A DNA stretch of 64,000 nt from Gemmatimonadota bacterium (lineage in GTDB: Bacteria; Gemmatimonadota; Gemmatimonadetes; Longimicrobiales; Longimicrobiaceae). The DNA lies in the NCBI GenBank assembly GCA_031260285.1, contig JAIRKD010000063.1, forward strand, positions 1-64,000, given 5' to 3'. The notes under the pieces were generated by a model that had not been told where the DNA came from, made no database searches, and saw only the letters and a list, made by a program, of their open reading frames with translations. A program made the translations under genes and the position numbers. Positions 1 to 64,000 of this stretch are shown in pieces. Positions within the stretch are counted from its first letter, which is position 1. Every line of letters begins with the position of its first letter.

Positions 1-1
1 C

Positions 2-208
2 TGGAACAATCTGCTTCTGGACAGTCTGGATGCAATGCCTACCACTGTGAATGAAGAGCGGCTCAACTCTGAAGAAGCAATCGTCACATTCTGGGCCATT
101 GAATTCGTAAACACTTACCCATATGAGTGCCGATATCCTATTCAGCCGCAAGCTCCCTTTACTTTGCGTGATTCGATTCTCGACGCCGGGCTTATACCTT
201 ATCCGTGA
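2..208 (+). CDS. 3' end of an unidentified protein (5' end outside window)
   Basis: The second forward frame is open from the window edge to a TGA at 206-208, giving 68 residues that start WNNLLLDSLD and end LDAGLIPYP. No start codon is inside the window, so the gene begins upstream. The peptide is rich in aromatic and acidic residues and its DNA is more AT-rich than the operon that follows, which may mean an accessory gene. No family is recognised. It converges on the minus-strand gene ending at 453. Confidence 0.55.
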   Translation, partial: WNNLLLDSLDAMPTTVNEERLNSEEAIVTFWAIEFVNTYPYECRYPIQPQAPFTLRDSILDAGLIPYP

Positions 209-354
209 CTCCCTGTGTTTGCGTAGCTATCACTCGACGAGTAAGTGAACCGCCCCGGGAATTCCGGAGAGCTCCGGGGCGATTCACAACCCCGTGGACT
301 TCTTTCAGTAACGGACGACGCCAAGAGTACATATCCGAAAACATAGATCCACAA

Positions 355-396
355 ACAGCAAAAAACAGCCCGACCGGAACAAGTTCCGGTCGGGCC
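355..396 (-). terminator. Intrinsic terminator of the pyr operon
   Basis: Bases 368-380 and 383-395 form a perfect 13 bp inverted repeat (core CGACCGGAAC) with a 2-base loop. Read on the minus strand the stem is followed by TGTTTTTTG, a U-tract. It lies about 60 bases beyond the stop of the coiled-coil/zinc-ribbon gene and so closes the minus-strand operon. The forward side of the stem lacks a T-run, so termination should be one-directional. Confidence 0.85.
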
Positions 397-452
397 AGTC
401 ATCCGATCCTCAGACGTCTTTCACCCACGGGGAATCCTTCCCCCTTCACACA

Positions 453-1241
453 TCACCCGATATCCGCCCCGCACACCCCGCAGAACCATGCAGTGGTATC
501 ATTTGTATAGCCACACTCGCTGCACTTGATCCCCGGCTTCGGGCTGGTATCCGGCTCCTCCTCAACGGCGCTCTCAGAGCTGTAACCCTGATAGACCGTA
601 TCAATCTCATCTTCGGGAGAATCCTCATCCTCCAGGAGGTCGCTCCCCGCTCCGCCCACCACAGCCACGCGGCTATCCTCCAGCCGCGCCCCGAGCGCCA
701 GAGCGCCCTGAATCTCCGGGCTGCCAAGCGAGAGCACAACAGTCTCCTCCATCGGAGCAATTGTCTCCGCGACCAGCGCCACCTCCTCAGGGACCTCCTC
801 CTCGCGATCGCCGATCTGGGCGAGGATCTCCACAAGCCGCTCAACTTCAGCCAGAGCGAGCGAGCGGTTCTGTTCCGCCTCCTCAACCGCGCTCCGGAGA
901 AGGGGTTCGTGCTCGATCCAATCCTCTTCCCCGATCTCCCCGATCCGGGTGCGGAGGGCCATCTCCTCCAGATCATCCGTTGCGGCCACGCGACGCGCCT
1001 CAGCACCGGCGAGGGTGCGTTCCGCCTCCTCCAGATGATCATGAAGCGCACGCTGATGAGTGGAGAGCGCGTCCAGAACCCGACGGAACCGCTCCTGGTA
1101 GTCCCCCAGAACCCTCCGGACGATCTTCTCGCTGACGCTCACCGAATGCTCATCAAGCCGGTTGAGCCACGCCTGAACGGTGGCGCGCTCTTCGAGCAGC
1201 TGCTGTATCTCGGCGGTGGAGCTGGTCTTCCCATCAGACAT
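453..1241 (-). CDS. Coiled-coil protein with C-terminal zinc ribbon
   Basis: 262 residues. The N-terminal half (about 5-165) is a highly charged Glu/Arg/Ala heptad-like region expected to be coiled coil. An acidic low-complexity linker (about 195-235) leads to a C-terminal zinc ribbon with two CxxC knuckles (CSECG and CGVCG). There is no signal peptide or membrane segment, so it is probably cytoplasmic and could be a scaffold or nucleic-acid-contacting protein. It is the last gene of the pyr operon, 68 bases after the OB-fold/HD gene. The function is unknown, but the four-cysteine ribbon argues that this is a real protein. Confidence 0.75.
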   Translation of the reverse strand: MSDGKTSSTAEIQQLLEERATVQAWLNRLDEHSVSVSEKIVRRVLGDYQERFRRVLDALSTHQRALHDHLEEAERTLAGAEARRVAATDDLEEMALRTRIGEIGEEDWIEHEPLLRSAVEEAEQNRSLALAEVERLVEILAQIGDREEEVPEEVALVAETIAPMEETVVLSLGSPEIQGALALGARLEDSRVAVVGGAGSDLLEDEDSPEDEIDTVYQGYSSESAVEEEPDTSPKPGIKCSECGYTNDTTAWFCGVCGADIG

Positions 1242-1309
1242 CGTGCATTCCCTCTGCTTTTACTGGTGTTACCGGCGGTCTGCCCGCCGATGGTTCCGTC
1301 AATTCTCTA

Positions 1310-2452
1310 TCAGTCGCGGAAAAGATCCATCATTGATGAATCGTCCCCCCGAGGGGTCTCCGCCATCACATCCGACTCACTGCTGCTGAGGGCGCGATTG
1401 CCAGCTCCATCACCTGCCACGCCGCCCGGGGCCGTCAACATATCCAGCTCACCGCTGTCGAGGGCGCGGTAGAAGGGACGGCCGATCAGCCGGTCGTATT
1501 CGGACCAGGCGCCCGGCTCCACTCCCGCGAGCAGGGTATGGATATGGTTGATCCGGGCATCCAGATCGTCGGCGTGGTGCAGCACAAGCGCCTCGGGGAC
1601 CTGCGGTTCACGCGGACTGTCCCACTCCGGTTTCCCCTGGTGGCTGGCGATCAGATGCTGCACCAGCATCGCCTGCTCCTCCCTGAGCCCGGCAACGCCA
1701 ACCGCTTCCTGCGCCACCATCTGCATCCCCAGAACGATATGCCCGATCAGCCGGCCCTGCGTTGTGTAGCTGGCCCCCGGAGGGGGATCCATCTCCCGGA
1801 TCTTCCCGATATCATGCAGAAGCGCCCCCGTGATCAGGAGCTCCCGGTTGAGGGGGATTCCCTGCTCCTCATAGTGGGCCGCAATCCGCTCACAGATACC
1901 CGCAACGGAAAGGGTATGTTCAAGCAGGCCGTACAGATAGGCATGATGGTTCTTCGTTGCGGCCGGGTGTGACCGGAACGCACGACCCATCTCCGTATCC
2001 CGACCGAGGCACCGTCGCAGAAGGCCCTGGAGCCCGCGATCCCGGATGGATGAGATCCGGCGGTCCAGCTCACGCTCCATCACCTCGTGGTCTCGAGGTG
2101 AGGTCGGGATCAACCGCTCCAGATCCGCGGGTGAGGGTTCCTCCACCGCCCGGACATCCAGAAGACGGAGCTGCGGACGGCCCTGGTAGAGGGAGACCTG
2201 CCCTCTCGCCACAATCACGGATCGGGCGGCACAGACCGGCGCCCACCGGTCCGCGTCCTCCCAGATCATCCCGTCAATCGTCCCGCTTCGATCTCCGAGG
2301 GAGAGCTTCAGGTACGGCTGGCCGGTCCGTGCCTGGAGCCGCCGGCACTCCAGAACCACGTACCGGGCAACGACCTCATCACCGTCGGAGAGCTCCGAGA
2401 TGAGAGGCCATTCACCCGTACCACGGGTCTGTGCTCCCCCCGAGGACGGCAT
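1310..2452 (-). CDS. OB-fold / HD-domain 3'-5' exoribonuclease (YhaM-like)
   Basis: 380 residues. The first about 95 residues form an OB-fold nucleic-acid-binding domain. An HD phosphohydrolase domain follows, with a distal His (LLEHTLSV), the HD doublet (LLHDIGK), further His residues (QHLIASHQG) and a final Asp (HHADDLDARIN). This order is that of Bacillus YhaM-type 3'-5' exoribonucleases, which degrade RNA and ssDNA with Mn2+. The ATG at 2452 was chosen because it lies 2 bases beyond the pyrC stop. A GTG at 2458, overlapping that stop, is an alternative, and the upstream open frame is pyrC antisense-free overlap only. Co-transcription with pyr genes suggests a nucleotide-recycling role, which is inference. 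Confidence 0.82.
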   Translation of the reverse strand: MPSSGGAQTRGTGEWPLISELSDGDEVVARYVVLECRRLQARTGQPYLKLSLGDRSGTIDGMIWEDADRWAPVCAARSVIVARGQVSLYQGRPQLRLLDVRAVEEPSPADLERLIPTSPRDHEVMERELDRRISSIRDRGLQGLLRRCLGRDTEMGRAFRSHPAATKNHHAYLYGLLEHTLSVAGICERIAAHYEEQGIPLNRELLITGALLHDIGKIREMDPPPGASYTTQGRLIGHIVLGMQMVAQEAVGVAGLREEQAMLVQHLIASHQGKPEWDSPREPQVPEALVLHHADDLDARINHIHTLLAGVEPGAWSEYDRLIGRPFYRALDSGELDMLTAPGGVAGDGAGNRALSSSESDVMAETPRGDDSSMMDLFRD

Positions 2453-2454
2453 GG

Positions 2455-3741
2455 TCACGACTTCGTGGCGCTCCACACAACCCGACCGCCCACCAGCGTT
2501 GCGACCGGCCGGCCCTTGAGCCGCCACCCTGCAAAGGGAGTATTCCGGCTCAGCGAAAGGAAGTCCTCCGGCTGGACCAGCCATTCCACATCCGGATCAA
2601 AGATCGTCACATCCGCCAGCGAACCTTCCCCGAGGGTACCGCCGGGCAGTCCGAATGCACGGGCCGGGGCGCAGCTCATCCGCTCGATCAGCGTTGGCAG
2701 GTCAATCCGCTTCCGGTGGACAAGTTCGGTAAGCGCGAGGCCAAGTGCCGTCTCCAGCCCGACAATCCCGAAGGGAGCATCGTCAAACGCCTGCTCCTTC
2801 TCGTCGTAGTGATGGGGCGCGTGGTCCGTCGCGATCACATCCAGCGTCCCGTCGATCACACCCTGGATCACCGCGTCACGATCTGCCTCCGAGCGCAACG
2901 GCGGGTTCATCTTGGCGTCGGTACCGTAAGAGACAACCGCTTCATCCGTGAGGGTGAAGTGATGGGGAGTGGCTTCCGCGGAGACCCGGATCCCCCGGGC
3001 CCGCGCCTCGCGGATCATCTCCACCCCGCGCCGCGTGGACACATGCTGGATGTGCAGCCGGCCGCCTGTGAGCTCCGCGAGCTGAAGGTCGCGGGCGATC
3101 ATCACATCCTCAGCGGCGTTCGGGATTCCGGTGAGACCCAGGCGGGTCGCGGTGATTCCCTCGTTCATCACTCCGCCGCGCGAAAGATCGTGGTCCTCCG
3201 CATGTACCGAGACCGGGATATCAAACGTCTGGGCGTACTCAAGCGCCAGCCGCATCACGCTTGCGCGAGTGACCGGTTTTCCGTCGTCGGTAACCGTCAC
3301 GGCGCCGGCCTTCACCATCTCCCCGAACTCCGCCAGCTGCTCACCCTTCTGGCCCACAGTGATGGCGCCGGAAGGAAGTACACGAGCCAGACCGACACGC
3401 CGCCCTTCCGCGAGTACAAAACCCACGGTGGCGGAGTTATCAATCGGAGGGTCGGTGTTGGGCATCGCCACAACCGTGGTGAACCCGCCTGCCACAGCGG
3501 AGGCAGACCCGGTGCGGATTGTCTCCTTGTGCTCGAAACCCGGCTCACGAAGGTGGACGTGCAGATCAATCAGACCCGGCGCGACGATCAGCCCGGATGC
3601 GTCAATTACATCTGCATCCGTAGAATCAAGCGACTCGCCGAGACCCACGATCCGGCCTTCCGCGATCAGGACATCCAGCTTCCCATCCACCCGGCGCGAC
3701 GGGTCGATGACCCGGCCGCCTCGAATTACAATCGGCTTCAC
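2455..3741 (-). CDS. pyrC: Dihydroorotase
   Basis: 428 residues. It converts carbamoyl-aspartate to dihydroorotate, the third step of de novo pyrimidine synthesis. The amidohydrolase metal site is visible: HVH at residues 61-63 (DLHVHLREPG), the VTVTDDGK segment with the bridging Asp of class I enzymes, His in VHAEDHD and IQHVSTRRG, and the catalytic Asp in ATDHAPHH. The length is normal for bacterial class I enzymes. It starts 4 bases after the pyrB stop, so translation is probably coupled. The pairing of active PyrC with adjacent PyrB suggests an ATCase-DHOase association, although the sequence does not show this. Confidence 0.96.
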   Translation of the reverse strand: MKPIVIRGGRVIDPSRRVDGKLDVLIAEGRIVGLGESLDSTDADVIDASGLIVAPGLIDLHVHLREPGFEHKETIRTGSASAVAGGFTTVVAMPNTDPPIDNSATVGFVLAEGRRVGLARVLPSGAITVGQKGEQLAEFGEMVKAGAVTVTDDGKPVTRASVMRLALEYAQTFDIPVSVHAEDHDLSRGGVMNEGITATRLGLTGIPNAAEDVMIARDLQLAELTGGRLHIQHVSTRRGVEMIREARARGIRVSAEATPHHFTLTDEAVVSYGTDAKMNPPLRSEADRDAVIQGVIDGTLDVIATDHAPHHYDEKEQAFDDAPFGIVGLETALGLALTELVHRKRIDLPTLIERMSCAPARAFGLPGGTLGEGSLADVTIFDPDVEWLVQPEDFLSLSRNTPFAGWRLKGRPVATLVGGRVVWSATKS

Positions 3742-3745
3742 GACG

Positions 3746-4720
3746 TTACGACTCCATTCCCGTTCGGGCCATCTCGGCCGATTCCGACTTGCCGCCTGCG
3801 AGGAGGTAAAGCACCGCCATACGTACCGCTACACCGTTTGTCACCTGCGGAAGGATCACCGAATGAGGCCCGTCCGCGACAACCGAATCGATCTCCACAC
3901 CCCGGTTCATCGGGCCCGGATGCAGGATGAGCAGATCCCGCGGAGCGCGCTCCAGCCGCTCTCGGGTGACACCGAAGATCCGGTTGTACTCGCGCAGTGA
4001 GGGGATGAACCCGCTCTTCATCCGCTCCAGCTGGAGGCGGAGGACGTTAAGCGCGTCTCCCCATTCAATCGCTTCTTCGATCCGCCGGAAGACCGTTACA
4101 CCGAGTTCCTCGATCGCCGGCGGGATCAGTGTCTTGGGCCCGCATACCGCGACCTCAGCGCCGACCTTCCGCAGCCCCCAGATGTTCGAGCGGGCGACCC
4201 GGGAGTGCAGCACATCCCCGACAATCACCACCTTGATGCCTTCCAGCCGGCCGAGATGATCGCGCAGTGTGAGCATATCCAGCAGCCCCTGGGTCGGGTG
4301 CTCATGCCCTCCGTCACCCGCGTTGATCACATTGGAGGCGATCCGTTCCGCCAGGAACTGCGGCGCGCCTGAGGAGCCATGGCGGATGACAACCATGTCG
4401 ATGCGCATCGCCTCCAGATTCCGCGCTGTATCCACCAGCGTTTCACCCTTGGAGACGGACGATCCACCTGCCGCGAAGTTGACGGTATCCGCCGAAAGCC
4501 GCTTCTCCGCAAATTCGAAGGAGATCCGGGTACGGGTGGAGTTCTCGAAGAAGGCGTTGACGATTGTCTTCCCCCGAAGAAGCGGGACTTTCTTGATCGT
4601 ACGCTCGGAGATCTCCTTGAACGGCTCGGACGTATCGAGAATGCCGAGGATCTGTTCACGGGAGAGCTGCTCAAGGCCGAGCAGGTCCTTGCCGAGAGAA
4701 GGTGCGTACCTGGAGTTCAC
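3746..4720 (-). CDS. pyrB: Aspartate carbamoyltransferase catalytic subunit
   Basis: 324 residues. It joins carbamoyl phosphate and aspartate, the committed step of pyrimidine synthesis. The carbamoyl-phosphate loop STRTR lies at residues 61-65, and HPTQGLLDM and the C-terminal HPGPMNRG segment are intact. The length matches catalytic subunits. No PyrI regulatory subunit is nearby, so control is more likely transcriptional through pyrR, whose stop overlaps this start by 4 bp (4717-4720). Confidence 0.97.
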
Positions 4721-5268
4721 CGGGACTCCTTGACCAGCGCAACCCCCAGCTGGCCATCAATCTCGGGAACCATCACCTCAACCAGATCCCCCGAGGGGAT
4801 GTTGTAGCTCTTTCCGACGATATCCGCCTGGATCGGCAGTTCCCGGCCACCGCGATCCACAAGCACGCAGAGAAGGATCCGGCTTGGGCGCCCGAAGTCG
4901 GTCAGCTCATCCAGCGCCGCCCGGACCGTGCGGCCGGTGAAGAGCACATCGTCCACAATGGCGACAGCACGCTGTTCGATGCCATCAATCGGCAACCGGG
5001 TCTCGCCCACCACCGGGCGGGGACCGATCGCCATCAGATCATCGCGATAGAGAGTGATGTCCAGCGTGCCGGTTGCGGGGGCAACTCCTTCCGCGTTCTC
5101 GATTTCCCGGGCAAGCCAGTTGGCGAGGTGTACTCCCCGCCGATGGATTCCGACAAGGGTCAACCGCTCAATGCCGCCGGCCTGTTCAACAACCTCATGG
5201 GCCATGCGCGCGAGTATACGTCGCACGGCCTGGTGGTCCAGCAGCAGCTGTCGCTGTGGCTCGCTCAT
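4717..5268 (-). CDS. pyrR: PyrR: pyrimidine operon regulator / uracil phosphoribosyltransferase
   Basis: 183 residues. It has the type I phosphoribosyltransferase fold with the PRPP loop [12 protein letters not shown] at about residues 103-114. PyrR proteins bind UMP-sensitive mRNA sites and often retain weak uracil phosphoribosyltransferase activity. It is the first gene of the minus-strand operon and overlaps pyrB by 4 bp. The predicted leader before its ATG is only about 40 nt, too short for a full anti-antiterminator/attenuator. If PyrR regulates here it may act on translation or at another site. Confidence 0.94.
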
Positions 5269-5310
5269 GCGCTCAGATCGGGGCGTTCAGGATGGGTAGG
5301 CAATCGTCCC

Positions 5311-5340
5311 AAGATACCCACATCCCCCGGGAGGTGTCAA
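5311..5340 (-). promoter_or_regulatory. Sigma70-type promoter of the pyr operon
   Basis: On the minus strand a consensus -35 hexamer TTGACA (5340-5335) is separated by 18 bases from TATCTT (5316-5311). The -10 ends 42 bases before the pyrR ATG at 5268, giving a short leader of about 35-40 nt. It sits in the 168-base gap between the tadA fusion and pyrR, so the pyr genes can be transcribed independently of gltX-tadA. Confidence 0.7.
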
Positions 5341-5436
5341 CGCGGAGGATCGGGTGGGGCGGAGGGGTTTTCAGGGGATGGATAACGCCTGTTACAGCAG
5401 GCTGAGGCTGATTTCCCGACGGGGGAAGCCCAATCT

Positions 5437-6327
5437 TCACCCCGGCTGCTGGGGAGACCAGGCGTCGGGTTTCTTTTTTGAGAGGACCCGGCGCTCGCGG
5501 AAGAAGGCGCGGAGCAGGGCGGCACTTTCCTCGGCCATCACTCCGGTCTTCAGCTCCACCCGGTGGTTCAGGCGGACGTCGTGGGCCAGGTTCTCCAGCG
5601 AACCGCACATCCCTGCCTTGGGGTCGGTTGCACCGAAGATGAGGCGGGGGATCCGCGACAGCACAATTGCGCCCGCACACATCGCACAGGGCTCAAGTGT
5701 GACATACAGAGCGCAATCGAGCAGGCGCCAGTGACCGATCCGTTCGGCCGCCCGGCGGATCGCCACCATCTCCGCGTGGGCGGACGGATCGTTATCCGTC
5801 TGGGTGAGGTTATGCCCCGAAGCGATCAGCTCTCCGTTCCGGACCACCACCGCGCCCACCGGCACTTCTCCAAGTGAGAAGGCGACCTTCGCCTCCTCAA
5901 GCGCCAGTGCCATCCAGCGCTTGTCTTCAATATCCCCTTCCCCGCCATCTGCCGGAGGCGCGATGGATGGAGCAGAGATCTGTCCCTCCGGTCTGTCAGA
6001 TGCCGGCGGGGTGATGGCGGCCGCTCCGGCACCAGCCGGCTCCGGGCCCGCTGCCTCAACCCCGGCCACCGCTTCAACCCTGACCGCCCCGGTACCGGAA
6101 AGCGTGACGCTGAGACCGAGAATCCGGACTCCCCGCGAGCGTGATTCCCTGCGCTCGATGAAGCCCTTGTCGTGCAGCGCCTGGAGGTATCCGGAGACCG
6201 TTCTGGTGGACCGGATCCCGAAGCGGTCCCCGATCTCCCGGATGCTCGGCTGGAAAGTGTTCTTCCGGAGGTAATCGATGATGTAATCGAGGATCCGACG
6301 CTCGATCTTCGAAAGAGGCTCAGCCAT
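5437..6327 (-). CDS. tadA: LexA-type winged HTH fused to tRNA adenosine deaminase TadA
   Basis: 296 residues in one uninterrupted frame. Residues 1-71 match the LexA DNA-binding domain (IERRILDYI, helix pair QPSIREIGDRFGIRS, then ESRSRGVRILG, the usual exit of the LexA wing). A Pro/Ala/Gly-rich linker covers about 72-134. Residues 135-296 are a full TadA cytidine-deaminase-fold domain with the zinc site H184-A-E186, C214 and C217 (PCAMC). TadA makes inosine-34 in tRNA-Arg(ACG). The LexA S24 autoprotease domain is absent, so this is not a SOS repressor. The internal Met in RWMALALEE could allow a separate TadA product. It follows gltX by 20 bases. Confidence 0.88.
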   Translation of the reverse strand: MAEPLSKIERRILDYIIDYLRKNTFQPSIREIGDRFGIRSTRTVSGYLQALHDKGFIERRESRSRGVRILGLSVTLSGTGAVRVEAVAGVEAAGPEPAGAGAAAITPPASDRPEGQISAPSIAPPADGGEGDIEDKRWMALALEEAKVAFSLGEVPVGAVVVRNGELIASGHNLTQTDNDPSAHAEMVAIRRAAERIGHWRLLDCALYVTLEPCAMCAGAIVLSRIPRLIFGATDPKAGMCGSLENLAHDVRLNHRVELKTGVMAEESAALLRAFFRERRVLSKKKPDAWSPQQPG

Positions 6328-6347
6328 TCATCCCCGCGGAAGTCTGG

Positions 6348-7814
6348 TCATCCGTGGGAGGGCTCAGTCTCATTCCGGAGGAGGATCTCCCGGGCGGAGT
6401 TGATCCGGTCGCGGACCCGTGTCTTCCCCATCAGGAGAACCACATGGTCGATCCCCGGGCTCGCCTGGGAGCCGGTCAGCGCCAGACGCAGCGGATGAAC
6501 GATCTTTCCGAAGCCCACACCCGCGCGCTCGGCAGTCCCGCGAAGGGCCGCCTCGATGGTCTCGGGAGTCCATTCGTCCAGAGCATCAAACGCCTGCCAT
6601 ACCGCATCAAGCCCCGCAATCACGGCGTCCCGGTCCTTCCAGATTTTGGCGGTTGCGGCCGGATCGTAGGCCACCGTCGGGGCCAGGAAGGGAATCATCT
6701 GATCAACCATCGCCACCAGGGTACGGCTGCGCGGCTTGAGCAGTTCGATGAGTGAGATGAACCAGTCGCGCTGATCCACAATTTCCTCCCTGGAAGCCAG
6801 GCCCCGTTCCACCAGGTCAGGAGCCAGGAGCCGCAGGAGTTCATCCGCCGGGGTGGCCATGATGTGCTGGCCGTTCATCCACTCCAGCTTCTCCGGATCA
6901 AAGACCGCACTTTTCTTCCCGATCCGTTCAATCGAGAAACGGGCGATCAGCTCCGCTTCAGTCATGATCTCCTGGTCGTCACCGGGGTTCCAGCCCAGGA
7001 GCGCCAGGAAGTTGGTGAGCGCGCCGGGAAGGATCCCTCTTGTCTGATACTCGCCAACCGCGGTGGCGCCATGTCGCTTGGAGAGACGACGGCCGTCCGC
7101 GCCGAGGATCATCGGCAGATGGCCGAACGCCGGGACTGCCGCGCCCATCGCCCGGTAGAGAAGGATCTGCTTGGGGGTGTTGGCGATGTGATCGTCTCCA
7201 CGCAGGACATGGGTGATGCGCATGAAGACATCGTCCGAAACCACAGCCAGGTTGTAGATCGGCGTGTTATCCGTCCGGAGAATGATGAAGTCCTCGATAT
7301 CCTCGTTCCGGAAGCGCGTCGGGCCGTGAACAAGGTCATCCCATTCCGTCTCTCCCTCTGGAACGCGGAAGCGGATGGTGGAAGGCTCCCCAGCCGCGCA
7401 CCGGGCACGGGCCTCCTCCGCGGGGATGGATGCACAGTTCCGGTTGTACCGGTAGCCGGTGCCCGCCTTCTCCGCCTCCTCCCGGCGTGTTTTCAACTCA
7501 TCCACCGAGCAGAAGCAGTGGTAGGCGAGGCCGTCTTCGACCATCCGCTCCGCATCCGCGCGATGCCGGTCGAAGCCGTCCGCCTGATGCCAGGGGCCCT
7601 CATCCCAGTCCAGACCCAGCCAGGTCATCCCCTCCAGGATAGCGCTGACCATATCGTCACTGGACCGGTCGCGGTCGGTATCCTCGATGCGGAGAACAAA
7701 GATCCCACCCGTCTGGCGGGCATAAAGCCAGTTGAAGAGCGCCGTACGCGCACCACCTACATGCAGGTAGCCGGTGGGGCTGGGCGCAAAACGGACTCTC
7801 GGAGCGTCGGTCAT
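6348..7814 (-). CDS. gltX: Glutamyl-tRNA synthetase
   Basis: 488 residues. It is a class I aminoacyl-tRNA synthetase charging tRNA-Glu. The HIGH-equivalent HVGG (near residue 18, in APSPTGYLHVGGARTA) and KMSKS-equivalent RRLSKRHGA (near 240) are present, followed by the helical anticodon-binding region. The size is that of the bacterial GluRS family rather than GlnRS. It is probably co-transcribed with the downstream LexA-TadA fusion, linking two tRNA-related enzymes. Confidence 0.96.
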   Translation of the reverse strand: MTDAPRVRFAPSPTGYLHVGGARTALFNWLYARQTGGIFVLRIEDTDRDRSSDDMVSAILEGMTWLGLDWDEGPWHQADGFDRHRADAERMVEDGLAYHCFCSVDELKTRREEAEKAGTGYRYNRNCASIPAEEARARCAAGEPSTIRFRVPEGETEWDDLVHGPTRFRNEDIEDFIILRTDNTPIYNLAVVSDDVFMRITHVLRGDDHIANTPKQILLYRAMGAAVPAFGHLPMILGADGRRLSKRHGATAVGEYQTRGILPGALTNFLALLGWNPGDDQEIMTEAELIARFSIERIGKKSAVFDPEKLEWMNGQHIMATPADELLRLLAPDLVERGLASREEIVDQRDWFISLIELLKPRSRTLVAMVDQMIPFLAPTVAYDPAATAKIWKDRDAVIAGLDAVWQAFDALDEWTPETIEAALRGTAERAGVGFGKIVHPLRLALTGSQASPGIDHVVLLMGKTRVRDRINSAREILLRNETEPSHG

Positions 7815-8092
7815 GAATCAGGTCAGGTTACGTTCGGCGGGTTCGCCAGCGAGGAGACAAGATAACAGGATCAGACAACAGGCAGATACCGGGGTCGGAT
7901 ACCCGGACCGGATGCTGGTGCCGGAGTCTCCGGTCCGGGTTGAATATTCCCCCGCGGGTCCTCGCGGTCCAGTCCCGCAAGAAAGGTCATACTTCCCCTG
8001 AGCCGTTTCTGCCGGGCCGGCGAATGATCCCGGTCCGTAAACAGACCTGCAAAGGGAGATATTTCTCCCTGAACCGTTCCCGCGTTCCACGG

Positions 8093-8938
8093 CTACATCC
8101 GGAAGCGCTCGACGATCCGCTTTTCCTCTTCGCCGGTGAAGTCCGCTTCCAGTTCGATATAGGGTTCCAGGCCGCTGCCGATGAGCTTCTCCCGGAAGAG
8201 CTGGTCCAGCTGGAAGATCCCCGCGGAGTTCGACAGTTCGATCCGCACCCGAACGGGTTTGGCCTCACCCGCCTCGATATGGACAGCCTCGATCGCGGCC
8301 GCTGACACGGAGTGGATGCTCATCGACCCGCCGGAAACGGGAATCCGGGAGCGGCCCTTTGTCATATCCAGCGCATCCGCGACCCGGACGATCCCCGCCT
8401 CCAGAGTCAGCGGCTTTCCATCCGAGCGGTGTGCGATGATCGCGTGCAGAACCTCTGAACGCATCACCGTGGCGGTGGCGGTATCATACACCAGGCCGAG
8501 CAGCGTGGAGAGCTTCCGCTCTGTGATAAAGAGTGAAAACGCCTCGTGGTCCGACCGGTGGATGGAGATTCCCACATCGTGGAAAAGCGCCGCGAGGACC
8601 ACCACGATCTCAGCGTCGTCCTGGGTCAGGCCGTAGTTCCGGACAACGGCGGGCTCCACCCCGTGCAGGGTGAGCAGGCGGAAGATCTTGTCCGCGATGT
8701 TCATCACGATCTTGATATGGACCGGACCATGGTCGGTCATACCAAGCCGTTCAACCGCGTTTACATTGGCCGCGATCCAGAGTGAATAGATCTCATCATC
8801 CTGATTCACCGCCTGGATCAGGCGCGTGAGCCGCTCGTTGTTTCCCGTACCGGGTACGTTGATCGCCAGCCGGTGCACGAGGCGGTCCGCGATGGTACGG
8901 GGTGCGCTTCTGGTCTCTTCCAAGGAACCCCCGTTCAT
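8093..8938 (-). CDS. HD-domain phosphohydrolase
   Basis: 281 residues. A metal-dependent HD domain spans about 70-200: His in DHGPVHIK, the doublet LAALFHDVGISIHRSDHE, then a distal His (LHAIIAHRSDGK) and VRVADALD supplying the last Asp. The C-terminal about 80 residues are a mixed alpha/beta extension with no recognised family. The substrate cannot be told from sequence and could be a nucleotide or cyclic nucleotide. It stands alone, with 278 bases to gltX and 191 bases upstream to the MFS gene. Confidence 0.75.
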   Translation of the reverse strand: MNGGSLEETRSAPRTIADRLVHRLAINVPGTGNNERLTRLIQAVNQDDEIYSLWIAANVNAVERLGMTDHGPVHIKIVMNIADKIFRLLTLHGVEPAVVRNYGLTQDDAEIVVVLAALFHDVGISIHRSDHEAFSLFITERKLSTLLGLVYDTATATVMRSEVLHAIIAHRSDGKPLTLEAGIVRVADALDMTKGRSRIPVSGGSMSIHSVSAAAIEAVHIEAGEAKPVRVRIELSNSAGIFQLDQLFREKLIGSGLEPYIELEADFTGEEEKRIVERFRM

Positions 8939-9129
8939 GGGTCAGGCGGCGAGGGGGAGCGTCCCCGGGGCCGCAGTTGCGTCACGCCGTGAAGACTTCG
9001 TCATACCGCGCCACGAATCACGCTGCGTCACAACTCCGACGCGTTACGACTACAGAACGTCACGGCCGTAAAGCATTGCCCGTGCAAAGTGTAACAATGC
9101 TGTATCACACCCGGCTCCGGGAAGCGGAT

Positions 9130-10563
9130 TCATGCCTGCCCGGCCACCCCGTGCGCACTGTCCGCCAGCCTTGCGACACGCCGGCCTTCCTCAACATCCA
9201 CCGTCCAGAGGATCATGGCGCCCGCGATGAAGAAGAGGATCAGTGAGAGGATCGAAAGCCGGCTCGACCCTGTAAGCGCAATCGCGACGCTGAAGGTGAG
9301 AGGACCGAGGATCCCAGCAAACTTCTCGAACACCGCAAAGAAGCCAAAGAACTCGCCGGACTTGTGAAGCGGAATCATGCTGGCGAAAAGCGACCGGCTG
9401 AGCGCCTGGGTTCCTCCCTGCACGATACCCACCAGCCCCGCGAGGATGAGGAAGTGGGTGCCGGTGGTCATGTAGTACCCGAGGATCGTGATTCCCCCGT
9501 AGACAATCAGGCCGGCAAGGATCGCCGGTTTGGGTCCGATCCAGCCCGCGACGGATCCGAACAGGAAGGAGAACGGAATTCCCACAAACTGAACAATCAG
9601 AATCGCGAGGATCATGGTGTTCTGATCAATCCCGATCTCCGTTCCATACACCGTCGCGATTCTGATGATTGTGCCGATCCCATCGTTGTAGATCAGGAAA
9701 GCGACCAGCATGACCAGTGCCTGCCGGTACTCCTTCAGCTCCCGGAAGGTCTCACGCAGCTGCTGGAAGGCGGCTCTGACCGGACGTTTCCTGTCCCTCT
9801 CACCTGCCCCGATGGTCCGGGGCGGCTCAGGGACCCGGCGGAAGAGCGGAATGGAGAAGACCAGCCACCATACGGCGACAGAGAGGAATGCGAGGCGCGC
9901 AGGAAGCGTTGCCTGCTCAGGAGTGATGTCAGGGCCGGAGGGAAGCCCGAACGCCCCTGGGACAGTGATCCAGGCCAGGTTGAGCGCCAGCAGGATTCCC
10001 CCGCCCAGGTAGCCCAGCGCGTACCCTGAGGTGGAGACCCGGTCCACCTCATCCGGCCGCGCTACATGCGGCAGCAGCGAGTCGTAGAAGACAAAGCTGC
10101 CCGTGACCCCGACATTGGCGAGAATAAAAAGCACCGAGGCGAGAGCAACATCTCCCCGCTGGATAAGCGTCATCCCCGCCACGCTGGCCACACCCAGCGC
10201 CATGAACCAGCCGAGCAGACGTTTCCGGCCCGCCGTGAAGTCCGCAACCGCGCCGAGGACAGGCGCGGCCACCGCAACAATCAGCAGACCGATCGTGGTG
10301 ATGATCGAGAAGAGGAAAGTTGCGTCTCTCTCCGCCAGATCCGCGGCGGCCACACTCGCGAAGTAGATCGGGAAAACCGCGGCGACAATAGTGGTGATCA
10401 CCGCCGAATTCGCCCAGTCGTACATCGCCCACGCCCGCAGTTCGGGCCGGTTCAGCCCCAGGCGCTCAAGAATGGACACGGATCGGGATCCGCGGGATGT
10501 TCTGTTCATCAGATGCCGGTCGTTTATCGCCGGTTGCGGCGTCAGGAGCTGCGGATCGTCCAT
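9130..10563 (-). CDS. MFS permease of the UMF1 / Atg22-like family
   Basis: 477 residues with about 12 hydrophobic membrane segments. The N-terminal signature WAMYDWANSA before the first segment, and the GGGILLALN and GGTQALSRSLFA loops, are typical of UMF1 (unknown major facilitator 1) permeases related to yeast Atg22 vacuolar amino-acid exporters. The transport substrate is unknown. A shorter start at 10509 (MNRTSRGS) is equally possible because neither site has a convincing SD. It is a single-gene unit, facing away from the membrane-protein gene at 10714. Confidence 0.85.
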   Translation of the reverse strand: MDDPQLLTPQPAINDRHLMNRTSRGSRSVSILERLGLNRPELRAWAMYDWANSAVITTIVAAVFPIYFASVAAADLAERDATFLFSIITTIGLLIVAVAAPVLGAVADFTAGRKRLLGWFMALGVASVAGMTLIQRGDVALASVLFILANVGVTGSFVFYDSLLPHVARPDEVDRVSTSGYALGYLGGGILLALNLAWITVPGAFGLPSGPDITPEQATLPARLAFLSVAVWWLVFSIPLFRRVPEPPRTIGAGERDRKRPVRAAFQQLRETFRELKEYRQALVMLVAFLIYNDGIGTIIRIATVYGTEIGIDQNTMILAILIVQFVGIPFSFLFGSVAGWIGPKPAILAGLIVYGGITILGYYMTTGTHFLILAGLVGIVQGGTQALSRSLFASMIPLHKSGEFFGFFAVFEKFAGILGPLTFSVAIALTGSSRLSILSLILFFIAGAMILWTVDVEEGRRVARLADSAHGVAGQA

Positions 10564-10713
10564 CAGCCGATAATGTTAGCCATCGTCTTCGCTGGACGCG
10601 ACCCGAACCGGGTCACCGGACCGGGAACGGATTGATGACGGCTGCCGGTTGCGCCACCCACCCGCCCGGTATATGGTCAGTCCGGCCAACGGCCTTACCC
10701 CCAACCCTGACTG

Positions 10714-11136
10714 ATGGCTCTCATGCGGATGCTTTTCTTCACCCACTCGGGTCTGCGTTACCTCATTCTGCTTATCGGCCTGATTTCCATGGTCTATTCT
10801 GCCTGGGCACTGGCCACAAAGCAGAAGAACGACCGGCCGGGGCGGGTACTCGGTTCCATCTTTGTCGGGCTGGTGGACCTGCAGCTGCTTTTCGGGATTC
10901 TGATGGTTGCGCTCGGGAACTACTACCCTGCGCTGATCGGGCATATGGTGATGATGCTCGGCGCGGCAGTGGTGGCTCACGGAGCCATGATGATGGCGAA
11001 GACCACGGAACCGGTGGAAAAGCGGGCCGGGCTTCGTCTGGCCGGAGTTCTCATCGCGCTGATCCTCATCGCGGGCGGGGTCATGGCGATCGGACGTTCT
11101 CTCTTCAGCACGGGCGTGCCGTCCATTACCAGCTGA
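10714..11136 (+). CDS. Four-helix membrane protein, cytochrome-b-like
   Basis: 140 residues with four predicted transmembrane helices (about 12-35, 48-68, 75-97, 108-128). The motif THSGLRYL at the start of helix 1, and His in helix 3 (GHMVMM and AHGAMMM), resemble the small family often annotated as cytochrome b in Bacteroidetes-type genomes. Those histidines could ligate haem, but this is not shown. ATG at 10726 is an alternative start. It has no operon partner: the neighbours on both sides are on the other strand. Confidence 0.65.
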   Translation: MALMRMLFFTHSGLRYLILLIGLISMVYSAWALATKQKNDRPGRVLGSIFVGLVDLQLLFGILMVALGNYYPALIGHMVMMLGAAVVAHGAMMMAKTTEPVEKRAGLRLAGVLIALILIAGGVMAIGRSLFSTGVPSITS

Positions 11137-11240
11137 TCATTCCGCCTCTGAAGTCGGGGGATGAGACGGATCTCTTCCCTCGACATGTAACAGCCGGCAG
11201 GTGACAGGAGTCCACAGGACGCATCGCCGCGGAGGGCCGC

Positions 11241-11621
11241 TCAGTTCCGGAAGTTCGCCCGGATCCTGGGCCGGGTGAGGTACCAGGCGAGGATGATTTC
11301 TCCGATGATCTCCGTCACCGCCGGGCCCGCGGCTTCCGGGGTGAAGAGGAGACGGGCAAGCGAGGAGAGGAAGAGAAGCCCGGTCACCACGAGGAGCGCA
11401 ATCCAGGCCCAGCGAGCCCGGAAGATCAGGTGCCAGGCCAGGTACAGTACAGCCGGTCCGATAATCACCCCGACCACCCCCGCACCCAGCCATCGCGCGC
11501 CGCCGGTAATCGTGACGTACGCGCCCGCGATCAACGACATCATCCCCACGATTCCGAGCGCGGCGGTCAGCAGCAGCACCCCGAGAGGCGTACGATGCGC
11601 ACTTGTCGCAAGGTCGGGCAA
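11241..11621 (-). CDS. Small integral membrane protein
   Basis: 126 residues with four hydrophobic segments (about 11-34, 41-66, 70-90, 98-115) and a basic C-terminus (RPRIRANFRN). No domain family is recognised. It converges with the 10714-11136 gene, leaving 104 bases between the stops. The hydrophobic pattern and GC-rich codon use like its neighbours make it probably real. Confidence 0.6.
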   Translation of the reverse strand: MPDLATSAHRTPLGVLLLTAALGIVGMMSLIAGAYVTITGGARWLGAGVVGVIIGPAVLYLAWHLIFRARWAWIALLVVTGLLFLSSLARLLFTPEAAGPAVTEIIGEIILAWYLTRPRIRANFRN

Positions 11622-11948
11622 AGGCAGTATCGCTCCTCACTCCGGCGGTTCGATCTGAATGAAGGAAACCCGCAGGTTCCCTCCGGAGTTCTATCTTCGA
11701 AAGTCATTCCGGATGGCGCGTTCCGGTTGTACACTCCGGGCACAGCCCGGAAGCCCTGCATCCATCACCGGCCCGATCCAACTGCAGGAGTGTGACTTGC
11801 ACTCTGGATCACATCAGACGCCCGACTCTCAGGTATTTTTCTTGCTGCGCGCCCTCTGCATCCGTTCGGGCGGGCGCGCGGGCGCTGTTGATCATTCGTA
11901 CAGGGGCTTCGGAAGAACTTCATTCCGCCGGCCGGGTCTGATGTTCCG
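11622..11948. other. 327-base intergenic region, divergent promoters expected
   Basis: This gap separates the minus-strand membrane gene from the plus-strand M20 peptidase gene, so it should hold two divergent promoters. Short open frames exist on both strands, but none has a sensible composition, SD or domain. No clear -35/-10 pair, tRNA or strong hairpin was seen. Confidence 0.5.
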
Positions 11949-13301
11949 ATGAGACGCTGGTTTTCAACTGTCCGCACCGGTCTGTCGCGCGCCCTGAAGG
12001 ATTACAAGGACAGTGCCGGGAGCGCCGCGCCCCCGCGATCGGGTTCACCGGGTGAGGCCATGAAGCTGGAAGAACTGGTTGATACAGCCCTGGTCCGGAA
12101 GGCCCGGGCAGCAATCCACAGCCGCGATGACGAGACCTTCGCGGAGCAGTTGCGTATCGCCACCATCGCGGCGCCTACCGGCGAAGAACGCGCCCGGGCG
12201 GCGTATATCGCCCGACGGTTTGTTTCGATGGGGCTGGTCAACACAACCATCGACCGGGTCGGGAATGTACTCGGCACACTTCCCGGGTGGGGCTGCGAAC
12301 CGGGGGCGGATCATTCACCCGTGGTTGTCTCCGCGCATCTGGATACCATCTTCCCCGTGGGGACCCCGATCAACCTCCGCCGGGAGGAAAACCGCGTTTA
12401 TGCCCCTGGAATCACCGATAACTCCCGGGGTGTGGCAGCCCTTCTCCGGGTCGCGGAAACGCTGATCGAGACGGACTGCCGCCTCCGTCACCCGCTTGTC
12501 TTTGTGGCCACCGTGGGAGAAGAGGGACTGGGTGATCTGCGCGGAGTGAAATATCTCTTCCGGAGGGGCTCCGGTTTTGAAGAGACCGCCGCATTCATCG
12601 CGATTGACGGGGCGGGCTCAACCCGGATCATTCACAGCGCAATCGGCGCGCGCAGACTGCGCTTTACGATTGTCGGATCAGGGGGCCATTCATGGGGTGA
12701 TCGCGGAATGGCGAGTCCCTCCATCGCGATGGGAGCCGCCATCGCGCGTCTCGTGGAACTCGCTCCGGACCGGGGTTCAGCGGTGAATGCGGGAAGGCTG
12801 GGCGGCGGAACAAGTGTAAACGCGATCCCATCGGACTGCTGGTGCGAGGTGGACCTTCGCGCCCGCAACGGCGGTCGTCTGGAGGTACTTGAGAGGCAGA
12901 CCCGGGAGCTCTTTGAAGAAGCCACCCGGGAAGAAACCCGCCGAAGCGGTTGGGGAGTTCCGCTTGAATGCCGGGTTGAGCGGATCGGAGACCGGCCCTG
13001 CGGCGAGACCCCCGCCGGCAACCCGCTTGTCTGCGCGGCGGTCGCGGCTACCCGTTTTCTGGGTGAAACGCCCGACCTGGGTGCTTCCTCCACCGACGCC
13101 AATGTACCGATCTCGCTCGGAATCCCCGCGATCGCCATCGGCGCGGGTGGTTATGGCGGCGGGGTTCACACCCACAGTGAATGGTACGACAACACCAACG
13201 GCGCCCGCGGCATTGAACGAGCTCTGCTCATCACTCTCGCCGCCGCGGGGCTGCGACCGGTTGATCAGCTCTCCGTCGCCCGTGCGTCCACCACGGAGTA
13301 A
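11949..13301 (+). CDS. M20 family zinc peptidase (PepT/DapE-like)
   Basis: 450 residues. The di-zinc site is visible: His in VVSAHLDTIF, bridging Asp in APGITDNSRG, catalytic Glu pair in VGEEGLGD, Asp in FIAIDGAG, and the final His in GVHTHSEWYD. An M20 dimerisation domain is inserted in the middle (about 225-335). The substrate (peptide or acylated amino acid) is not evident. ATG at 12060 (MKLEELVD) starts at the conserved fold and is preceded by GGTGAGG, so it may be the true start. The 3' end overlaps the convergent nucleotidyltransferase by 37 bp. Confidence 0.88.
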   Translation: MRRWFSTVRTGLSRALKDYKDSAGSAAPPRSGSPGEAMKLEELVDTALVRKARAAIHSRDDETFAEQLRIATIAAPTGEERARAAYIARRFVSMGLVNTTIDRVGNVLGTLPGWGCEPGADHSPVVVSAHLDTIFPVGTPINLRREENRVYAPGITDNSRGVAALLRVAETLIETDCRLRHPLVFVATVGEEGLGDLRGVKYLFRRGSGFEETAAFIAIDGAGSTRIIHSAIGARRLRFTIVGSGGHSWGDRGMASPSIAMGAAIARLVELAPDRGSAVNAGRLGGGTSVNAIPSDCWCEVDLRARNGGRLEVLERQTRELFEEATREETRRSGWGVPLECRVERIGDRPCGETPAGNPLVCAAVAATRFLGETPDLGASSTDANVPISLGIPAIAIGAGGYGGGVHTHSEWYDNTNGARGIERALLITLAAAGLRPVDQLSVARASTTE

Positions 13302-14269
13302 TCGCCGAGGTCCACCTTTCCCTTCACACCCTGCGCAACAACCGAGTTACCGACCAGCGAATCGTGAAGCTCCGACTTCTCGATGCGCGACCCGTTTCCG
13401 ACGATGGTGTCACGCAGCCGGGAGCCCGCAACCACACTTCCCGCCCCGATGGTCACGTTCGGACCGATCTCGGAGTCCGTAAGCTCCACCCCATCCGCGA
13501 TATGCACCGGGTCATGAATCACCACTCCGGACTTTTCCGGGGGGCGCCGGCCACGCGTGGTCCCCAGCACATGTGCGTTGGTCTCCAGAAGTGTTTCGGG
13601 CTTGCCGGCATCATACCACCCCGCTACCTCAACCGTCCGGAGCTTTGCACCGTGATCCACCATGTACTGGAAAGCGTCGGTGAGGAAGTACTCTTCACCC
13701 GCCTTCAGCTCCCGGTCCATCGTCGCCGCGATTCCCTCGAAGAGAAGCTTCCAGTCCCGGATGTAATAAAGACCGATATTTGCCAGCTTCGAGATCGGCT
13801 CCTTCGGCTTTTCGATGATTCTGAGCATGTTGCCCTCATCGTCGGTGACAATCACGCCGAAGCGCTGATAGTCCTCCACTTCCTTCACCCAGATCACCCC
13901 GGCGACGTCTTCCGGGAGGTCTTTCACGATGGAGAGATCGGCGTCAAAAAGCGTATCAACAAAGATGATGAGCAGTTCCTCGCTCACCCAGGGCTCGGAG
14001 AGGGAGATCGCCCCCGCCGTCCCGTTCTGTACCGGCTGGGGAACGTAGACCCCTTCGAAGTCCGGGTACTCCTCGCGTACAAACTTCTCAACCTGCTCCT
14101 TCAGGTGCCCCGTGACAAACACTCCTTCATGAACCCCGAGCTCCCGGAGGTCATCAAGGATGTAGCCGAGTACGGGCTTGTCTCCCACCCGCAGCAGGGG
14201 CTTCGGAGTGACCAGCGTATGGGGTCGAAGACGGGTTCCCTTCCCCGCCACGGGCATGACGACTTTCAA
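13265..14269 (-). CDS. Sugar-phosphate nucleotidyltransferase with beta-helix tail
   Basis: 334 residues. The N-terminal Rossmann-like domain carries the pyrophosphorylase signature AGKGTRLRPHT near residues 8-18, TPKPLLRVGDKP, and an Asp (IIFVDTLFD) for metal binding. From about 240 there are hexapeptide-like turns of a left-handed beta-helix (IGPNVTIGAGSVVAGS, LVGNSVVAQG). This is the layout of glucose-1-phosphate thymidylyl/uridylyltransferase-like enzymes that make NDP-sugars. The exact sugar and nucleotide cannot be assigned. It reads convergently into the M20 gene and is divergent from lon. Confidence 0.88.
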   Translation of the reverse strand: MKVVMPVAGKGTRLRPHTLVTPKPLLRVGDKPVLGYILDDLRELGVHEGVFVTGHLKEQVEKFVREEYPDFEGVYVPQPVQNGTAGAISLSEPWVSEELLIIFVDTLFDADLSIVKDLPEDVAGVIWVKEVEDYQRFGVIVTDDEGNMLRIIEKPKEPISKLANIGLYYIRDWKLLFEGIAATMDRELKAGEEYFLTDAFQYMVDHGAKLRTVEVAGWYDAGKPETLLETNAHVLGTTRGRRPPEKSGVVIHDPVHIADGVELTDSEIGPNVTIGAGSVVAGSRLRDTIVGNGSRIEKSELHDSLVGNSVVAQGVKGKVDLGDYSVVDARATES

Positions 14270-14513
14270 GCGCTCACCCCTTGATTCAGTTCGTGGAGGA
14301 TCTGTCCGCGCGGACTTCCGGACCGCATACCTGTAAACTAGCAGCGCCTCTGAAGCCTGTCGACAAAGGCCTGTGTGTCGATGTAGTCACGGAAGGGCGA
14401 CATCCGGAGAACCGCGCGCGGATTACATCTTGCGTTCGAAGCGCGTCCCTGACCTCCCGCACGGAGGTACCCGGAACCACCGCGCCGGATCACGCGGAGA
14501 CACGGTCGAGCGC

Positions 14514-17093
14514 ATGCCGAAGAGTCATCCAGAAAGCCACGATCCCTCCGAATCGCTCAACGATACGCTGCCGGAACGCATTCCGGTCATGCCCATCAAG
14601 AGCACCGTTCTCTTTCCGACTGGCGCAACCGGTCTGCAGATCGGCTTTACGCCGAATATCGAGCTGCTGACGCGCTACTCTGCCCGCAACCTTGTTGTCG
14701 GTCTCGTCTATTCCAGCGATGACGAGATGCCGATTGATCCTGAGTCTCTGGAGAAGATCGGGGTTGCCGCGCGGGTGCTCAACCGGCTGAACCTGCCGGG
14801 GGGAATGATCCAGACCACCGTACAGGGGCTGATCCGGATCCGGCTGGAGGAGGTCCGGCTGGAGGACGGGGTCTATACCGCCTACCCCCGGTTTGTTGAG
14901 GAGACAGCGGCGGACAACGCTGAGGCGGAGGCGCTGGTGGAACGGATCCTCACCACGCTTGGCGGAATGGGTGCGATGGTACCCCGGCTCAGCGAGGTGC
15001 CGAAGATTCTGCGGGGGAATCTGGGGGATCCGGGCCGGTTTGCGGACCTTGTTGCGTCTCTCGCGCATCTGAACGTGGAGGAGCGCGATGGTGTGCTTCA
15101 GCGTCTGGATGTGCTTGACCGGCTGAAGTACGTCGATTCGGTTCTGGAGGCGGAATGGTCCCGTCTCCAGGAAAGGGAAACCGGGGAGGCCAGCCCTTCC
15201 GGGGCGGCAATGGAGACACGTGACACCCCGGACGCTCCGACAGCTGACCGGGTCCGCAACCTCCGCCGGAGGATCGCCACCCTCCAGGCTGAACTCGGCG
15301 AGGTTGACCCCGGTGAACGCCAGGCTCTCGAACTCCTTCGCCGGATCGATCGCTCAAAGCTCCCCGGCCGGGTTGCGTCCGTTGCGCGGCAGGAGGCCGA
15401 GCGGCTCCGCATGGTTCCTCCGGCCTCTCCGGAGGCCGCGGAGATCCGCCATTACGTTGACACCCTTCTGGAACTGCCCTGGCTCGCCCGCGGTGACTAC
15501 CGGGAGATCGACCTCGATCAGGTGCGGGAAAAGCTGAACGAAGGTCATGTCGGGCTCGAAGAGGTGAAGCGCAAAATCCTCGAATTCCTCTCCGTGACCA
15601 AGCTTCGGGAGAATGTTCTGGGACCCATCCTCTGTATCTCCGGCCCCCCCGATGTAGGCAAATCGTCGCTGGTTACGGACGTCGCGGAGGGGCTTGGCCG
15701 GCCGCTTGTCCGTCTCCAGCTGGGTGGGCGCGGAGAGGCGGCGCTGATGGGCAGCCGGCGGGGCCGGGCGGGTGCTCACGCCGGGAAGATTCTCAACGCC
15801 ATCCGCGATACCGGGGTACGTGACCCGGTATTCCTTCTGGAGGAGATTGATCTCATCGGGATCGGGAATGTGGAAGGAGATCCGGTGGAGGCACTTGAGG
15901 AGCTCCTCAACCCCGAACACCGATCGGAGTTTGTGGACCACTACGTTGACCTTCCCTTTGACCTGACCGATACCATCTTCATCGCCACCGCAAATGACTT
16001 CTTCCGCGTCCCCCGTTCCCTCCGGGAGCTGCTGATCGAGATCCGGATCGCCGGGTACACCCCTGAGGAAAAGGTCTCGATCGCCCGCGAACACATCCTC
16101 CCCGAGATGATCCGTGCCAACGGGCTCCGGGCGGAGGAGATTGTGGTCACAGACCCGACTCTCAGCTTCCTCACCCGGGGATATGCCCGCGATTCCGGCC
16201 TCGGCAGCCTCCGGCGCGCAATCGGCGCGGTTCTGCGCTACATCGCCTACGGGAAGGCGCACGACCAGCAGAGCCACTGGGAAGTGACTCCGGCACTTGT
16301 TGAGGAGATCCTCGGCTCGCCCCGCTATCCGAGCACGGAAGCAGAGAACCGCCCCGAGGTCGGGGTGGTCACGGGTCTCGCCTGGACGGCTTCCGGGGGT
16401 GAACTGATGTTCATCGAGGCGCTGAAGATGCCCGGGAAGGGGCGTCTGATCATCACGGGAATGCTCGGCGATGTGATGAAGGAGTCGGTCAACGCGGCCT
16501 ATTCGTATGTACGCTCGCGGGCGGAGCTGCTGGGAATTCCCCGGGAGGTGTTCCCCACGCACGATCTGCACATCCACTTCCCAGTCGGCGCGACTCCGAA
16601 GGATGGCCCTTCCGCCGGGGCCGCCGTTACACTCGCGATGGCGTCCTCCCTCTCGGACCGGTGCGTCCGGCACGACATTGCGCTCACCGGCGAGGTGACC
16701 CTCCGGGGGAAGATTCTGGAGATCGGCGGGGTGAAGGAGAAGATCCTCGCCGCATACCGGGCCGGCATCCGCGAGGTGATTCTGCCGGTGGGCAACGAAC
16801 GCGATCTTCGTGATGTGCCGATGGATGTCCGGGAGGGGATGGTCTTCCATCTGGTGAACCATATCGACCAGGTCTTCCGGATCGCGCTGGTCGGGAAGGA
16901 AGGGACTCCGGGCGCCGGGATCTCCCGTCCGGAGGTGACCAAAGAACAACGGGGAATGGCTGCCACATCAAGGGACTCCGCGGATGCCCCCCGACGCGTT
17001 GTCAGGACAACCCGACCGGCGCCCGAACCGACGGGAGCGGAGCATACGGTCCGGCGGAGGAGGAAAGGAGCAGATCCGGATCACATCAGCTGA
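14514..17093 (+). CDS. lon: Lon-family protease with degenerate AAA+ module
   Basis: 859 residues from the ATG at 14514. It has an N-terminal LON substrate domain (about 20-215), a coiled helical region, an AAA+ module (about 345-590) and the Lon Ser-Lys protease domain (about 620-805) with S700 (PKDGPSAG) and K743 (GGVKEK) intact. In the ATPase the Walker A (GPPDVGKS, 377-384) survives. Walker B is EE (443-444) instead of DE. The Arg-finger position (E. coli R484) is L506, sensor-2 Arg (R542) is G564, and the pore-loop aromatic (Y398) is R418. An Arg-rich, probably disordered tail follows residue 805. It may be a Lon paralogue with altered ATP coupling. Confidence 0.93.
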   Translation: MPKSHPESHDPSESLNDTLPERIPVMPIKSTVLFPTGATGLQIGFTPNIELLTRYSARNLVVGLVYSSDDEMPIDPESLEKIGVAARVLNRLNLPGGMIQTTVQGLIRIRLEEVRLEDGVYTAYPRFVEETAADNAEAEALVERILTTLGGMGAMVPRLSEVPKILRGNLGDPGRFADLVASLAHLNVEERDGVLQRLDVLDRLKYVDSVLEAEWSRLQERETGEASPSGAAMETRDTPDAPTADRVRNLRRRIATLQAELGEVDPGERQALELLRRIDRSKLPGRVASVARQEAERLRMVPPASPEAAEIRHYVDTLLELPWLARGDYREIDLDQVREKLNEGHVGLEEVKRKILEFLSVTKLRENVLGPILCISGPPDVGKSSLVTDVAEGLGRPLVRLQLGGRGEAALMGSRRGRAGAHAGKILNAIRDTGVRDPVFLLEEIDLIGIGNVEGDPVEALEELLNPEHRSEFVDHYVDLPFDLTDTIFIATANDFFRVPRSLRELLIEIRIAGYTPEEKVSIAREHILPEMIRANGLRAEEIVVTDPTLSFLTRGYARDSGLGSLRRAIGAVLRYIAYGKAHDQQSHWEVTPALVEEILGSPRYPSTEAENRPEVGVVTGLAWTASGGELMFIEALKMPGKGRLIITGMLGDVMKESVNAAYSYVRSRAELLGIPREVFPTHDLHIHFPVGATPKDGPSAGAAVTLAMASSLSDRCVRHDIALTGEVTLRGKILEIGGVKEKILAAYRAGIREVILPVGNERDLRDVPMDVREGMVFHLVNHIDQVFRIALVGKEGTPGAGISRPEVTKEQRGMAATSRDSADAPRRVVRTTRPAPEPTGAEHTVRRRRKGADPDHIS

Positions 17094-17152
17094 ACCGGAG
17101 CTGCATCCGCAGGATGCTTTTCCGCTTCGGGGATCGAGCCTATTTTCAGGGT

Positions 17153-18130
17153 ATGTCACTTCTGCCCTGGGGACGCGTGTCCCGTTCCGTGTCCTTCCCG
17201 ACCAGCCTACGGCTCACCCTTCTGGCTGTGATGCTGGCCGCCTGCGGTGGCTCCGGTGAGCAGACGGCTCCCGCCGTCCCGGCCACGGAAGGCGCTGCCG
17301 TAACCATTTTTCAGTTCAGCCGCGACTACATCTTCCTGAGTACCGGTAAGGACAGTCCGATTGTCGCACCGCTTACCATTTCAGCGATGGATGACGGAGA
17401 AAACCTCCAGCGTCACTGGATCGGGTGGGTTGCGCGTGGTGCCCAGTGGGATCGTTTTCTGGACACCTCCCGCCGGACTTCCCGGGCTGGCGGCGTCTGG
17501 GGCGTGCTGCCGGCCAACGAACTGCAGGTGATCGCGGGTGGCCCCTCCGAGGTGGAAAGCTTCCTGTACGAGCAGGCTGGCCGCCGTCTGCGGATGGTGA
17601 TCGGCACCCCGCGCAGCGACTGGAACCAGGGTGGCAACAACCGTTTCCGGATTCTTGATGGAAGTCTGCTGATCGGCGCTGAAAACGCCAGCGGCCTGAT
17701 CTTCGAGGTGCTGCGGGTAGAGCGATCTGAAGCGGATGGATGGCCGGTTTCCCAGGATCATGATGTGGTGTTTCTCACCAGCGGCGCCGACCTCCAGCTT
17801 CTGATGAGTACGGAAACCGGGAGCGGAAACGCGGCGTTCACCTGGATTCACTCGGCGGAAGAGGATCTGGTCCCTCCGGATGGCGTTGTGAGCTGGCTGG
17901 AAGTTCAACCGCTGGAGGAGGCCCGGCGCGATATTCCCATCGCATGGACGCTGACAAATCAGACAGCCGGGCTGAGCGGTGAGGTGCGGGCGATCGGACG
18001 GGATGTGGTGCTTGGCCCTGAACGCGGCGGCCGCCGGGCGGTTGAGATCCGCTATTCTGTGGAAGGATCCATCACCATCAACGGAACAAGCCGGCCGGTG
18101 GCGGGAACGATCCGGCACGCGCAGCAGTAG
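17153..18130 (+). CDS. Secreted lipoprotein of unknown function
   Basis: 325 residues from ATG 17153 (an upstream start at 17114 would give 338). The N-terminus has a basic start, a hydrophobic core and the lipobox LAAC with Cys at residue 31, followed by GGSG, indicating lipidation and export. The mature part is beta-rich with many Trp/Gly turns and shows no recognised domain. It begins 59 bases after lon and is probably read in the same direction, but no functional tie is evident. Confidence 0.75.
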   Translation: MSLLPWGRVSRSVSFPTSLRLTLLAVMLAACGGSGEQTAPAVPATEGAAVTIFQFSRDYIFLSTGKDSPIVAPLTISAMDDGENLQRHWIGWVARGAQWDRFLDTSRRTSRAGGVWGVLPANELQVIAGGPSEVESFLYEQAGRRLRMVIGTPRSDWNQGGNNRFRILDGSLLIGAENASGLIFEVLRVERSEADGWPVSQDHDVVFLTSGADLQLLMSTETGSGNAAFTWIHSAEEDLVPPDGVVSWLEVQPLEEARRDIPIAWTLTNQTAGLSGEVRAIGRDVVLGPERGGRRAVEIRYSVEGSITINGTSRPVAGTIRHAQQ

Positions 18131-18240
18131 CCGCGGAAGGAGCTCAGGAGCAGAGCCTGTACGCAATGCTCTGCAGATCTGTGCACATTGCGTCGTATAT
18201 GTGAACCCCGCACGGAGTCACAGACAACCGCGGCCCCGAT

Positions 18241-18498
18241 CTATTTCTGCCCCGTCGTATCGTCCGGGTCGCCGTACTCAACATCAGCGTATTCCGCCGC
18301 CTGACGCTCCCGCCGTTCCTGGTACCGGGCGATCCATCCCAGTACGACCGCGACCAGCAGAATCCCGATCGCCGCGCCGGTAAACGTGGAATTCCCCGCA
18401 AGCATCCCCGCGAGCCAGACACCCGCGCCGAAGAACCCGAGAGAAGCCCGGGCAAAGAGGTACCGCTGCGGTGCGTTACGGCTTCCGCGTGCCATCAT
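18241..18498 (-). CDS. Small two-helix membrane protein
   Basis: 85 residues. There are two hydrophobic segments (about 17-34 and 40-58), then a charged cytoplasmic-looking tail rich in Arg/Glu/Asp. The start overlaps the enoyl-CoA hydratase stop by 4 bp (18495-18498), so it is the last member of the guaB operon. No family is recognised. Confidence 0.65.
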   Translation of the reverse strand: MMARGSRNAPQRYLFARASLGFFGAGVWLAGMLAGNSTFTGAAIGILLVAVVLGWIARYQERRERQAAEYADVEYGDPDDTTGQK

Positions 18499-19325
18499 GA
18501 TTCACTTCCCCCGGTGCGGGAGCGGACAAATGCAGCCATCCCCTCGCGCGTATCCGCCGTCAGCCGGGCAAGGGTATTCACCGTGACACCAGCAGATATC
18601 CCCCCGGAGAACGAGGTTGTATCCTGTGAATACAACAGCCGTTTCGCGAGGCTGAGCGCTGAAGCGCTTCTGCCCGCCAGTTCCCGCACAAACCCGTCAG
18701 CGTGGTCATCAAAACCGGCATCGGGGAAGGTCTCGTTCACCAGCCCGAACCGTTTCATCTCCGAAGCCGGATACTGCTTCCCCGTTGAGATCATTTCGAA
18801 AGCACGTTTCTCCGAGACATTCCGTCGCAGGATTCCAAGGACAATCGCCGGAACAAAACCCAGTTGAACCTCGGGATAACCGAAGATTGCGCTCTCCTCT
18901 GCAAGCACCAGATCACAGGCCGCAGCGAGCCCGCAGCCACCCGCGAGGGCACGACCGCGCACCCGCGCAACAACAGGCTTCTCCAGGGTACGGATGACCA
19001 GGAAGAGTTCAGCGAGTGCCTCCGCGTCACGGAGGTTCTCCACCATGGGAGCGGTGGTGAGGCGGGCGAGGGCAGAGAGATCCGCACCCGCGCAGAAATC
19101 CTTCCCCCTGCCTTCCAGGGTGACAACCCGCACGGAAGCATCATCACCAGCGCGCCGGAAGGCTCTCGCAAGCGCATCAACCAGTTCCCGGTCCAGCGCG
19201 TTCCGCTTCTCCGGCCGGTTGAGGATCAGCCTGCGGACCGGCCCTTCCATTGTTTCAGCAAGTGCATCCTGCGTCCGGTCTTCTCCGGCGCCCTGACCAC
19301 CAGCGCTGCTGGAGGAAACGCTCAT
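18495..19325 (-). CDS. Enoyl-CoA hydratase / isomerase family protein
   Basis: 276 residues of the crotonase superfamily. NRPEKRNALD and the oxyanion segments GKDFCAGADLS and ARVRGRALAGGCGLAAACD are typical, as is FGYPEVQLGFVP. Members hydrate or isomerise enoyl-CoA esters. The ATG at 19325 was chosen because it overlaps the preceding stop by 4 bp (ATGA). Pairing with an AtuA C-terminal-domain protein points towards acyl-CoA (isoprenoid/leucine-type) catabolism, which is inference. Confidence 0.88.
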   Translation of the reverse strand: MSVSSSSAGGQGAGEDRTQDALAETMEGPVRRLILNRPEKRNALDRELVDALARAFRRAGDDASVRVVTLEGRGKDFCAGADLSALARLTTAPMVENLRDAEALAELFLVIRTLEKPVVARVRGRALAGGCGLAAACDLVLAEESAIFGYPEVQLGFVPAIVLGILRRNVSEKRAFEMISTGKQYPASEMKRFGLVNETFPDAGFDDHADGFVRELAGRSASALSLAKRLLYSQDTTSFSGGISAGVTVNTLARLTADTREGMAAFVRSRTGGSES

Positions 19326-19713
19326 GACGCCGGTTCCGCGCTTCCATCCGCCGGAAAATGATCTCCCTCCGGGAAGGAAGCCGCGAGTTCCCCGGGGACA
19401 TCCACCCACATGCGCAGCATGGCGGTGGAAAGCGTCTTCCCCTGCGCGTCTGTCATCAGTGAAACAGTTCCTCCCCCGCCGAGTGACTCGTGGAGGAGGA
19501 AGTTGAGCGCCTGGAGGTTCGGCAGTTCAAATCGCTCCACCGCACCATGGCAGATACCCGTGAAGTGGGCCTTCACGCGTTCCGGCGTCAGTTCGCTGAG
19601 GAGAACCGGATAGTACTCCGGCCGGAGAGCAATCACCCCGATATTGGCGGTATCTCCCTTGTCTCCGGACCGGGCATGAGCGAGCCAGCGGAGCGGAACG
19701 CGCTTCTGGGCCA

Positions 19714-19714
<1 letters not shown>
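19322..19714 (-). CDS. AtuA C-terminal-domain protein
   Basis: 130 residues. It starts with the characteristic LAHARSGDKGDTANIGVIAL and contains FELPNLQALNFLLHESLGGGG, the pattern of the C-terminal domain of AtuA (acyclic terpene utilisation A, formerly DUF1446). Here it is a stand-alone protein, without the large N-terminal AtuA domain in the window. Its start shares a base with the guaB stop (TGATG) and its stop overlaps the enoyl-CoA hydratase start, so the three are translationally coupled. Confidence 0.8.
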
Positions 19715-21195
<1,481 letters not shown>

Positions 21196-21431
21196 TTAAG
21201 CGGCAAACCCGCCGGACCGGGCACGCCTCATGGGCGTACGTTCGGTGCGACGGGCTTTTGATTGCGATTCGGAATCGGATGCTCCATGCGAAAATTTAGG
21301 AGGGCGCAGTCATTCGGTCAAGAACCCTTCCCGTCCGGCGTTTGTGATGCGGCAAAGGCGCGACAGATGGTGCGGCATACGGAACCATCCATCGCGTCAT
21401 CAGCAATGCGGTCAGATGCACAGCCAGGCGA

Positions 21432-21812
21432 TCATGAATCCTGGTTTCCCGTTCCCGGCGGCAGTACGGAACCCCGCGCTTCCGGCTCTTCCCGCGGAGT
21501 GGTGGAAGGCCGGAGGCCCGACTCCACCTCGCGGAAAAACGACCGACCCATGCGGGTGATGTCAGAGAAGACCTTGTCAGCGGTGCCCACCACATCCATC
21601 GTCCCCCGGATCGCGCCCAGGGCAACGCCGTTCATCCGCATGTGGTCTTCCAGCTTCTCCCCGAAGTCGCGCAGTGCTGAGCCGGCACGGGGCTGGTTCT
21701 CCCGGGCGTACTTCGACCCCAGGAACTCGACGTAATCAAGCACCTGATAGACCCGTTCCTCCGGCAGCGACTCCAGCGTCCGCCAGAGTCTTTCCTTCAG
21801 AAGATCATGCAT
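21432..21812 (-). CDS. DUF2281-like small protein
   Basis: 126 residues. The first about 40 residues (LWRTLESLPEERVYQVLDYVEFLGSK region) match the short amphipathic pattern of DUF2281/VapB-like proteins. The middle is helical and the C-terminus is Pro/Gly-rich and probably disordered. No toxin partner lies next to it. It is divergent from the acyltransferase at 21992 and upstream of guaB by 245 bases. Confidence 0.55.
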   Translation of the reverse strand: MHDLLKERLWRTLESLPEERVYQVLDYVEFLGSKYARENQPRAGSALRDFGEKLEDHMRMNGVALGAIRGTMDVVGTADKVFSDITRMGRSFFREVESGLRPSTTPREEPEARGSVLPPGTGNQDS

Positions 21813-21991
21813 TCTCTTCTCCGTTGATGATTTGTCATCGGCACACTTTCCATCGCTCCGGGCACCTCGCAGCGGAACCCCTGACGGGTGCGTAAACGGC
21901 GGACCGTTTGACTACCGGCCAAAGACCGGTCTACCTTTGCGTATCTTTGGTTCCGTTGGTTCCCGACGAACGTATCTTGACCGGCACTTCC

Positions 21992-22807
21992 ATGGTCCTT
22001 CGCCCTCTTCGCCCGCTGGCTCCCGCCGAATCCGCCGGAGAGCTGTACGATTCCTGGCTCGCTGAAATCGAGTCCGCTCTTGCCCGTGGTGACGACCGAT
22101 GGGAGATCTGTCGGCGTACCCTGACGGATATCTATTACCCGGGCCTCTCCGGCATGGATCCTGACACGCTTCCGCTCGCCGCCCGTATAGCGCTGGCGCA
22201 GATGGATGCGCGCAATATCACGCTTGAGCCCGAATATTACACGGAAGTGGACGTTGAGCGTTTCAACGAACGCAAGCCACTCCTCTGGATGTGGCAGATG
22301 TTCGACCGCTCGGCGCTGGGTGGCAACATCCATCTGGGTACCCGTTTCCGCCGGATGCTGGCTCCGTACATCTTCCGCCGGGTAGGGCGCAACTTCAAGG
22401 CGTTCCACTTCGTCGAGTTCTCCTTCGGGTACAACATGGAGGTGGGAGACGATGTTGTGATCCACCGGAACGTGCTGCTCGACGACCGGGGGGGAATCAC
22501 TCTCGGAAACCGGGTCTCGATTTCGGATTACGCAAACATCTACTCCCACACGCACTCCATTGTTGATCAGCTGGATGTGACCTGCGCGCCAACCACCATC
22601 GAGGATGATGTGCGGATCACGTACCACGCAACCGTGCTTGCGGGAACCCGCGTCGGGGAGAACTCGATGGTAGGAGCGCTGGCGGTTGCCACCCACGATG
22701 TGCGGCCCTGGCATGTCAATGTGGGGATTCCGGCGAAGTCTGTGCGTGTAAAACCGAACGCCCCGCCGGAAGCATTCCGGACAACCACGGTGATGCCCAA
22801 GGGATAA
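21992..22807 (+). CDS. Hexapeptide-repeat acyltransferase
   Basis: 271 residues from the ATG at 21992 (an open frame continues upstream to 21908). The C-terminal half shows isoleucine-patch turns of a left-handed beta-helix (VGDDVVIHRNVLLDDRGGITLGN, read as several hexads) and the HTHSI and VNVGIPAKSV segments of Maa/LacA/NodL-type O-acetyltransferases. The N-terminal about 110 residues are helical and unusual for the family. The acceptor is unknown. A TTGACT at 21908-21913 could be its -35 element. Confidence 0.8.
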   Translation: MVLRPLRPLAPAESAGELYDSWLAEIESALARGDDRWEICRRTLTDIYYPGLSGMDPDTLPLAARIALAQMDARNITLEPEYYTEVDVERFNERKPLLWMWQMFDRSALGGNIHLGTRFRRMLAPYIFRRVGRNFKAFHFVEFSFGYNMEVGDDVVIHRNVLLDDRGGITLGNRVSISDYANIYSHTHSIVDQLDVTCAPTTIEDDVRITYHATVLAGTRVGENSMVGALAVATHDVRPWHVNVGIPAKSVRVKPNAPPEAFRTTTVMPKG

Positions 22808-22842
22808 TCTCCCCGGGGATGGAATCCAGAGGATGGAAGCGC

Positions 22843-24213
22843 ATGGCCGATACGTCTGAATACCTTCGCGAACACCGGGAGCGCCACGAGGAGGAGCTGA
22901 AACGCTTCGTGGCCATCCCGAGCGTCAGCGCCCGGTCGGAGTACCAGGCGGACGTCCGGCGCGCGGCGGACTGGCTTGTGGAACGTCTTCTGGAGGCGGG
23001 AATGGCCACCGCTGAGGTCCACCCGACAGAAGGGCATCCGGTTGTGGTATCAGAGTGGCGCGGTGCCCCCGGCGCCCCCACGCTCCTGGTCTACGGGCAC
23101 TACGATGTGCAGCCCCCCGAGCCGCTGGATGAGTGGACCTCCCCACCCTTCGAGCCGGAGGTCCGGGACGGAAAGCTCTACGGCCGAGGGTCGGTGGACG
23201 ACAAGGGCCAGCTCTACATGTACCTGAAAGCCGTCGAGGCGCATATCGCCGTGAACGGTCGGCTTCCGGTCAATCTGGTGATGATCATCGAGGGCGAGGA
23301 GGAGATCGGCTCGCCAAATCTGGAGTCGTTCCTGGTGGAGAACCGGGAGCGGTTTGCCTGTGACGCGGTTCTCATCTCGGATACCGGGATGTTTGCTCCG
23401 GGGCTGCCCTCGATCACCAACGGGCTGCGTGGGCTGGCCTACATGGAGCTGAGGGTTCAGGGGCCGGCGGGTGACCTCCATTCAGGCAGCTACGGGGGCG
23501 CGGTGGTGAATCCGGCGATTGCTCTCGCGGGGATCATCGCAAAGCTTCACGATGAGCATGGCAGAGTCACCATCCCGGGGTTCTACGACGGGGTCCTCCC
23601 GCTTTCTGAGGAAGACCGGAAGCGGATTGCCGCCCTGCCCTTCACCGATGAGGAGTTCCGTGAAGAGGTGGGTTCCCCCGCGCTGGGTGGTGAAGAAGGG
23701 TTCGGAACGCTGGAACGGCTCTGGGTCCGGCCTACACTGGATGTAAACGGTCTGCTTTCCGGCTATACCGGTGAAGGGGCCAAAACGGTGCTGCCCGCGC
23801 GGGCGATGGCCAAGATCTCGATGCGGCTGGTGCCGGACCAGAACTACCGCGATATCGAGGAGAAGTTCACCTCGTACGTCCGCTCTCTCGCTCCGGCGGG
23901 GGTCTCGGTGGAGATCGTTGCGCTTCATGGCGGAGAGCCATGGCATGCCGATCCGGCCCATTCGATCTTCCAGGACGTCGCGGCGGCGCTGAAAGAGGCG
24001 TTCGGGAAGGAGCCCGTCCACATCCGTGAAGGGGGCTCCATTCCGATTGTGGGAGCGTTTGAACAGACACTCAACGCGCCGGTTGTGCTGCTCGGGTTTG
24101 CCCTTCCCGGGTCAAACGCTCATGCGCCCAATGAGTGGTACTCACTGGAGAACTATACGCTGGGGACAAAAACCATCGCCCTGCTTCTGGATAAGGTCGG
24201 CGCGCGCGGCTGA
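22843..24213 (+). CDS. M20 family dipeptidase
   Basis: 456 residues from ATG 22843 (22819 is possible). The zinc ligands and catalytic residues are present: YGHYDVQP, GRGSVDDKG, IIEGEEEIGS, SDTG and a distal His near NAHAPNEWY. The large lid domain is of the CNDP/PepV type. It most resembles bacterial M20F dipeptidases that hydrolyse short peptides in the cytoplasm. It starts 35 bases after the acyltransferase and is probably in its transcript. Confidence 0.93.
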   Translation: MADTSEYLREHRERHEEELKRFVAIPSVSARSEYQADVRRAADWLVERLLEAGMATAEVHPTEGHPVVVSEWRGAPGAPTLLVYGHYDVQPPEPLDEWTSPPFEPEVRDGKLYGRGSVDDKGQLYMYLKAVEAHIAVNGRLPVNLVMIIEGEEEIGSPNLESFLVENRERFACDAVLISDTGMFAPGLPSITNGLRGLAYMELRVQGPAGDLHSGSYGGAVVNPAIALAGIIAKLHDEHGRVTIPGFYDGVLPLSEEDRKRIAALPFTDEEFREEVGSPALGGEEGFGTLERLWVRPTLDVNGLLSGYTGEGAKTVLPARAMAKISMRLVPDQNYRDIEEKFTSYVRSLAPAGVSVEIVALHGGEPWHADPAHSIFQDVAAALKEAFGKEPVHIREGGSIPIVGAFEQTLNAPVVLLGFALPGSNAHAPNEWYSLENYTLGTKTIALLLDKVGARG

Positions 24214-24224
24214 GCTTCCCGGGC

Positions 24225-24256
24225 AGCATCAGTGTGGTGCTGCTGATGATGCTTTT
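24225..24256 (+). terminator. Possible intrinsic terminator after the dipeptidase
   Basis: AGCATC (24225-24230) pairs with GATGCT (24248-24253), with further imperfect pairing inside the stem, followed by TTTT. It lies 12 bases after the dipeptidase stop and before the convergent psd stop. The stem is short, so the call is weak. Confidence 0.4.
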
Positions 24257-24291
24257 CCCGAAGGTCCGGGCGCACAATCGAGCTTCCCCGC

Positions 24292-25188
24292 TCAGCCGGT
24301 GATGGCGATCTGCTCTCCGACCTTCACCTCCAGCCCGGAGGTCAGCCCCTCCCGCAGCCGGACTCCGGGTTCAAAGAGGAGTACCACGGTTGAGCCGAGG
24401 TGGAAGGCCATGATCTCCCGTCCGGCCGCCACGGGTACGGGGGGCTGGTATCTCCTCCGCGGCTCGGGCGGTCGGCTTCGGTTGGTGACAGATCCGCCAC
24501 TCCACTCCGGGTCAAACGCCGCTGAAATCCGTCCCACATTGTAGGCGCCCACCGCGACCACCGCGATCCTTCCCCGGGGTGTATCCAGGTAACACACCAG
24601 CCGTTCATTCCGCACAAACAGTCCGGGGATGTGCATCACCGCGGGCGCATTGACGGGCAGCAGTGTTCCCGGCAGATACGCCGCGGCGGGAACCGCTCCC
24701 GGTGCGGGGGTGTGGATCCGGTGGTAGTGCCGGGGGCTGAGGTAGATCGTCAGGAAGAGACCGTTCCGGTAACGCTCCGCCTCCCCCGCATCTCCCAGAA
24801 GGTCCGCCACCGGGTATTCATGGCCTTTTGCCTGAATCGCGACCCCGTCCCGGATCACGCCGAACCGTCCGACAACCCCGTCGACGGGTGAAGCAAGCGC
24901 GTCCTGACTGGCCGGCCACTCCCGGGCGCCGGGGCGGAGCTGCCGCACAAAAAAGGCGTTCAGCGTCGGATAGTCTTCAAGAGGCAGCTCAACTTCGGAG
25001 AGGTTGATCCCCACAGCGCGCGCAAAGGTGGAGAGCAGCGTGCGTCGGAACGGCTTTGCGATCGGGAAGTCCGCAACCCGCCCGAAGCCGCGGCTCATCC
25101 ACCGCTGCGGGAGCAGGCGCAGGAACGCGAGGATCAGACGCCAGCCGGCGGTCGGCCTGTCCGGAGAAACCTCTGAAGCAGCTTCCAT
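24292..25188 (-). CDS. psd: Phosphatidylserine decarboxylase
   Basis: 298 residues, a proenzyme that cleaves itself to form a pyruvoyl group and makes phosphatidylethanolamine at the inner membrane. The autocleavage motif LGST (FHLGSTVVLLF) is near residue 255. SPVDGVVG, SPRHYHRIHTP (catalytic His) and GAYNVGRI are also conserved. No pssA is adjacent. It is divergent from the M16 pair, with only about 145 bases between starts. Confidence 0.95.
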   Translation of the reverse strand: MEAASEVSPDRPTAGWRLILAFLRLLPQRWMSRGFGRVADFPIAKPFRRTLLSTFARAVGINLSEVELPLEDYPTLNAFFVRQLRPGAREWPASQDALASPVDGVVGRFGVIRDGVAIQAKGHEYPVADLLGDAGEAERYRNGLFLTIYLSPRHYHRIHTPAPGAVPAAAYLPGTLLPVNAPAVMHIPGLFVRNERLVCYLDTPRGRIAVVAVGAYNVGRISAAFDPEWSGGSVTNRSRPPEPRRRYQPPVPVAAGREIMAFHLGSTVVLLFEPGVRLREGLTSGLEVKVGEQIAITG

Positions 25189-25333
25189 TCGAAGTCCGGT
25201 GGAAAGGAGGTACGGGCAGATCCGCGCAAGCGCGCGCGTCCGTCACAGCGGTGTTACATTTCTCCACGCGCCGCCGCAAGGGTGGGCGTCCGGGTTATCA
25301 CCCGGTGACCCTGTTTCCGTGACCGGGAAATCC

Positions 25334-26689
25334 ATGCGGGAAGGACTGCTGAAGCCGTTGCGGATTCCGCAGCGAAGCACAACGCTCTCAAACGGCCTGC
25401 GGGTTGTGGTTCATGAGGATCACACCGCTCCGATCGTGGCTGTTCATCTCATGTACCACGCAGGCTCCAAGGATGAGCAGCCGGGGCGTACGGGCCTCGC
25501 GCACCTTCTGGAACACCTTCTCTTCGAAGGATCACTGCACTGCCCGAAGGGCTCCTTCGACCGGATGCTGGAGCGCGTTGGCGGAACGAACAACGGATCC
25601 ACCTGGTTCGACCGGACGAACTACTACGAGGTTGTCCCCAGCCACGCGGTGGAGCTGGCGCTCTGGCTTGAGCGGGACCGGATGGCGCACTTCCTTCCGG
25701 TTCTCAACAACGAGATCGTGGAGGTCCAGCGCTCGGTGGTGATGAACGAGCGCCGGCAGGTATACGAGAACCGCCCCTACGGGATGGCCTTCGAGCGGCT
25801 GAACCAGCTTCTCTTTCCCCCGGATCATCCGTACTCCTGGCCAACCATCGGGTACATGCCCGACCTGGAGGTGATGGAGCTCGCGGACGCCCGGTCGTTC
25901 TACCAGCGTTACTACACGCCGGATAACGCGGTGCTTGTTCTGGCGGGTGATGTGAACACGGAGGAAGGTTTTGCCTGGGCGGAGAAGTACCTGGGTGACA
26001 TCACCCCGGGGGGGAACCCGCCTGTTCAGCCGGGCCCGCTTGATCCCGGCCCCTCCGGTCGGATCGAGGTGATGGAAGACCGCGTCACCTTCCCGCGTAT
26101 CTATCACGCCACCGCTGTTGCTCCTTTCGGTTCGGACGACTGGGTCGCGCTGGATGTTCTGAGCTACCTCCTGGCCGACGGAGAGAGTTCGCGGCTGCAG
26201 CGGACGCTGATCCGCGAGGAGCAAATTGCACAGGATGTGGATACCTACCTCTACCCAACCCAGCTCACGGGGATCTTCGGTTTTGTGGCGACATCCCGCT
26301 CAGGAGTTGAGCCGGACCGGTTGATCGCCGCAATTGACAAAGTAGTTGCCGGTGTGGCCGAGGGCGGAGTGACGGAAGTCGAGCTGGAAGGTGCCATCCG
26401 CCGCGCCCGGAAGGACCAGCTGCAGACCTTCTCCACCGTGGAAGATCTGGCGGATGAACTGGCGTACGTCACCACGGTGCTTGGCGCGCCGGAGCAGCTG
26501 GAAGAACTGGTCAACCGGTACGTTGAGGTCACCGCCGAGGATATCGCGCGGGTCGCCCGCCGGTACCTCGCCCCTGAACGCAGGGCAACGGTGATTGTGA
26601 TTCCGGGGGCCGGCGGGACCGGAAGTGATGAAGGAATCGACGACGAGGAGTTCGACGGGAATGACGGGGAGGGATACAGCTTTGAGTGA
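25334..26689 (+). CDS. M16 zinc peptidase, catalytically competent
   Basis: 451 residues from ATG 25334. The inverted zinc motif HLLEH (in TGLAHLLEHLLFEGS) with the downstream Glu in NEIVEVQRSVVMNERR is intact, and the C-terminal non-catalytic M16 domain is present. A charged acidic tail ends the protein. No signal peptide is seen at the chosen start. It overlaps the next M16 gene, and the two probably form the usual active/inactive pair. Confidence 0.9.
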   Translation: MREGLLKPLRIPQRSTTLSNGLRVVVHEDHTAPIVAVHLMYHAGSKDEQPGRTGLAHLLEHLLFEGSLHCPKGSFDRMLERVGGTNNGSTWFDRTNYYEVVPSHAVELALWLERDRMAHFLPVLNNEIVEVQRSVVMNERRQVYENRPYGMAFERLNQLLFPPDHPYSWPTIGYMPDLEVMELADARSFYQRYYTPDNAVLVLAGDVNTEEGFAWAEKYLGDITPGGNPPVQPGPLDPGPSGRIEVMEDRVTFPRIYHATAVAPFGSDDWVALDVLSYLLADGESSRLQRTLIREEQIAQDVDTYLYPTQLTGIFGFVATSRSGVEPDRLIAAIDKVVAGVAEGGVTEVELEGAIRRARKDQLQTFSTVEDLADELAYVTTVLGAPEQLEELVNRYVEVTAEDIARVARRYLAPERRATVIVIPGAGGTGSDEGIDDEEFDGNDGEGYSFE

Positions 26690-28028
26690 ACATGGCCTGA
26701 ATCGCGCGGATGAGCGCGTTTCACAGGTTCTTCCCGTCCCCACGCCGGGCGCGCCTCCGGCGCCGGTTGTTCCGGCGGTTGAGCGGTTTGTCCTGGGCAA
26801 CGGGCTGCGGGTGATGGCAATCCCGCGCAGGGAGCTTCCCCAGGTTGCGGCCCGGCTGGTGGTTCCGGCGGGGTCCGCGGCGGATCCGCCTGGACAGGCG
26901 GGAGTGGCTTCCCTGACGGCGGCTCTGCTTCCCGAGGGAACCGCCCGGCTCACCGCCGTTGAACTGAATGAGCGGATCGACGGGCTCGGCGCGTCCATCG
27001 GCTCCCGGGCGGGTCACGACTTCAGTGAGATCGATCTCGGTTCACTCGGGGAGACTTTTGAGGAGGCGCTTGGCCTTCTGGCCGGAATCGTCACCGATCC
27101 GGTCTTCCCGGAGCGTGAGGTGGAACGGGTGCGGGCGGAGATCCTCGACGCACTGGACGCCCGCCTTGATGAGCCGGCCAATGTCGCGGACGACCGCATT
27201 GCCATGGCGATGTTCGGCGCGAACCATCCCTACGGACGCCTTCCCGCCGGCACCGCGGAGGGAGTGCGGAAGCTCCGGCGCCTCGACCTGATCAACTTCC
27301 ACGCGGACCGGTACCGGCCCGACGGGTCACTGTTTGTGGTCTCCGGCGACTTCAATATCGAGACACTCCGCGCGCTTCTGGAGAAGGCGTTTGAACGCTG
27401 GGAGGGTCGTGTGGAGCCGGCTGTCTACCCGGAGCCGCGGTTCGCTCCGCTGGAGGGAGATTCGCTGATCACCATCCACCGGGAGGGTGCGGAACAGGCG
27501 GAGATCCGGTTTGAAGGAGCAGGGATCCCCCGTAACCATCCCGACTGGATCGCTGCTTCCGTCGCCAACTACATCATCGGTGGAAGTACAATCACGGGTC
27601 GTCTGGGCGCAAATCTGCGCGAGGACAAGGGATGGACGTACGGAATCCGCTCCGGATTCTCGGCGGGTGTCCAGCCGGCGGGATGGTCGGTGGAAACCGC
27701 CGTGGATGCGGCCGTGGCGGACGACGCAATCAACGAGATCATCCACGAGCTGCGACGGATCATCACTTCGCCGATCGAGGACGAGGAGCTGGAACGGGCC
27801 CGGGAGGCGCTGGTGCTTTCGCTCCCGCGCGCCTTTGAAACCCCGAGCCGCGTTGTGGCCCGGCTGGCGACACAGGAGGCATACGGACTGCCCGCGGACT
27901 ACTGGGAGACCTTCCCCGCCAGGGTGATGGCAGTTGACCGGGAGATGGTCCGGAAGATCGCGACGGAGCACTTCGACCCCGCAAGGCTGGCCCGTGTGGT
28001 TGTCCGCCCGCCCGTGGGACCCCGATGA
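26682..28028 (+). CDS. M16 peptidase-like subunit lacking the zinc motif
   Basis: 448 residues if the TTG at 26682 is used. It sits 8 bases after a GGGAGGG SD and overlaps the previous gene by 8 bp; ATG 26661 is an alternative. Both M16 domains are recognisable (GNGLRVMAIPRRELPQ and the conserved REDKGWTYGIRSGF). The HxxEH position reads ASLTAALLPEGT, so it cannot bind zinc. Such paralogues act as the non-catalytic partner of an M16 heterodimer. Confidence 0.88.
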   Translation: MSEHGLNRADERVSQVLPVPTPGAPPAPVVPAVERFVLGNGLRVMAIPRRELPQVAARLVVPAGSAADPPGQAGVASLTAALLPEGTARLTAVELNERIDGLGASIGSRAGHDFSEIDLGSLGETFEEALGLLAGIVTDPVFPEREVERVRAEILDALDARLDEPANVADDRIAMAMFGANHPYGRLPAGTAEGVRKLRRLDLINFHADRYRPDGSLFVVSGDFNIETLRALLEKAFERWEGRVEPAVYPEPRFAPLEGDSLITIHREGAEQAEIRFEGAGIPRNHPDWIAASVANYIIGGSTITGRLGANLREDKGWTYGIRSGFSAGVQPAGWSVETAVDAAVADDAINEIIHELRRIITSPIEDEELERAREALVLSLPRAFETPSRVVARLATQEAYGLPADYWETFPARVMAVDREMVRKIATEHFDPARLARVVVRPPVGPR

Positions 28029-29539
28029 GTACGGACCGGTATCCGACGTTTGCGATGCTCCGGCTCTCCTCGGAGCTGGCGACCAAGGCCCGCCAGACGC
28101 GGAAGCGGTTCATGCGGAAGCTTGTCGAGAATGTGCGGGAAGCGATGCGTTCAACCGGAGCAGACTTCACGGTGGAGTCCATCTGGACGCGCATTCTTGT
28201 ACATACCAATGCTGACCCTGCTGCCCTCCGGGTGCTGAGCCGTGTGGCCGGCCTCTCCTCGTACTCGGTGGTTCTGGAGCGCTGCCCCGCGGAACTTGAC
28301 GAGATTGTCCGGACGGGTGTAAAGCTCTTCGGAGAAGCGGTCAAGGGGCGCAGCTACGCGGTACGGGCGCGGCGCAGCGGGACCCACCCGTTCAGCTCCA
28401 GTGATGTGATGTACGCCCTTGGCGCCGCGCTGAACCCTGGTGCCCGTGTAGATCTCACCCACCCCGATATCGAGGTTGAGGTGGAGGTCCGGGATGGAGA
28501 AGCGTACTTCATCTCGCCCCGGGAGCCGGGTCTGGGAGGGCTGCCGCTGGGTCTGGAAGGTCGCGCGATCTGTCTGATCTCCGGAGGGTTCGACTCCGCC
28601 GCCGCCGCCTGGATGCTGCTGAAGCGGGGTGTCCAGCTGGATTATGTCTTCTGCAACCTCGCGGGTGGAGCGTACGAACGCTCTGTTGTCGGCGTCGCAA
28701 AAACCCTCGCGGACGACTGGAGCCATGGGACCCGGCCGAAGCTTCATGTCGTCAACTTCAATGATGTGGTGGATGACCTGCGCGCCCACTCCCCGCCCCG
28801 CCTCTGGCAGCTGGTGCTCAAGCGGCTGATGTATGCCGCGGCGGAACAGGTGGCGAAGGAGACCGGCGCACTGGCAATCATCACCGGAGAAGCTCTTGGT
28901 CAGGTCTCCTCACAGACACTCGCCAACCTGGCCGCGATTGACGGAGCAACGACACTGCCCGTTTTCCGCCCCCTGATCGGCTTCGACAAGACCGATATTG
29001 TTGATCTGACCCGGAAGATCGGTACCTTTGATCTCTCCTCGAAGGTCAAGGAGTACTGCGCAATTGCTCCGGGCAACCCCGCCACCGCGGCCAGTGTGGC
29101 GGAGACAGAGAGCGCGTGCGCGGGGCTCAATCCGGCAATTCTGGCAGGGGCACTGGAGAACCGCAGACAGCTTGACCTCCGGACCCTTCGGGGCGCGGAC
29201 CTCATTCTCGACTACCTTTTTGTGGATGAAGTGCCCTCGGGTGCGGTGGTGCTCGACCTCCGGCCGGAGGAGGAGTGGCTGGACTGGCGTTATCCGGGCT
29301 CCATCCGGCGCGACAGCTGGGAGGTCTCCGCCAATCCTGCCTCCCTGGACCGTGACACGACCTACGTCCTGCACTGCGGCCAGGGGCTCCAGTCCGCCCA
29401 GGTTGCGGAGGTCCTGCAGCGCGCCGGGCTGGAAGCCTACGCCTACCGTGGAGGGACTCCCGCGCTGCGTGGGAAAGCCACCTCCGAGACAGTTGTGAGC
29501 GGAACAGTCAACGGCGCGGGAACCGTGACAGATGCCTGA
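28025..29539 (+). CDS. thiI: tRNA 4-thiouridine synthase ThiI with rhodanese domain
   Basis: 504 residues. It has an N-terminal ferredoxin-like/THUMP region (about 1-170), a PP-loop ATPase with ISGGFDSAAA near 185-195, and Cys in VKEYCAIAP. The C-terminal rhodanese domain (about 400-480) has the persulfide Cys in LHCGQG. It adenylates and thiolates U8 of tRNAs and can feed thiazole synthesis. It overlaps the M16-like gene by 4 bp, giving an odd M16-M16-thiI operon. Confidence 0.95.
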   Translation: MSTDRYPTFAMLRLSSELATKARQTRKRFMRKLVENVREAMRSTGADFTVESIWTRILVHTNADPAALRVLSRVAGLSSYSVVLERCPAELDEIVRTGVKLFGEAVKGRSYAVRARRSGTHPFSSSDVMYALGAALNPGARVDLTHPDIEVEVEVRDGEAYFISPREPGLGGLPLGLEGRAICLISGGFDSAAAAWMLLKRGVQLDYVFCNLAGGAYERSVVGVAKTLADDWSHGTRPKLHVVNFNDVVDDLRAHSPPRLWQLVLKRLMYAAAEQVAKETGALAIITGEALGQVSSQTLANLAAIDGATTLPVFRPLIGFDKTDIVDLTRKIGTFDLSSKVKEYCAIAPGNPATAASVAETESACAGLNPAILAGALENRRQLDLRTLRGADLILDYLFVDEVPSGAVVLDLRPEEEWLDWRYPGSIRRDSWEVSANPASLDRDTTYVLHCGQGLQSAQVAEVLQRAGLEAYAYRGGTPALRGKATSETVVSGTVNGAGTVTDA

Positions 29540-29608
29540 GCAGTGGAGGAGATCCCACTGCCACTTCCCCTCCTCCAGGTTGAGCAGGGGATGGATGGGC
29601 CTTCGCGC

Positions 29609-29908
29609 TCAGGACTCGGGCTTCCAGGAGCTGTTCTCGCCTGACTCCTCACTGTCATCCGGGACCACTTCCAGTCTGGGAAGCGGCTGCCCGGCAACCG
29701 CGTTACGGGCGATCCCCTCCCAGCCGCACTCCATACACCACCGCCGCGAGCCCATCGCGCGGAGAGGTCGTGACGCCCAGGTTCTGATCGCGATGGTCTC
29801 GCCGGAACATCTCGGGCACTCCCGTCCCACGGGGAGGAAGAGGTACAGGAGGATAAAGGGCGATATCAGCATCGCCAGCCACAAGCCGGTTACGAGCAAC
29901 CAGAACAT
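29609..29908 (-). CDS. Small membrane protein with zinc ribbon
   Basis: 99 residues. One strong membrane helix (about 3-26) is followed by a cytoplasmic zinc-binding knuckle pair, CPRC and CMECGW, and an acidic tail. ATG 29908 was chosen because GGAGGAGGG precedes it by about 4 bases. It converges on thiI. No known family, but the cysteine pattern and SD support expression. Confidence 0.68.
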   Translation of the reverse strand: MFWLLVTGLWLAMLISPFILLYLFLPVGRECPRCSGETIAIRTWASRPLRAMGSRRWCMECGWEGIARNAVAGQPLPRLEVVPDDSEESGENSSWKPES

Positions 29909-30153
29909 AACGCCCTCCTCCAATCATACGCCGGCGGACAGCCCGGCGGTCATGCTTTACACCCCTTCACCCACCCTCATCCGCCGGATATCCGCTGTTC
30001 CGATGGATGGTCTTCCACTGCCTTTCCCACTCTCCGAAAAGGCAAGAAGCAGACCGGAGGGCGGTCATGCACGGGCAGAACCGAGGAAGGTTCTATCATG
30101 ATGTGCTGCAATCAATTAAGTGCAGATCCGGGTACGGGTCCGAACGGTGATTC

Positions 30154-31272
30154 ATGAAACGGTTCAGTATTGACTCCATTCATCCCGAGCCGGAAATCGT
30201 CGAGCAGGCAGCGGCCATTCTGCGCGGGGGTGGCACCGTCGCGTTTCCGACGGAAACAGTCTATGGACTGGGGGGAAACGCCCTGGATCCGGAGGCCATC
30301 GCCCGGATCTATGCAGCCAAGGGGAGGCCCTCATTCAACCCCCTGATTGTGCATTGCGCGGACACGGAGGCGGCCCGGTCACTGGCGGCGGAGTGGACGG
30401 AGGAGGCAGAACAGCTGGCCCGCATATTCTGGCCCGGCCCGCTCACTCTGGTGGTGCGGAAGCGGGAGGTCGTTCCGGACACGGTTACGGCAGGTCTCCC
30501 GAACGTTGCGCTGCGGGTTCCGGCGCACCCTGTTGCTGCCGCGCTCCTCCGGGCGGCCGGGGTCCCGATCGCCGCGCCCAGCGCGAACCGGTACACCGAG
30601 CTTTCGCCAACCACGGCCGCTCATGTCGAAAAAAGTCTGGGCGGCCGGATCAATGCCCTCCTGGATGGCGGCCCCACAAGGGTAGGCCTGGAGTCCACCG
30701 TGGTGGATCTTTCGGGTGATGAGCCGGTCCTCCTGCGGCCCGGTCTGATCAGCGCAACCGACCTGGAGACGGCTCTTGGGCGATCTCTTCTTTCCCCGAA
30801 GGAATTTTCCGGGGATGCTCCCCGCCCCGCCCCGGGGATGGTCCGGCGTCACTACGCTCCCCGCGCGCCTCTCTTCCTGATCCCGGGTGATGATATCCGT
30901 GGGAATGCTCAGGATGGTTTTTCCTGGCTCCGTCAGACAACGGGTGATCCGGAGCGCGACGTGTTGACCTCCGCTCTCCGGGCGGCAGCGGAGCGCGGAG
31001 AACGGGTCGCCGTTCTGCTTTCCGGAGGTGAAGAGCGGATCACCGGGAGGCCTGTCACCGGCAGCGAGGACCATGTCACCGGCGGCAACATAGCGGTGGA
31101 AGTCATCCGGATGCCGCTTGACCCGGCCACGTACGGAAGTGAGCTGTACGCCGTTCTGCACCGTCTGGACGAGGAGGGATACGGCGTGGTTCTCGTTGAG
31201 CAGCTGCCCCTGACCGCGGACTGGGCAGCGGTGAGAGATCGCCTGGAGAGAGCATCAGACCGAGGTGACTGA
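30154..31272 (+). CDS. ywlC: L-threonylcarbamoyladenylate synthase, long Sua5/YwlC type
   Basis: 372 residues. The N-terminal YrdC domain (about 10-205) makes threonylcarbamoyl-AMP for t6A37 of tRNA (FPTETVYGLGGNA, KGRPSFNPLIVH, APSANRYTELSPT). A linker and a C-terminal Sua5 domain (about 235-370) follow, beginning PGMVRRHYAPRAPL. The Sua5 domain marks the long form rather than short TsaC. It has its own upstream gap of 230 bases. Confidence 0.93.
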   Translation: MKRFSIDSIHPEPEIVEQAAAILRGGGTVAFPTETVYGLGGNALDPEAIARIYAAKGRPSFNPLIVHCADTEAARSLAAEWTEEAEQLARIFWPGPLTLVVRKREVVPDTVTAGLPNVALRVPAHPVAAALLRAAGVPIAAPSANRYTELSPTTAAHVEKSLGGRINALLDGGPTRVGLESTVVDLSGDEPVLLRPGLISATDLETALGRSLLSPKEFSGDAPRPAPGMVRRHYAPRAPLFLIPGDDIRGNAQDGFSWLRQTTGDPERDVLTSALRAAAERGERVAVLLSGGEERITGRPVTGSEDHVTGGNIAVEVIRMPLDPATYGSELYAVLHRLDEEGYGVVLVEQLPLTADWAAVRDRLERASDRGD

Positions 31273-31366
31273 GGAGGAATATCGTTTCCTGTCATTCGCC
31301 AATCCCGGGGGTTTCTGATAACTTCCCCCTCATGATTCAACCGCTTTGAACCCTGACTTTTCCGTG

Positions 31367-32731
31367 ATGAACGAACGGACAAGGCTGCTCGACGATCTGG
31401 TGTCCCGGTTTCCGGGAGTTCCCCGGGAGGCGGTCCTCAAAGAGGATCTCCTTCGCACCGGGATCGCCTTTGACGCGAGCGCGCTGACGGATAATGAATC
31501 GGGTGAGGTGAAGCCGAAGTCGTACTTCATCTTCTCCTTTGACCACAAACCGCTGAAGGAACTTGGTGAAGCGGCGCTCCGCCGGCCTCCGGAGGAGATT
31601 GCGCTTACGGGGGGTCCCTTCGGCCTTCGCCGTACCATTGTTTCGGTGCGCCTGAACCCGGGTTCGCCGTACCGCGTCGCGCGTGGAGAGGATGGAACCC
31701 TCACGCTGTCGCTGGAGGACCGACCCTTTGCGGATGTGGAGTTCCCGCCGATGCCCGAGTACTACCGGCACCGTCTGGAGAACGGAAAGTCCGTGATGGA
31801 GATCGCCCCGACAATCCAGTGGGGGTACCTGATCTACCTCACGGTGCTCCGCCTCTGCCAGTACTTCGGGGCGAAGGAGGAGTGCCAGTTCTGCGACATC
31901 AACCATAACTGGCGTCAGCACAAGCAGGCCGGCCGTCCCTATACGGGAGTGAAGCCGGTGGAAGAGGTGCTCGAAGCACTCGCGATCATCAACCGGTACG
32001 ATGTGGCGGGGACCTCACATGCATACACGCTGACGGGCGGGAGCGTCACCTCCGAGGTGGACGGGCTGAAGGAAGCGGAGTTCTACGGCCGGTACGCGCA
32101 GGCGATCGAGGAAGCGTTCCCGGGGCGCTGGATCGGGAAGGTTGTCGCCCAGGCGCTGCCCCCCGAGGAAGCGAAGATCTTCCGGGAACACGGGATCCAG
32201 ATCTACCACCCGAACTACGAGGTGTGGGATGAGCGGATCTTCCGTCACGTTTCCCCCGGCAAGCAGCGTTACGTCGGCCGCGAGGAGTGGCACCGGCGGA
32301 TTCTGGAAGCGAGAGACATCTTCGGCGCGCGGAATGTGATCCCCAACTTTGTCGCGGGTGTGGAGATGGCCCGGCCGTACGGCTTCGCGACAGTGGATGA
32401 AGCGATTGCGTCCACGGCGGAGGGACTCGACTGGTTCATGTCGCGCGGGGTTACCCCCCGGTTCACCACCTGGTGCCCGGAACCGGCAACTCCTCTCGGG
32501 AAGGCAAACCCGGAGGGCGCGCCGCTGGAGTACCATGTGCGGCTTCTCGGGGTCTACCGCGAGACGCTGGAGCGGCACGGACACAAGCCGCCCCCCGGAT
32601 ACGGGCCGGCGGGTCCCGGACGCGCAGTGTTCTCGGTCAGCTCGTTCATGGACTCGCTTGAAGGGCTGGACGACAGGTCGTTTGATGCGGATACGACGCG
32701 GGCGGAGCTGCCGGAGGTGACGGCGGGGTAA
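31367..32731 (+). CDS. Radical SAM-like protein with Cx8CxxC cluster motif
   Basis: 454 residues from ATG 31367 (TTG 31346 is an alternative). The three-cysteine motif is C164-x8-C173-x2-C176 ([15 protein letters not shown]), which fits a radical SAM 4Fe-4S site but not the usual Cx3Cx2C spacing. Downstream TLTGGS resembles the SAM-binding GGE-like loop, and [12 protein letters not shown] and [12 protein letters not shown] fit later strands of a TIM barrel. An about 150-residue N-terminal domain precedes the cluster. The reaction and partner are unknown. The last gene of unbiased composition before an atypical segment. Confidence 0.75.
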
Positions 32732-32748
32732 GGAGCAAAGAGACAGCG

Positions 32749-32871
32749 GTGATCGCTTTCCCCAAGGCGCAGACTGCGGCCTGTCCGCTCACCGATACAC
32801 CAACGCCGGTGAGCGAGGGGCAGTTGCGTGAGTTGTTGATCCGTGTCCAGACGACACAGCCAGTCAACTGA
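32749..32871 (+). pseudogene. 3' remnant of a foreign gene
   Basis: Directly after the radical SAM stop, one frame reads as a natural-looking protein end ([16 protein letters not shown], then [17 protein letters not shown], stop TGA at 32869-32871), and overlaps the start of the lipase gene. There is no upstream coding part: the preceding sequence is the end of the resident gene. It looks like the tail of a neighbour carried in together with the lipase. The original family was not recognised. Confidence 0.4.
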
Positions 32872-33574
32872 TCCGGCCCCTGTACCGCCACGCGGTGCAG
32901 TGCTGTTCTTCCATGGGTTATGGATGACCGGCGTGGAGTCTTTTCTGCTGCGCCGTCGCCTTGCCCGGCAGGGTTGGGCGATGCAGACGTTTGCCTATTC
33001 CTCGCTGCGCGAGCCGCTGGAGAAAGTGATACAACGTGGTGCGCGTCGGGCGTTACAACTGGCACAGGAAACTTCAGCGCCGGTGCATCTGCTGGGTCAC
33101 AGTCTGGGCGGGTTGGTGATCTGCCGCATGTTCGAGCAGGGCTTGCTCGATTTCGAGCATTTTCAGAGCAATCAATGTCGCGTAGTGCTGATGGGCTCAC
33201 CGCTGCAAGGCAGTCAGTCGGGTCGGCAGTTGCATCGTCTGGGGAATGGGTTGCTGCTTGGGGAATCCACCGATGAATTATCACAGCCCCATCGCATGGG
33301 TGATGAGCAGCGCCGCTGGACTTTCGGGCCACAGCTGGGCGTGATCGCTGGCAGCATGCCCGTGGGGCTGGGTCGCCTGCTGGGCTCTCTGCCGGAACCC
33401 AATGATGGCACCGTTTCATTGCTGGAAACGCATATCGACGGTGCGACAGATCGTTGCCTGGTGTCAGCTACGCATACCGGCCTGCTGACTTCGGTTGAAG
33501 CAGCGCATCAGGTGAATGCTTTTCTGGAACACGGGCGGTTTGAGGGCGTGTTACGGCAAGTGGAGTCTCTGTAA
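32843..33574 (+). CDS. Alpha/beta hydrolase, lipase-like (probably acquired)
   Basis: 243 residues, GTG start. The nucleophile elbow is GHSLGG ([16 protein letters not shown]), with an upstream oxyanion segment FFHGLWMTG. The catalytic Asp and His are likely in PEPNDGTVS and [10 protein letters not shown]. It is similar in style to small PGAP1-like lipases of Gammaproteobacteria. Codon choice differs sharply from its neighbours, with more CAG/CAT/TTG/TTT and CGT and few CGG or GGA-type codons. This supports recent transfer. It has no evident operon partner here. Confidence 0.85.
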
Positions 33575-33701
33575 AAGCGCCAGGTTGGAAAACAGTCAGG
33601 GGGCAGGCGCCAGGTGTATGGTCTCGCCGGTCCGGGGATCGGCCATGCTGCTTCAGGGCATGAGACCCAGGGCGGTCATGAAAAGAAGGCCGACCTTTCC
33701 C

Positions 33702-34481
33702 TCACCCCAGTTCCCCGTGTTCCAGCCGGTCCAGCAGTGACTCCAGCCTCACCCCGGTATCCCTCACCACACCGGCGTAATAGGCCCGTCCACCAAACAC
33801 ACTCGCCCCGAGAACCGGAAGTGCAACCAGTGCCACCGGCGGAGCGATCGCGATCCCCAGCACCGCCCCGGCCACCGTTGCTCCCATGCCGCCACCCACA
33901 AACGATGACGCCGCCACCGTATTCCGGTTGACACGCAATGAGGTTGCGATGGAAACCCAGGCACTTCCGTCATCCAGGGAACGGCAGGAGACATCCAGGT
34001 TCTCCACATCCAGCGGCTGAGCCCGGCTGAGCGTCTGGCTCACCGCGCGTCCCATGCTGGCCAGGATTCCGGTGGCGCGGGTGAAGACAACCCGGTCCGG
34101 GAACCGCCTCTGCACCACAAGGAACTCCCGATCCACCAGATAACGCTCCAGAGTGCGAAGCACCTTCCCCGGATCACCCCGGACCAACCGGCTCGCCCGG
34201 GCGGTTTCCGGTCCGAACACCTCATGGAGAAACCCTTGCTCCGGACGGGCGCCCGCTGTTTCCGCGATCGCCCGCTGCAGATGCTCCGGCGAGAGCCCAA
34301 GCTCCTGGCCGATCCGGATCACCTCCACCTCGGAGACCCCTTCCCCATCCGACACGTCATCGCTCTGACTCGCCTGAAGCTCAGCGGCGCGCCGGATCAC
34401 CATCTCAAGATCCCGGTTGGACAGCTTCCGGACAGGCGGCGGACCGGATCCCTCTCCGGGGCGGTCGGGCAGGTTGGTCAC
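33702..34481 (-). CDS. Membrane-anchored protein with N-terminal helical domain
   Basis: 259 residues from GTG 34481. The N-terminal about 70 residues (RKLSNRDLEMVIRRAAELQ, then IRIGQELGLSPEHLQRAIAE, shown here in parts) form a short helical domain seen in several GC-rich phyla. A beta-rich middle follows. Two Gly/Ala/Val-rich membrane helices form a hairpin near 195-240, and a short charged tail ends the protein. It starts 55 bases after the redoxin lipoprotein gene and is probably co-transcribed. The function is unknown. Confidence 0.65.
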   Translation of the reverse strand: MTNLPDRPGEGSGPPPVRKLSNRDLEMVIRRAAELQASQSDDVSDGEGVSEVEVIRIGQELGLSPEHLQRAIAETAGARPEQGFLHEVFGPETARASRLVRGDPGKVLRTLERYLVDREFLVVQRRFPDRVVFTRATGILASMGRAVSQTLSRAQPLDVENLDVSCRSLDDGSAWVSIATSLRVNRNTVAASSFVGGGMGATVAGAVLGIAIAPPVALVALPVLGASVFGGRAYYAGVVRDTGVRLESLLDRLEHGELG

Positions 34482-34536
34482 GTGTATCTGATCTCCGGTT
34501 GCACGGTGTTGATGAACGGACGGTGAAAGAACAGCC

Positions 34537-35082
34537 TCAGTGATCCTCAAAGAGCTGGATCGCGGTGAGCACTTCCGCATCAAGAGCGCGATCCCCCGCG
34601 TTTCGACCGATATAGCGGTATCGGACCACACCCTCCCCATCCAGGACAAACGTCGCGGGAAGAGGCGCTTCACGGCCCGCCTCCAGCACTCCCCATTCCT
34701 CGAATACCGCTGTATCCACGGAAAGGATCGGGAAGTCGAGTGGAAGAGACTCCAGAAGCGCAGCTGTCGAAGCAGGCGGATCCAGTGTAAGCGCGACGAC
34801 CGAAGCGTCCAGCCGGCTATAGGCAGGCAGGTTGCTCTGGATCCTCTCCAACTGCGCCCGGCAGAGCCCGCAACCGCTGCCCCGATAGAAGACAAGCACC
34901 GTAACCGCACCGCGGCCACCGCCAACCCGGGTTTTCTCCCCCGAAGGCAGCACCCCCGACACAGGGGCCGTCCGCTCATCCTGACCGGTTCCGACGGGGA
35001 TCTCCGGCTGTGAAACCGGCCCTCCGCAGGCGGAAAGCCATACCAGCAGCGGCAGAAGGAAACGCGCGCACTTCACATCCAT
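34537..35082 (-). CDS. Redoxin-family lipoprotein
   Basis: 181 residues. A signal peptide with lipobox LSAC (Cys19) precedes a thioredoxin-fold AhpC/TSA-like domain with the redox pair C71-GL-C74 (GSGCGLCRAQ), and a cis-Pro region LPATFVLD. It should be lipid-anchored outside the inner membrane and could reduce disulfides or peroxides. It is divergent from pyrD across about 230 bases. Confidence 0.85.
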   Translation of the reverse strand: MDVKCARFLLPLLVWLSACGGPVSQPEIPVGTGQDERTAPVSGVLPSGEKTRVGGGRGAVTVLVFYRGSGCGLCRAQLERIQSNLPAYSRLDASVVALTLDPPASTAALLESLPLDFPILSVDTAVFEEWGVLEAGREAPLPATFVLDGEGVVRYRYIGRNAGDRALDAEVLTAIQLFEDH

Positions 35083-35311
35083 CCGTCAACTGTCCTCATC
35101 TGATGATCCGCTTTCAGGACGCCGCGATGCCATGTCATCATACAGAAGGTATAATACGGAGACATGGTACAATCGCCGTGATACACGAAGGAAAGCGCCC
35201 CGGCAGCTTCTGGTTCACTCCCGGGAGCTCCCGAGCGCCTTGCCGTCCGGGAACGGCGGATCGTAGTTTTCCGCTCCCGAGTTGGACGAGATACCCTTCA
35301 GGACCGGGCCC

Positions 35312-36418
35312 GTGCCGAAACTGTCTGACCTGTATCCCCTTGTACGAAAGGGGCTTTTTCATATTCCCGCCGAGACCGCGCACAAACTTGTGATCGGCGG
35401 GCTGGGCTTTCTGCCCGGTTCCACTCTCCGGGCGATCGCTGAAAACTGCCAGGTGACCGATCCCCGACTGGTCAGTCACCTCTGGGGCATCCGTTTTGAG
35501 AACCCCGTCGGTCTCGCGGCCGGCTTCGACAAGAGTGCCCGGGCGTTCAACTCGCTTGCGGCGCTCGGCTTCGGCTTCATCGAGGTCGGAACGATCACCG
35601 CGTACGCGCAGCCGGGGAACGCAAAGCCACGCATCTTCCGCCTCCCGGAAGACGAGGCGCTGCTGAACCGGATGGGCTTCAACAACCCGGGTGCCGAGGC
35701 GGTAGCCAGCCGTCTCGCCCGCACTCCGGTGAAGACGGTGCTGGGAATCAACGTCGGCAAAAGCAAGGTGACCCCGATCGAGGAGGCCTCGGGCGACTAC
35801 CTCCGGAGCATCGATCTGCTGGCCCCGTACGCCCGGTATCTGGTGGTCAACGTCAGCTCACCCAACACCCCGGGGCTGCGCGATCTGCAGGACGCCGGCC
35901 CGCTCCGGAACCTTCTCCGCACCGTTGTTGGCAGACTTGATGCGGGACCTCCGCGGAAGGCTCCGGCGCCTCCGGTGCTTCTCAAGCTGGCCCCTGATCT
36001 GTCCTACGACCAGATCGACCAGGCCGTGGATATCGCGGAGGAAGAAGGGGTGGCGGGAATCATCGCGACAAACACAACCATCTCGCGGCAGGGGCTGCGT
36101 ACCCCGGCGGATCTGGTGGAGTCGCTGGGCGCGGGTGGAGTCAGCGGGCGGCCGGTGCGCGCGAGGGCACTCCAGGTGGTCCGGCGGGTGTACAACCGCA
36201 CTGGCGGACGGCTCCCGATCATCGGTGTGGGCGGCATCTTCTCTGCCGCTGATGCCTGGGAGATGATCCGCGCGGGAGCGAGTCTGGTTCAGGTGTACAC
36301 GGGGTTTGTCTACGGCGGCCCGATGGTTGTAAAGACCATCAATCAGGGGCTCGTCGAGATTCTGGAGCGGGAAGGCCTGGACTCCATCACCAAAGCCGTT
36401 GGTACAGGGGCGAGCTGA
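35312..36418 (+). CDS. pyrD: Dihydroorotate dehydrogenase (quinone), class 2
   Basis: 368 residues from GTG 35312, which has AGGA about 8 bases upstream (TTG 35282 is less likely). It oxidises dihydroorotate to orotate at the membrane, passing electrons to quinone. The N-terminal amphipathic helix (LYPLVRKGLFHIPAETAHKL) and catalytic Ser in NVSSPNTPGLRDLQ mark class 2. FMN contacts are in AAGFDKSA and GVGGIFSA. It is unlinked to the pyr operon at 1.3-5.3 kb. A TATAAT at 35150-35155 may be its -10, but no good -35 was found. Confidence 0.96.
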   Translation: MPKLSDLYPLVRKGLFHIPAETAHKLVIGGLGFLPGSTLRAIAENCQVTDPRLVSHLWGIRFENPVGLAAGFDKSARAFNSLAALGFGFIEVGTITAYAQPGNAKPRIFRLPEDEALLNRMGFNNPGAEAVASRLARTPVKTVLGINVGKSKVTPIEEASGDYLRSIDLLAPYARYLVVNVSSPNTPGLRDLQDAGPLRNLLRTVVGRLDAGPPRKAPAPPVLLKLAPDLSYDQIDQAVDIAEEEGVAGIIATNTTISRQGLRTPADLVESLGAGGVSGRPVRARALQVVRRVYNRTGGRLPIIGVGGIFSAADAWEMIRAGASLVQVYTGFVYGGPMVVKTINQGLVEILEREGLDSITKAVGTGAS

Positions 36419-36424
36419 ATATCC

Positions 36425-37558
36425 ATGGAACGGGTCAGCCGTTTTCTGCTGCACTGGGTCCGCCCATCCTGGTCCGGCGTCCGCAGCTCTGAGATCACGC
36501 TCTCCTCACCGGCGGGTGACCTTCCCGCGACCCTGCTCTGCCCGCCCGGCAAGGGACCCTACCCCGCCTGGATCATCCTGCACGGCATCACCGTCCCGGG
36601 GAGGCTGCATCCTTCGCTGATCCGGTTTTCCTCGGCAGTGGCCGCCGCCGGTGCGATGGTACTGATCCCGGAAGTCCGGGAGTGGACCGAGCTGCAGCTG
36701 GATCAGGCGGCGGGCAGCAACGCGATCATGGCGGGGGTGAACTTCTACCATCAGCGGACGGATATCACCGGGCCGATCACACTTGCGGGCTTCTCGTTCG
36801 GAGCGACACAGGCGCTGATCAGCGCCGCCCGGCCGGAGTTCAGGAAAGATATCCGCCGCGTCATCGGCTTCGGTGGCTACTGCGACTTCGGACGGACACT
36901 TCGTTCGATGATGACGGGGGAACACGAGTGGGAAGGCGTCCACTACCAGTACAGCCCCGACCCGTATGGTCGGTGGATCGCGGCGGCAAACTACATCCGG
37001 AAGATTCCCGAATATGCGGAGATGGAAGGTCTGGCCAGAGCCGCGCATACAATGGCGGCAGAGGCCGGGCAGCGGGGGATCAATGCAGCTGACCCGGCAT
37101 ACGACACGCTGAAGGGGAAGCTGGCAGAGGGCCTCTCACCCGCGGAACGCGAGCTCTGGAAGCTGATCGCCCCCCCGGCCGGCGTCCTGCCGGAGCCGGA
37201 ACAGACCCGGGAACTTGCGGACCGGATTGTCGCCGCGGCGGTCCGGCAGACCCCCGATCTTGATCCGAAGTCTGCCCTTCCCCAGCTGGACCAGCGGGTG
37301 ATTCTGGTCCATGGCCGCGACGATCATCTGATTCCGTTCACCGAGACCCTCCGCCTGGCAGCCGCGCTGCCACCGGCAGTGGATGCAAGCGTCACCATCA
37401 CCCGCCTCTTCGCCCACTCCCGCGAGGCGGACCGGCCGGGCCTCCGCGCCTGGCCTGGGGAGGTCTGGAACTACCTTTCCCTGCTCCGCCGCGCGCTGGC
37501 ACCGACGCTTCCAGCAATTCAGCCCCCTCATCCAGCTTCAACAGATGCAGCGGACTGA
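36425..37558 (+). CDS. Alpha/beta hydrolase, dienelactone-hydrolase-like
   Basis: 377 residues. The nucleophile elbow GFSFGATQ lies near residue 123-130, and the late Asp/His pair is in LVHGRDDHLIPF and LFAHSREADR. A helical insertion (about 165-265) forms a cap. No signal peptide is seen. It starts 6 bases after pyrD and is likely in its transcript. Its 3' end overlaps the convergent DUF6941-like gene by 161 bp. Confidence 0.8.
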   Translation: MERVSRFLLHWVRPSWSGVRSSEITLSSPAGDLPATLLCPPGKGPYPAWIILHGITVPGRLHPSLIRFSSAVAAAGAMVLIPEVREWTELQLDQAAGSNAIMAGVNFYHQRTDITGPITLAGFSFGATQALISAARPEFRKDIRRVIGFGGYCDFGRTLRSMMTGEHEWEGVHYQYSPDPYGRWIAAANYIRKIPEYAEMEGLARAAHTMAAEAGQRGINAADPAYDTLKGKLAEGLSPAERELWKLIAPPAGVLPEPEQTRELADRIVAAAVRQTPDLDPKSALPQLDQRVILVHGRDDHLIPFTETLRLAAALPPAVDASVTITRLFAHSREADRPGLRAWPGEVWNYLSLLRRALAPTLPAIQPPHPASTDAAD

Positions 37559-37916
37559 CAGTCTGCACAACGTCGTCCACCTGCAGCTGGAAGAAGTACG
37601 TTCCCTCCGTGGGAAAGCGGACCTCCTGAACCGGAAGAATCAGCACCGTCCGTGGAGGAGGATCGCCCTGCCTCCGGAGGCTGACCTCGGTATGCCCCTG
37701 GATCGTGAATGAAGGCGCGCCACCCGGGTCCAGAAGATCAATCTTGAAGTCCTTCCGGCCCGGCTCTTCAACATCCCACTCCACGCCCAGTACGTACACC
37801 ATCTGGTGAGCCGCGGGGAAACCCGGTGCGAACAGCTCGTGGAACATCCCGTGAACATCGAGCCGGTTGTCCTGGGGCTCGGCGTGGTCGCAGACAAATG
37901 AATAGAGAATTCTCAC
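37398..37916 (-). CDS. DUF6941-like protein
   Basis: 172 residues. The start (MRILYSFVCDHAEPQDNRLDVHGMFHELF region) and the beta-rich core up to about residue 128 fit the DUF6941 family of small soluble proteins. The remaining 40 residues are Gly/Arg/Pro-rich and lie antisense to the hydrolase gene, so they look like a read-through tail. It overlaps hisD by 4 bp and is the last gene of the his operon. The function is unknown. Confidence 0.7.
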   Translation of the reverse strand: MRILYSFVCDHAEPQDNRLDVHGMFHELFAPGFPAAHQMVYVLGVEWDVEEPGRKDFKIDLLDPGGAPSFTIQGHTEVSLRRQGDPPPRTVLILPVQEVRFPTEGTYFFQLQVDDVVQTVSPLHLLKLDEGAELLEASVPARGGAGKGSSRPPQARRGGPAGPPRGSGRRGG

Positions 37917-39268
37917 GACAGAACCGTCGATCCGGTCGATGGGTTCAAGGCTGTATCCGCAGCCGTATCATGCCCGGCCGGGGCGGAAAAGCGGACGCGT
38001 ACGGCCTCCGCGTGGCCGGGAAGGTTTTCCGCCTCCGCGAGGCGGATCACATCCGCGGCGTGTGAGGCAAGGCGCTCGGCAGAGTACCCCAGAAGACTGG
38101 TCCGCTTGAGGAACTCGTAGGTACCCAGCGGCGAAGCCCAGCGCGCGGTGCCTCCGGTGGGCAGAACATGGTTCGGCCCGGCGTAGTAGTCACCCAGCGA
38201 TTCGGGGGTGTGCGCACCGAGGAAGATCGCCCCCGCATTGCGGATCGCTCCGGCCAGCTGCATCGGCTCCCGCACGATGAGTTCGAGGTGCTCCGGCGCC
38301 CGCAGGTCCGCGACCTCCGCAGCCGACCGCAGATCGTCCACCACCACGATGAGACCGTTGTTCCGGAGCGAGGCAGAAGCGATCTCCCTCCTGGGGTTCT
38401 TCTCCAGAAGCGCGGCAACCGCGTCAGGCACCGCGCGCGCAAGCGGGAGATGATCAGTGACCAGCCAGGCAATCGCGTCGCGATCGTGTTCCGCCTGGGC
38501 GATGAGGTCGGCGGCGACATGGGTCGCTTCCGCGGTGGAGTCCGCCACTACCAGAATCTCCGACGGGCCCGCGATCATATCGATATCCACCCGCCCGAAC
38601 ACCTGCCGTTTGGCCTCCGCGACCCAGCGGTTCCCGGGCCCGACAATCTTGTCCACCGGGTGGATGGATTCTGTGCCCCAGGCAAGCGCCGCAACTGCCT
38701 GGGCGCCACCGATGCACCAGAACTCGTCCACACCCGCGATCCAGGCGGCCGCAAGCACCGCCGGCACCAGCTGACCATCCGGAGCGGGGCTCACCATCAC
38801 CACGCTTTCAACCCCCGCCACCCGCGCGGGGATCACATTCATCAGCACAGACGACGGATACGCCGCGAGCCCGCCCGGCACATAGACCCCGACCCGCTCC
38901 AGAGCTGTAACCCGCTGACCCAGCACACTGCCATCGGGGTAGAGGTCCAGGAAGCCGCGGTCCATCTGACGCTCATGGAAGGCGCGGATATTCGCGGCCG
39001 CGGCTCTGAGTGCTTCCAGCAGCGCCGGATCGAGCTCGTCTGCCGCCCGCTCCATCATCTCCCGGCCCACCCGCAGCCCGGCCATCGATGTGCCCTCAAA
39101 ACGGTCAAAGCGGCGGGTGTACTCCACCACCGCCTCATCCCCGCGGGAAACCACCTCGCGGATGATCGCTGACACCAGATCCCGCGTCTCCGGGTCTTCG
39201 CCCATCTGCACACGAAGGATCGCGCGGACTTCCTCGTGCGGCGAGGCAGAACGGATTGTACGGATCAT
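37913..39268 (-). CDS. hisD: Histidinol dehydrogenase
   Basis: 451 residues, catalysing the last two NAD-dependent oxidations to histidine. Zinc and catalytic residues lie in AEHDRDA, APEHLELIV and GPNHVLPTGGTARW. KIVGPGNRWVAEAKRQVFG is the classic family signature. The C-terminal about 20 residues extend beyond the usual end. It overlaps both hisG and the DUF6941-like gene by 4 bp. Confidence 0.96.
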   Translation of the reverse strand: MIRTIRSASPHEEVRAILRVQMGEDPETRDLVSAIIREVVSRGDEAVVEYTRRFDRFEGTSMAGLRVGREMMERAADELDPALLEALRAAAANIRAFHERQMDRGFLDLYPDGSVLGQRVTALERVGVYVPGGLAAYPSSVLMNVIPARVAGVESVVMVSPAPDGQLVPAVLAAAWIAGVDEFWCIGGAQAVAALAWGTESIHPVDKIVGPGNRWVAEAKRQVFGRVDIDMIAGPSEILVVADSTAEATHVAADLIAQAEHDRDAIAWLVTDHLPLARAVPDAVAALLEKNPRREIASASLRNNGLIVVVDDLRSAAEVADLRAPEHLELIVREPMQLAGAIRNAGAIFLGAHTPESLGDYYAGPNHVLPTGGTARWASPLGTYEFLKRTSLLGYSAERLASHAADVIRLAEAENLPGHAEAVRVRFSAPAGHDTAADTALNPSTGSTVLS

Positions 39269-39942
39269 GATTGGAACGTTCCGGTCAGGGAAGGCGCCTG
39301 TGTGTCGCGGGTGAGCGCATCCAGTTCGCGGATCAGCCGCTGGTGCTCTTCAAGGCGGAGCTTGTGGCTCGCGCGGTTCACAATCAGGCGGGCGGTGGAG
39401 TGCGCAACGGTGTCCAGCACCTCCAGCCCATTCTCCTGGAGCGTCCGGCCGGTTTCCACCAGATCGACAATCCAGTGCGCCATCCCCAGAAGCGGAGCGA
39501 TCTCAACAGAACCGGAAAGGTAGACGACATCCACCTGCACACCCCGCCCCGCGAAGAAGCGGCGGGTGATCTCCACATACTTCGTGGCGACTCGTGGCGT
39601 TGTGCCGCCGTTCAGATGGGGATACACAGCCCCCGCCGGAGCCGCGACCACCAGCCGACAGCCGCCGAAGCGCAGGTCCAGCGGCTGCAGCACATCCGAC
39701 TGATGCTCAAGCAGCACGTCATAACCCGCCACCCCCGCGTCCGCGACCCCCGCCTCCACATAGGAGGGAACGTCCTGACTCTTCACCGGAAGGAACTCGA
39801 AGCGTCCGTCCGCCGAGGGCAGAATGAGCCTGCGACTGGCGGCGGATCCGTCCTCGATCCCCGAACCGACACGCGACCAGATCGCAAGCGCCTGATCCAT
39901 CATCCGACCCTTGGGAAGGGCAATCCGGAGAGGGCGCTTCAT
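39265..39942 (-). CDS. hisG: ATP phosphoribosyltransferase, short form
   Basis: 225 residues, the length of HisG-S, which lacks the C-terminal regulatory domain and needs HisZ. It begins with LRIALPKGRMM and contains GVAGYDVL and the PRPP-binding segment DLVETGRTLQENGL. It catalyses the first step of histidine synthesis. It overlaps hisZ and hisD by 4 bp each. Confidence 0.96.
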   Translation of the reverse strand: MKRPLRIALPKGRMMDQALAIWSRVGSGIEDGSAASRRLILPSADGRFEFLPVKSQDVPSYVEAGVADAGVAGYDVLLEHQSDVLQPLDLRFGGCRLVVAAPAGAVYPHLNGGTTPRVATKYVEITRRFFAGRGVQVDVVYLSGSVEIAPLLGMAHWIVDLVETGRTLQENGLEVLDTVAHSTARLIVNRASHKLRLEEHQRLIRELDALTRDTQAPSLTGTFQS

Positions 39943-40913
39943 GGTTCCTGCCTGAGAAAGTGGTCCGCGATGGCGTCGGTTTCGAGCATGAACCCCACGG
40001 CGGGCGCGGACCGGCCATAGAGGCCAAGCAGTCCGTCGTACCGCCCGCCCGCGCCGACAGAGCGGCCCGCTCCGGCGATGAAGATCTCGAAGCGGATCCC
40101 GGTATAGTAGTCCTGACCGCGGATCTCGCCGAGGTCGTACACCAGCCGCGCCCGCTCTTCCGGGGCGAGCAGCGAGTTGATCTCCTGGAGGCGGGCGATC
40201 GCCGCCCAGGCCTCGTCAGACTCCGCCAGAACCATCGCCCGGTCCAGCACCTCCGCCCGACCGATCAGGTCGAGCAGCGAAACAAACATCGGCGTCTGGA
40301 AGCGGGCGGAGCCGGAGATCCCTTCCAGGGTTGCCCGGTCCTTCCGATCAATGGCTTCCCTCACCCGCTCGGCTTCCTCTTCAGGGAAGTCACGCAGCAG
40401 CGGCTCGATGAAACGGCTCTCGCCGATATTGATCTGGAAGTCGTTGATCCCCAGCGCGGTAAGCGTATCGATCGCGAGACGGAGGATCTCCACATCCGCC
40501 TCCGCGGAGCCATCCCCGATCAGTTCGGCGCCCAGCTGGAAGGCCTCCCGGTGGTGTCCACCATCGTCTGTCGCCTGCCGGTAGACCTTTCCGGCGTAGG
40601 AGAGACGGAGCGGGAGCGGTTCCGTGCGGAGACGAGTCGCCGCCACGCGCGCGATACTGGAGGTGAAGTCCGCGCGGAGCGCCACAATCTTTCCGTCGCG
40701 GTCCAGGAAACGGATCAGCCGCGAAGCAAGGTCGCGACCGGCAGCGAGCGCGAAGACTTCCTCGTACTCGAAAGTTGGCGGGATGATCTCGTCGTACCCG
40801 CGACTGTGTGCCAGTTCAAACCAGGTGGACTGGACCTCACGCCTGCGGCGTACGTCATCCGCCAGGAGATCCCTGGATCCCGGCGGGATTCGCGAAATTC
40901 TCTCATTCGGCAT
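39939..40913 (-). CDS. hisZ: HisZ: ATP phosphoribosyltransferase regulatory subunit
   Basis: 324 residues from ATG 40913 (GTG 40937 possible). It is a histidyl-tRNA-synthetase-like protein: class II motifs are seen in PPGSRDLLADD, FTSSIARVAATR and the glycine-rich GAGGRYDGLLGLYG, but the anticodon domain is missing. The adjacent short HisG supports HisZ rather than HisS. It leads the operon hisZ-hisG-hisD-DUF6941. Confidence 0.92.
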   Translation of the reverse strand: MPNERISRIPPGSRDLLADDVRRRREVQSTWFELAHSRGYDEIIPPTFEYEEVFALAAGRDLASRLIRFLDRDGKIVALRADFTSSIARVAATRLRTEPLPLRLSYAGKVYRQATDDGGHHREAFQLGAELIGDGSAEADVEILRLAIDTLTALGINDFQINIGESRFIEPLLRDFPEEEAERVREAIDRKDRATLEGISGSARFQTPMFVSLLDLIGRAEVLDRAMVLAESDEAWAAIARLQEINSLLAPEERARLVYDLGEIRGQDYYTGIRFEIFIAGAGRSVGAGGRYDGLLGLYGRSAPAVGFMLETDAIADHFLRQEP

Positions 40914-41047
40914 AGACCCTGAAGATACTCCTCTCACCGCTTGATCCGCAACGACCCCGAAAGGGGTGCGGGCATGCGGGTTGCGTATCTGGCAGCCACC
41001 TTTTTTATGTGTTTTTCAGGCGGCACTCTCGAACCTGGAGCGGACCC

Positions 41048-41206
41048 GTGGACGCAATTCTCATCATCGGAATTATCCTGCTGCTCGTCGCCCTTCTCGG
41101 GGTTGGCGGCGTGATCAATTTCCTCGGCGGCCTCGCCTGGCTCCTGCTGATCCTCGCGGTCATCGTCATCGCCTGGAGAGTGATCACGGGTCGCAAACCG
41201 GTCTGA
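41048..41206 (+). CDS. Lmo0937/DUF5670-like small membrane protein
   Basis: 52 residues from GTG 41048, which has GGAG 7 bases upstream; ATG 41009 would add 13 residues. Two adjacent hydrophobic segments with the central GGVINFLGGLAWLLLILAV pattern and a basic C-terminus (RVITGRKPV) match the small lmo0937 family, often stress-induced. It is monocistronic. Confidence 0.6.
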   Translation: MDAILIIGIILLLVALLGVGGVINFLGGLAWLLLILAVIVIAWRVITGRKPV

Positions 41207-41262
41207 TCCAGGCCGTTACGTCTCATGGGCTGACAGGGTCTGATACGGTCTGATCCAGGCCG
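41199..41262. repeat. 17 bp direct repeat downstream of the small membrane gene
   Basis: CGGTCTGATCCAGGCCG occurs at 41199-41215, covering the stop region of the small membrane gene, and again at 41246-41262. A shorter partial copy (GGTCTGATA) lies between them. It could be slippage or a small duplication scar; no hairpin or known site is formed. Confidence 0.6.
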
Positions 41263-41490
41263 ATCTTCTCCGGATGACGCGGGGGCTGCCGGAAACGCGG
41301 CTCCCGCGCCAGCCGTCCCTTCCGCCAGCGGCTTTCATTTGACCGCTTCCCCGCCCGCCCGGTAGATTCCTCCGCTGTATCGATGGTCGCGTTCCGCGGA
41401 CCTTGTCCGGCCTGTTTCATCCGGGTCCGGACACACTTTTCTCCGGGGTGAAGGCTATCGCTGCCTCTCCTCATTCAGAGCCTCCTGCGT

Positions 41491-42168
41491 ATGTCCTGGT
41501 TGGATGAAGTCCGGTTTGACAGCCACGGCCTGGTTCCCGTGATCACGCAGGCGGCACTGTCGGGAGAGGTGCTGATGGTGGCGTACGCGAACCGCGAGGC
41601 GCTTGAGCGCTCTCTGGAGACCGGGTACGCCCACTACTGGAGCCGTTCACGGCAGGAACTCTGGAAGAAGGGTGAGACAAGCGGGAATGTCCAGCAGATC
41701 GCGGAAGTCCGGATCGACTGTGACGGTGACGCGGTGCTCTACCGGGTCGCGCAGGCCGGGCCCGCCTGCCATACGGGGAACCCCACCTGTTTCTTCCGGA
41801 CAGTGGATGAGAACGACGCGCTGGTGGAGGCGTCCGCGGCCGCGCACATCATCACGCGGGTGGATGAGACAATCGAGTCGCGGATGCTGGAGCCGAAGGC
41901 GGGGTCGTATACGAACTATCTTCTGGACGCGGGGCTGGACAAGATCCTGAAGAAGGTGGGCGAGGAGGCGACCGAGGTGGTGATCGCGGCGAAGAACGGC
42001 TCCGCGGAGGAGCTAGGGTCGGAGACGGCGGATCTGGTGTTCCATCTTCTGGTGATGCTGCGCGCGCAGGGGCTGCCGCTGGCGGCGGTGTGGGAGGAGA
42101 TGGAGCGGCGGTTCGGGAAGCCGCCCCGGGAGCGGTCGGGGCGGCGGGATCAGGGGTATAGTGCGTAG
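41491..42168 (+). CDS. hisIE: Bifunctional phosphoribosyl-AMP cyclohydrolase / phosphoribosyl-ATP pyrophosphatase
   Basis: 225 residues. The HisI domain (about 1-115) has the zinc and metal residues in [17 protein letters not shown] and [12 protein letters not shown], and [16 protein letters not shown]. The HisE domain (about 125-215) has [16 protein letters not shown]. It catalyses steps 2 and 3 of histidine synthesis. It lies on the other strand from hisZGD, about 0.5 kb away, and is followed by a strong hairpin. Confidence 0.96.
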
Positions 42169-42365
42169 GGGTATGGTGAGGAGAATGCGCCGGGGCTCAT
42201 TCTCCTCACCAGGCGAACCTTATACTTGCGAGGCACTCCAGCTTCGGGGGAGCTTACGCATTCACTCACAGAAAAATCCTTCGGACACTTATCCAACCCG
42301 AAAGAATCTTTGAAATTCACTGGATCCCCATCAGCGTATCCGTAGACATCCATGCCACCCGTGAT
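42150..42365 (-). pseudogene. RHS C-terminal fragment (fourth tip cassette, truncated)
   Basis: The minus-strand frame reads GGMDVYGYADGDPVNFKDSFGLDKC, in pieces identical in style to the RHS core end, then CPKDFSVSEC and an unrelated short tail to a stop at 42150. DNA over the core end and first tip residues closely matches the complete gene near 46725-46815. Homology begins right after the stop of the preceding membrane gene. It has no start, and its final part runs through the hairpin into hisIE. It is a decayed cassette. Confidence 0.65.
42175..42210. terminator. Long hairpin between hisIE and the RHS cassettes
   Basis: GGTGAGGAGAATG (42175-42187) pairs perfectly with 42198-42210 (13 bp, 10-base loop). 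It lies 6 bases after the hisIE stop. No T-run follows on either strand, so it is either a U-less terminator or a folded 3' end. The right arm lies at the end of the last RHS tip fragment. Confidence 0.55.
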
Positions 42366-42382
42366 CATACAAGAAGCTGACG

Positions 42383-42676
42383 TCAGGTCGCACCTTTGTA
42401 TGTTCCCGAATGGTACATCCACAGGGCGTAGATAAAAGCCACTGCAAATACCGTCTCACACAGGTACATCCAGATCAAGAGCTTTCGACCGTTGGAAGTG
42501 TAGTTATTCGGATTCAAGGCCTGAGCTTTCCAGAGCCCGGGGTGCCCCCTGCCATAACTTCCGGGGGGAATATCGGTTCGATGCTTCCTCGCGATTATAG
42601 CGATGGAAAGGCTTATCGCCGACGACATTACAACTACGCGAATAAGTATCGACAATATCTGATTGTCAGTCGTCAT
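42383..42676 (-). CDS. Small membrane protein, candidate immunity protein (paralogue A)
   Basis: 97 residues from ATG 42676, preceded by GAGGAG at about 6 bases. There are two membrane helices with, between them, KHRTDIPPGSYGRGHPGLW and NYTSNGRKLL. The same layout recurs in the next gene (42863-43150), so the two are tandem paralogues. Its place behind an RHS tip suggests immunity to a membrane-acting toxin, which is inference. The frame stays open upstream to 42820, but that part has no homology to the paralogue. Confidence 0.6.
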   Translation of the reverse strand: MTTDNQILSILIRVVVMSSAISLSIAIIARKHRTDIPPGSYGRGHPGLWKAQALNPNNYTSNGRKLLIWMYLCETVFAVAFIYALWMYHSGTYKGAT

Positions 42677-42862
42677 CCCTCTCTCCTCGAATTGATATTT
42701 GTGTTTGAAGGGCCCCTTCGCATCAAAGAGAAGCATTGAAAGAAATTGAATCATACACTCCTGCCTGTCCGTCACATCCAGATCCAGGATATGACGGACA
42801 GTCGTACAGGTTCTGAACATCCCTTACCAAGACGAACTATGTCTTACCCCCGCTGTAATTCA

Positions 42863-43150
42863 CTAAAGGAGAATACCACCCGTAATAAATATCAGAATAG
42901 CCAGATATACCCACTTCAGCAGCCGTTTGCCGTCAGCGTTGTAATTTCTGGAATCCAACCACCGGACATTCCAGAACATCGGGTTCCCTCTTTCGTACTC
43001 TCCCTTGAGAAGATCCGTTCGATGCTTCCGGATGACCATACTGGCAACCAGGGCGAATGTATACGAAGTTGCGATCAATATAATCGGCAATCGTCTGCGC
43101 AAACCCACGGTTGACAGGATCGTTTCGATTGTATTTTCCGGAATCACCAT
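42863..43150 (-). CDS. Small membrane protein, candidate immunity protein (paralogue B)
   Basis: 95 residues. Two membrane helices (about 20-40 and 78-94) flank RKHRTDLLKGEYERGNPMFW and RNYNADGKRLLKWVYL, matching the neighbouring paralogue. Its ATG overlaps the stop of the third RHS tip by 7 bp (43144-43150), the usual toxin-immunity coupling. It is therefore the likely immunity protein of the Gly-rich tip. The family was not recognised. Confidence 0.65.
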   Translation of the reverse strand: MVIPENTIETILSTVGLRRRLPIILIATSYTFALVASMVIRKHRTDLLKGEYERGNPMFWNVRWLDSRNYNADGKRLLKWVYLAILIFITGGILL

Positions 43151-44090
43151 TTCCAGGACCCCGTTGAAATTATACCCGCACGCAAAGAGCGATCAAGATG
43201 TTGAAATGCATTGCGGAATCTACTCCGTACCTCATATGTCTGGGTTTCACCAAACTCCGTATGACCTCCCGCCCGCGCAACTCCAGCACCTATTCCATAT
43301 GTCGTAATCCCGGCATCCGATCGGCAAACGCTGGCCGCACCAAGACCACCACACACAGACTCAGAGTATCCCCGAAAGGCACTCAAGCTCCCACGCCCCG
43401 CTTCAACTCCTCCGTAGACATCCACTCCAACCGCGCCTCCGCCTTGGTGGTATATCCCAGCCATTCCGGAGCCGAAATAGAAACCGGTTGATCCAACGAA
43501 ACCGCCTCCGACGACAAAGCCGCCTGCCATCCCGATGAAATAGACTTCATCCTGCGTAATCACTGTCCTGCAATCCTCGACGGGCCTCTCCTTGCACTTA
43601 TCCAACCCGAACGGATCCTTGAAATTCACCGGATCCCCATTGGCGTACCCGTAGACATTCATACCGCCCGCGATCCCGATCGGGTCCGGCTGCGTAAACT
43701 GCCCCGTATTCGGGCTGTAGTACCGGTTTCTCTTGTACTGCAGGCCCGTGGCATCCGTCTGACCGAAGATGAGTGAGCCATACCAGGAGCGCACCCTGTA
43801 AGGGTTGGGCGTCGGGATGAGATATAATTCCTCCGGCGCCGTCCAGGACGCCGCCGGCCAGATGATATCCGTATCAATGGTTCCGTTCAGAGGCGTTCCC
43901 ATGAGATACTGGCCTCGCGTGTTCCGGTGCAGCACGATCCCCGTCCCGTTCCGGATCATCCCCAGCGGCGCATCAATCGCAATGCCATGGATGTATCCGA
44001 TCTTCCCGGTCTGCGTACCCGCGGGCGGGTTCGCCGGACCTGCCAGATTCTGATCGCGCAGTTCCCAGAGGATCTCGTCCCCGTCCAGCC
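43144..44090 (-). pseudogene. Orphan RHS C-terminal cassette with Gly-rich tip
   Basis: This segment encodes the last about 170 residues of an RHS core (DGDEILWELRDQNLAG through GQFTQPDPIGIAGG and NFKDPFGLDKC). A new tip of about 135 residues follows: hydrophobic, Gly-rich (GGFVVGGGFVGSTG, VDVYGGVEAGRG) and ending GTISTGSWKW-like with SWKW. The core DNA is nearly identical to 46735-47240. The cassette is cut at 44090 by a transposase remnant, so the apparent ATG at 44133 lies in insertion-sequence DNA. It lacks a signal sequence and YD repeats and cannot be exported as it stands. The tip activity is unknown. Confidence 0.8.
43590..44090. repeat. RHS core DNA, direct repeat copy 2
   Basis: Near-identical direct repeat of 46735-47240, about 3.15 kb away. 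It ends at the IS3 remnant. Exchange with copy 1 would delete the intervening tip 1, its immunity gene and tip 2, and fuse the Gly-rich tip to the complete RHS gene. Confidence 0.85.
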
Positions 44091-44169
44091 CGGAAAGTCG
44101 AATCAGAATGCGTTCATCGAACGTTTCAACCACGCCTTCCGCGAGGAGCTTCTGGATCCCATCTTGTAA
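44086..44169 (+). mobile_element. IS3-family transposase (OrfB) 3' remnant
   Basis: The plus strand reads QPGKSNQNAFIERFNHAF, then REELLDPIL, stop TAA at 44167-44169. This is the conserved end of the IS3 OrfB integrase core, where GKPxQNAFIERFN with the catalytic Glu is nearly universal. Only about 27 codons remain and no terminal inverted repeat was recognised. It abuts the RHS cassette border exactly, marking an old insertion or recombination point. Confidence 0.75.
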
Positions 44170-44182
44170 ACATCAAGACATA

Positions 44183-44225
44183 AAAAGGCAGGGCGACCCC
44201 GAAACTTTGGTTCGCCCTGCCTTTT
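44183..44225 (-). terminator. Bidirectional-looking intrinsic terminator
   Basis: AAAAGGCAGGGCGA (44183-44196) pairs with 44212-44225 over 14 bp with a 15-base loop. On the minus strand the stem ends in TTTTTA, 10 bases beyond the stop of the DUF3396-like immunity gene. On the plus strand it also ends in TTTT after the transposase remnant. Confidence 0.85.
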
Positions 44226-44235
44226 CCCTGCGGAA

Positions 44236-45057
44236 TCACGTCGAAGGGAGCTTCTCTGCCTTGGCAACTGTCGCCAGGACGGGGTCCAGGAACTCCGAGA
44301 GTTTCTCTACCGCCGTCCTGTATGCCGTGCTCTCAACCATGAGGGGGTCAGTTGAAAGTCGAAGATAAACACCTCCTTCAGGAAGCGATCTAACTTCGGC
44401 AACAGGGGCCTCGTTCCGGATACGTTCCAGCCCCCCTAAATCGTTCACAAATTTCGGCCCCAGGAAAGTGCCCCAGCCAGCCCTCGCGTAAGGACCAAAT
44501 AGATTATACCCCAAGCGAAGGCGTTGAATTGCAAAGAGACGCTTTTCCTCTTGGTTATCCTCTTCAGTTGGCTCAGAAGTCCGTGGCCATTTGTTGAACA
44601 CAATCCCTGTCAACTCTGATGCGACCTTACGATCCTCCTCCGAAATCACAATCATCCCACAGCTGACAGAGAATAAGCTCCATAATCTGATTGCCAGATT
44701 CTCCGCCTCGCTCAGATCCTCGATCCGTGAAAGTATCTTTTCATACCTCGCCTCAAGGTATCGGTTCGGGCCAAATCCCTCTATGTCTATATCTACCAGA
44801 CCTTGATAGTCCTTAGCAGACCCCATCCACCCAATCAAGCCGGAGAAAACCCCACCCCTGATATCCACAGTTAACTGCTGAATGGACGTATCCGTCATTC
44901 TCGTTCGACGAGAAAACTTATCAGTCCCTGCCAGCATCCCTTGAAAGGTAAACTTCGCCTTCGGATCATCCTTCTCTACAATGCGTAGCGCAGTTGTTAC
45001 AAGTAAAGGATTATCACGAATATCAATATTATGATAACCGATCATTCCAAAATTCAT
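44236..45057 (-). CDS. DUF3396-like immunity protein
   Basis: 273 residues. The C-terminal part contains GPYARAGWGTFLGPKF, LGGLERIRNEAPVAEVRSL and GGVYLRLSTDP, read in pieces, which fits the DUF3396 (type VI immunity) family. It begins 9 bases after the stop of the nuclease-tip cassette and should neutralise that tip. It has its own ATG and could be expressed alone. DNA is AT-richer than the chromosome backbone. Confidence 0.7.
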   Translation of the reverse strand: MNFGMIGYHNIDIRDNPLLVTTALRIVEKDDPKAKFTFQGMLAGTDKFSRRTRMTDTSIQQLTVDIRGGVFSGLIGWMGSAKDYQGLVDIDIEGFGPNRYLEARYEKILSRIEDLSEAENLAIRLWSLFSVSCGMIVISEEDRKVASELTGIVFNKWPRTSEPTEEDNQEEKRLFAIQRLRLGYNLFGPYARAGWGTFLGPKFVNDLGGLERIRNEAPVAEVRSLPEGGVYLRLSTDPLMVESTAYRTAVEKLSEFLDPVLATVAKAEKLPST

Positions 45058-45066
45058 GATTACTCA

Positions 45067-45893
45067 TTAATAGAAGTCTACAACTCCACTAAATACCTTA
45101 CCATATGCATTTTTAGCCGCTCGAGCATAATTGCTCAATTGCCTTAAACCTCTCATTTCGGCTGCCGGATTATTTGGTTTCAGCTCCCGGATAATTCCTC
45201 GTTCCACATCAATCGCATCCGGTCGGAGACGGGACCCGGGAATCTGCCGGTTTGTCGTATAGCCCTCCGCCTGTCGATCCGCGGAGTATTTGGCATGTTC
45301 TGCTCTTCCCCGTTGTGTAGCGGACGTCTCCCCACCCCGGAACATGACTCCCGTTACCATCTGACCGATAGCCAGACCGGCGGTAGCCCCCATTGCCGCG
45401 CCCATCTGAGCCCCGGCAGGAGCGGTCACCAGCGCTCCGAACCCTCCCATCGCAAGACCGAACGCTCCACCTGCCCCACCCCCCGCGCCATAGCCAACCA
45501 GCGCACCCAGCGCACTGAATGTCGCTTCGACAAGCGGACACACACCCGCTGCATCTCGTTCATTCGCCGGGCACAACCCGAACGGATCCGAGAAGTTCAC
45601 CGGATCGCCATTAGCGTACCCGTAGACATTCAGCCCGCCCGCGATCCCGATCGGGTCCGGCTGGGTGAACTGCCCCGATACCGGGCTGTAGTACCGATTC
45701 CTCCGGTAGCTCAGCCCCGAAGCATCCGCCTGTCCCATGATCAGCGAGCCATACCAGGGACGCAGCCGGTAGGGATCCTGCACCCGGATCAGAAAGGGTT
45801 CCTCCCTCGCTGATCAATGATCCCCCGCCCAGAGGATCCCCGTGTCGAGACCCCCTCCATCCGCTCCTGTCGCCATCAGGTACTGACTCCGTA
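45067..45893 (-). pseudogene. Orphan RHS cassette with REase-fold nuclease tip
   Basis: Homology to the RHS core starts at QYLM (about 45893), immediately after the preceding immunity gene, and passes through an in-frame TGA at 45814-45816. It continues as YGSLIMGQADASGL, GQFTQPDPIGIAGG and NFSDPFGL. After a Gly/Ala-rich hydrophobic stretch, the last about 90 residues carry DAIDVERGIIRELKP, a PD-(D/E)xK-like nuclease core (D, then E-x-K), as in Tox-REase tips. The stop after the core and the absence of an export signal make it a silent cassette. Met at 45783 gives a 238-residue open frame. Confidence 0.78.
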
Positions 45894-45897
45894 CGCT

Positions 45898-46281
45898 CTA
45901 TCTAACTACGAATACTATGTAGCAATCACAACCTTTAATTTTTGCGACTCGAGTAATTTCCGCGATACCGGCAACGGCCGCCTCAAAGCTTCGCGGTGCA
46001 GACACTTCCCTGTTATCAGATCGATTCGGCTCGTAGTGCCACGACAAATAATGGTAATCGAAACTCCATGCATGGACAGCATATACCAATCTATCTGTCG
46101 AATCCGTCAAGAGCAGTTGTCCTCCAAGTATAATCCATTGCTCATCCTTCAATAGCTTGAGAGCCGACGGAACGTCATTGAGAGAAATCGCCCATTCATC
46201 ACTGCCAGGATTGATGTCTGACAATGGTCTTCCGCACTCCTCAATAAAATCGAGATATTTCATAATTTGAATCTTATCCAC
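45898..46281 (-). CDS. Imm40-like immunity protein of the active RHS toxin
   Basis: 127 residues (GTG 46281; ATG 46263 possible). WAISLNDVPSALKLLKDEQ followed by ILGGQLLL and AVHAWSFDY resembles the Imm40 family of immunity proteins. It starts 19 bases after the RHS stop, exactly where the cognate immunity gene is expected. Small, soluble, no signal. It likely protects the producer from the tip at the RHS C-terminus. Confidence 0.65.
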   Translation of the reverse strand: MDKIQIMKYLDFIEECGRPLSDINPGSDEWAISLNDVPSALKLLKDEQWIILGGQLLLTDSTDRLVYAVHAWSFDYHYLSWHYEPNRSDNREVSAPRSFEAAVAGIAEITRVAKIKGCDCYIVFVVR

Positions 46282-46300
46282 CTCGGCAACAAAGGTGTTA

Positions 46301-49300
46301 TCAATAGGGTCTAAAAAATCTGTGCGTGATCAACCCTGCTCCATCCTTGATATACTCAAACACACCTGTTTTTGCACCGTACTTCCCTGCCATCTGAAGG
46401 TGCTGGTATGCTTGCCCATCTCCACCAACTCTTGTTGAAAACCTCCCGAAGGCCGAGGCAAATCCATCAACACTTTGCGGGAACGTATGAAACATGTCAT
46501 CAACTTTTCCCAGCTGCTCAATGACCGTTTCTGAGTGGGCAGCTCCTTCAAAAAAACTGTTTGCCGCTGACAAAGATCTGGCTTCGGCCGCCACGAGACC
46601 AAGCCGGGTTATGGCCGCAGCCTCCCCCAGCATCCCCATGCCGCCGCTGAGAGGCATCGTCACGAGTGTCCCCCAGATCTCCAGAGGCCGCTGGGCTGGC
46701 ATAAGCGTCCAGCCAGTGCATTCAAACACAGAAAAATCCTTCGGACATTTATCCAACCCGAACGGATCCTTGAAGTTCACCGGATCCCCGGTGGCGTACC
46801 CGTAGACATTCAGCCCGCCCGCAATCCCGATCGGATCCGGCTGGGTGAACTGTCCCGATACCGGGCTGTAGTACCGGTTTCTCTTGTACTGGAGGCCCGT
46901 GGCATCCGTCTGATCGAAGATGAGCGAGCCGTACCAGGAGCGCACCCGGTACGGATTGGGCATCGGGATGAGATGGAATTCCTCTTGGACACTCCAGTAC
47001 GCGGCCGGCCAGATGATATCCGTATCAATGGTTCCGTTCAGAGGCGTTCCCATGAGATACTGGCCTCGCGTGTTCCGGTGCAGCACAATCCTCGTCCCGT
47101 TCCGGATCATCCCCAGAGGCGCATCAATCGCAATGCCATGGATGTATCCGATCTTCCCGGTCTGCGTACCCGCGGGCGGGTTCGCCGGACCTGCCAGATT
47201 CTGGTCACGCAGCTCCCAGAGGATCTCATCCCCATCCCAGACGACACGTTCAATTGCACTGACACACCGGCCATTGTACTGACAGACCGGTGACTCCCGA
47301 CGGGTCCGCTTCAGGATCCGTCGCCCCAGCGCGTCGTACCAGTACTCCTCGTACGCGCCCCAGTTGGAATACTCGGGGTTGTAAACGGTGTAAAAGGGAT
47401 GATTGTTGTGGTCTTTGTCAATATAATTATTCAACGTCACTTTCAGGGAGTCCCGATTGATCTGGGAGACCATCAGCTTCCCGTCTGCTCCGTAGTAGTT
47501 CCGGGAGACACTCCGGGCTGCGGGAGTCGGACCCGAGATATCCTGAACGCGCTCCAGATTCCCCCGCACATCATATTTCCAACTGGTACGGTGAAGGACA
47601 TAGCCATCCGGCATGACCATTCCTTTGACCGCCCAGACTTCCGTCCGTGAGGTAATCCGTCCGCCTTCCAGATATGTGGCAACTTGTGTGTGAGGGAGTC
47701 CCGACTGGACGTTTATATCCTCTGGTGTGTAGCTCAGGGAGGAGAGCGCATTCCCGAATGGATCCCGCGTAAAGTCCTCCGTGAGCCGCAGACGCAGAGC
47801 CCCTCTCGTATCCCACTGGGTTGCTTTGGTTACCGACCCCAACGCGTCGTAGGTTGTGCTTTTGGTGCGACGACCCATCGCGTCATAGCTTTCGATCATC
47901 CCTTTCCCGTAGATCCCCAGAACGGCCAGCTCCGTCAGCCGCCCATCGTTGTCCCAGGTCAGGTCGTCCGTCCCGGCAGGAGTCTGGATTCCCGTTGGCA
48001 GGCTGTTTACGTTCCAGTTGTAGGTATACGGGGTGCCATTGGGGTCCGTGATGGTCTGCAGTTCCCCGGTGGTTGCGTAGTACTGGTACGCTGTTGTTCC
48101 GGTACTCAGGACGGAAGGATGCTGCATCTGAATCCGGCGTCCGTCGCGATCGTAGCTGAAACTCAGACCGTAGCGATAGGTGGAGAAACCCGTACCGCTG
48201 TAGTCACGGATCGCACTGGAATCTGTCTTCAGCGCCCCACCTGGATAGTAGCTGCGGCTGACCCGTGCGTACCGGTTGTTGGCTGTGAGCAGGTTCCCGC
48301 TGGGATCAAAGGTATAGCTCTGCGTATCCGCCGGAATCGTCAGCCCGCCGGGAGAGAAAGCGGGAACCGGGAACTGCCAGCCCTGCGTTGACGCTCCCTG
48401 CAACATCCAGGGGATCGTATCCCCTGGGTAGGCGGAGATGAACTCTGTTGCGTACGATTTTGTCGGGATGACCCGGCGGCTCACCCGGTTCAGGGCGTCA
48501 TACGTCATGAATACGACGTCTCCACCCGGACTGGCCATCCGCAGGACATTCCCCGCCGCGTCGTAGGAGAGGGTATCCCCGACCGAGGCAGGAGTCCGGT
48601 TCACCAGCACCCGCCCCATCCGGTCGTACGTCCAGCTGGAGGTGCCCCCCGGAATGGAATCCGCCGTCCCCGAGCGGCCCCAGACCCGGGACTGCGTACG
48701 GTTTCCGTTTATGTCGTAGGTGTGGGTCACCGACGTCCACATCGTGATGCCGCCTCCCACCCCGATGTCCCGCGTGGACAGGACCCGGCCCATCGCGTCG
48801 TAGCGGATGCTCTGGCGAAGGGTGCTGGTCCCCACTGCAGGCTGCACCACCGAGGTATCCCGGCCCAGTGCGTCCTTCACGTAGCTCGTCTTGAAGCCCA
48901 TCGACGTTGATGAGCTCTTCAGGTTCCCGCGCTCATCGTACTCCAGCAGCTCCGCGGCAGGGGGCCCCGGCGGGTCGGCTGCAGTGAGTTGCCCGTTCCC
49001 GTTATAGCTGTAGCTCCAGCGTCGGGTTGTATCCTCCCCCGGCTGCTGCCACGCTACGTTTCCGTTGCTCAGGTATGAGTAGCGGGTGACCTCTCCTTCC
49101 GGCTCTGTGACCTTTGTCGGCAGGAAAGGGTTGCTGGCGTCCGCGTATTCGTACAGCGTGACCGCGTCACGTCCGTCTCCGTACGGGTTGACCGCTGTGA
49201 TCTGGACCGGGTTCCCCCGTGCATCAAACGCCGCTCGCGTGGTATAGCCGTTCGGTGCCTGTGCTTCCGTCACCAGCGCCGGGAAACGCGCGTCCCCCCG

Positions 49301-51760
49301 GATCAGCGTTGTCTCCGCGCCCAGTGCGTCCCGAATCACCGTGGGCGCTCCGTACCGGTCCGTCCAGATCCGCGTCACCGTCGTATCCGTACGCGGTCCG
49401 TTGATCAGCGTCATCGCTTCGGTGAGCGCCACCGCCGTCAGACCGGTCCCGTTGCCCACCCTCAGACCGCGCACCTCCGATGGCGTAAACGCGGTCCGAA
49501 TGTTCAGACGCGCAGCCCCGCTGTCCGCTACCACTGCCGCAAGACGGCTCCCCTCCACCGTGTACCCGTAGGTCGTGATCACCCCCAGCTTGTCCGTCCG
49601 CCGGGTGACCAGTCGGCTGGTCGTGGTCGCGTAGCCGAACTGGATGCTCTGGTTGTCCGGGTCCTTGATCCCTGTCACCCGCCCACTTCCCAGCGTCACC
49701 ACCGTCGCGCGACTTCCCGGCGCCGTAACCGTGTATGTTCCGGTTCCCCAGCTGATCGTATACGACTGCCGGAGAGTCTCGGTGGGCGCCGCCAGCTTGA
49801 TCGCGGTCAGCCTTCCACTGCTGTCGTACGTGAAGTCCGTCCGCTGACCCAGGCGACTGATGGTTGCGTTCTGCCGTCCGGTTGCGTCAAACAGCACCTG
49901 CGTCTTGTCCGGCAGCCTGCGGGTGTACTGGCTGGAGGCCAGGCTCAGCGTATCCGCGCTCCGGTCCGGGTTGATCGCCACCCACTTCGTGATGTTGCTG
50001 GGGGTCGTTGGCTGGTACAGCCGCGTGCTTCCGTCTCCCCCGATCCAGAGCCAGGAGCTCCCGCTCGCCACCAGCTGCTCCACTCCCGCCACCCACCAGC
50101 CCGCCCCGTACGGCGATGCGCTCCGGTTCACCACCACCAGCTTCCCGCTCTTCGTCTGCTGATAGCTGGTATTCCCCAGCTTCACTTCCAGCGTGTAGTC
50201 GTATACTCCCGTCGCCAGCGCGCTGGCATCAAACCCCAACGCAATCCGCCTTGCCTGTCCTGCGCTCCAGCCCGTCAGGCTCCAGCTGGTATTGGCCCGC
50301 TCCGTTCCCGCTACCTTCAGCACCGCTGTCAGCGACTGACCCGTCAGCGTCACTCCTGTCGGCAGCAAAACATTCGCCGCTACCACGGGCACCGGTGAAG
50401 CGTGCTGGCTATTGTAGAGAAGTGTCGGAGCCCGGGCGATATTCATGGCGGTCGTCACCGGAAGCCCGTGCGCCAGCCGAAGATCCCCGCACTCATACGC
50501 CGCTCCCGCCCCCGCGGAGATGTTCAGACAGAGCGAACGCGTCACTTCCGTCCCCGGGTTCAGCGTCTCCAGCTCCACACTCAGGACCCCTGCTGCAACG
50601 CTCAGCGTATACGCCCCCGTCGCCTCAATCCCTGCCAGGGCACCCCGGCCCTTCGCCTTCAGCTGAACGGTACCCGTACCCTCTCCCCCTGTGTACGTCA
50701 GCGTTGCCGTTGCGCTATCCCCCGGAGCCAGGGTCACGGCACCCGGCGTCACCACACACCCCTGCGCAGGCCCGCCTGCACAGACAGCTTCCAGATCAAA
50801 CACCCCGCTTGTGGTCCCGCGGTTCTTCACCTGGAACAACAGACTCCCCGCCCCCCCGGACACTCCCGTCGCCACTCCACTCCCCGGCGTCACCTCCAGC
50901 TTCTCCACCGACACCTGCAGCACCCACTTCCCCAAACGTGCCGGCTCACTTACCGGTGTCGCCGTCACCTCCACCGTCCCCATCGGGGTACCCAACCCCC
51001 CAACCGTATAACGCAACATTGCACTTCCGCTCGCTCCCGGCGCCAGCGTCAGCGATGTCGGGAGCAGCAAGCACCCCGTCACTTCCGGTGAACAGTGATG
51101 AGACAACACAAACGTCTTGCTCGATCCACCTACATTCTTTACTGTGAATCCCTGTGTACGTACCGTATCCGGGGCGGACACAATACGCGACGTGCCCGCA
51201 TCCACCACCGCCAGAGGAATCGGGAGAGGATTCTCAACCGTTGCATACACCGTGGCCCTTGCTGCCTCCTTCCCGTCCTCGTTGATCAGCAGAATCGGAA
51301 CGACCTCCGAATCAATCACGCCCACAGCTACAAACACCTCTGCCTCTGCCCCCGGGGTTCCGGCCGGTGACAGAAATACAAATGTGCTGTAGACGAGCCC
51401 CGTGCTTTCCGTCGAAACGCCCAACACCCCGCTCCAGGAAGAATAGTTGTACACCTGGAACGACACCCATCCGATCTTCCCGGGGCGCAGCGTGATATGA
51501 AACTCCGTCTGCGACAACCCGATGTCAGGCACCTGACCCACCTGTCCTTCCACCCGCCCCGCGAACCCCGACAGAGCCACAGATACGACCAGCAACATCC
51601 GGCTCACTTTCAGGAACGGCCGGAAACGGGAAACAGCGTACAAAAGCTCCTCCGAACGGCTGCCACGGCAGAGGCTCGATATGGATAGAGCCGAACGGGT
51701 CAGGCAGAGAACAAGGCCCATCAGGATAGCGGTCATCACAGAATGTGTCAGGCTTCGCAA
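46301..51760 (-). CDS. RHS-repeat polymorphic toxin, full length
   Basis: 1819 residues. A hydrophobic export signal is present; starts at 51760, 51736 or 51598 (MLLVVSVALSGFAG) are all possible. Residues about 75-400 form Ig-like/CARDB-type domains (FTVKNVGG, FQVKNRGTTSG). RHS/YD repeats run from about 640 to 1560 (YDSSGRL, YDAAGNVL, YDAMGR) and build the toxin-enclosing shell. The core ends with D1642-PIG and D1665-PFG, the DPxG autoprocessing motif. The tip (about 1734-1819: NSFFEG, FHTFPQSV, GGDG, GVFEYI, HRFF) matches a widespread RHS/CDI toxin tip of unproven, perhaps RNase, activity. No VgrG, PAAR or Tc partner is nearby. Confidence 0.9.
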   Translation of the reverse strand: MRSLTHSVMTAILMGLVLCLTRSALSISSLCRGSRSEELLYAVSRFRPFLKVSRMLLVVSVALSGFAGRVEGQVGQVPDIGLSQTEFHITLRPGKIGWVSFQVYNYSSWSGVLGVSTESTGLVYSTFVFLSPAGTPGAEAEVFVAVGVIDSEVVPILLINEDGKEAARATVYATVENPLPIPLAVVDAGTSRIVSAPDTVRTQGFTVKNVGGSSKTFVLSHHCSPEVTGCLLLPTSLTLAPGASGSAMLRYTVGGLGTPMGTVEVTATPVSEPARLGKWVLQVSVEKLEVTPGSGVATGVSGGAGSLLFQVKNRGTTSGVFDLEAVCAGGPAQGCVVTPGAVTLAPGDSATATLTYTGGEGTGTVQLKAKGRGALAGIEATGAYTLSVAAGVLSVELETLNPGTEVTRSLCLNISAGAGAAYECGDLRLAHGLPVTTAMNIARAPTLLYNSQHASPVPVVAANVLLPTGVTLTGQSLTAVLKVAGTERANTSWSLTGWSAGQARRIALGFDASALATGVYDYTLEVKLGNTSYQQTKSGKLVVVNRSASPYGAGWWVAGVEQLVASGSSWLWIGGDGSTRLYQPTTPSNITKWVAINPDRSADTLSLASSQYTRRLPDKTQVLFDATGRQNATISRLGQRTDFTYDSSGRLTAIKLAAPTETLRQSYTISWGTGTYTVTAPGSRATVVTLGSGRVTGIKDPDNQSIQFGYATTTSRLVTRRTDKLGVITTYGYTVEGSRLAAVVADSGAARLNIRTAFTPSEVRGLRVGNGTGLTAVALTEAMTLINGPRTDTTVTRIWTDRYGAPTVIRDALGAETTLIRGDARFPALVTEAQAPNGYTTRAAFDARGNPVQITAVNPYGDGRDAVTLYEYADASNPFLPTKVTEPEGEVTRYSYLSNGNVAWQQPGEDTTRRWSYSYNGNGQLTAADPPGPPAAELLEYDERGNLKSSSTSMGFKTSYVKDALGRDTSVVQPAVGTSTLRQSIRYDAMGRVLSTRDIGVGGGITMWTSVTHTYDINGNRTQSRVWGRSGTADSIPGGTSSWTYDRMGRVLVNRTPASVGDTLSYDAAGNVLRMASPGGDVVFMTYDALNRVSRRVIPTKSYATEFISAYPGDTIPWMLQGASTQGWQFPVPAFSPGGLTIPADTQSYTFDPSGNLLTANNRYARVSRSYYPGGALKTDSSAIRDYSGTGFSTYRYGLSFSYDRDGRRIQMQHPSVLSTGTTAYQYYATTGELQTITDPNGTPYTYNWNVNSLPTGIQTPAGTDDLTWDNDGRLTELAVLGIYGKGMIESYDAMGRRTKSTTYDALGSVTKATQWDTRGALRLRLTEDFTRDPFGNALSSLSYTPEDINVQSGLPHTQVATYLEGGRITSRTEVWAVKGMVMPDGYVLHRTSWKYDVRGNLERVQDISGPTPAARSVSRNYYGADGKLMVSQINRDSLKVTLNNYIDKDHNNHPFYTVYNPEYSNWGAYEEYWYDALGRRILKRTRRESPVCQYNGRCVSAIERVVWDGDEILWELRDQNLAGPANPPAGTQTGKIGYIHGIAIDAPLGMIRNGTRIVLHRNTRGQYLMGTPLNGTIDTDIIWPAAYWSVQEEFHLIPMPNPYRVRSWYGSLIFDQTDATGLQYKRNRYYSPVSGQFTQPDPIGIAGGLNVYGYATGDPVNFKDPFGLDKCPKDFSVFECTGWTLMPAQRPLEIWGTLVTMPLSGGMGMLGEAAAITRLGLVAAEARSLSAANSFFEGAAHSETVIEQLGKVDDMFHTFPQSVDGFASAFGRFSTRVGGDGQAYQHLQMAGKYGAKTGVFEYIKDGAGLITHRFFRPY
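46735..47240. repeat. RHS core DNA, direct repeat copy 1
   Basis: This part of the complete RHS gene is repeated at 43590-44090 in the same orientation with only scattered differences, including long exact stretches around the GTIDTDIIWP-coding segment. A shorter, more diverged match lies at 45600-45893 and a short one near 42267-42362. Such core repeats are substrates for replacing the tip by homologous recombination. Confidence 0.85.
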
Positions 51761-51970
51761 TTACAGCCGTGAAAAATAGAAACAAATCACAGACAACTTC
51801 GGCGGTCTGTAATTTACGAAACCCGTCCATACAGCGAGCAATGCTGCAATGCAATCATTAGTCAGTTGCGGTTATACTTCATAAGAACAAGCGCCAAGGC
51901 GTTATCGACGCGTAGTTCTCGAGTCCATCAGGAGGGATGAGGAGCGCTTGTGAAGGGGGAAAAGCGGAGG

Positions 51971-52010
51971 AAAAAGAAGAGAGCACGATGCCTGGCGGCC
52001 TCGTGCTCTC
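51971..52010 (-). terminator. Intrinsic terminator of the metalloprotease unit
   Basis: GAGAGCACGA (51979-51988) pairs with TCGTGCTCTC (52001-52010). On the minus strand the stem is followed by TTCTTTTTCC. It lies 40 bases beyond the stop of the 161-residue gene and separates that unit from the RHS gene. Confidence 0.75.
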
Positions 52011-52049
52011 ATATCAGTCAACCGGATACCTGATCAGGTCCCGTTGTCT

Positions 52050-52535
52050 TCAACCAAACGCCTCATCAATAATCATCTCATCCTCCCCCGGATCACGCCA
52101 ACCACCATCCAGCGGATCCCCCCAGACCACCCGACGATCCTTCACACTGAACGGCTGCACAATAAACAGCCGCGTCCCCGCCCGATCCCTTGCTTCCCCC
52201 ACCAGCAACGCCCGGGGCTCACTATTCTCTGTCGCAACAATATCAAGAACAAGCATCAGACACGACGGAGGGTTCCTTCGTGCATAACTGGCAATCGCCC
52301 CGGAAAGAACCGTAGGTGAAGCACCCCCCTCTGTCGCCGCGGCAGGAATGGCGAGCGTCCGGAACTCGGGGCTCATGTGGCCGGGCCGGTCATGGACAAC
52401 ACGAACCCGGGGCGGCAGATCCGAACCAGCGGCAACCGCCCGTCCCAGCTCCAGCCGGAACTCCTGAAAGAGCTCATCCGCAAAACGGAGGGTGCGCTCA
52501 TAGGTTGAAACCGGAGAATTCCTCACCGCATCCAC
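52050..52535 (-). CDS. Hypothetical protein next to the metalloprotease
   Basis: 161 residues. No signal or membrane segment. The helical N-terminus (about 10-40) is followed by an alpha/beta part and an acidic C-terminus (DPGEDEMIIDEAFG). No family recognised. It starts 11 bases after the stop of the 803-residue lipoprotein gene and ends before a terminator, so the two form an operon. Confidence 0.65.
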   Translation of the reverse strand: MDAVRNSPVSTYERTLRFADELFQEFRLELGRAVAAGSDLPPRVRVVHDRPGHMSPEFRTLAIPAAATEGGASPTVLSGAIASYARRNPPSCLMLVLDIVATENSEPRALLVGEARDRAGTRLFIVQPFSVKDRRVVWGDPLDGGWRDPGEDEMIIDEAFG

Positions 52536-52546
52536 CCTTCCGGCCC

Positions 52547-54958
52547 TCAGAGGCCCGCACGTCCCGCGGAATTCCGGAAGCGGTCGACGGGAGTGTCGGC
52601 CGCAAAGGGGTTCCCTCCACAGAGTGACGGCGTGTTTCGCGGGCGGAAAGCGGTCTGTCCCGCCGGGCCACCACCTTTCCCCGCCGTCTCAGCCCGGGTC
52701 AGATACTCCTCAAACGCCGGCACAAGCTCCACAATCGCAGGGTCGGGAAGACCACCCGGAGCGCCTCCCAGCCTCCTCGTGATCCAGGCATCCGCGGCAC
52801 GGCGGGTATACACTCCCCCGAACTCGGTGGCCAGTGACCGGATCGCATCCACCGCAGCACCCCGGGTGGCGGCGCCCAGGCTCACATCCGCAAGTGTATG
52901 CTGGGCCGCGGTAAGCCGACGGATCCCCGCCGCCGAACTGAACCCGCAGTCACCCACCGCCTGGTACAGCCGCAGACCCGCATCATGAATTTTCTGCAGG
53001 CGGGCCTCCAGAGGAAGATCACGTCCGGCATCAATCACCGCCCCCGCGAGTTCACTCCCCATCAGCGTCCGGGATGGGCCGTAGCGGTTGAGCACCCACT
53101 CCCTCGCAGGCTCGGGAACGGGGGAAACCTCGTCCAGAATCGCCAGCAGCGCGGGAACAGCGGCCCCCGAGATATCCGGCCCCCGGGTTGTCCCGTAACC
53201 GGTGAGAACCGGATCCTGGAAGGAGGTCAGATACCCCCCAAGCCGTCCATCCCGGGCAAGAACCGCGGCTACCAGCCAGTCTGTTCCCCGCGCAAACACC
53301 TCTGCGGGCCGGCCCAGCCGCGGCATCGATTCATCATCCAGATCCGGCTGAACCAGGGATGCGGAAAGCTCCATCATGGCTGCAGCGATCCGGTCGCCAC
53401 GGTTGTCACGGACAGCCATATCCGTAGCGTATCCACCCCGCACCACATACCGGCGACGCGCCAGCTGCCAGTCGAGATCGTGAGCCAGCTCATGCGCGAT
53501 AGTCCCTGCCCCGCTCCGGGGAGGCAGGTACAGCGTCCGCGACCCCGGCTCGTGCAGGGCCAGCGCCTGGGCGTCACCCGGCAGCTTCCCGATCACAATC
53601 TCCACACCCCGCACAGAGGTCCTCGGCAGAACCCGCTGCAGTTCGGTGAGGCTGCGCGCCAGCATGCGAAGGTAATAGGAGCGCCAGGAGTCCGGCAGCC
53701 CGTCATCAAAGCTGATGCTGGAGATACCAAAACGCGCTTCCATCTCCCGGACCGCCGGCGCGGGATCTCCCGGGAACCAGGGCTCCTCCTGGTTCCAGAC
53801 CCGGAGAAAGGTGGCCGCCTGCAGGAGCACGAGAGAAAGCCGATCGCCGACATCCGCGCCCATGCCCGTCAGAACCCCGGCCCCCGCGGCAAGCTTCTCC
53901 TCGTTCCACGCCTCACCGACAAACTCCTCACGCGCCAGACGCTGGACACGCGTCAGCCCCATCCCCCCGGAGAGACCATCCCGGTTGATCTCAACAGCAA
54001 CGGCAACCGGAGCCTGGGCGGGGTAGTCGCGAAGCGAGGAGAGCGCACGGAGCCGCTCGGCCACATGGCCTTCAAGAAACGGGCGCGAGTTCAGATCTTC
54101 CCCGTCAGCGCTCTCGTCCACCAGTGTTGTGGGAGAACCCAGTCGCTGGGCAAGGCTGCGCAGTGCCATCGCAAAGATCGGCCCGTTCCGCGCCTCCGCC
54201 TCCTCCTCACGCATGGTCACCGGAACCATCCGGGGCTGCTCGACGGAAAACCGCAGCTCCCGGCGCCAGGCTTCCAGAAGCGTCAGAGGATCCTCATGAG
54301 TGTTCCGGGCGGTCCGAAGCAGCCGAGAAGCATCTTCTCTCGCCCGTCTCCGGTCGCCGATCATTGCCGCGACATGCGCAACAATGGTATTCGCGACAGG
54401 GTCCGCGGTACCATCCGAGGCCGTCAGCAGATAACCGAGCCGCACAGTCCGCTCTCCCGCCATGACGGTTGGCGCACCGGAGACCGCTTCCTCGATCAGC
54501 TCCAGCTGACGCGTACCCGCGTTCAGCGCGGAGGTGATGCCACCAAGACGGGCACGCTCCAGCACCCGGGGATCCACAAAGTAGGTAGCCCCATCCAGGG
54601 CACGCGACAGAATCCCGTAAGCAACAAGCGTCCTTGTTTCATCCGGCAGATCCGGATCGCGGAGGGCGTATTCAATGAGCCGGAAAGGACTTCCCAGCCC
54701 GAGACGGGCACGCTCGGCGTAGCCGAGCGCAATGACTTCATGGTCAGCAAGATGATCCGCAGGGCGGGAAGAGAGCTCCGCCAGGTAGGCGCGCCCCTCG
54801 GTAACCAGCCCGTTTACATCTCCGTTGAAAGCCCCTGAAGATATCCGGGAACATGCTCCGAGTGAAAGGATCACAAGGAACAGAAACGCCAGCAGAACCC
54901 GACCCGGAAGCAGGCGGATCCGCCGGAGATTTCGGCCGGAATGAATCAACAGAGACAT
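52547..54958 (-). CDS. Lipoprotein with HExxH zinc metalloprotease motif
   Basis: 803 residues. A long signal with lipobox SLGAC (Cys36) indicates a lipid-anchored, exported protein. The zinc motif H489-E-L-A-H493 followed by Asp (GTIAHELAHDLDW) sits about 60% along the chain; a Glu/Asp-rich helix after it may give the third ligand. The first 450 residues are helical and show no known domain. It is a putative metallopeptidase of unplaced family. The C-terminal about 60 residues are Gly/Pro-rich. Confidence 0.75.
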   Translation of the reverse strand: MSLLIHSGRNLRRIRLLPGRVLLAFLFLVILSLGACSRISSGAFNGDVNGLVTEGRAYLAELSSRPADHLADHEVIALGYAERARLGLGSPFRLIEYALRDPDLPDETRTLVAYGILSRALDGATYFVDPRVLERARLGGITSALNAGTRQLELIEEAVSGAPTVMAGERTVRLGYLLTASDGTADPVANTIVAHVAAMIGDRRRAREDASRLLRTARNTHEDPLTLLEAWRRELRFSVEQPRMVPVTMREEEAEARNGPIFAMALRSLAQRLGSPTTLVDESADGEDLNSRPFLEGHVAERLRALSSLRDYPAQAPVAVAVEINRDGLSGGMGLTRVQRLAREEFVGEAWNEEKLAAGAGVLTGMGADVGDRLSLVLLQAATFLRVWNQEEPWFPGDPAPAVREMEARFGISSISFDDGLPDSWRSYYLRMLARSLTELQRVLPRTSVRGVEIVIGKLPGDAQALALHEPGSRTLYLPPRSGAGTIAHELAHDLDWQLARRRYVVRGGYATDMAVRDNRGDRIAAAMMELSASLVQPDLDDESMPRLGRPAEVFARGTDWLVAAVLARDGRLGGYLTSFQDPVLTGYGTTRGPDISGAAVPALLAILDEVSPVPEPAREWVLNRYGPSRTLMGSELAGAVIDAGRDLPLEARLQKIHDAGLRLYQAVGDCGFSSAAGIRRLTAAQHTLADVSLGAATRGAAVDAIRSLATEFGGVYTRRAADAWITRRLGGAPGGLPDPAIVELVPAFEEYLTRAETAGKGGGPAGQTAFRPRNTPSLCGGNPFAADTPVDRFRNSAGRAGL

Positions 54959-55197
54959 GCACAGCGATCCTGCCGGGGGAGAACAAGCGGGTACGGCTCT
55001 TTACACGGTGGCACGCCGGAAGGATCCTCCGACACTGGTCAGGTTATCGCTCCGGGACTCCCGGCGCCAGTGGCAGCACCACGGATCTGCATTAATTAGG
55101 GATCTGCATTAATAGGGAGGAGATGACGGATATCGATCCCCGGAATTGATACCGGGAATGGATGCGGATCAGCGTCGGGAATACCGCGGGTCCCGGC

Positions 55198-55545
55198 TCA
55201 GCGGGTAGAGCCATCCCGGCGTGAGGCAGCCTCCACCACCGCCCGACGGTGCCGCTCCCACACTGCTGTCCCATAGCGAAGGAAGTTCTCCCGCTGCTCC
55301 GGCCGGTCGGCAAGGAACGCCCAGGCCGGGTGTGACGCCTTCAGGGTATTACACGCCTGGCAGGCGGTAACCAGGTTCCCGTCAGAACCATCCCCGCCAC
55401 GCGCCCGGGGCTGAACATGATCAAGGGTAAGCTCTTCATCGGGATGGATGCTGCCGCAGTAGACGCAGCGGAAACCGTCCCGACGGAGAATCCGGGCACG
55501 CAGGCTCTCCTCTGGCTGGTTCCTTCCCCGGAACGGCGTCATCAT
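55198..55545 (-). CDS. HNH endonuclease
   Basis: 115 residues. ILRRDGFRCVYCG supplies the first CxxC, LTLDHVQPRARGG the HNH His, and NLVTACQACNTLKA the second CxxC and Asn. It is a free-standing McrA/HNH_5-like nuclease, common as a housekeeping protein of uncertain role as well as in mobile elements. There are no phage or restriction genes beside it. Confidence 0.9.
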   Translation of the reverse strand: MMTPFRGRNQPEESLRARILRRDGFRCVYCGSIHPDEELTLDHVQPRARGGDGSDGNLVTACQACNTLKASHPAWAFLADRPEQRENFLRYGTAVWERHRRAVVEAASRRDGSTR

Positions 55546-55643
55546 CTCCCCGTTTCTCCCCGTTCTTCCTGATTTCTCTCAGGAGTTCTTCCCGGTTCTC
55601 TCCCCGTACTTTTTTCTGAGCCCCCTTCTGAGCCCCCTTCGCC

Positions 55644-56849
55644 TCAGTCGCGACCCACGGTGTAACCCGCCGAGGTCAGCGAGTCCACGATCTCGTCCAC
55701 ATGCTCGCGGCCCCGGGACTCGATGGTGATTTCGACCTCCGCCTCGGTGAGCCAGAGCCCCTGCGAACCCCGCCGGTGATCAAGCCCGAGAACGTTTGCT
55801 CCCCGCTCCGCGAGCCGGGCAGAAAGCGCCGCCAGAGCACCCGGCCGGTCCAGCACCCGCACCCGGAGGCGGGCGAGGCGGCCATCGTTGATGAGCCCCC
55901 GGTCGATAATCCGTGACAGCAGGTTCACATCGATATTTCCGCCACTGAGTACCATCACCACATCCCGGTCCGCCGCCAGCGGGATCCGGCCGCCCGCAAC
56001 CGCCGCCAGCGTCACCGCGGCTGCCGGCTCCACAACCGTCTTCTCCCGCTCCAGAAGCAGGAGGACCGCGCTTGCGATCTCCTCTTCCCGCACGGTGACA
56101 ATATCATCCACCCACTTTTCCATCAGCGGGAAGGTATACTCCCCCACCCTGCGGACAGCGATTCCGTCAGCAATGGTTTCACCGGGGCCGGCGGTGACAA
56201 TCCGCCCGGACTGCCGCGCAAGCAGCGCTGCGGGCACCTGCTCCGCCTGAACCCCGATAATCCGCACATCCGGCCGGAGCGTCTTCACCGCGGCCCCGAT
56301 CCCGGAAATCAGGCCACCACCGCCCACTGGCACCACCAGTACTTCAACGTCAGGCGCCTGCTCAAGAACCTCCAGACCAATCGTGCCCTGCCCCGCAATC
56401 ACATCCTCATCATCAAACGGATGGATCAGCGTTGCGCCCGACTCCTTCTGAAGCCGGATTGCCTCCTTCATCGCCTCGTCGTAGTTCGCCCCGTGAAGGA
56501 TGACGGTTGCACCAAAACGCTCTGTATTGGAGACCTTGATCAGCGGAGTGCGCTCAGGCATCACAACCGTTGCGGAGATGCCGAGCCGCCCGGCATGGCA
56601 GGCCACACCCTGGGCATGGTTCCCCGCGCTGGCCGCAATCACTCCCCGACCGCGAGCGGATTCATCAATCAGCAGAAGCCGGTTCAGCGCGCCACGATCC
56701 TTGAACGACCCGGTACGCTGGAGGTTCTCGAATTTGAAGTACGCACGGCCACTGAACAGCTCGCCGAATACCTCGGACGGGGTACACGGAGTCAGGACGA
56801 TATGGTCATGAATCCGGCGGCGGGCTTCCTGGATCCGGAGGAGTTGCAA
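55644..56849 (-). CDS. ilvA: Threonine ammonia-lyase (PLP) with ACT domain
   Basis: 401 residues. The PLP lysine lies in TGSFKDRGALNRL near residue 49, SAGNHAQGVA binds phosphate, and VVPVGGGGLISG is the Gly-rich PLP loop. The C-terminal ACT-like domain (about 325-401) is the short type found in catabolic/biosynthetic IlvA variants. It makes 2-oxobutanoate from threonine. It is divergent from the Nudix gene. Confidence 0.94.
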   Translation of the reverse strand: MQLLRIQEARRRIHDHIVLTPCTPSEVFGELFSGRAYFKFENLQRTGSFKDRGALNRLLLIDESARGRGVIAASAGNHAQGVACHAGRLGISATVVMPERTPLIKVSNTERFGATVILHGANYDEAMKEAIRLQKESGATLIHPFDDEDVIAGQGTIGLEVLEQAPDVEVLVVPVGGGGLISGIGAAVKTLRPDVRIIGVQAEQVPAALLARQSGRIVTAGPGETIADGIAVRRVGEYTFPLMEKWVDDIVTVREEEIASAVLLLLEREKTVVEPAAAVTLAAVAGGRIPLAADRDVVMVLSGGNIDVNLLSRIIDRGLINDGRLARLRVRVLDRPGALAALSARLAERGANVLGLDHRRGSQGLWLTEAEVEITIESRGREHVDEIVDSLTSAGYTVGRD

Positions 56850-56996
56850 CCTGATAGCGGGGAGAAGGTGAACCGACCGGCAATTCAGCGGTATTCAACT
56901 ACGCCATACCCGAGTTCCATGGGAAAGCTCCCGGCGTCACGACTCGCGAGCGCGGACTCCAGGCTGTCCGGCTTCCCGTTCCACGAGTTCTGTCTG

Positions 56997-57602
56997 ATGA
57001 CCGTCGATATTGGCGTGCGTGTACTTCACGAAGCGCTCCGGAAACGCGGCCCCCGGCTGATCGAGCCACGGCCGGAGTTTGCCCAGGCCTCGGTCTCGCT
57101 GGTCCTCCGCCCGGGCGTGGACGGCCTGGAGGTTCTGCTGATCGAACGGCCCGTGTCCGACCACGATCCCTGGTCCGGACATATGGCGCTCCCCGGGGGA
57201 AGGAAGAATCCGGGGGAGACATCCCTCGACGCGGCGATCCGGGAGACGATTGAAGAGGTCGGGATCAACTTGCAGGTGGAGGGCCTGGAACTCGGCAGGC
57301 TGGATGATATCCGGCCTCTCAGGGGCGGACCGGCGATCACAGTGGCGCCATTTGTCTTTGCCATCTCCGAAAGTGTTATCGTACAGGCTGACCCCCGGGA
57401 GGTCGCGGACACATTCTGGATCTCGCTTGCCCGGCTGGCGGACCCGGCGTGCGCAACGGACCATCTGTACCTGCCGCCTGATGGAGAAGGCGTCCGGTTT
57501 CCGGCACTGAACTACAACGGTCGGGTGATCTGGGGCCTCACCTACCGGATGCTCACGCAGCTTCTGGAGATTGTCCGCTCAATCCGTCCGGATGATGCCT
57601 GA
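56997..57602 (+). CDS. Nudix hydrolase, CoA-pyrophosphatase-like
   Basis: 201 residues from ATG 56997 (ATG 56920 would add 25 residues). The Nudix box is complete: G-RKNPG-E-x7-RE-T-I-EE-V-G-I. The preceding HMALPGGRK segment is typical of the NudL/CoAse group that cleaves coenzyme A and acyl-CoA to phosphopantetheine and ADP. Substrate not proven. Confidence 0.87.
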   Translation: MTVDIGVRVLHEALRKRGPRLIEPRPEFAQASVSLVLRPGVDGLEVLLIERPVSDHDPWSGHMALPGGRKNPGETSLDAAIRETIEEVGINLQVEGLELGRLDDIRPLRGGPAITVAPFVFAISESVIVQADPREVADTFWISLARLADPACATDHLYLPPDGEGVRFPALNYNGRVIWGLTYRMLTQLLEIVRSIRPDDA

Positions 57603-57774
57603 CGGTGCATTGCGGTGAAGCTTAAGCGGGTCGAAAGTCGAAACATATCACAGACGCGACGGAACCCGGGGTGCTGGAATACCGGTGCTGCAGCGATGAA
57701 ACTGCCTCCCCCGGGGAAGGCAGTCTGGGCGGGGTGGAAAGTGAGTCCGGCGCATACGCGTCAACAAATATTTT

Positions 57775-58872
57775 ATGTTACACACGCCACAGATGATCAC
57801 TGACGACTCCTTCAGTTTTCTGGCTCAGCTGCTTGATGCTCCGGGTCCGAGCAGCTTTGAGATCGCTCCTGCCCGGATCTGGCGGACTGAAGCAGGCAGG
57901 TTTGCGGACCAGGTGGATGCGGACGTCAGCGGAAACTCCATCGCGATCGTAAATCCGGGAGGATCTCCCCGGATCATGCTCGCAGGCCACATCGACGAGA
58001 TCGGTCTGATCATCACGCACATCTGTGATGAGGGCTTCCTCTATTTTGATGGAATCGGCGGCTGGGATCCGCAGGTTCTCGTAGGCCAGCGGGTCCGCAT
58101 CCTCACCCAGGATGGGGAAGTGATCGGCGTCATCGGCAAAAAGCCGATCCATCTGATCACCGCGGAGGAGCGGGAAAAGGCGTCAAAGCTGAAGGACCTC
58201 TGGATGGATATCGGGGCGAAGAACCCGGAAGAGACCGCGGAGCGTGGGGTCCGGATCGGAGATCCAGCCGTGATCGACAGCAAGCTGGTGAGGCTCAACG
58301 ATGAACTGGTTGTTTCGAGGGCGATGGACAACCGGATCGGGGCCTACATAGTACTGGAGACGCTCCGGCGCCTCGCAAACAACCGGACCGGGCTGAAGGC
58401 TGAAGTGGCGGCGGTCGCAACAACGCAGGAAGAGATCGGGCCCACGGGTGGCGGAGTACGGACGGCGGCACACCGGTTTGATCCCGCGGTGGCGATTGTG
58501 GTTGACGTCACCTTCGCGACGGATGCTCCCGAAATTGACGAGAAGCGGGTGGGCGAACACGATCTGGGGAGCGGACCGGTTCTCTCCCGGGGGTCAGCGG
58601 CCCACCCGATTGTTTTTGAGCGGCTCGCCGCCGCCGCTGAAGCGGAGCAGATCCCCTATACCATTCAGGCATCAGGGCGCCAGACCATGACGGACGCAGA
58701 CGCGATCTATCTGTCCCGTGACGGAGTCGCCACTGCGCTGGTCTCGGTCCCCAACCGATACATGCACTCGCCGAACGAGATGGTTTCGCTCCAGGATCTG
58801 GATGCGAGCATCCGGCTGATCGAGGCGTTTATCCGCGGGGTGGACGAGAATACGGACTTCACGCCGAGATAA
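57775..58872 (+). CDS. M42 family aminopeptidase
   Basis: 365 residues (ATG 57793 possible). The co-catalytic metal site shows AGHIDEIGL, RAMDNRIGAY (bridging Asp), TTQEEIGPTGG (catalytic Glu pair), VVDVTFATD and a final His in YMHSPNEM. M42 enzymes form tetrahedral dodecamers and trim peptides in the cytosol. Monocistronic by spacing. Confidence 0.93.
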   Translation: MLHTPQMITDDSFSFLAQLLDAPGPSSFEIAPARIWRTEAGRFADQVDADVSGNSIAIVNPGGSPRIMLAGHIDEIGLIITHICDEGFLYFDGIGGWDPQVLVGQRVRILTQDGEVIGVIGKKPIHLITAEEREKASKLKDLWMDIGAKNPEETAERGVRIGDPAVIDSKLVRLNDELVVSRAMDNRIGAYIVLETLRRLANNRTGLKAEVAAVATTQEEIGPTGGGVRTAAHRFDPAVAIVVDVTFATDAPEIDEKRVGEHDLGSGPVLSRGSAAHPIVFERLAAAAEAEQIPYTIQASGRQTMTDADAIYLSRDGVATALVSVPNRYMHSPNEMVSLQDLDASIRLIEAFIRGVDENTDFTPR

Positions 58873-59202
58873 CCGGATGCATAATCCGCTGATCGTCCCC
58901 GGTTCCGAAGTATGGAAGATCGATCATCGGGAAGGCTATCCGGACGGCCTCTTACATTTTTGGAACCAAAGGCCGGATCAGTCACTATTAGGGGCGTCCG
59001 AGTCCGGAGCTCCAGTGCGGGATGGGGAAACGGCTCGAAAGGCACCTGACTGTTCAGCAATCGTATGGACACCCTCTGAAGGAAGCGGGTACATGACTGG
59101 AGTCCGTGGAAACAGGTGCCTGAGTGAACAGGTTCAGGGCGGCGAGCGTCGGAGAACGACGGTGCTCGCTGCCCTTCACATTTAGACCAACGAGCCGAAC
59201 CC
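58873..59202. other. 330-base gap before the sigma factor gene
   Basis: No credible gene is seen: the open frames on both strands lack SD and family features. A hairpin with arms 59137-59147 and 59164-59174 (11 bp, one G.U pair) followed by TTCACATTT lies 29 bases before the sigma factor ATG. It may be a terminator for upstream transcripts or a 5'-UTR structure. No convincing promoter was identified. Confidence 0.5.
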
Positions 59203-60063
59203 ATGTTCTTCAGCTCCCGTGCCCTGGACTCGTTCGATCAGTATCTGCACGACGTTGAGAAGTATCCTCTTATCGAGGATCCGGAACAGGAGCGCGAGCT
59301 TGCCCGGCGCGCGCGGAGCGGTGACAAGGAAGCCGCGGAACGCCTGGTAACAGCGAACCTGCGCTTCGTCATCTCGTACGTAAAGAAGTACCAGGGCCGT
59401 GGACTTGGCCTTGCCGAGCTTGTCTGCATCGGAAACGAAGGCCTGCTCAAGGCGGTGAAGAAGTTCGATCCGGAGAAGGGCGTCAAGTTCATCTCCTATG
59501 CGGTCTGGTGGATCCGGCAGACGGTCCTTCAGGCGCTTGCCGAGCAGACGCGTTCGGTTCGAATTCCGCTCAACCAGAATTCAAACCTCGTTCGCCTCTC
59601 CCGCACCGAGACTGCTCTTACGCAGACGCTCGGCCGCTCTCCGACCGACCAGGAGATCGCGGACGAGATGGCGGAACCGATTGATACGATCCGCGCTCTC
59701 CGCCGCGTCGCCGCCAGCGAACTTTCCCTGGACGCTCCGCTTGACCGGGGTGACCGCGACTCCTCATCCTTCGGTGAACGTTTTGCGGGCGCTGAGGCGG
59801 ACGAGATCGAGGAAGAAGTTGAATCGCAGGCCCGTCGGGAGTTTCTGGAGCGGATGTTCGAGAAATATCTCACCGAGCGTGAGCGGAAGATTCTCTATCT
59901 GTACTACGGTCTGGATGAGGGTGAGGAGCGGACCCTGGAGGAGATCGGTCTCCTCCTCGGTGTAACCCGTGAACGCATCCGCCAGATCCGGAACCGGGCG
60001 TTCGAGAAGCTCCGGGAGAGCCCGGACGGCGCGGCGCTGGAAGGCTTCTGGGCGGTGTCGTAA
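59203..60063 (+). CDS. Primary-type RNA polymerase sigma factor (RpoD/RpoS family)
   Basis: 286 residues. Region 1.2 (FDQYLHDVEKYPLI), region 2 (NLRFVISYVKKYQGRGL, KAVKKFDPEKGVKFISYAVWWIRQ), region 3 and region 4 (TLEEIGLLLGVTRERIRQIRNRAFEKLR) are all present. Region 1.1 and the long non-conserved region are missing, so it is a compact group 1 or 2 factor. It could be the housekeeping sigma of the organism or an RpoS-like alternative. It ends in a strong terminator. Confidence 0.93.
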   Translation: MFFSSRALDSFDQYLHDVEKYPLIEDPEQERELARRARSGDKEAAERLVTANLRFVISYVKKYQGRGLGLAELVCIGNEGLLKAVKKFDPEKGVKFISYAVWWIRQTVLQALAEQTRSVRIPLNQNSNLVRLSRTETALTQTLGRSPTDQEIADEMAEPIDTIRALRRVAASELSLDAPLDRGDRDSSSFGERFAGAEADEIEEEVESQARREFLERMFEKYLTERERKILYLYYGLDEGEERTLEEIGLLLGVTRERIRQIRNRAFEKLRESPDGAALEGFWAVS

Positions 60064-60088
60064 CCGAAGGTGAAGCGGGGAAAGGGAA

Positions 60089-60138
60089 AAAAAGAAGAGG
60101 ACGGCGAAGAAATATTTCTTCGCCGCCCTCTTCTTTTT
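60089..60138. terminator. Strong bidirectional terminator
   Basis: AAAAAGAAGAGG with CGGCGAAGAAA pairs, with one small internal mismatch, with the reverse copy ending CTCTTCTTTTT (whole element 60089-60138). Both ends carry A- or T-runs, so it can stop the sigma factor transcript and any minus-strand transcript arriving from the M28 gene. Confidence 0.9.
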
Positions 60139-60337
60139 CTCCGGAATTCCCACAATCAGTGACACCCGCGGGGGGCAGATTGCCATGGAGATGCCGGGAT
60201 CAGATCCCTGCGCGGATCTGCAGAGACTGTTATCCCGAACACCTTTACAATCCCGGCGGCCAGGACAATCCGGGAATGCAACAGCGGCGATCCAGTACCG
60301 GGCGCATTCCCGGCGCCCACAGACTCCTCCCGGCGCA

Positions 60338-61930
60338 TTACGAGGTACAGGGACTACCCAGCGGTGGCACCGGACGATCCACCCGAAGCCGCGATGACTG
60401 GTTCGCCACCTCCAGCGTCAGATCCTTCACCAGCGTTGCAACCCGGGCGAGTTTGTCGTTGTCGATCAGCACCAGCTCGTCAGACGGCTGATGGTACTGC
60501 GGATGCAGTCCGGTTGTAAGGAAAAGAATCGGGATGCCGAACCGCGCAAAGTTGTAATGGTCAGACCGGCAGTAGATCTGCTCCGGATGCCCCGGTGTGT
60601 CATATTCAAAATCGAAGATGAACGGACGTGCCTGGCGGGCGTTTACAGCCTCGACAAGATCACCGAACTCCGTAGAGAGCTTCCGGGAACCAACACTGAA
60701 GAGCGTATCCGGACTGTTACGCCCGACCATATCCATATTGATATGCGCCACAACTGACTCGCGCCGCACCGGGAGGTGATCAGTGAGGAACTCCGAACCC
60801 AGAAGCCCTGATTCCTCTCCGGTGAACCAGGAGAAGAGCACCGAACGCGCGGGACGCTGGGCTGCCGGAAGCCCCGCAAACGACTCCGCGACCTCCAGAA
60901 GGACCGCGCTTCCCGAGGCATTGTCGTCCGCCCCGTTGTAGATGGAATCACCATTCACGGGGGCCCCGACTCCGACATGATCGTAGTGCGCTCCCAGCGC
61001 GACATATTCACCGCTCCGCGCCGGGTCGCTCCCCGGGAGGATCGCGACGACATTCCGGCCCCGGATCCGTTCGACGTTCTCCTCAATCGAATACTGCAGG
61101 GTTCCGAGGTTGGTCCGCGGAAGTCGCGATCCTGAAAGTGGCGCGCCGAGCAGACGCTCAGCCGCCGGAACGGTGATGAGGAAGAACGGCGGCGCTTTCG
61201 GCTCCCCTGCCCCACTATCCACGAGGGAGACCGCTCCGTTCCGGCTGACTCCCACCGCGTACGACCAGAACTCCGCCTCACTCTCTTCAGCAACCAGCAG
61301 CACCGCGGCAGCGGGGCTCATCGGGCTGAAAAGCGTGGCCATCGGCAGACGCGGCGGCTGGATATCGGGGTTGACTCCGGGCGGAGGACCGAGACGGACA
61401 ATCACCACCGCGCCTCGCAGCTGCTCGGGGCTGAGTTCGTTGGCGCCGAGGGGTGCATCCACCAGATGCCCGCCGAAGATCAGCGGCCCGCTTCCAGACA
61501 TCCGGGAGGCTTCCGGCAGACCGCCGATCCCCGAAACAGGAAGGATTTCGTCACTCCCCAGCGTAAACGGTCCGTTCACACTGGACCCTGAAACCATTGC
61601 GCTGGAGGATCGGCTCTCAAGGGGAACCGTCTGGAAGAAGCTGCTTCCATCACCAGCCGGCCGAAGGCCAAGCCGGGTCAGTTCTCCAGCAATATAATCC
61701 GCCGCCGCATCAATCCCGGGGCTTCCGACACTCCGGCCCAGGAGAGAGTCGTCCGAGAGAATACTCACGCGAAGACGGAGATCGGAGGCAAGAATCGCCG
61801 GACTGGTTGCGGCACTTCGCGCAGCTCCGGGAGCAGCTGTCGGAGCGGTAGCACACGCCGCCACAGTCAGCATGAGCCCCGATGCGAGAACGGAGGTTGA
61901 ACGGATCAGTCGCAAAGCAGGGCTCCACAT
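60338..61930 (-). CDS. M28 family metallopeptidase lipoprotein
   Basis: 530 residues from ATG 61930 (61960 possible). A signal with lipobox TVAAC precedes a PA-like insertion (about 120-285) and the M28 peptidase domain: GAHYDHVG, GADDNASGSA, TGEESGLLGS, NMDMVGR and YHQPSDE supply both zincs and the catalytic Glu. It should be exported and lipid-anchored, acting as an aminopeptidase on extracellular or periplasmic peptides. Confidence 0.92.
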   Translation of the reverse strand: MWSPALRLIRSTSVLASGLMLTVAACATAPTAAPGAARSAATSPAILASDLRLRVSILSDDSLLGRSVGSPGIDAAADYIAGELTRLGLRPAGDGSSFFQTVPLESRSSSAMVSGSSVNGPFTLGSDEILPVSGIGGLPEASRMSGSGPLIFGGHLVDAPLGANELSPEQLRGAVVIVRLGPPPGVNPDIQPPRLPMATLFSPMSPAAAVLLVAEESEAEFWSYAVGVSRNGAVSLVDSGAGEPKAPPFFLITVPAAERLLGAPLSGSRLPRTNLGTLQYSIEENVERIRGRNVVAILPGSDPARSGEYVALGAHYDHVGVGAPVNGDSIYNGADDNASGSAVLLEVAESFAGLPAAQRPARSVLFSWFTGEESGLLGSEFLTDHLPVRRESVVAHINMDMVGRNSPDTLFSVGSRKLSTEFGDLVEAVNARQARPFIFDFEYDTPGHPEQIYCRSDHYNFARFGIPILFLTTGLHPQYHQPSDELVLIDNDKLARVATLVKDLTLEVANQSSRLRVDRPVPPLGSPCTS

Positions 61931-62138
61931 AAGGGGGTACACACGCCTGGGGGTACACATCCAGGACTCCGTCCAGGGCTACATACACCTGACGATACCG
62001 GAGGCTTCATACCCGAGGTTTCAACAGAAGTCATACGCGTCCCGGGATCACACTACGGAAGCGGGAATCGGATCCGCCCGGTTCGCGGGAGTCATCCGCC
62101 CACACATAAACGAAGAAGGTTCTTCCTCCGACCTCATA

Positions 62139-63791
62139 TTACCTTGTCTTCACCTTTACCGAGGCCCGGGATATGACATTCCGCTTCGTCGGTCCATCTT
62201 CAAACACTTCATTGAAGTCGCGGTCGTTATCGTCAGCCCTGTCCAGATGATAGGTCGCCCGCCAGACGTGATAGACCGCGCGATCCACCCAGCGCATGGC
62301 GTCAAGAACCTGAAGGCCGACTTCCGGATCAACCTGGCCTGATGCCGTCCGCTCCAGAACAACGGGCCGGTGGTTCCTCCGGCGTTCCGCGATATCGAGT
62401 GAGAGCGGCTCCATCCGGGGAGCGTCTGTCAGCCCACCGGCTTCCAGCCAGGAGAGAGCGATCCGAAGCCCCTGCTCCGCGCTTGCGGCCACCTCACGCA
62501 AGGTTGCGTCCGCCCGGATCGTCTCTGCATCCGGTGGATCGTACAGTGCCTCCAGCAGACGATCGATATGATCCGCGGAATGGAGCACTCCAAGATGCCG
62601 GTTGTATTCTTTTTCATTGTCCGGCGAGGTACGGATACGCCCGAGAAAGCGTCGTCCTTCCACCGAAGCAGCGGAAACGGTCTCCAGAGAGCCGGCAAGC
62701 AGACGCCTGTGGTTATCGGGGTCCAGAACCGACCGCGTCGCCGGGATCAGAGTGATTCCCGCTTCCACAACCGTCCGGCGAACCGCCTCGATCGCTACGC
62801 TTGGCATCGAAAGAAGCGTGGTATCAAGGTACCGGGTAAGCGACTGTGCCTGGTCGGGGACAAGCCGGGCGATAAACGCAGCGTACTGACTCATGAGTGG
62901 CAGCAGCGCCACCACGCCCGCAAGGTTGATTCCCGTGTGGAAGATGGCGATCATCAGCGGCGGACCCAGCCCGCTTCGGGTTTCGAGCCCTGTAAGTGCG
63001 CCGAGCCAGAGTGGAAGCGCAAAAAACGCGAGTACGCCCGAAAAGATGTTCAGCAGAATGAAGGAGAGGGCAGTGCGGCGGGCCGGAACCGATCCGCCGG
63101 CTGCCGCGATCGCGGCATGGACCGCGGTGCCCATATTGTGACCGATGACAAGCGCAGCAGCGTGCTGGAAGTCGATAGTCCCGGTGCTGAGGGCGGTCAG
63201 GGTGGTTGCAACCGCAGCAGTGGACGATTGCATCACAACCGTCATCACCATGCCGATCAGTATCAGCAGCAGACGGCCACTGGTGGTGGCACCGGCAACC
63301 GCTTCGATATCGACTCGTGTAGCGAGATCTCTCATGCCTTCCTGAAGCGTACCCACACCCAGGAACATGAGGCCGAATCCCGCTATTGCCATCCCGGCAG
63401 ACGATGTGTGCCCGCGACCGAAAACCCGCAGCAGCGCCCCGGTTCCGATCACCGGCAAAGCGATAACGAGGATGCTGTAACGCAGCCCGAAGAAGGCAAC
63501 CAGCCAGCTTGTACTGGTGGTGCCAACGGCCGCGCCGAACATGACGCTGATCGCCTGCGTGAAGGTAATGATTCCGGCACTTACAAAGCCGATGGTCATT
63601 ACCACGGTTGCACTGGAGGCCTGAACAAGCACCGTCAGCGCGATTCCCGAAAGGAACGCGCGGATCGGCCCACCGGTGAACCGGGTGAGGATATCGCGCA
63701 GCACCCCACCCGCAACGGCTTTCAGCCCCTCGGTCAACAACGTCATTCCGAGGAGGAAGAGCCCGACCCCTCCGAGAATTTCGCTGATCAC
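62139..63791 (-). CDS. Na/Pi cotransporter family protein with PhoU-like tail
   Basis: 550 residues. About eight membrane segments in the first 310 residues include the inverted repeat motifs QASSATVVMT and QSSTAAVATT of NptA/PNaS-type sodium-phosphate symporters. The cytoplasmic C-terminal about 230 residues are helical, in the position of the PhoU-like domain of this family. It probably moves phosphate or senses it; direction is unknown. Confidence 0.9.
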   Translation of the reverse strand: MISEILGGVGLFLLGMTLLTEGLKAVAGGVLRDILTRFTGGPIRAFLSGIALTVLVQASSATVVMTIGFVSAGIITFTQAISVMFGAAVGTTSTSWLVAFFGLRYSILVIALPVIGTGALLRVFGRGHTSSAGMAIAGFGLMFLGVGTLQEGMRDLATRVDIEAVAGATTSGRLLLILIGMVMTVVMQSSTAAVATTLTALSTGTIDFQHAAALVIGHNMGTAVHAAIAAAGGSVPARRTALSFILLNIFSGVLAFFALPLWLGALTGLETRSGLGPPLMIAIFHTGINLAGVVALLPLMSQYAAFIARLVPDQAQSLTRYLDTTLLSMPSVAIEAVRRTVVEAGITLIPATRSVLDPDNHRRLLAGSLETVSAASVEGRRFLGRIRTSPDNEKEYNRHLGVLHSADHIDRLLEALYDPPDAETIRADATLREVAASAEQGLRIALSWLEAGGLTDAPRMEPLSLDIAERRRNHRPVVLERTASGQVDPEVGLQVLDAMRWVDRAVYHVWRATYHLDRADDNDRDFNEVFEDGPTKRNVISRASVKVKTR

Positions 63792-63875
63792 TCGCAGTTC
63801 AGACGCAGGGAAGTCAACAGACCGGAAAGACGGCGGCCGCGGAGGAAAAGCACCGCGCTTCCCCCACAGTGACGA

Positions 63876-64000
63876 TCAGCCGCCATGGCGAACCAGCGTA
63901 CCGGTGAAGGTGATTGCGATAAGCAGGCCCGTCGCGATGAGAACGGCCGCGAGGTTCAGCCAACTGAAGAGCCCCCCCGTCCGCTTCCGCCAGAGGGTAC
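63876..64000 (-). CDS. 3' end of a membrane protein (5' end outside window)
   Basis: The minus-strand frame is open from the window edge to a TGA at 63876-63878 and encodes TLWRKRTGG, a hydrophobic helix (LFSWLNLAAVLIATGLLIAI region) and TGTLVRHGG. One transmembrane segment ending in a short tail suggests the last helix of an integral membrane protein. It lies 84 bases upstream of the Na/Pi gene, so both may be co-transcribed. No family assigned. Confidence 0.55.
   Translation of the reverse strand, partial: TLWRKRTGGLFSWLNLAAVLIATGLLIAITFTGTLVRHGG

Follow-up and report, generated by a model that had tools for sequence, protein, structure and literature searches.

Displaced tip–immunity modules are not peculiar to RHS genes: in mafB-CT/mafI arrays they belong to another carrier protein. 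For rhs genes, C-terminal displacement has been described in Enterobacteriaceae (Jackson 2009, PMC2935791), where dissociated tips, attached to core pieces of various lengths, lie behind a full gene and where recombination with circular intermediates was proposed. The rhs main/orphan locus of Salmonella LT2 has an orphan tip with its immunity gene behind the main gene, having about 500 bp of core in common with it and devoid of start or export signal, and tip switching was reported for Salmonella in 2014 (PMC3967940). Orphan cdiA-CT/cdiI modules (PMC3150448) are likewise displaced but belong to a carrier protein other than RHS.

The window analysed here, a stretch of 64,000 nucleotides, is part of contig C93 of a Gemmatimonadota genome, a fragmented 2.76-Mb metagenome assembly with 4.8% contamination. 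It holds a locus that is ordinary in kind, a case of rhs C-terminal displacement, and new in its host. All genes of the locus lie on the minus strand, in the order RHS, imm1, cassette 2, terminator, IS3 fragment, cassette 3 and cassette 4, with three displaced RHS 3′ ends (cassettes 2, 3 and 4) downstream of a complete RHS gene and its immunity gene:

46301–51760, minus strand: complete RHS gene, 1819 aa, with signal-like N-terminus, YD/RHS repeats, core and tip 1
46754–47242, minus strand: end of the RHS core, last 163 codons, terminating in DPFGL
46301–46753, minus strand: tip 1, Ntox19-type (predicted BECR RNase), named by motif and partner (PMC3482391); homologs adjoin Imm40 in L139, L165 and L164
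45898–46281, minus strand: imm1, Imm40-like immunity gene; possible ATG start at 46263; 28–29% identity to the Imm40 proteins of L139 and L165
45574–45804, minus strand: cassette 2 core fragment, with weaker core homology to 45909, containing two stops
45067–45573, minus strand: tip 2, Tox-REase-9 nuclease tip (PF15650, 2.9e-15), no start signal; RHS-fused in G016
44236–45057, minus strand: imm2, TsiV/DUF3396-like immunity gene; homolog beside the tip 2 homolog in G016 and G024
44176–44225, minus strand: intrinsic terminator, a stem of ~13 bp then TTTTTATG, with A/T tracts on both sides
44101–44161, plus strand: IS3-family transposase gene fragment (rve_3), 61 bp
43595–44086, minus strand: cassette 3 core fragment
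43144–43602, minus strand: tip 3, Gly-rich tip; RHS frames of L089 and G043 carry homologs
43169–43196, minus strand: promoter-like site TTGATC-16-TATAAT (10/12 consensus) inside tip 3, ahead of imm3a
42863–43150, minus strand: imm3a, membrane protein, its start codon overlapping the tip 3 stop
42383–42676, minus strand: imm3b, membrane paralog of imm3a; listed frame begins at 42820
42150–42361, minus strand: cassette 4, a relic of 104 bp core/linker plus a truncated tip of 47 codons that merges with the end of hisIE

Reading frames and coordinates agree with the earlier listing, and the initial annotation of an RHS locus with downstream displaced tip–immunity cassettes stands, with small corrections, on the frames, core alignments and profile matches. 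The RHS gene it had called complete is indeed so, and its frame matches RHS repeats (PF05593, 1.3e-27) and TIGR03696 (3.6e-16); the listed TTG start is a mechanical call. The locus has what defines a rhs displaced-tip locus: a full-length RHS gene with a core ending in DPxGL and then a tip, downstream core-homologous fragments ahead of unrelated tips, and an immunity gene behind each of tips 1–3, recognised by conserved adjacency and of predicted cognate function; cassette 4 has no immunity gene. The annotation had seen in this order the known logic of polymorphic toxins with displaced C-terminal tips, rightly so given the descriptions of 2009 (PMC2935791) and 2011 (PMC3150448); its suggestion that the arrangement may be undescribed fails for that logic, on the same two papers, and holds for the particular set and the host. 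Upstream of the locus, the minus strand carries a 161-aa frame (52050–52535) without Pfam match and an 803-aa frame with HELAH (52547–54958) without Pfam or NCBIfam match.

The current weapon is predicted to be an Ntox19-type RNase tip guarded by an Imm40-like protein. Ntox19 is partnered with Imm38/Imm40 (Zhang 2012, PMC3482391), as tip 1 is with an Imm40-like protein, and D, H, D, E and HxxF of the Ntox19 motif set are present in tip 1, which differs in having Tyr for the Arg of DxxxR; tip 1 matched no profile. A Leptospira RHS protein and a Neisseria MafB protein both end in homologs of tip 1; the gene behind the former is an annotated Imm40, that behind the latter is Imm40-like, and the pair is shared with a MafB carrier. 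A further homolog with adjacent Imm40 is an orphan in a gammaproteobacterial array. Among 346 genomes of the phylum tip 1 is present only here, and a search for imm1 in plasmids gave no match. The protein itself does not match PF15569 (Imm40) directly and stays below the Pfam cut-off; homologs in the same position do match, and through them the Imm40-like label holds. The predicted structure of tip 1 is weak (mean pLDDT 57; C-terminal half 70–78, with four strands) and has no significant PDB match.

Tip 2 scores 56.7 bits against PF15650, over the curated cut-off of 27.3. Its homolog in G016 ends an RHS frame of 1816 aa and is directly followed by an imm2 homolog (E 5e-44); other homologs sit on RHS-length frames (G297, G322), and in G024 the two homologs lie side by side. 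The DUF3396-like label first given to imm2, DUF3396 being the former name of PF11876 (TsiV), corresponds to a weak match to this family (18.8 bits, E 0.0011), under the cut-off of 25. In tip 2, GxxxH, D and ELKP of Tox-REase-9 are present while a clear YxxE is missing, and its partner is TsiV-like, in contrast to the Imm54 given for Tox-REase-9 (PMC3482391). Sequence searches of tips 1 and 2 against solved structures gave no significant match.

The Gly-rich-tip cassette does carry two paralogous membrane genes (imm3a against imm3b, E ~1e-13), and imm3b probably starts at ATG 42676, behind GGAGAG. Homologs of tip 3 lie on the RHS frames of L089 (1546 aa) and G043, with an imm3-like membrane gene behind each of them; singly the matches are modest (E 3e-5 to 1e-3), but the weak matches are adjacent twice (G339:C411 is apparently the locus L089 again). 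Tips 2 and 3 are thus attached to RHS genes in other species of Gemmatimonadota. The predicted structure of tip 3 is unusable (pLDDT 28). The fourth truncated tip is likewise confirmed and merges into hisIE, and the IS3 remnant matches rve_3 (PF13683, 8e-7) and, over its 61 bp, another remnant on contig C18 at 93%. One correction concerns the claim that each cassette starts directly after the previous immunity stop: cassette 3 begins ~150 bp past the imm2 stop, with the terminator and IS3 fragment between them.

The core/tip border is sharp. The cores end at 46754 (main gene), 45574 (cassette 2), 43603 (cassette 3) and 42294 (cassette 4), and alignment of the four core/tip segments at DNA level shows the cassette cores to be 82–92% identical to that of the main gene: 231 bp align at 82% in cassette 2, 492 bp at 92% in cassette 3 and 104 bp at 84% in cassette 4. 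The match ends at or near the border, extending 36 bp past it in cassette 4. Per 60 bp, main gene and cassette 3 are 80–98% identical as far as the border and 40–52% beyond. On contig C33 of the same genome, the core is mostly 92–98% identical and the sequence behind it 51–62%, although the main and orphan tips there are homologous. Inspection of the frames and upstream sequence revealed no start or export signal on any cassette, in keeping with the initial annotation, which had noted the lack of start, signal and YD repeats; the N-terminus is absent too. Throughout tips 2 and 3 and the immunity genes that follow them, the frames are uninterrupted.

Because of this sharp border, the lack of visible start or export signals, the intact tips and the tip–immunity pairs found RHS-fused in other genomes, displacement is well supported: we are highly confident that homologous recombination in the core end has exchanged the RHS tip several times, displacing the old tips downstream. 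At each such event a new tip and its immunity gene would have been inserted behind the core, arming the RHS protein for a presumed secretion and killing, and the previous tip, together with the associated immunity gene and a residual piece of core, would have been pushed downstream, where they have neither start nor export signal. Cassettes 2 (nuclease) and 3 (Gly-rich tip, membrane immunity proteins) would then be older modules whose frames have stayed intact, and cassette 4 would be a relic. The core fragments of Enterobacteriaceae are identical (PMC2935791) as against 82–92% here, so the present cassettes look older; the phylum is different, and a terminator separates cassettes 2 and 3.

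Signs of exchange are found within the core itself. Main gene and cassette 3 show 4 differences in 201 bp upstream as against 32 in 250 bp near the tip, and differences between the main core and six paralogous RHS genes are spread about evenly; the p-values for this unevenness (~3e-4 to 7e-6) are optimistic, as segment limits were picked after inspection. The 201-bp tract fits crossover or conversion between the two cores. A mosaic test of cassette 2 between the C93 and C33 cores was not significant (p 0.14). The 492 bp at 92% shared by main gene and cassette 3 resemble the Salmonella stretch of 522 bp at 95% for which recombination was proposed (PMC3967940), and re-use of a displaced cassette by recombination, as in tip switching, is possible by analogy. 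Recombination and internal promoters have been reported for Salmonella LT2 (PMC3967940, PMC7043789).

The same architecture recurs in the host's family, where a full RHS gene is followed by core fragments at 14 loci in 8 genomes, with up to five fragments behind the main gene (the family maximum, G019:C13). Most fragments start 0–300 bp behind the upstream frame, fragment ends cluster at the border, and most of the longer orphans have uninterrupted frames. In one family, 10 of the 12 genomes sampled have RHS core matches, against 5 of 49 elsewhere in the order; G001, the one other genome of the genus, has no RHS core match, and the host's own genome has about ten core copies. At least seven further RHS loci are present there, on contigs C33, C27, C23, C6, C86, C45 and C26 (L043–L051, L053, L054), six with frames of 1638–1873 aa and one at a contig end, and displaced cassettes are again found on C33 and C6. 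Many tips (C27, C23, C6, C26 and several family loci) have HExxH-like motifs suggesting metallopeptidases; the C45 tip is CHAP-like (PF05257, 7e-4), and that of C86 weakly GIY-YIG-like. At C33 17715–19924 (L043), the homologous main and orphan tips (52% aa) both precede seemingly related membrane-protein genes, the second of which seems internally duplicated.

What the displaced cassettes do at present is a separate matter from their origin. With somewhat less than an even chance, they may be kept for their immunity genes, expressed to protect against neighbours, the tips being passengers; this concerns present use and is compatible with an origin by displacement. A strong terminator with its U tract is lacking between imm1 and cassette 2, and cassette 2, hence imm2, may be co-transcribed by read-through from the main promoter; the TATAAT of the promoter-like site stands just ahead of imm3a, and orphan immunity is expressed in E. 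coli EC93 (PMC3150448). A stand-alone imm3-like membrane gene without recognised RHS tip beside it (G339:C295:2902–3114, L170), possibly an orphan immunity gene, would also suit such a store. Against it, immunity storage alone does not require intact tip frames, orphan immunity is normally unexpressed in Salmonella LT2 (PMC3967940), and promoter-like sites show no overall enrichment in the ends of 135 tips, two of which, tip 3 included, have a site of this kind. Moreover, the hairpin at 44176–44225 (z -4.4, equalled in 0 of 200 shuffles) is a strong terminator in front of cassette 3, making read-through expression less likely there, and this cassette is presumably silent.

That the cassettes are only decaying leftovers of no present use seems to us rather unlikely: the two stops in the cassette 2 core, the C33 core frameshift, truncated cassette 4 and the C6 orphan, together with the IS3 fragment, do speak of decay, but the tip and immunity frames of cassettes 2 and 3 are fully open, like most longer orphans of the family. 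Still less probable are independent toxin–antitoxin modules run from promoters inside the cassettes; while main and orphan Rhs tips of Salmonella are driven by internal promoters (PMC7043789), the promoter-like site of cassette 3 precedes an immunity gene and not a tip, and neither tip 2 nor tip 3 has a good visible start signal. That a single RHS 3′ end was duplicated in tandem and its tips diverged later, a course which the homologous C33 tips might recall, is hardly credible here, as tips 1, 2 and 3 are mutually dissimilar, each has relatives in other genomes, and divergence changes abruptly from core to tip.

The locus extends the displaced-tip architecture worked out in enterobacteria to the Gemmatimonadota, in which it had received little attention before, and supplies several predicted toxin–immunity pairs, some of which, Gly-rich tips paired with membrane immunity proteins, are without a match in Pfam. 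It also raises the question of whether older cassettes are insulated by terminators. Random stretches of GC-rich RHS genes often fold nearly as well, so that only the strongest hairpins count; in 10 of 20 longer inter-cassette gaps of the family the hairpin is equalled by at most 1 of 20 shuffles, the one between cassettes 2 and 3 of the window having a U tract as well, and gaps shorter than 45 bp have no terminator-like hairpin separating the cassettes. This suggests that modules often keep a terminator of their own and that older cassettes may be transcriptionally insulated. We regard as doubtful, though worth stating, the more general view that in this family modules tend to carry their own terminators and that each new insertion both displaces and silences the older ones, in a “last-in, only-read stack”; were it true, older immunity genes would be on only if privately promoted.
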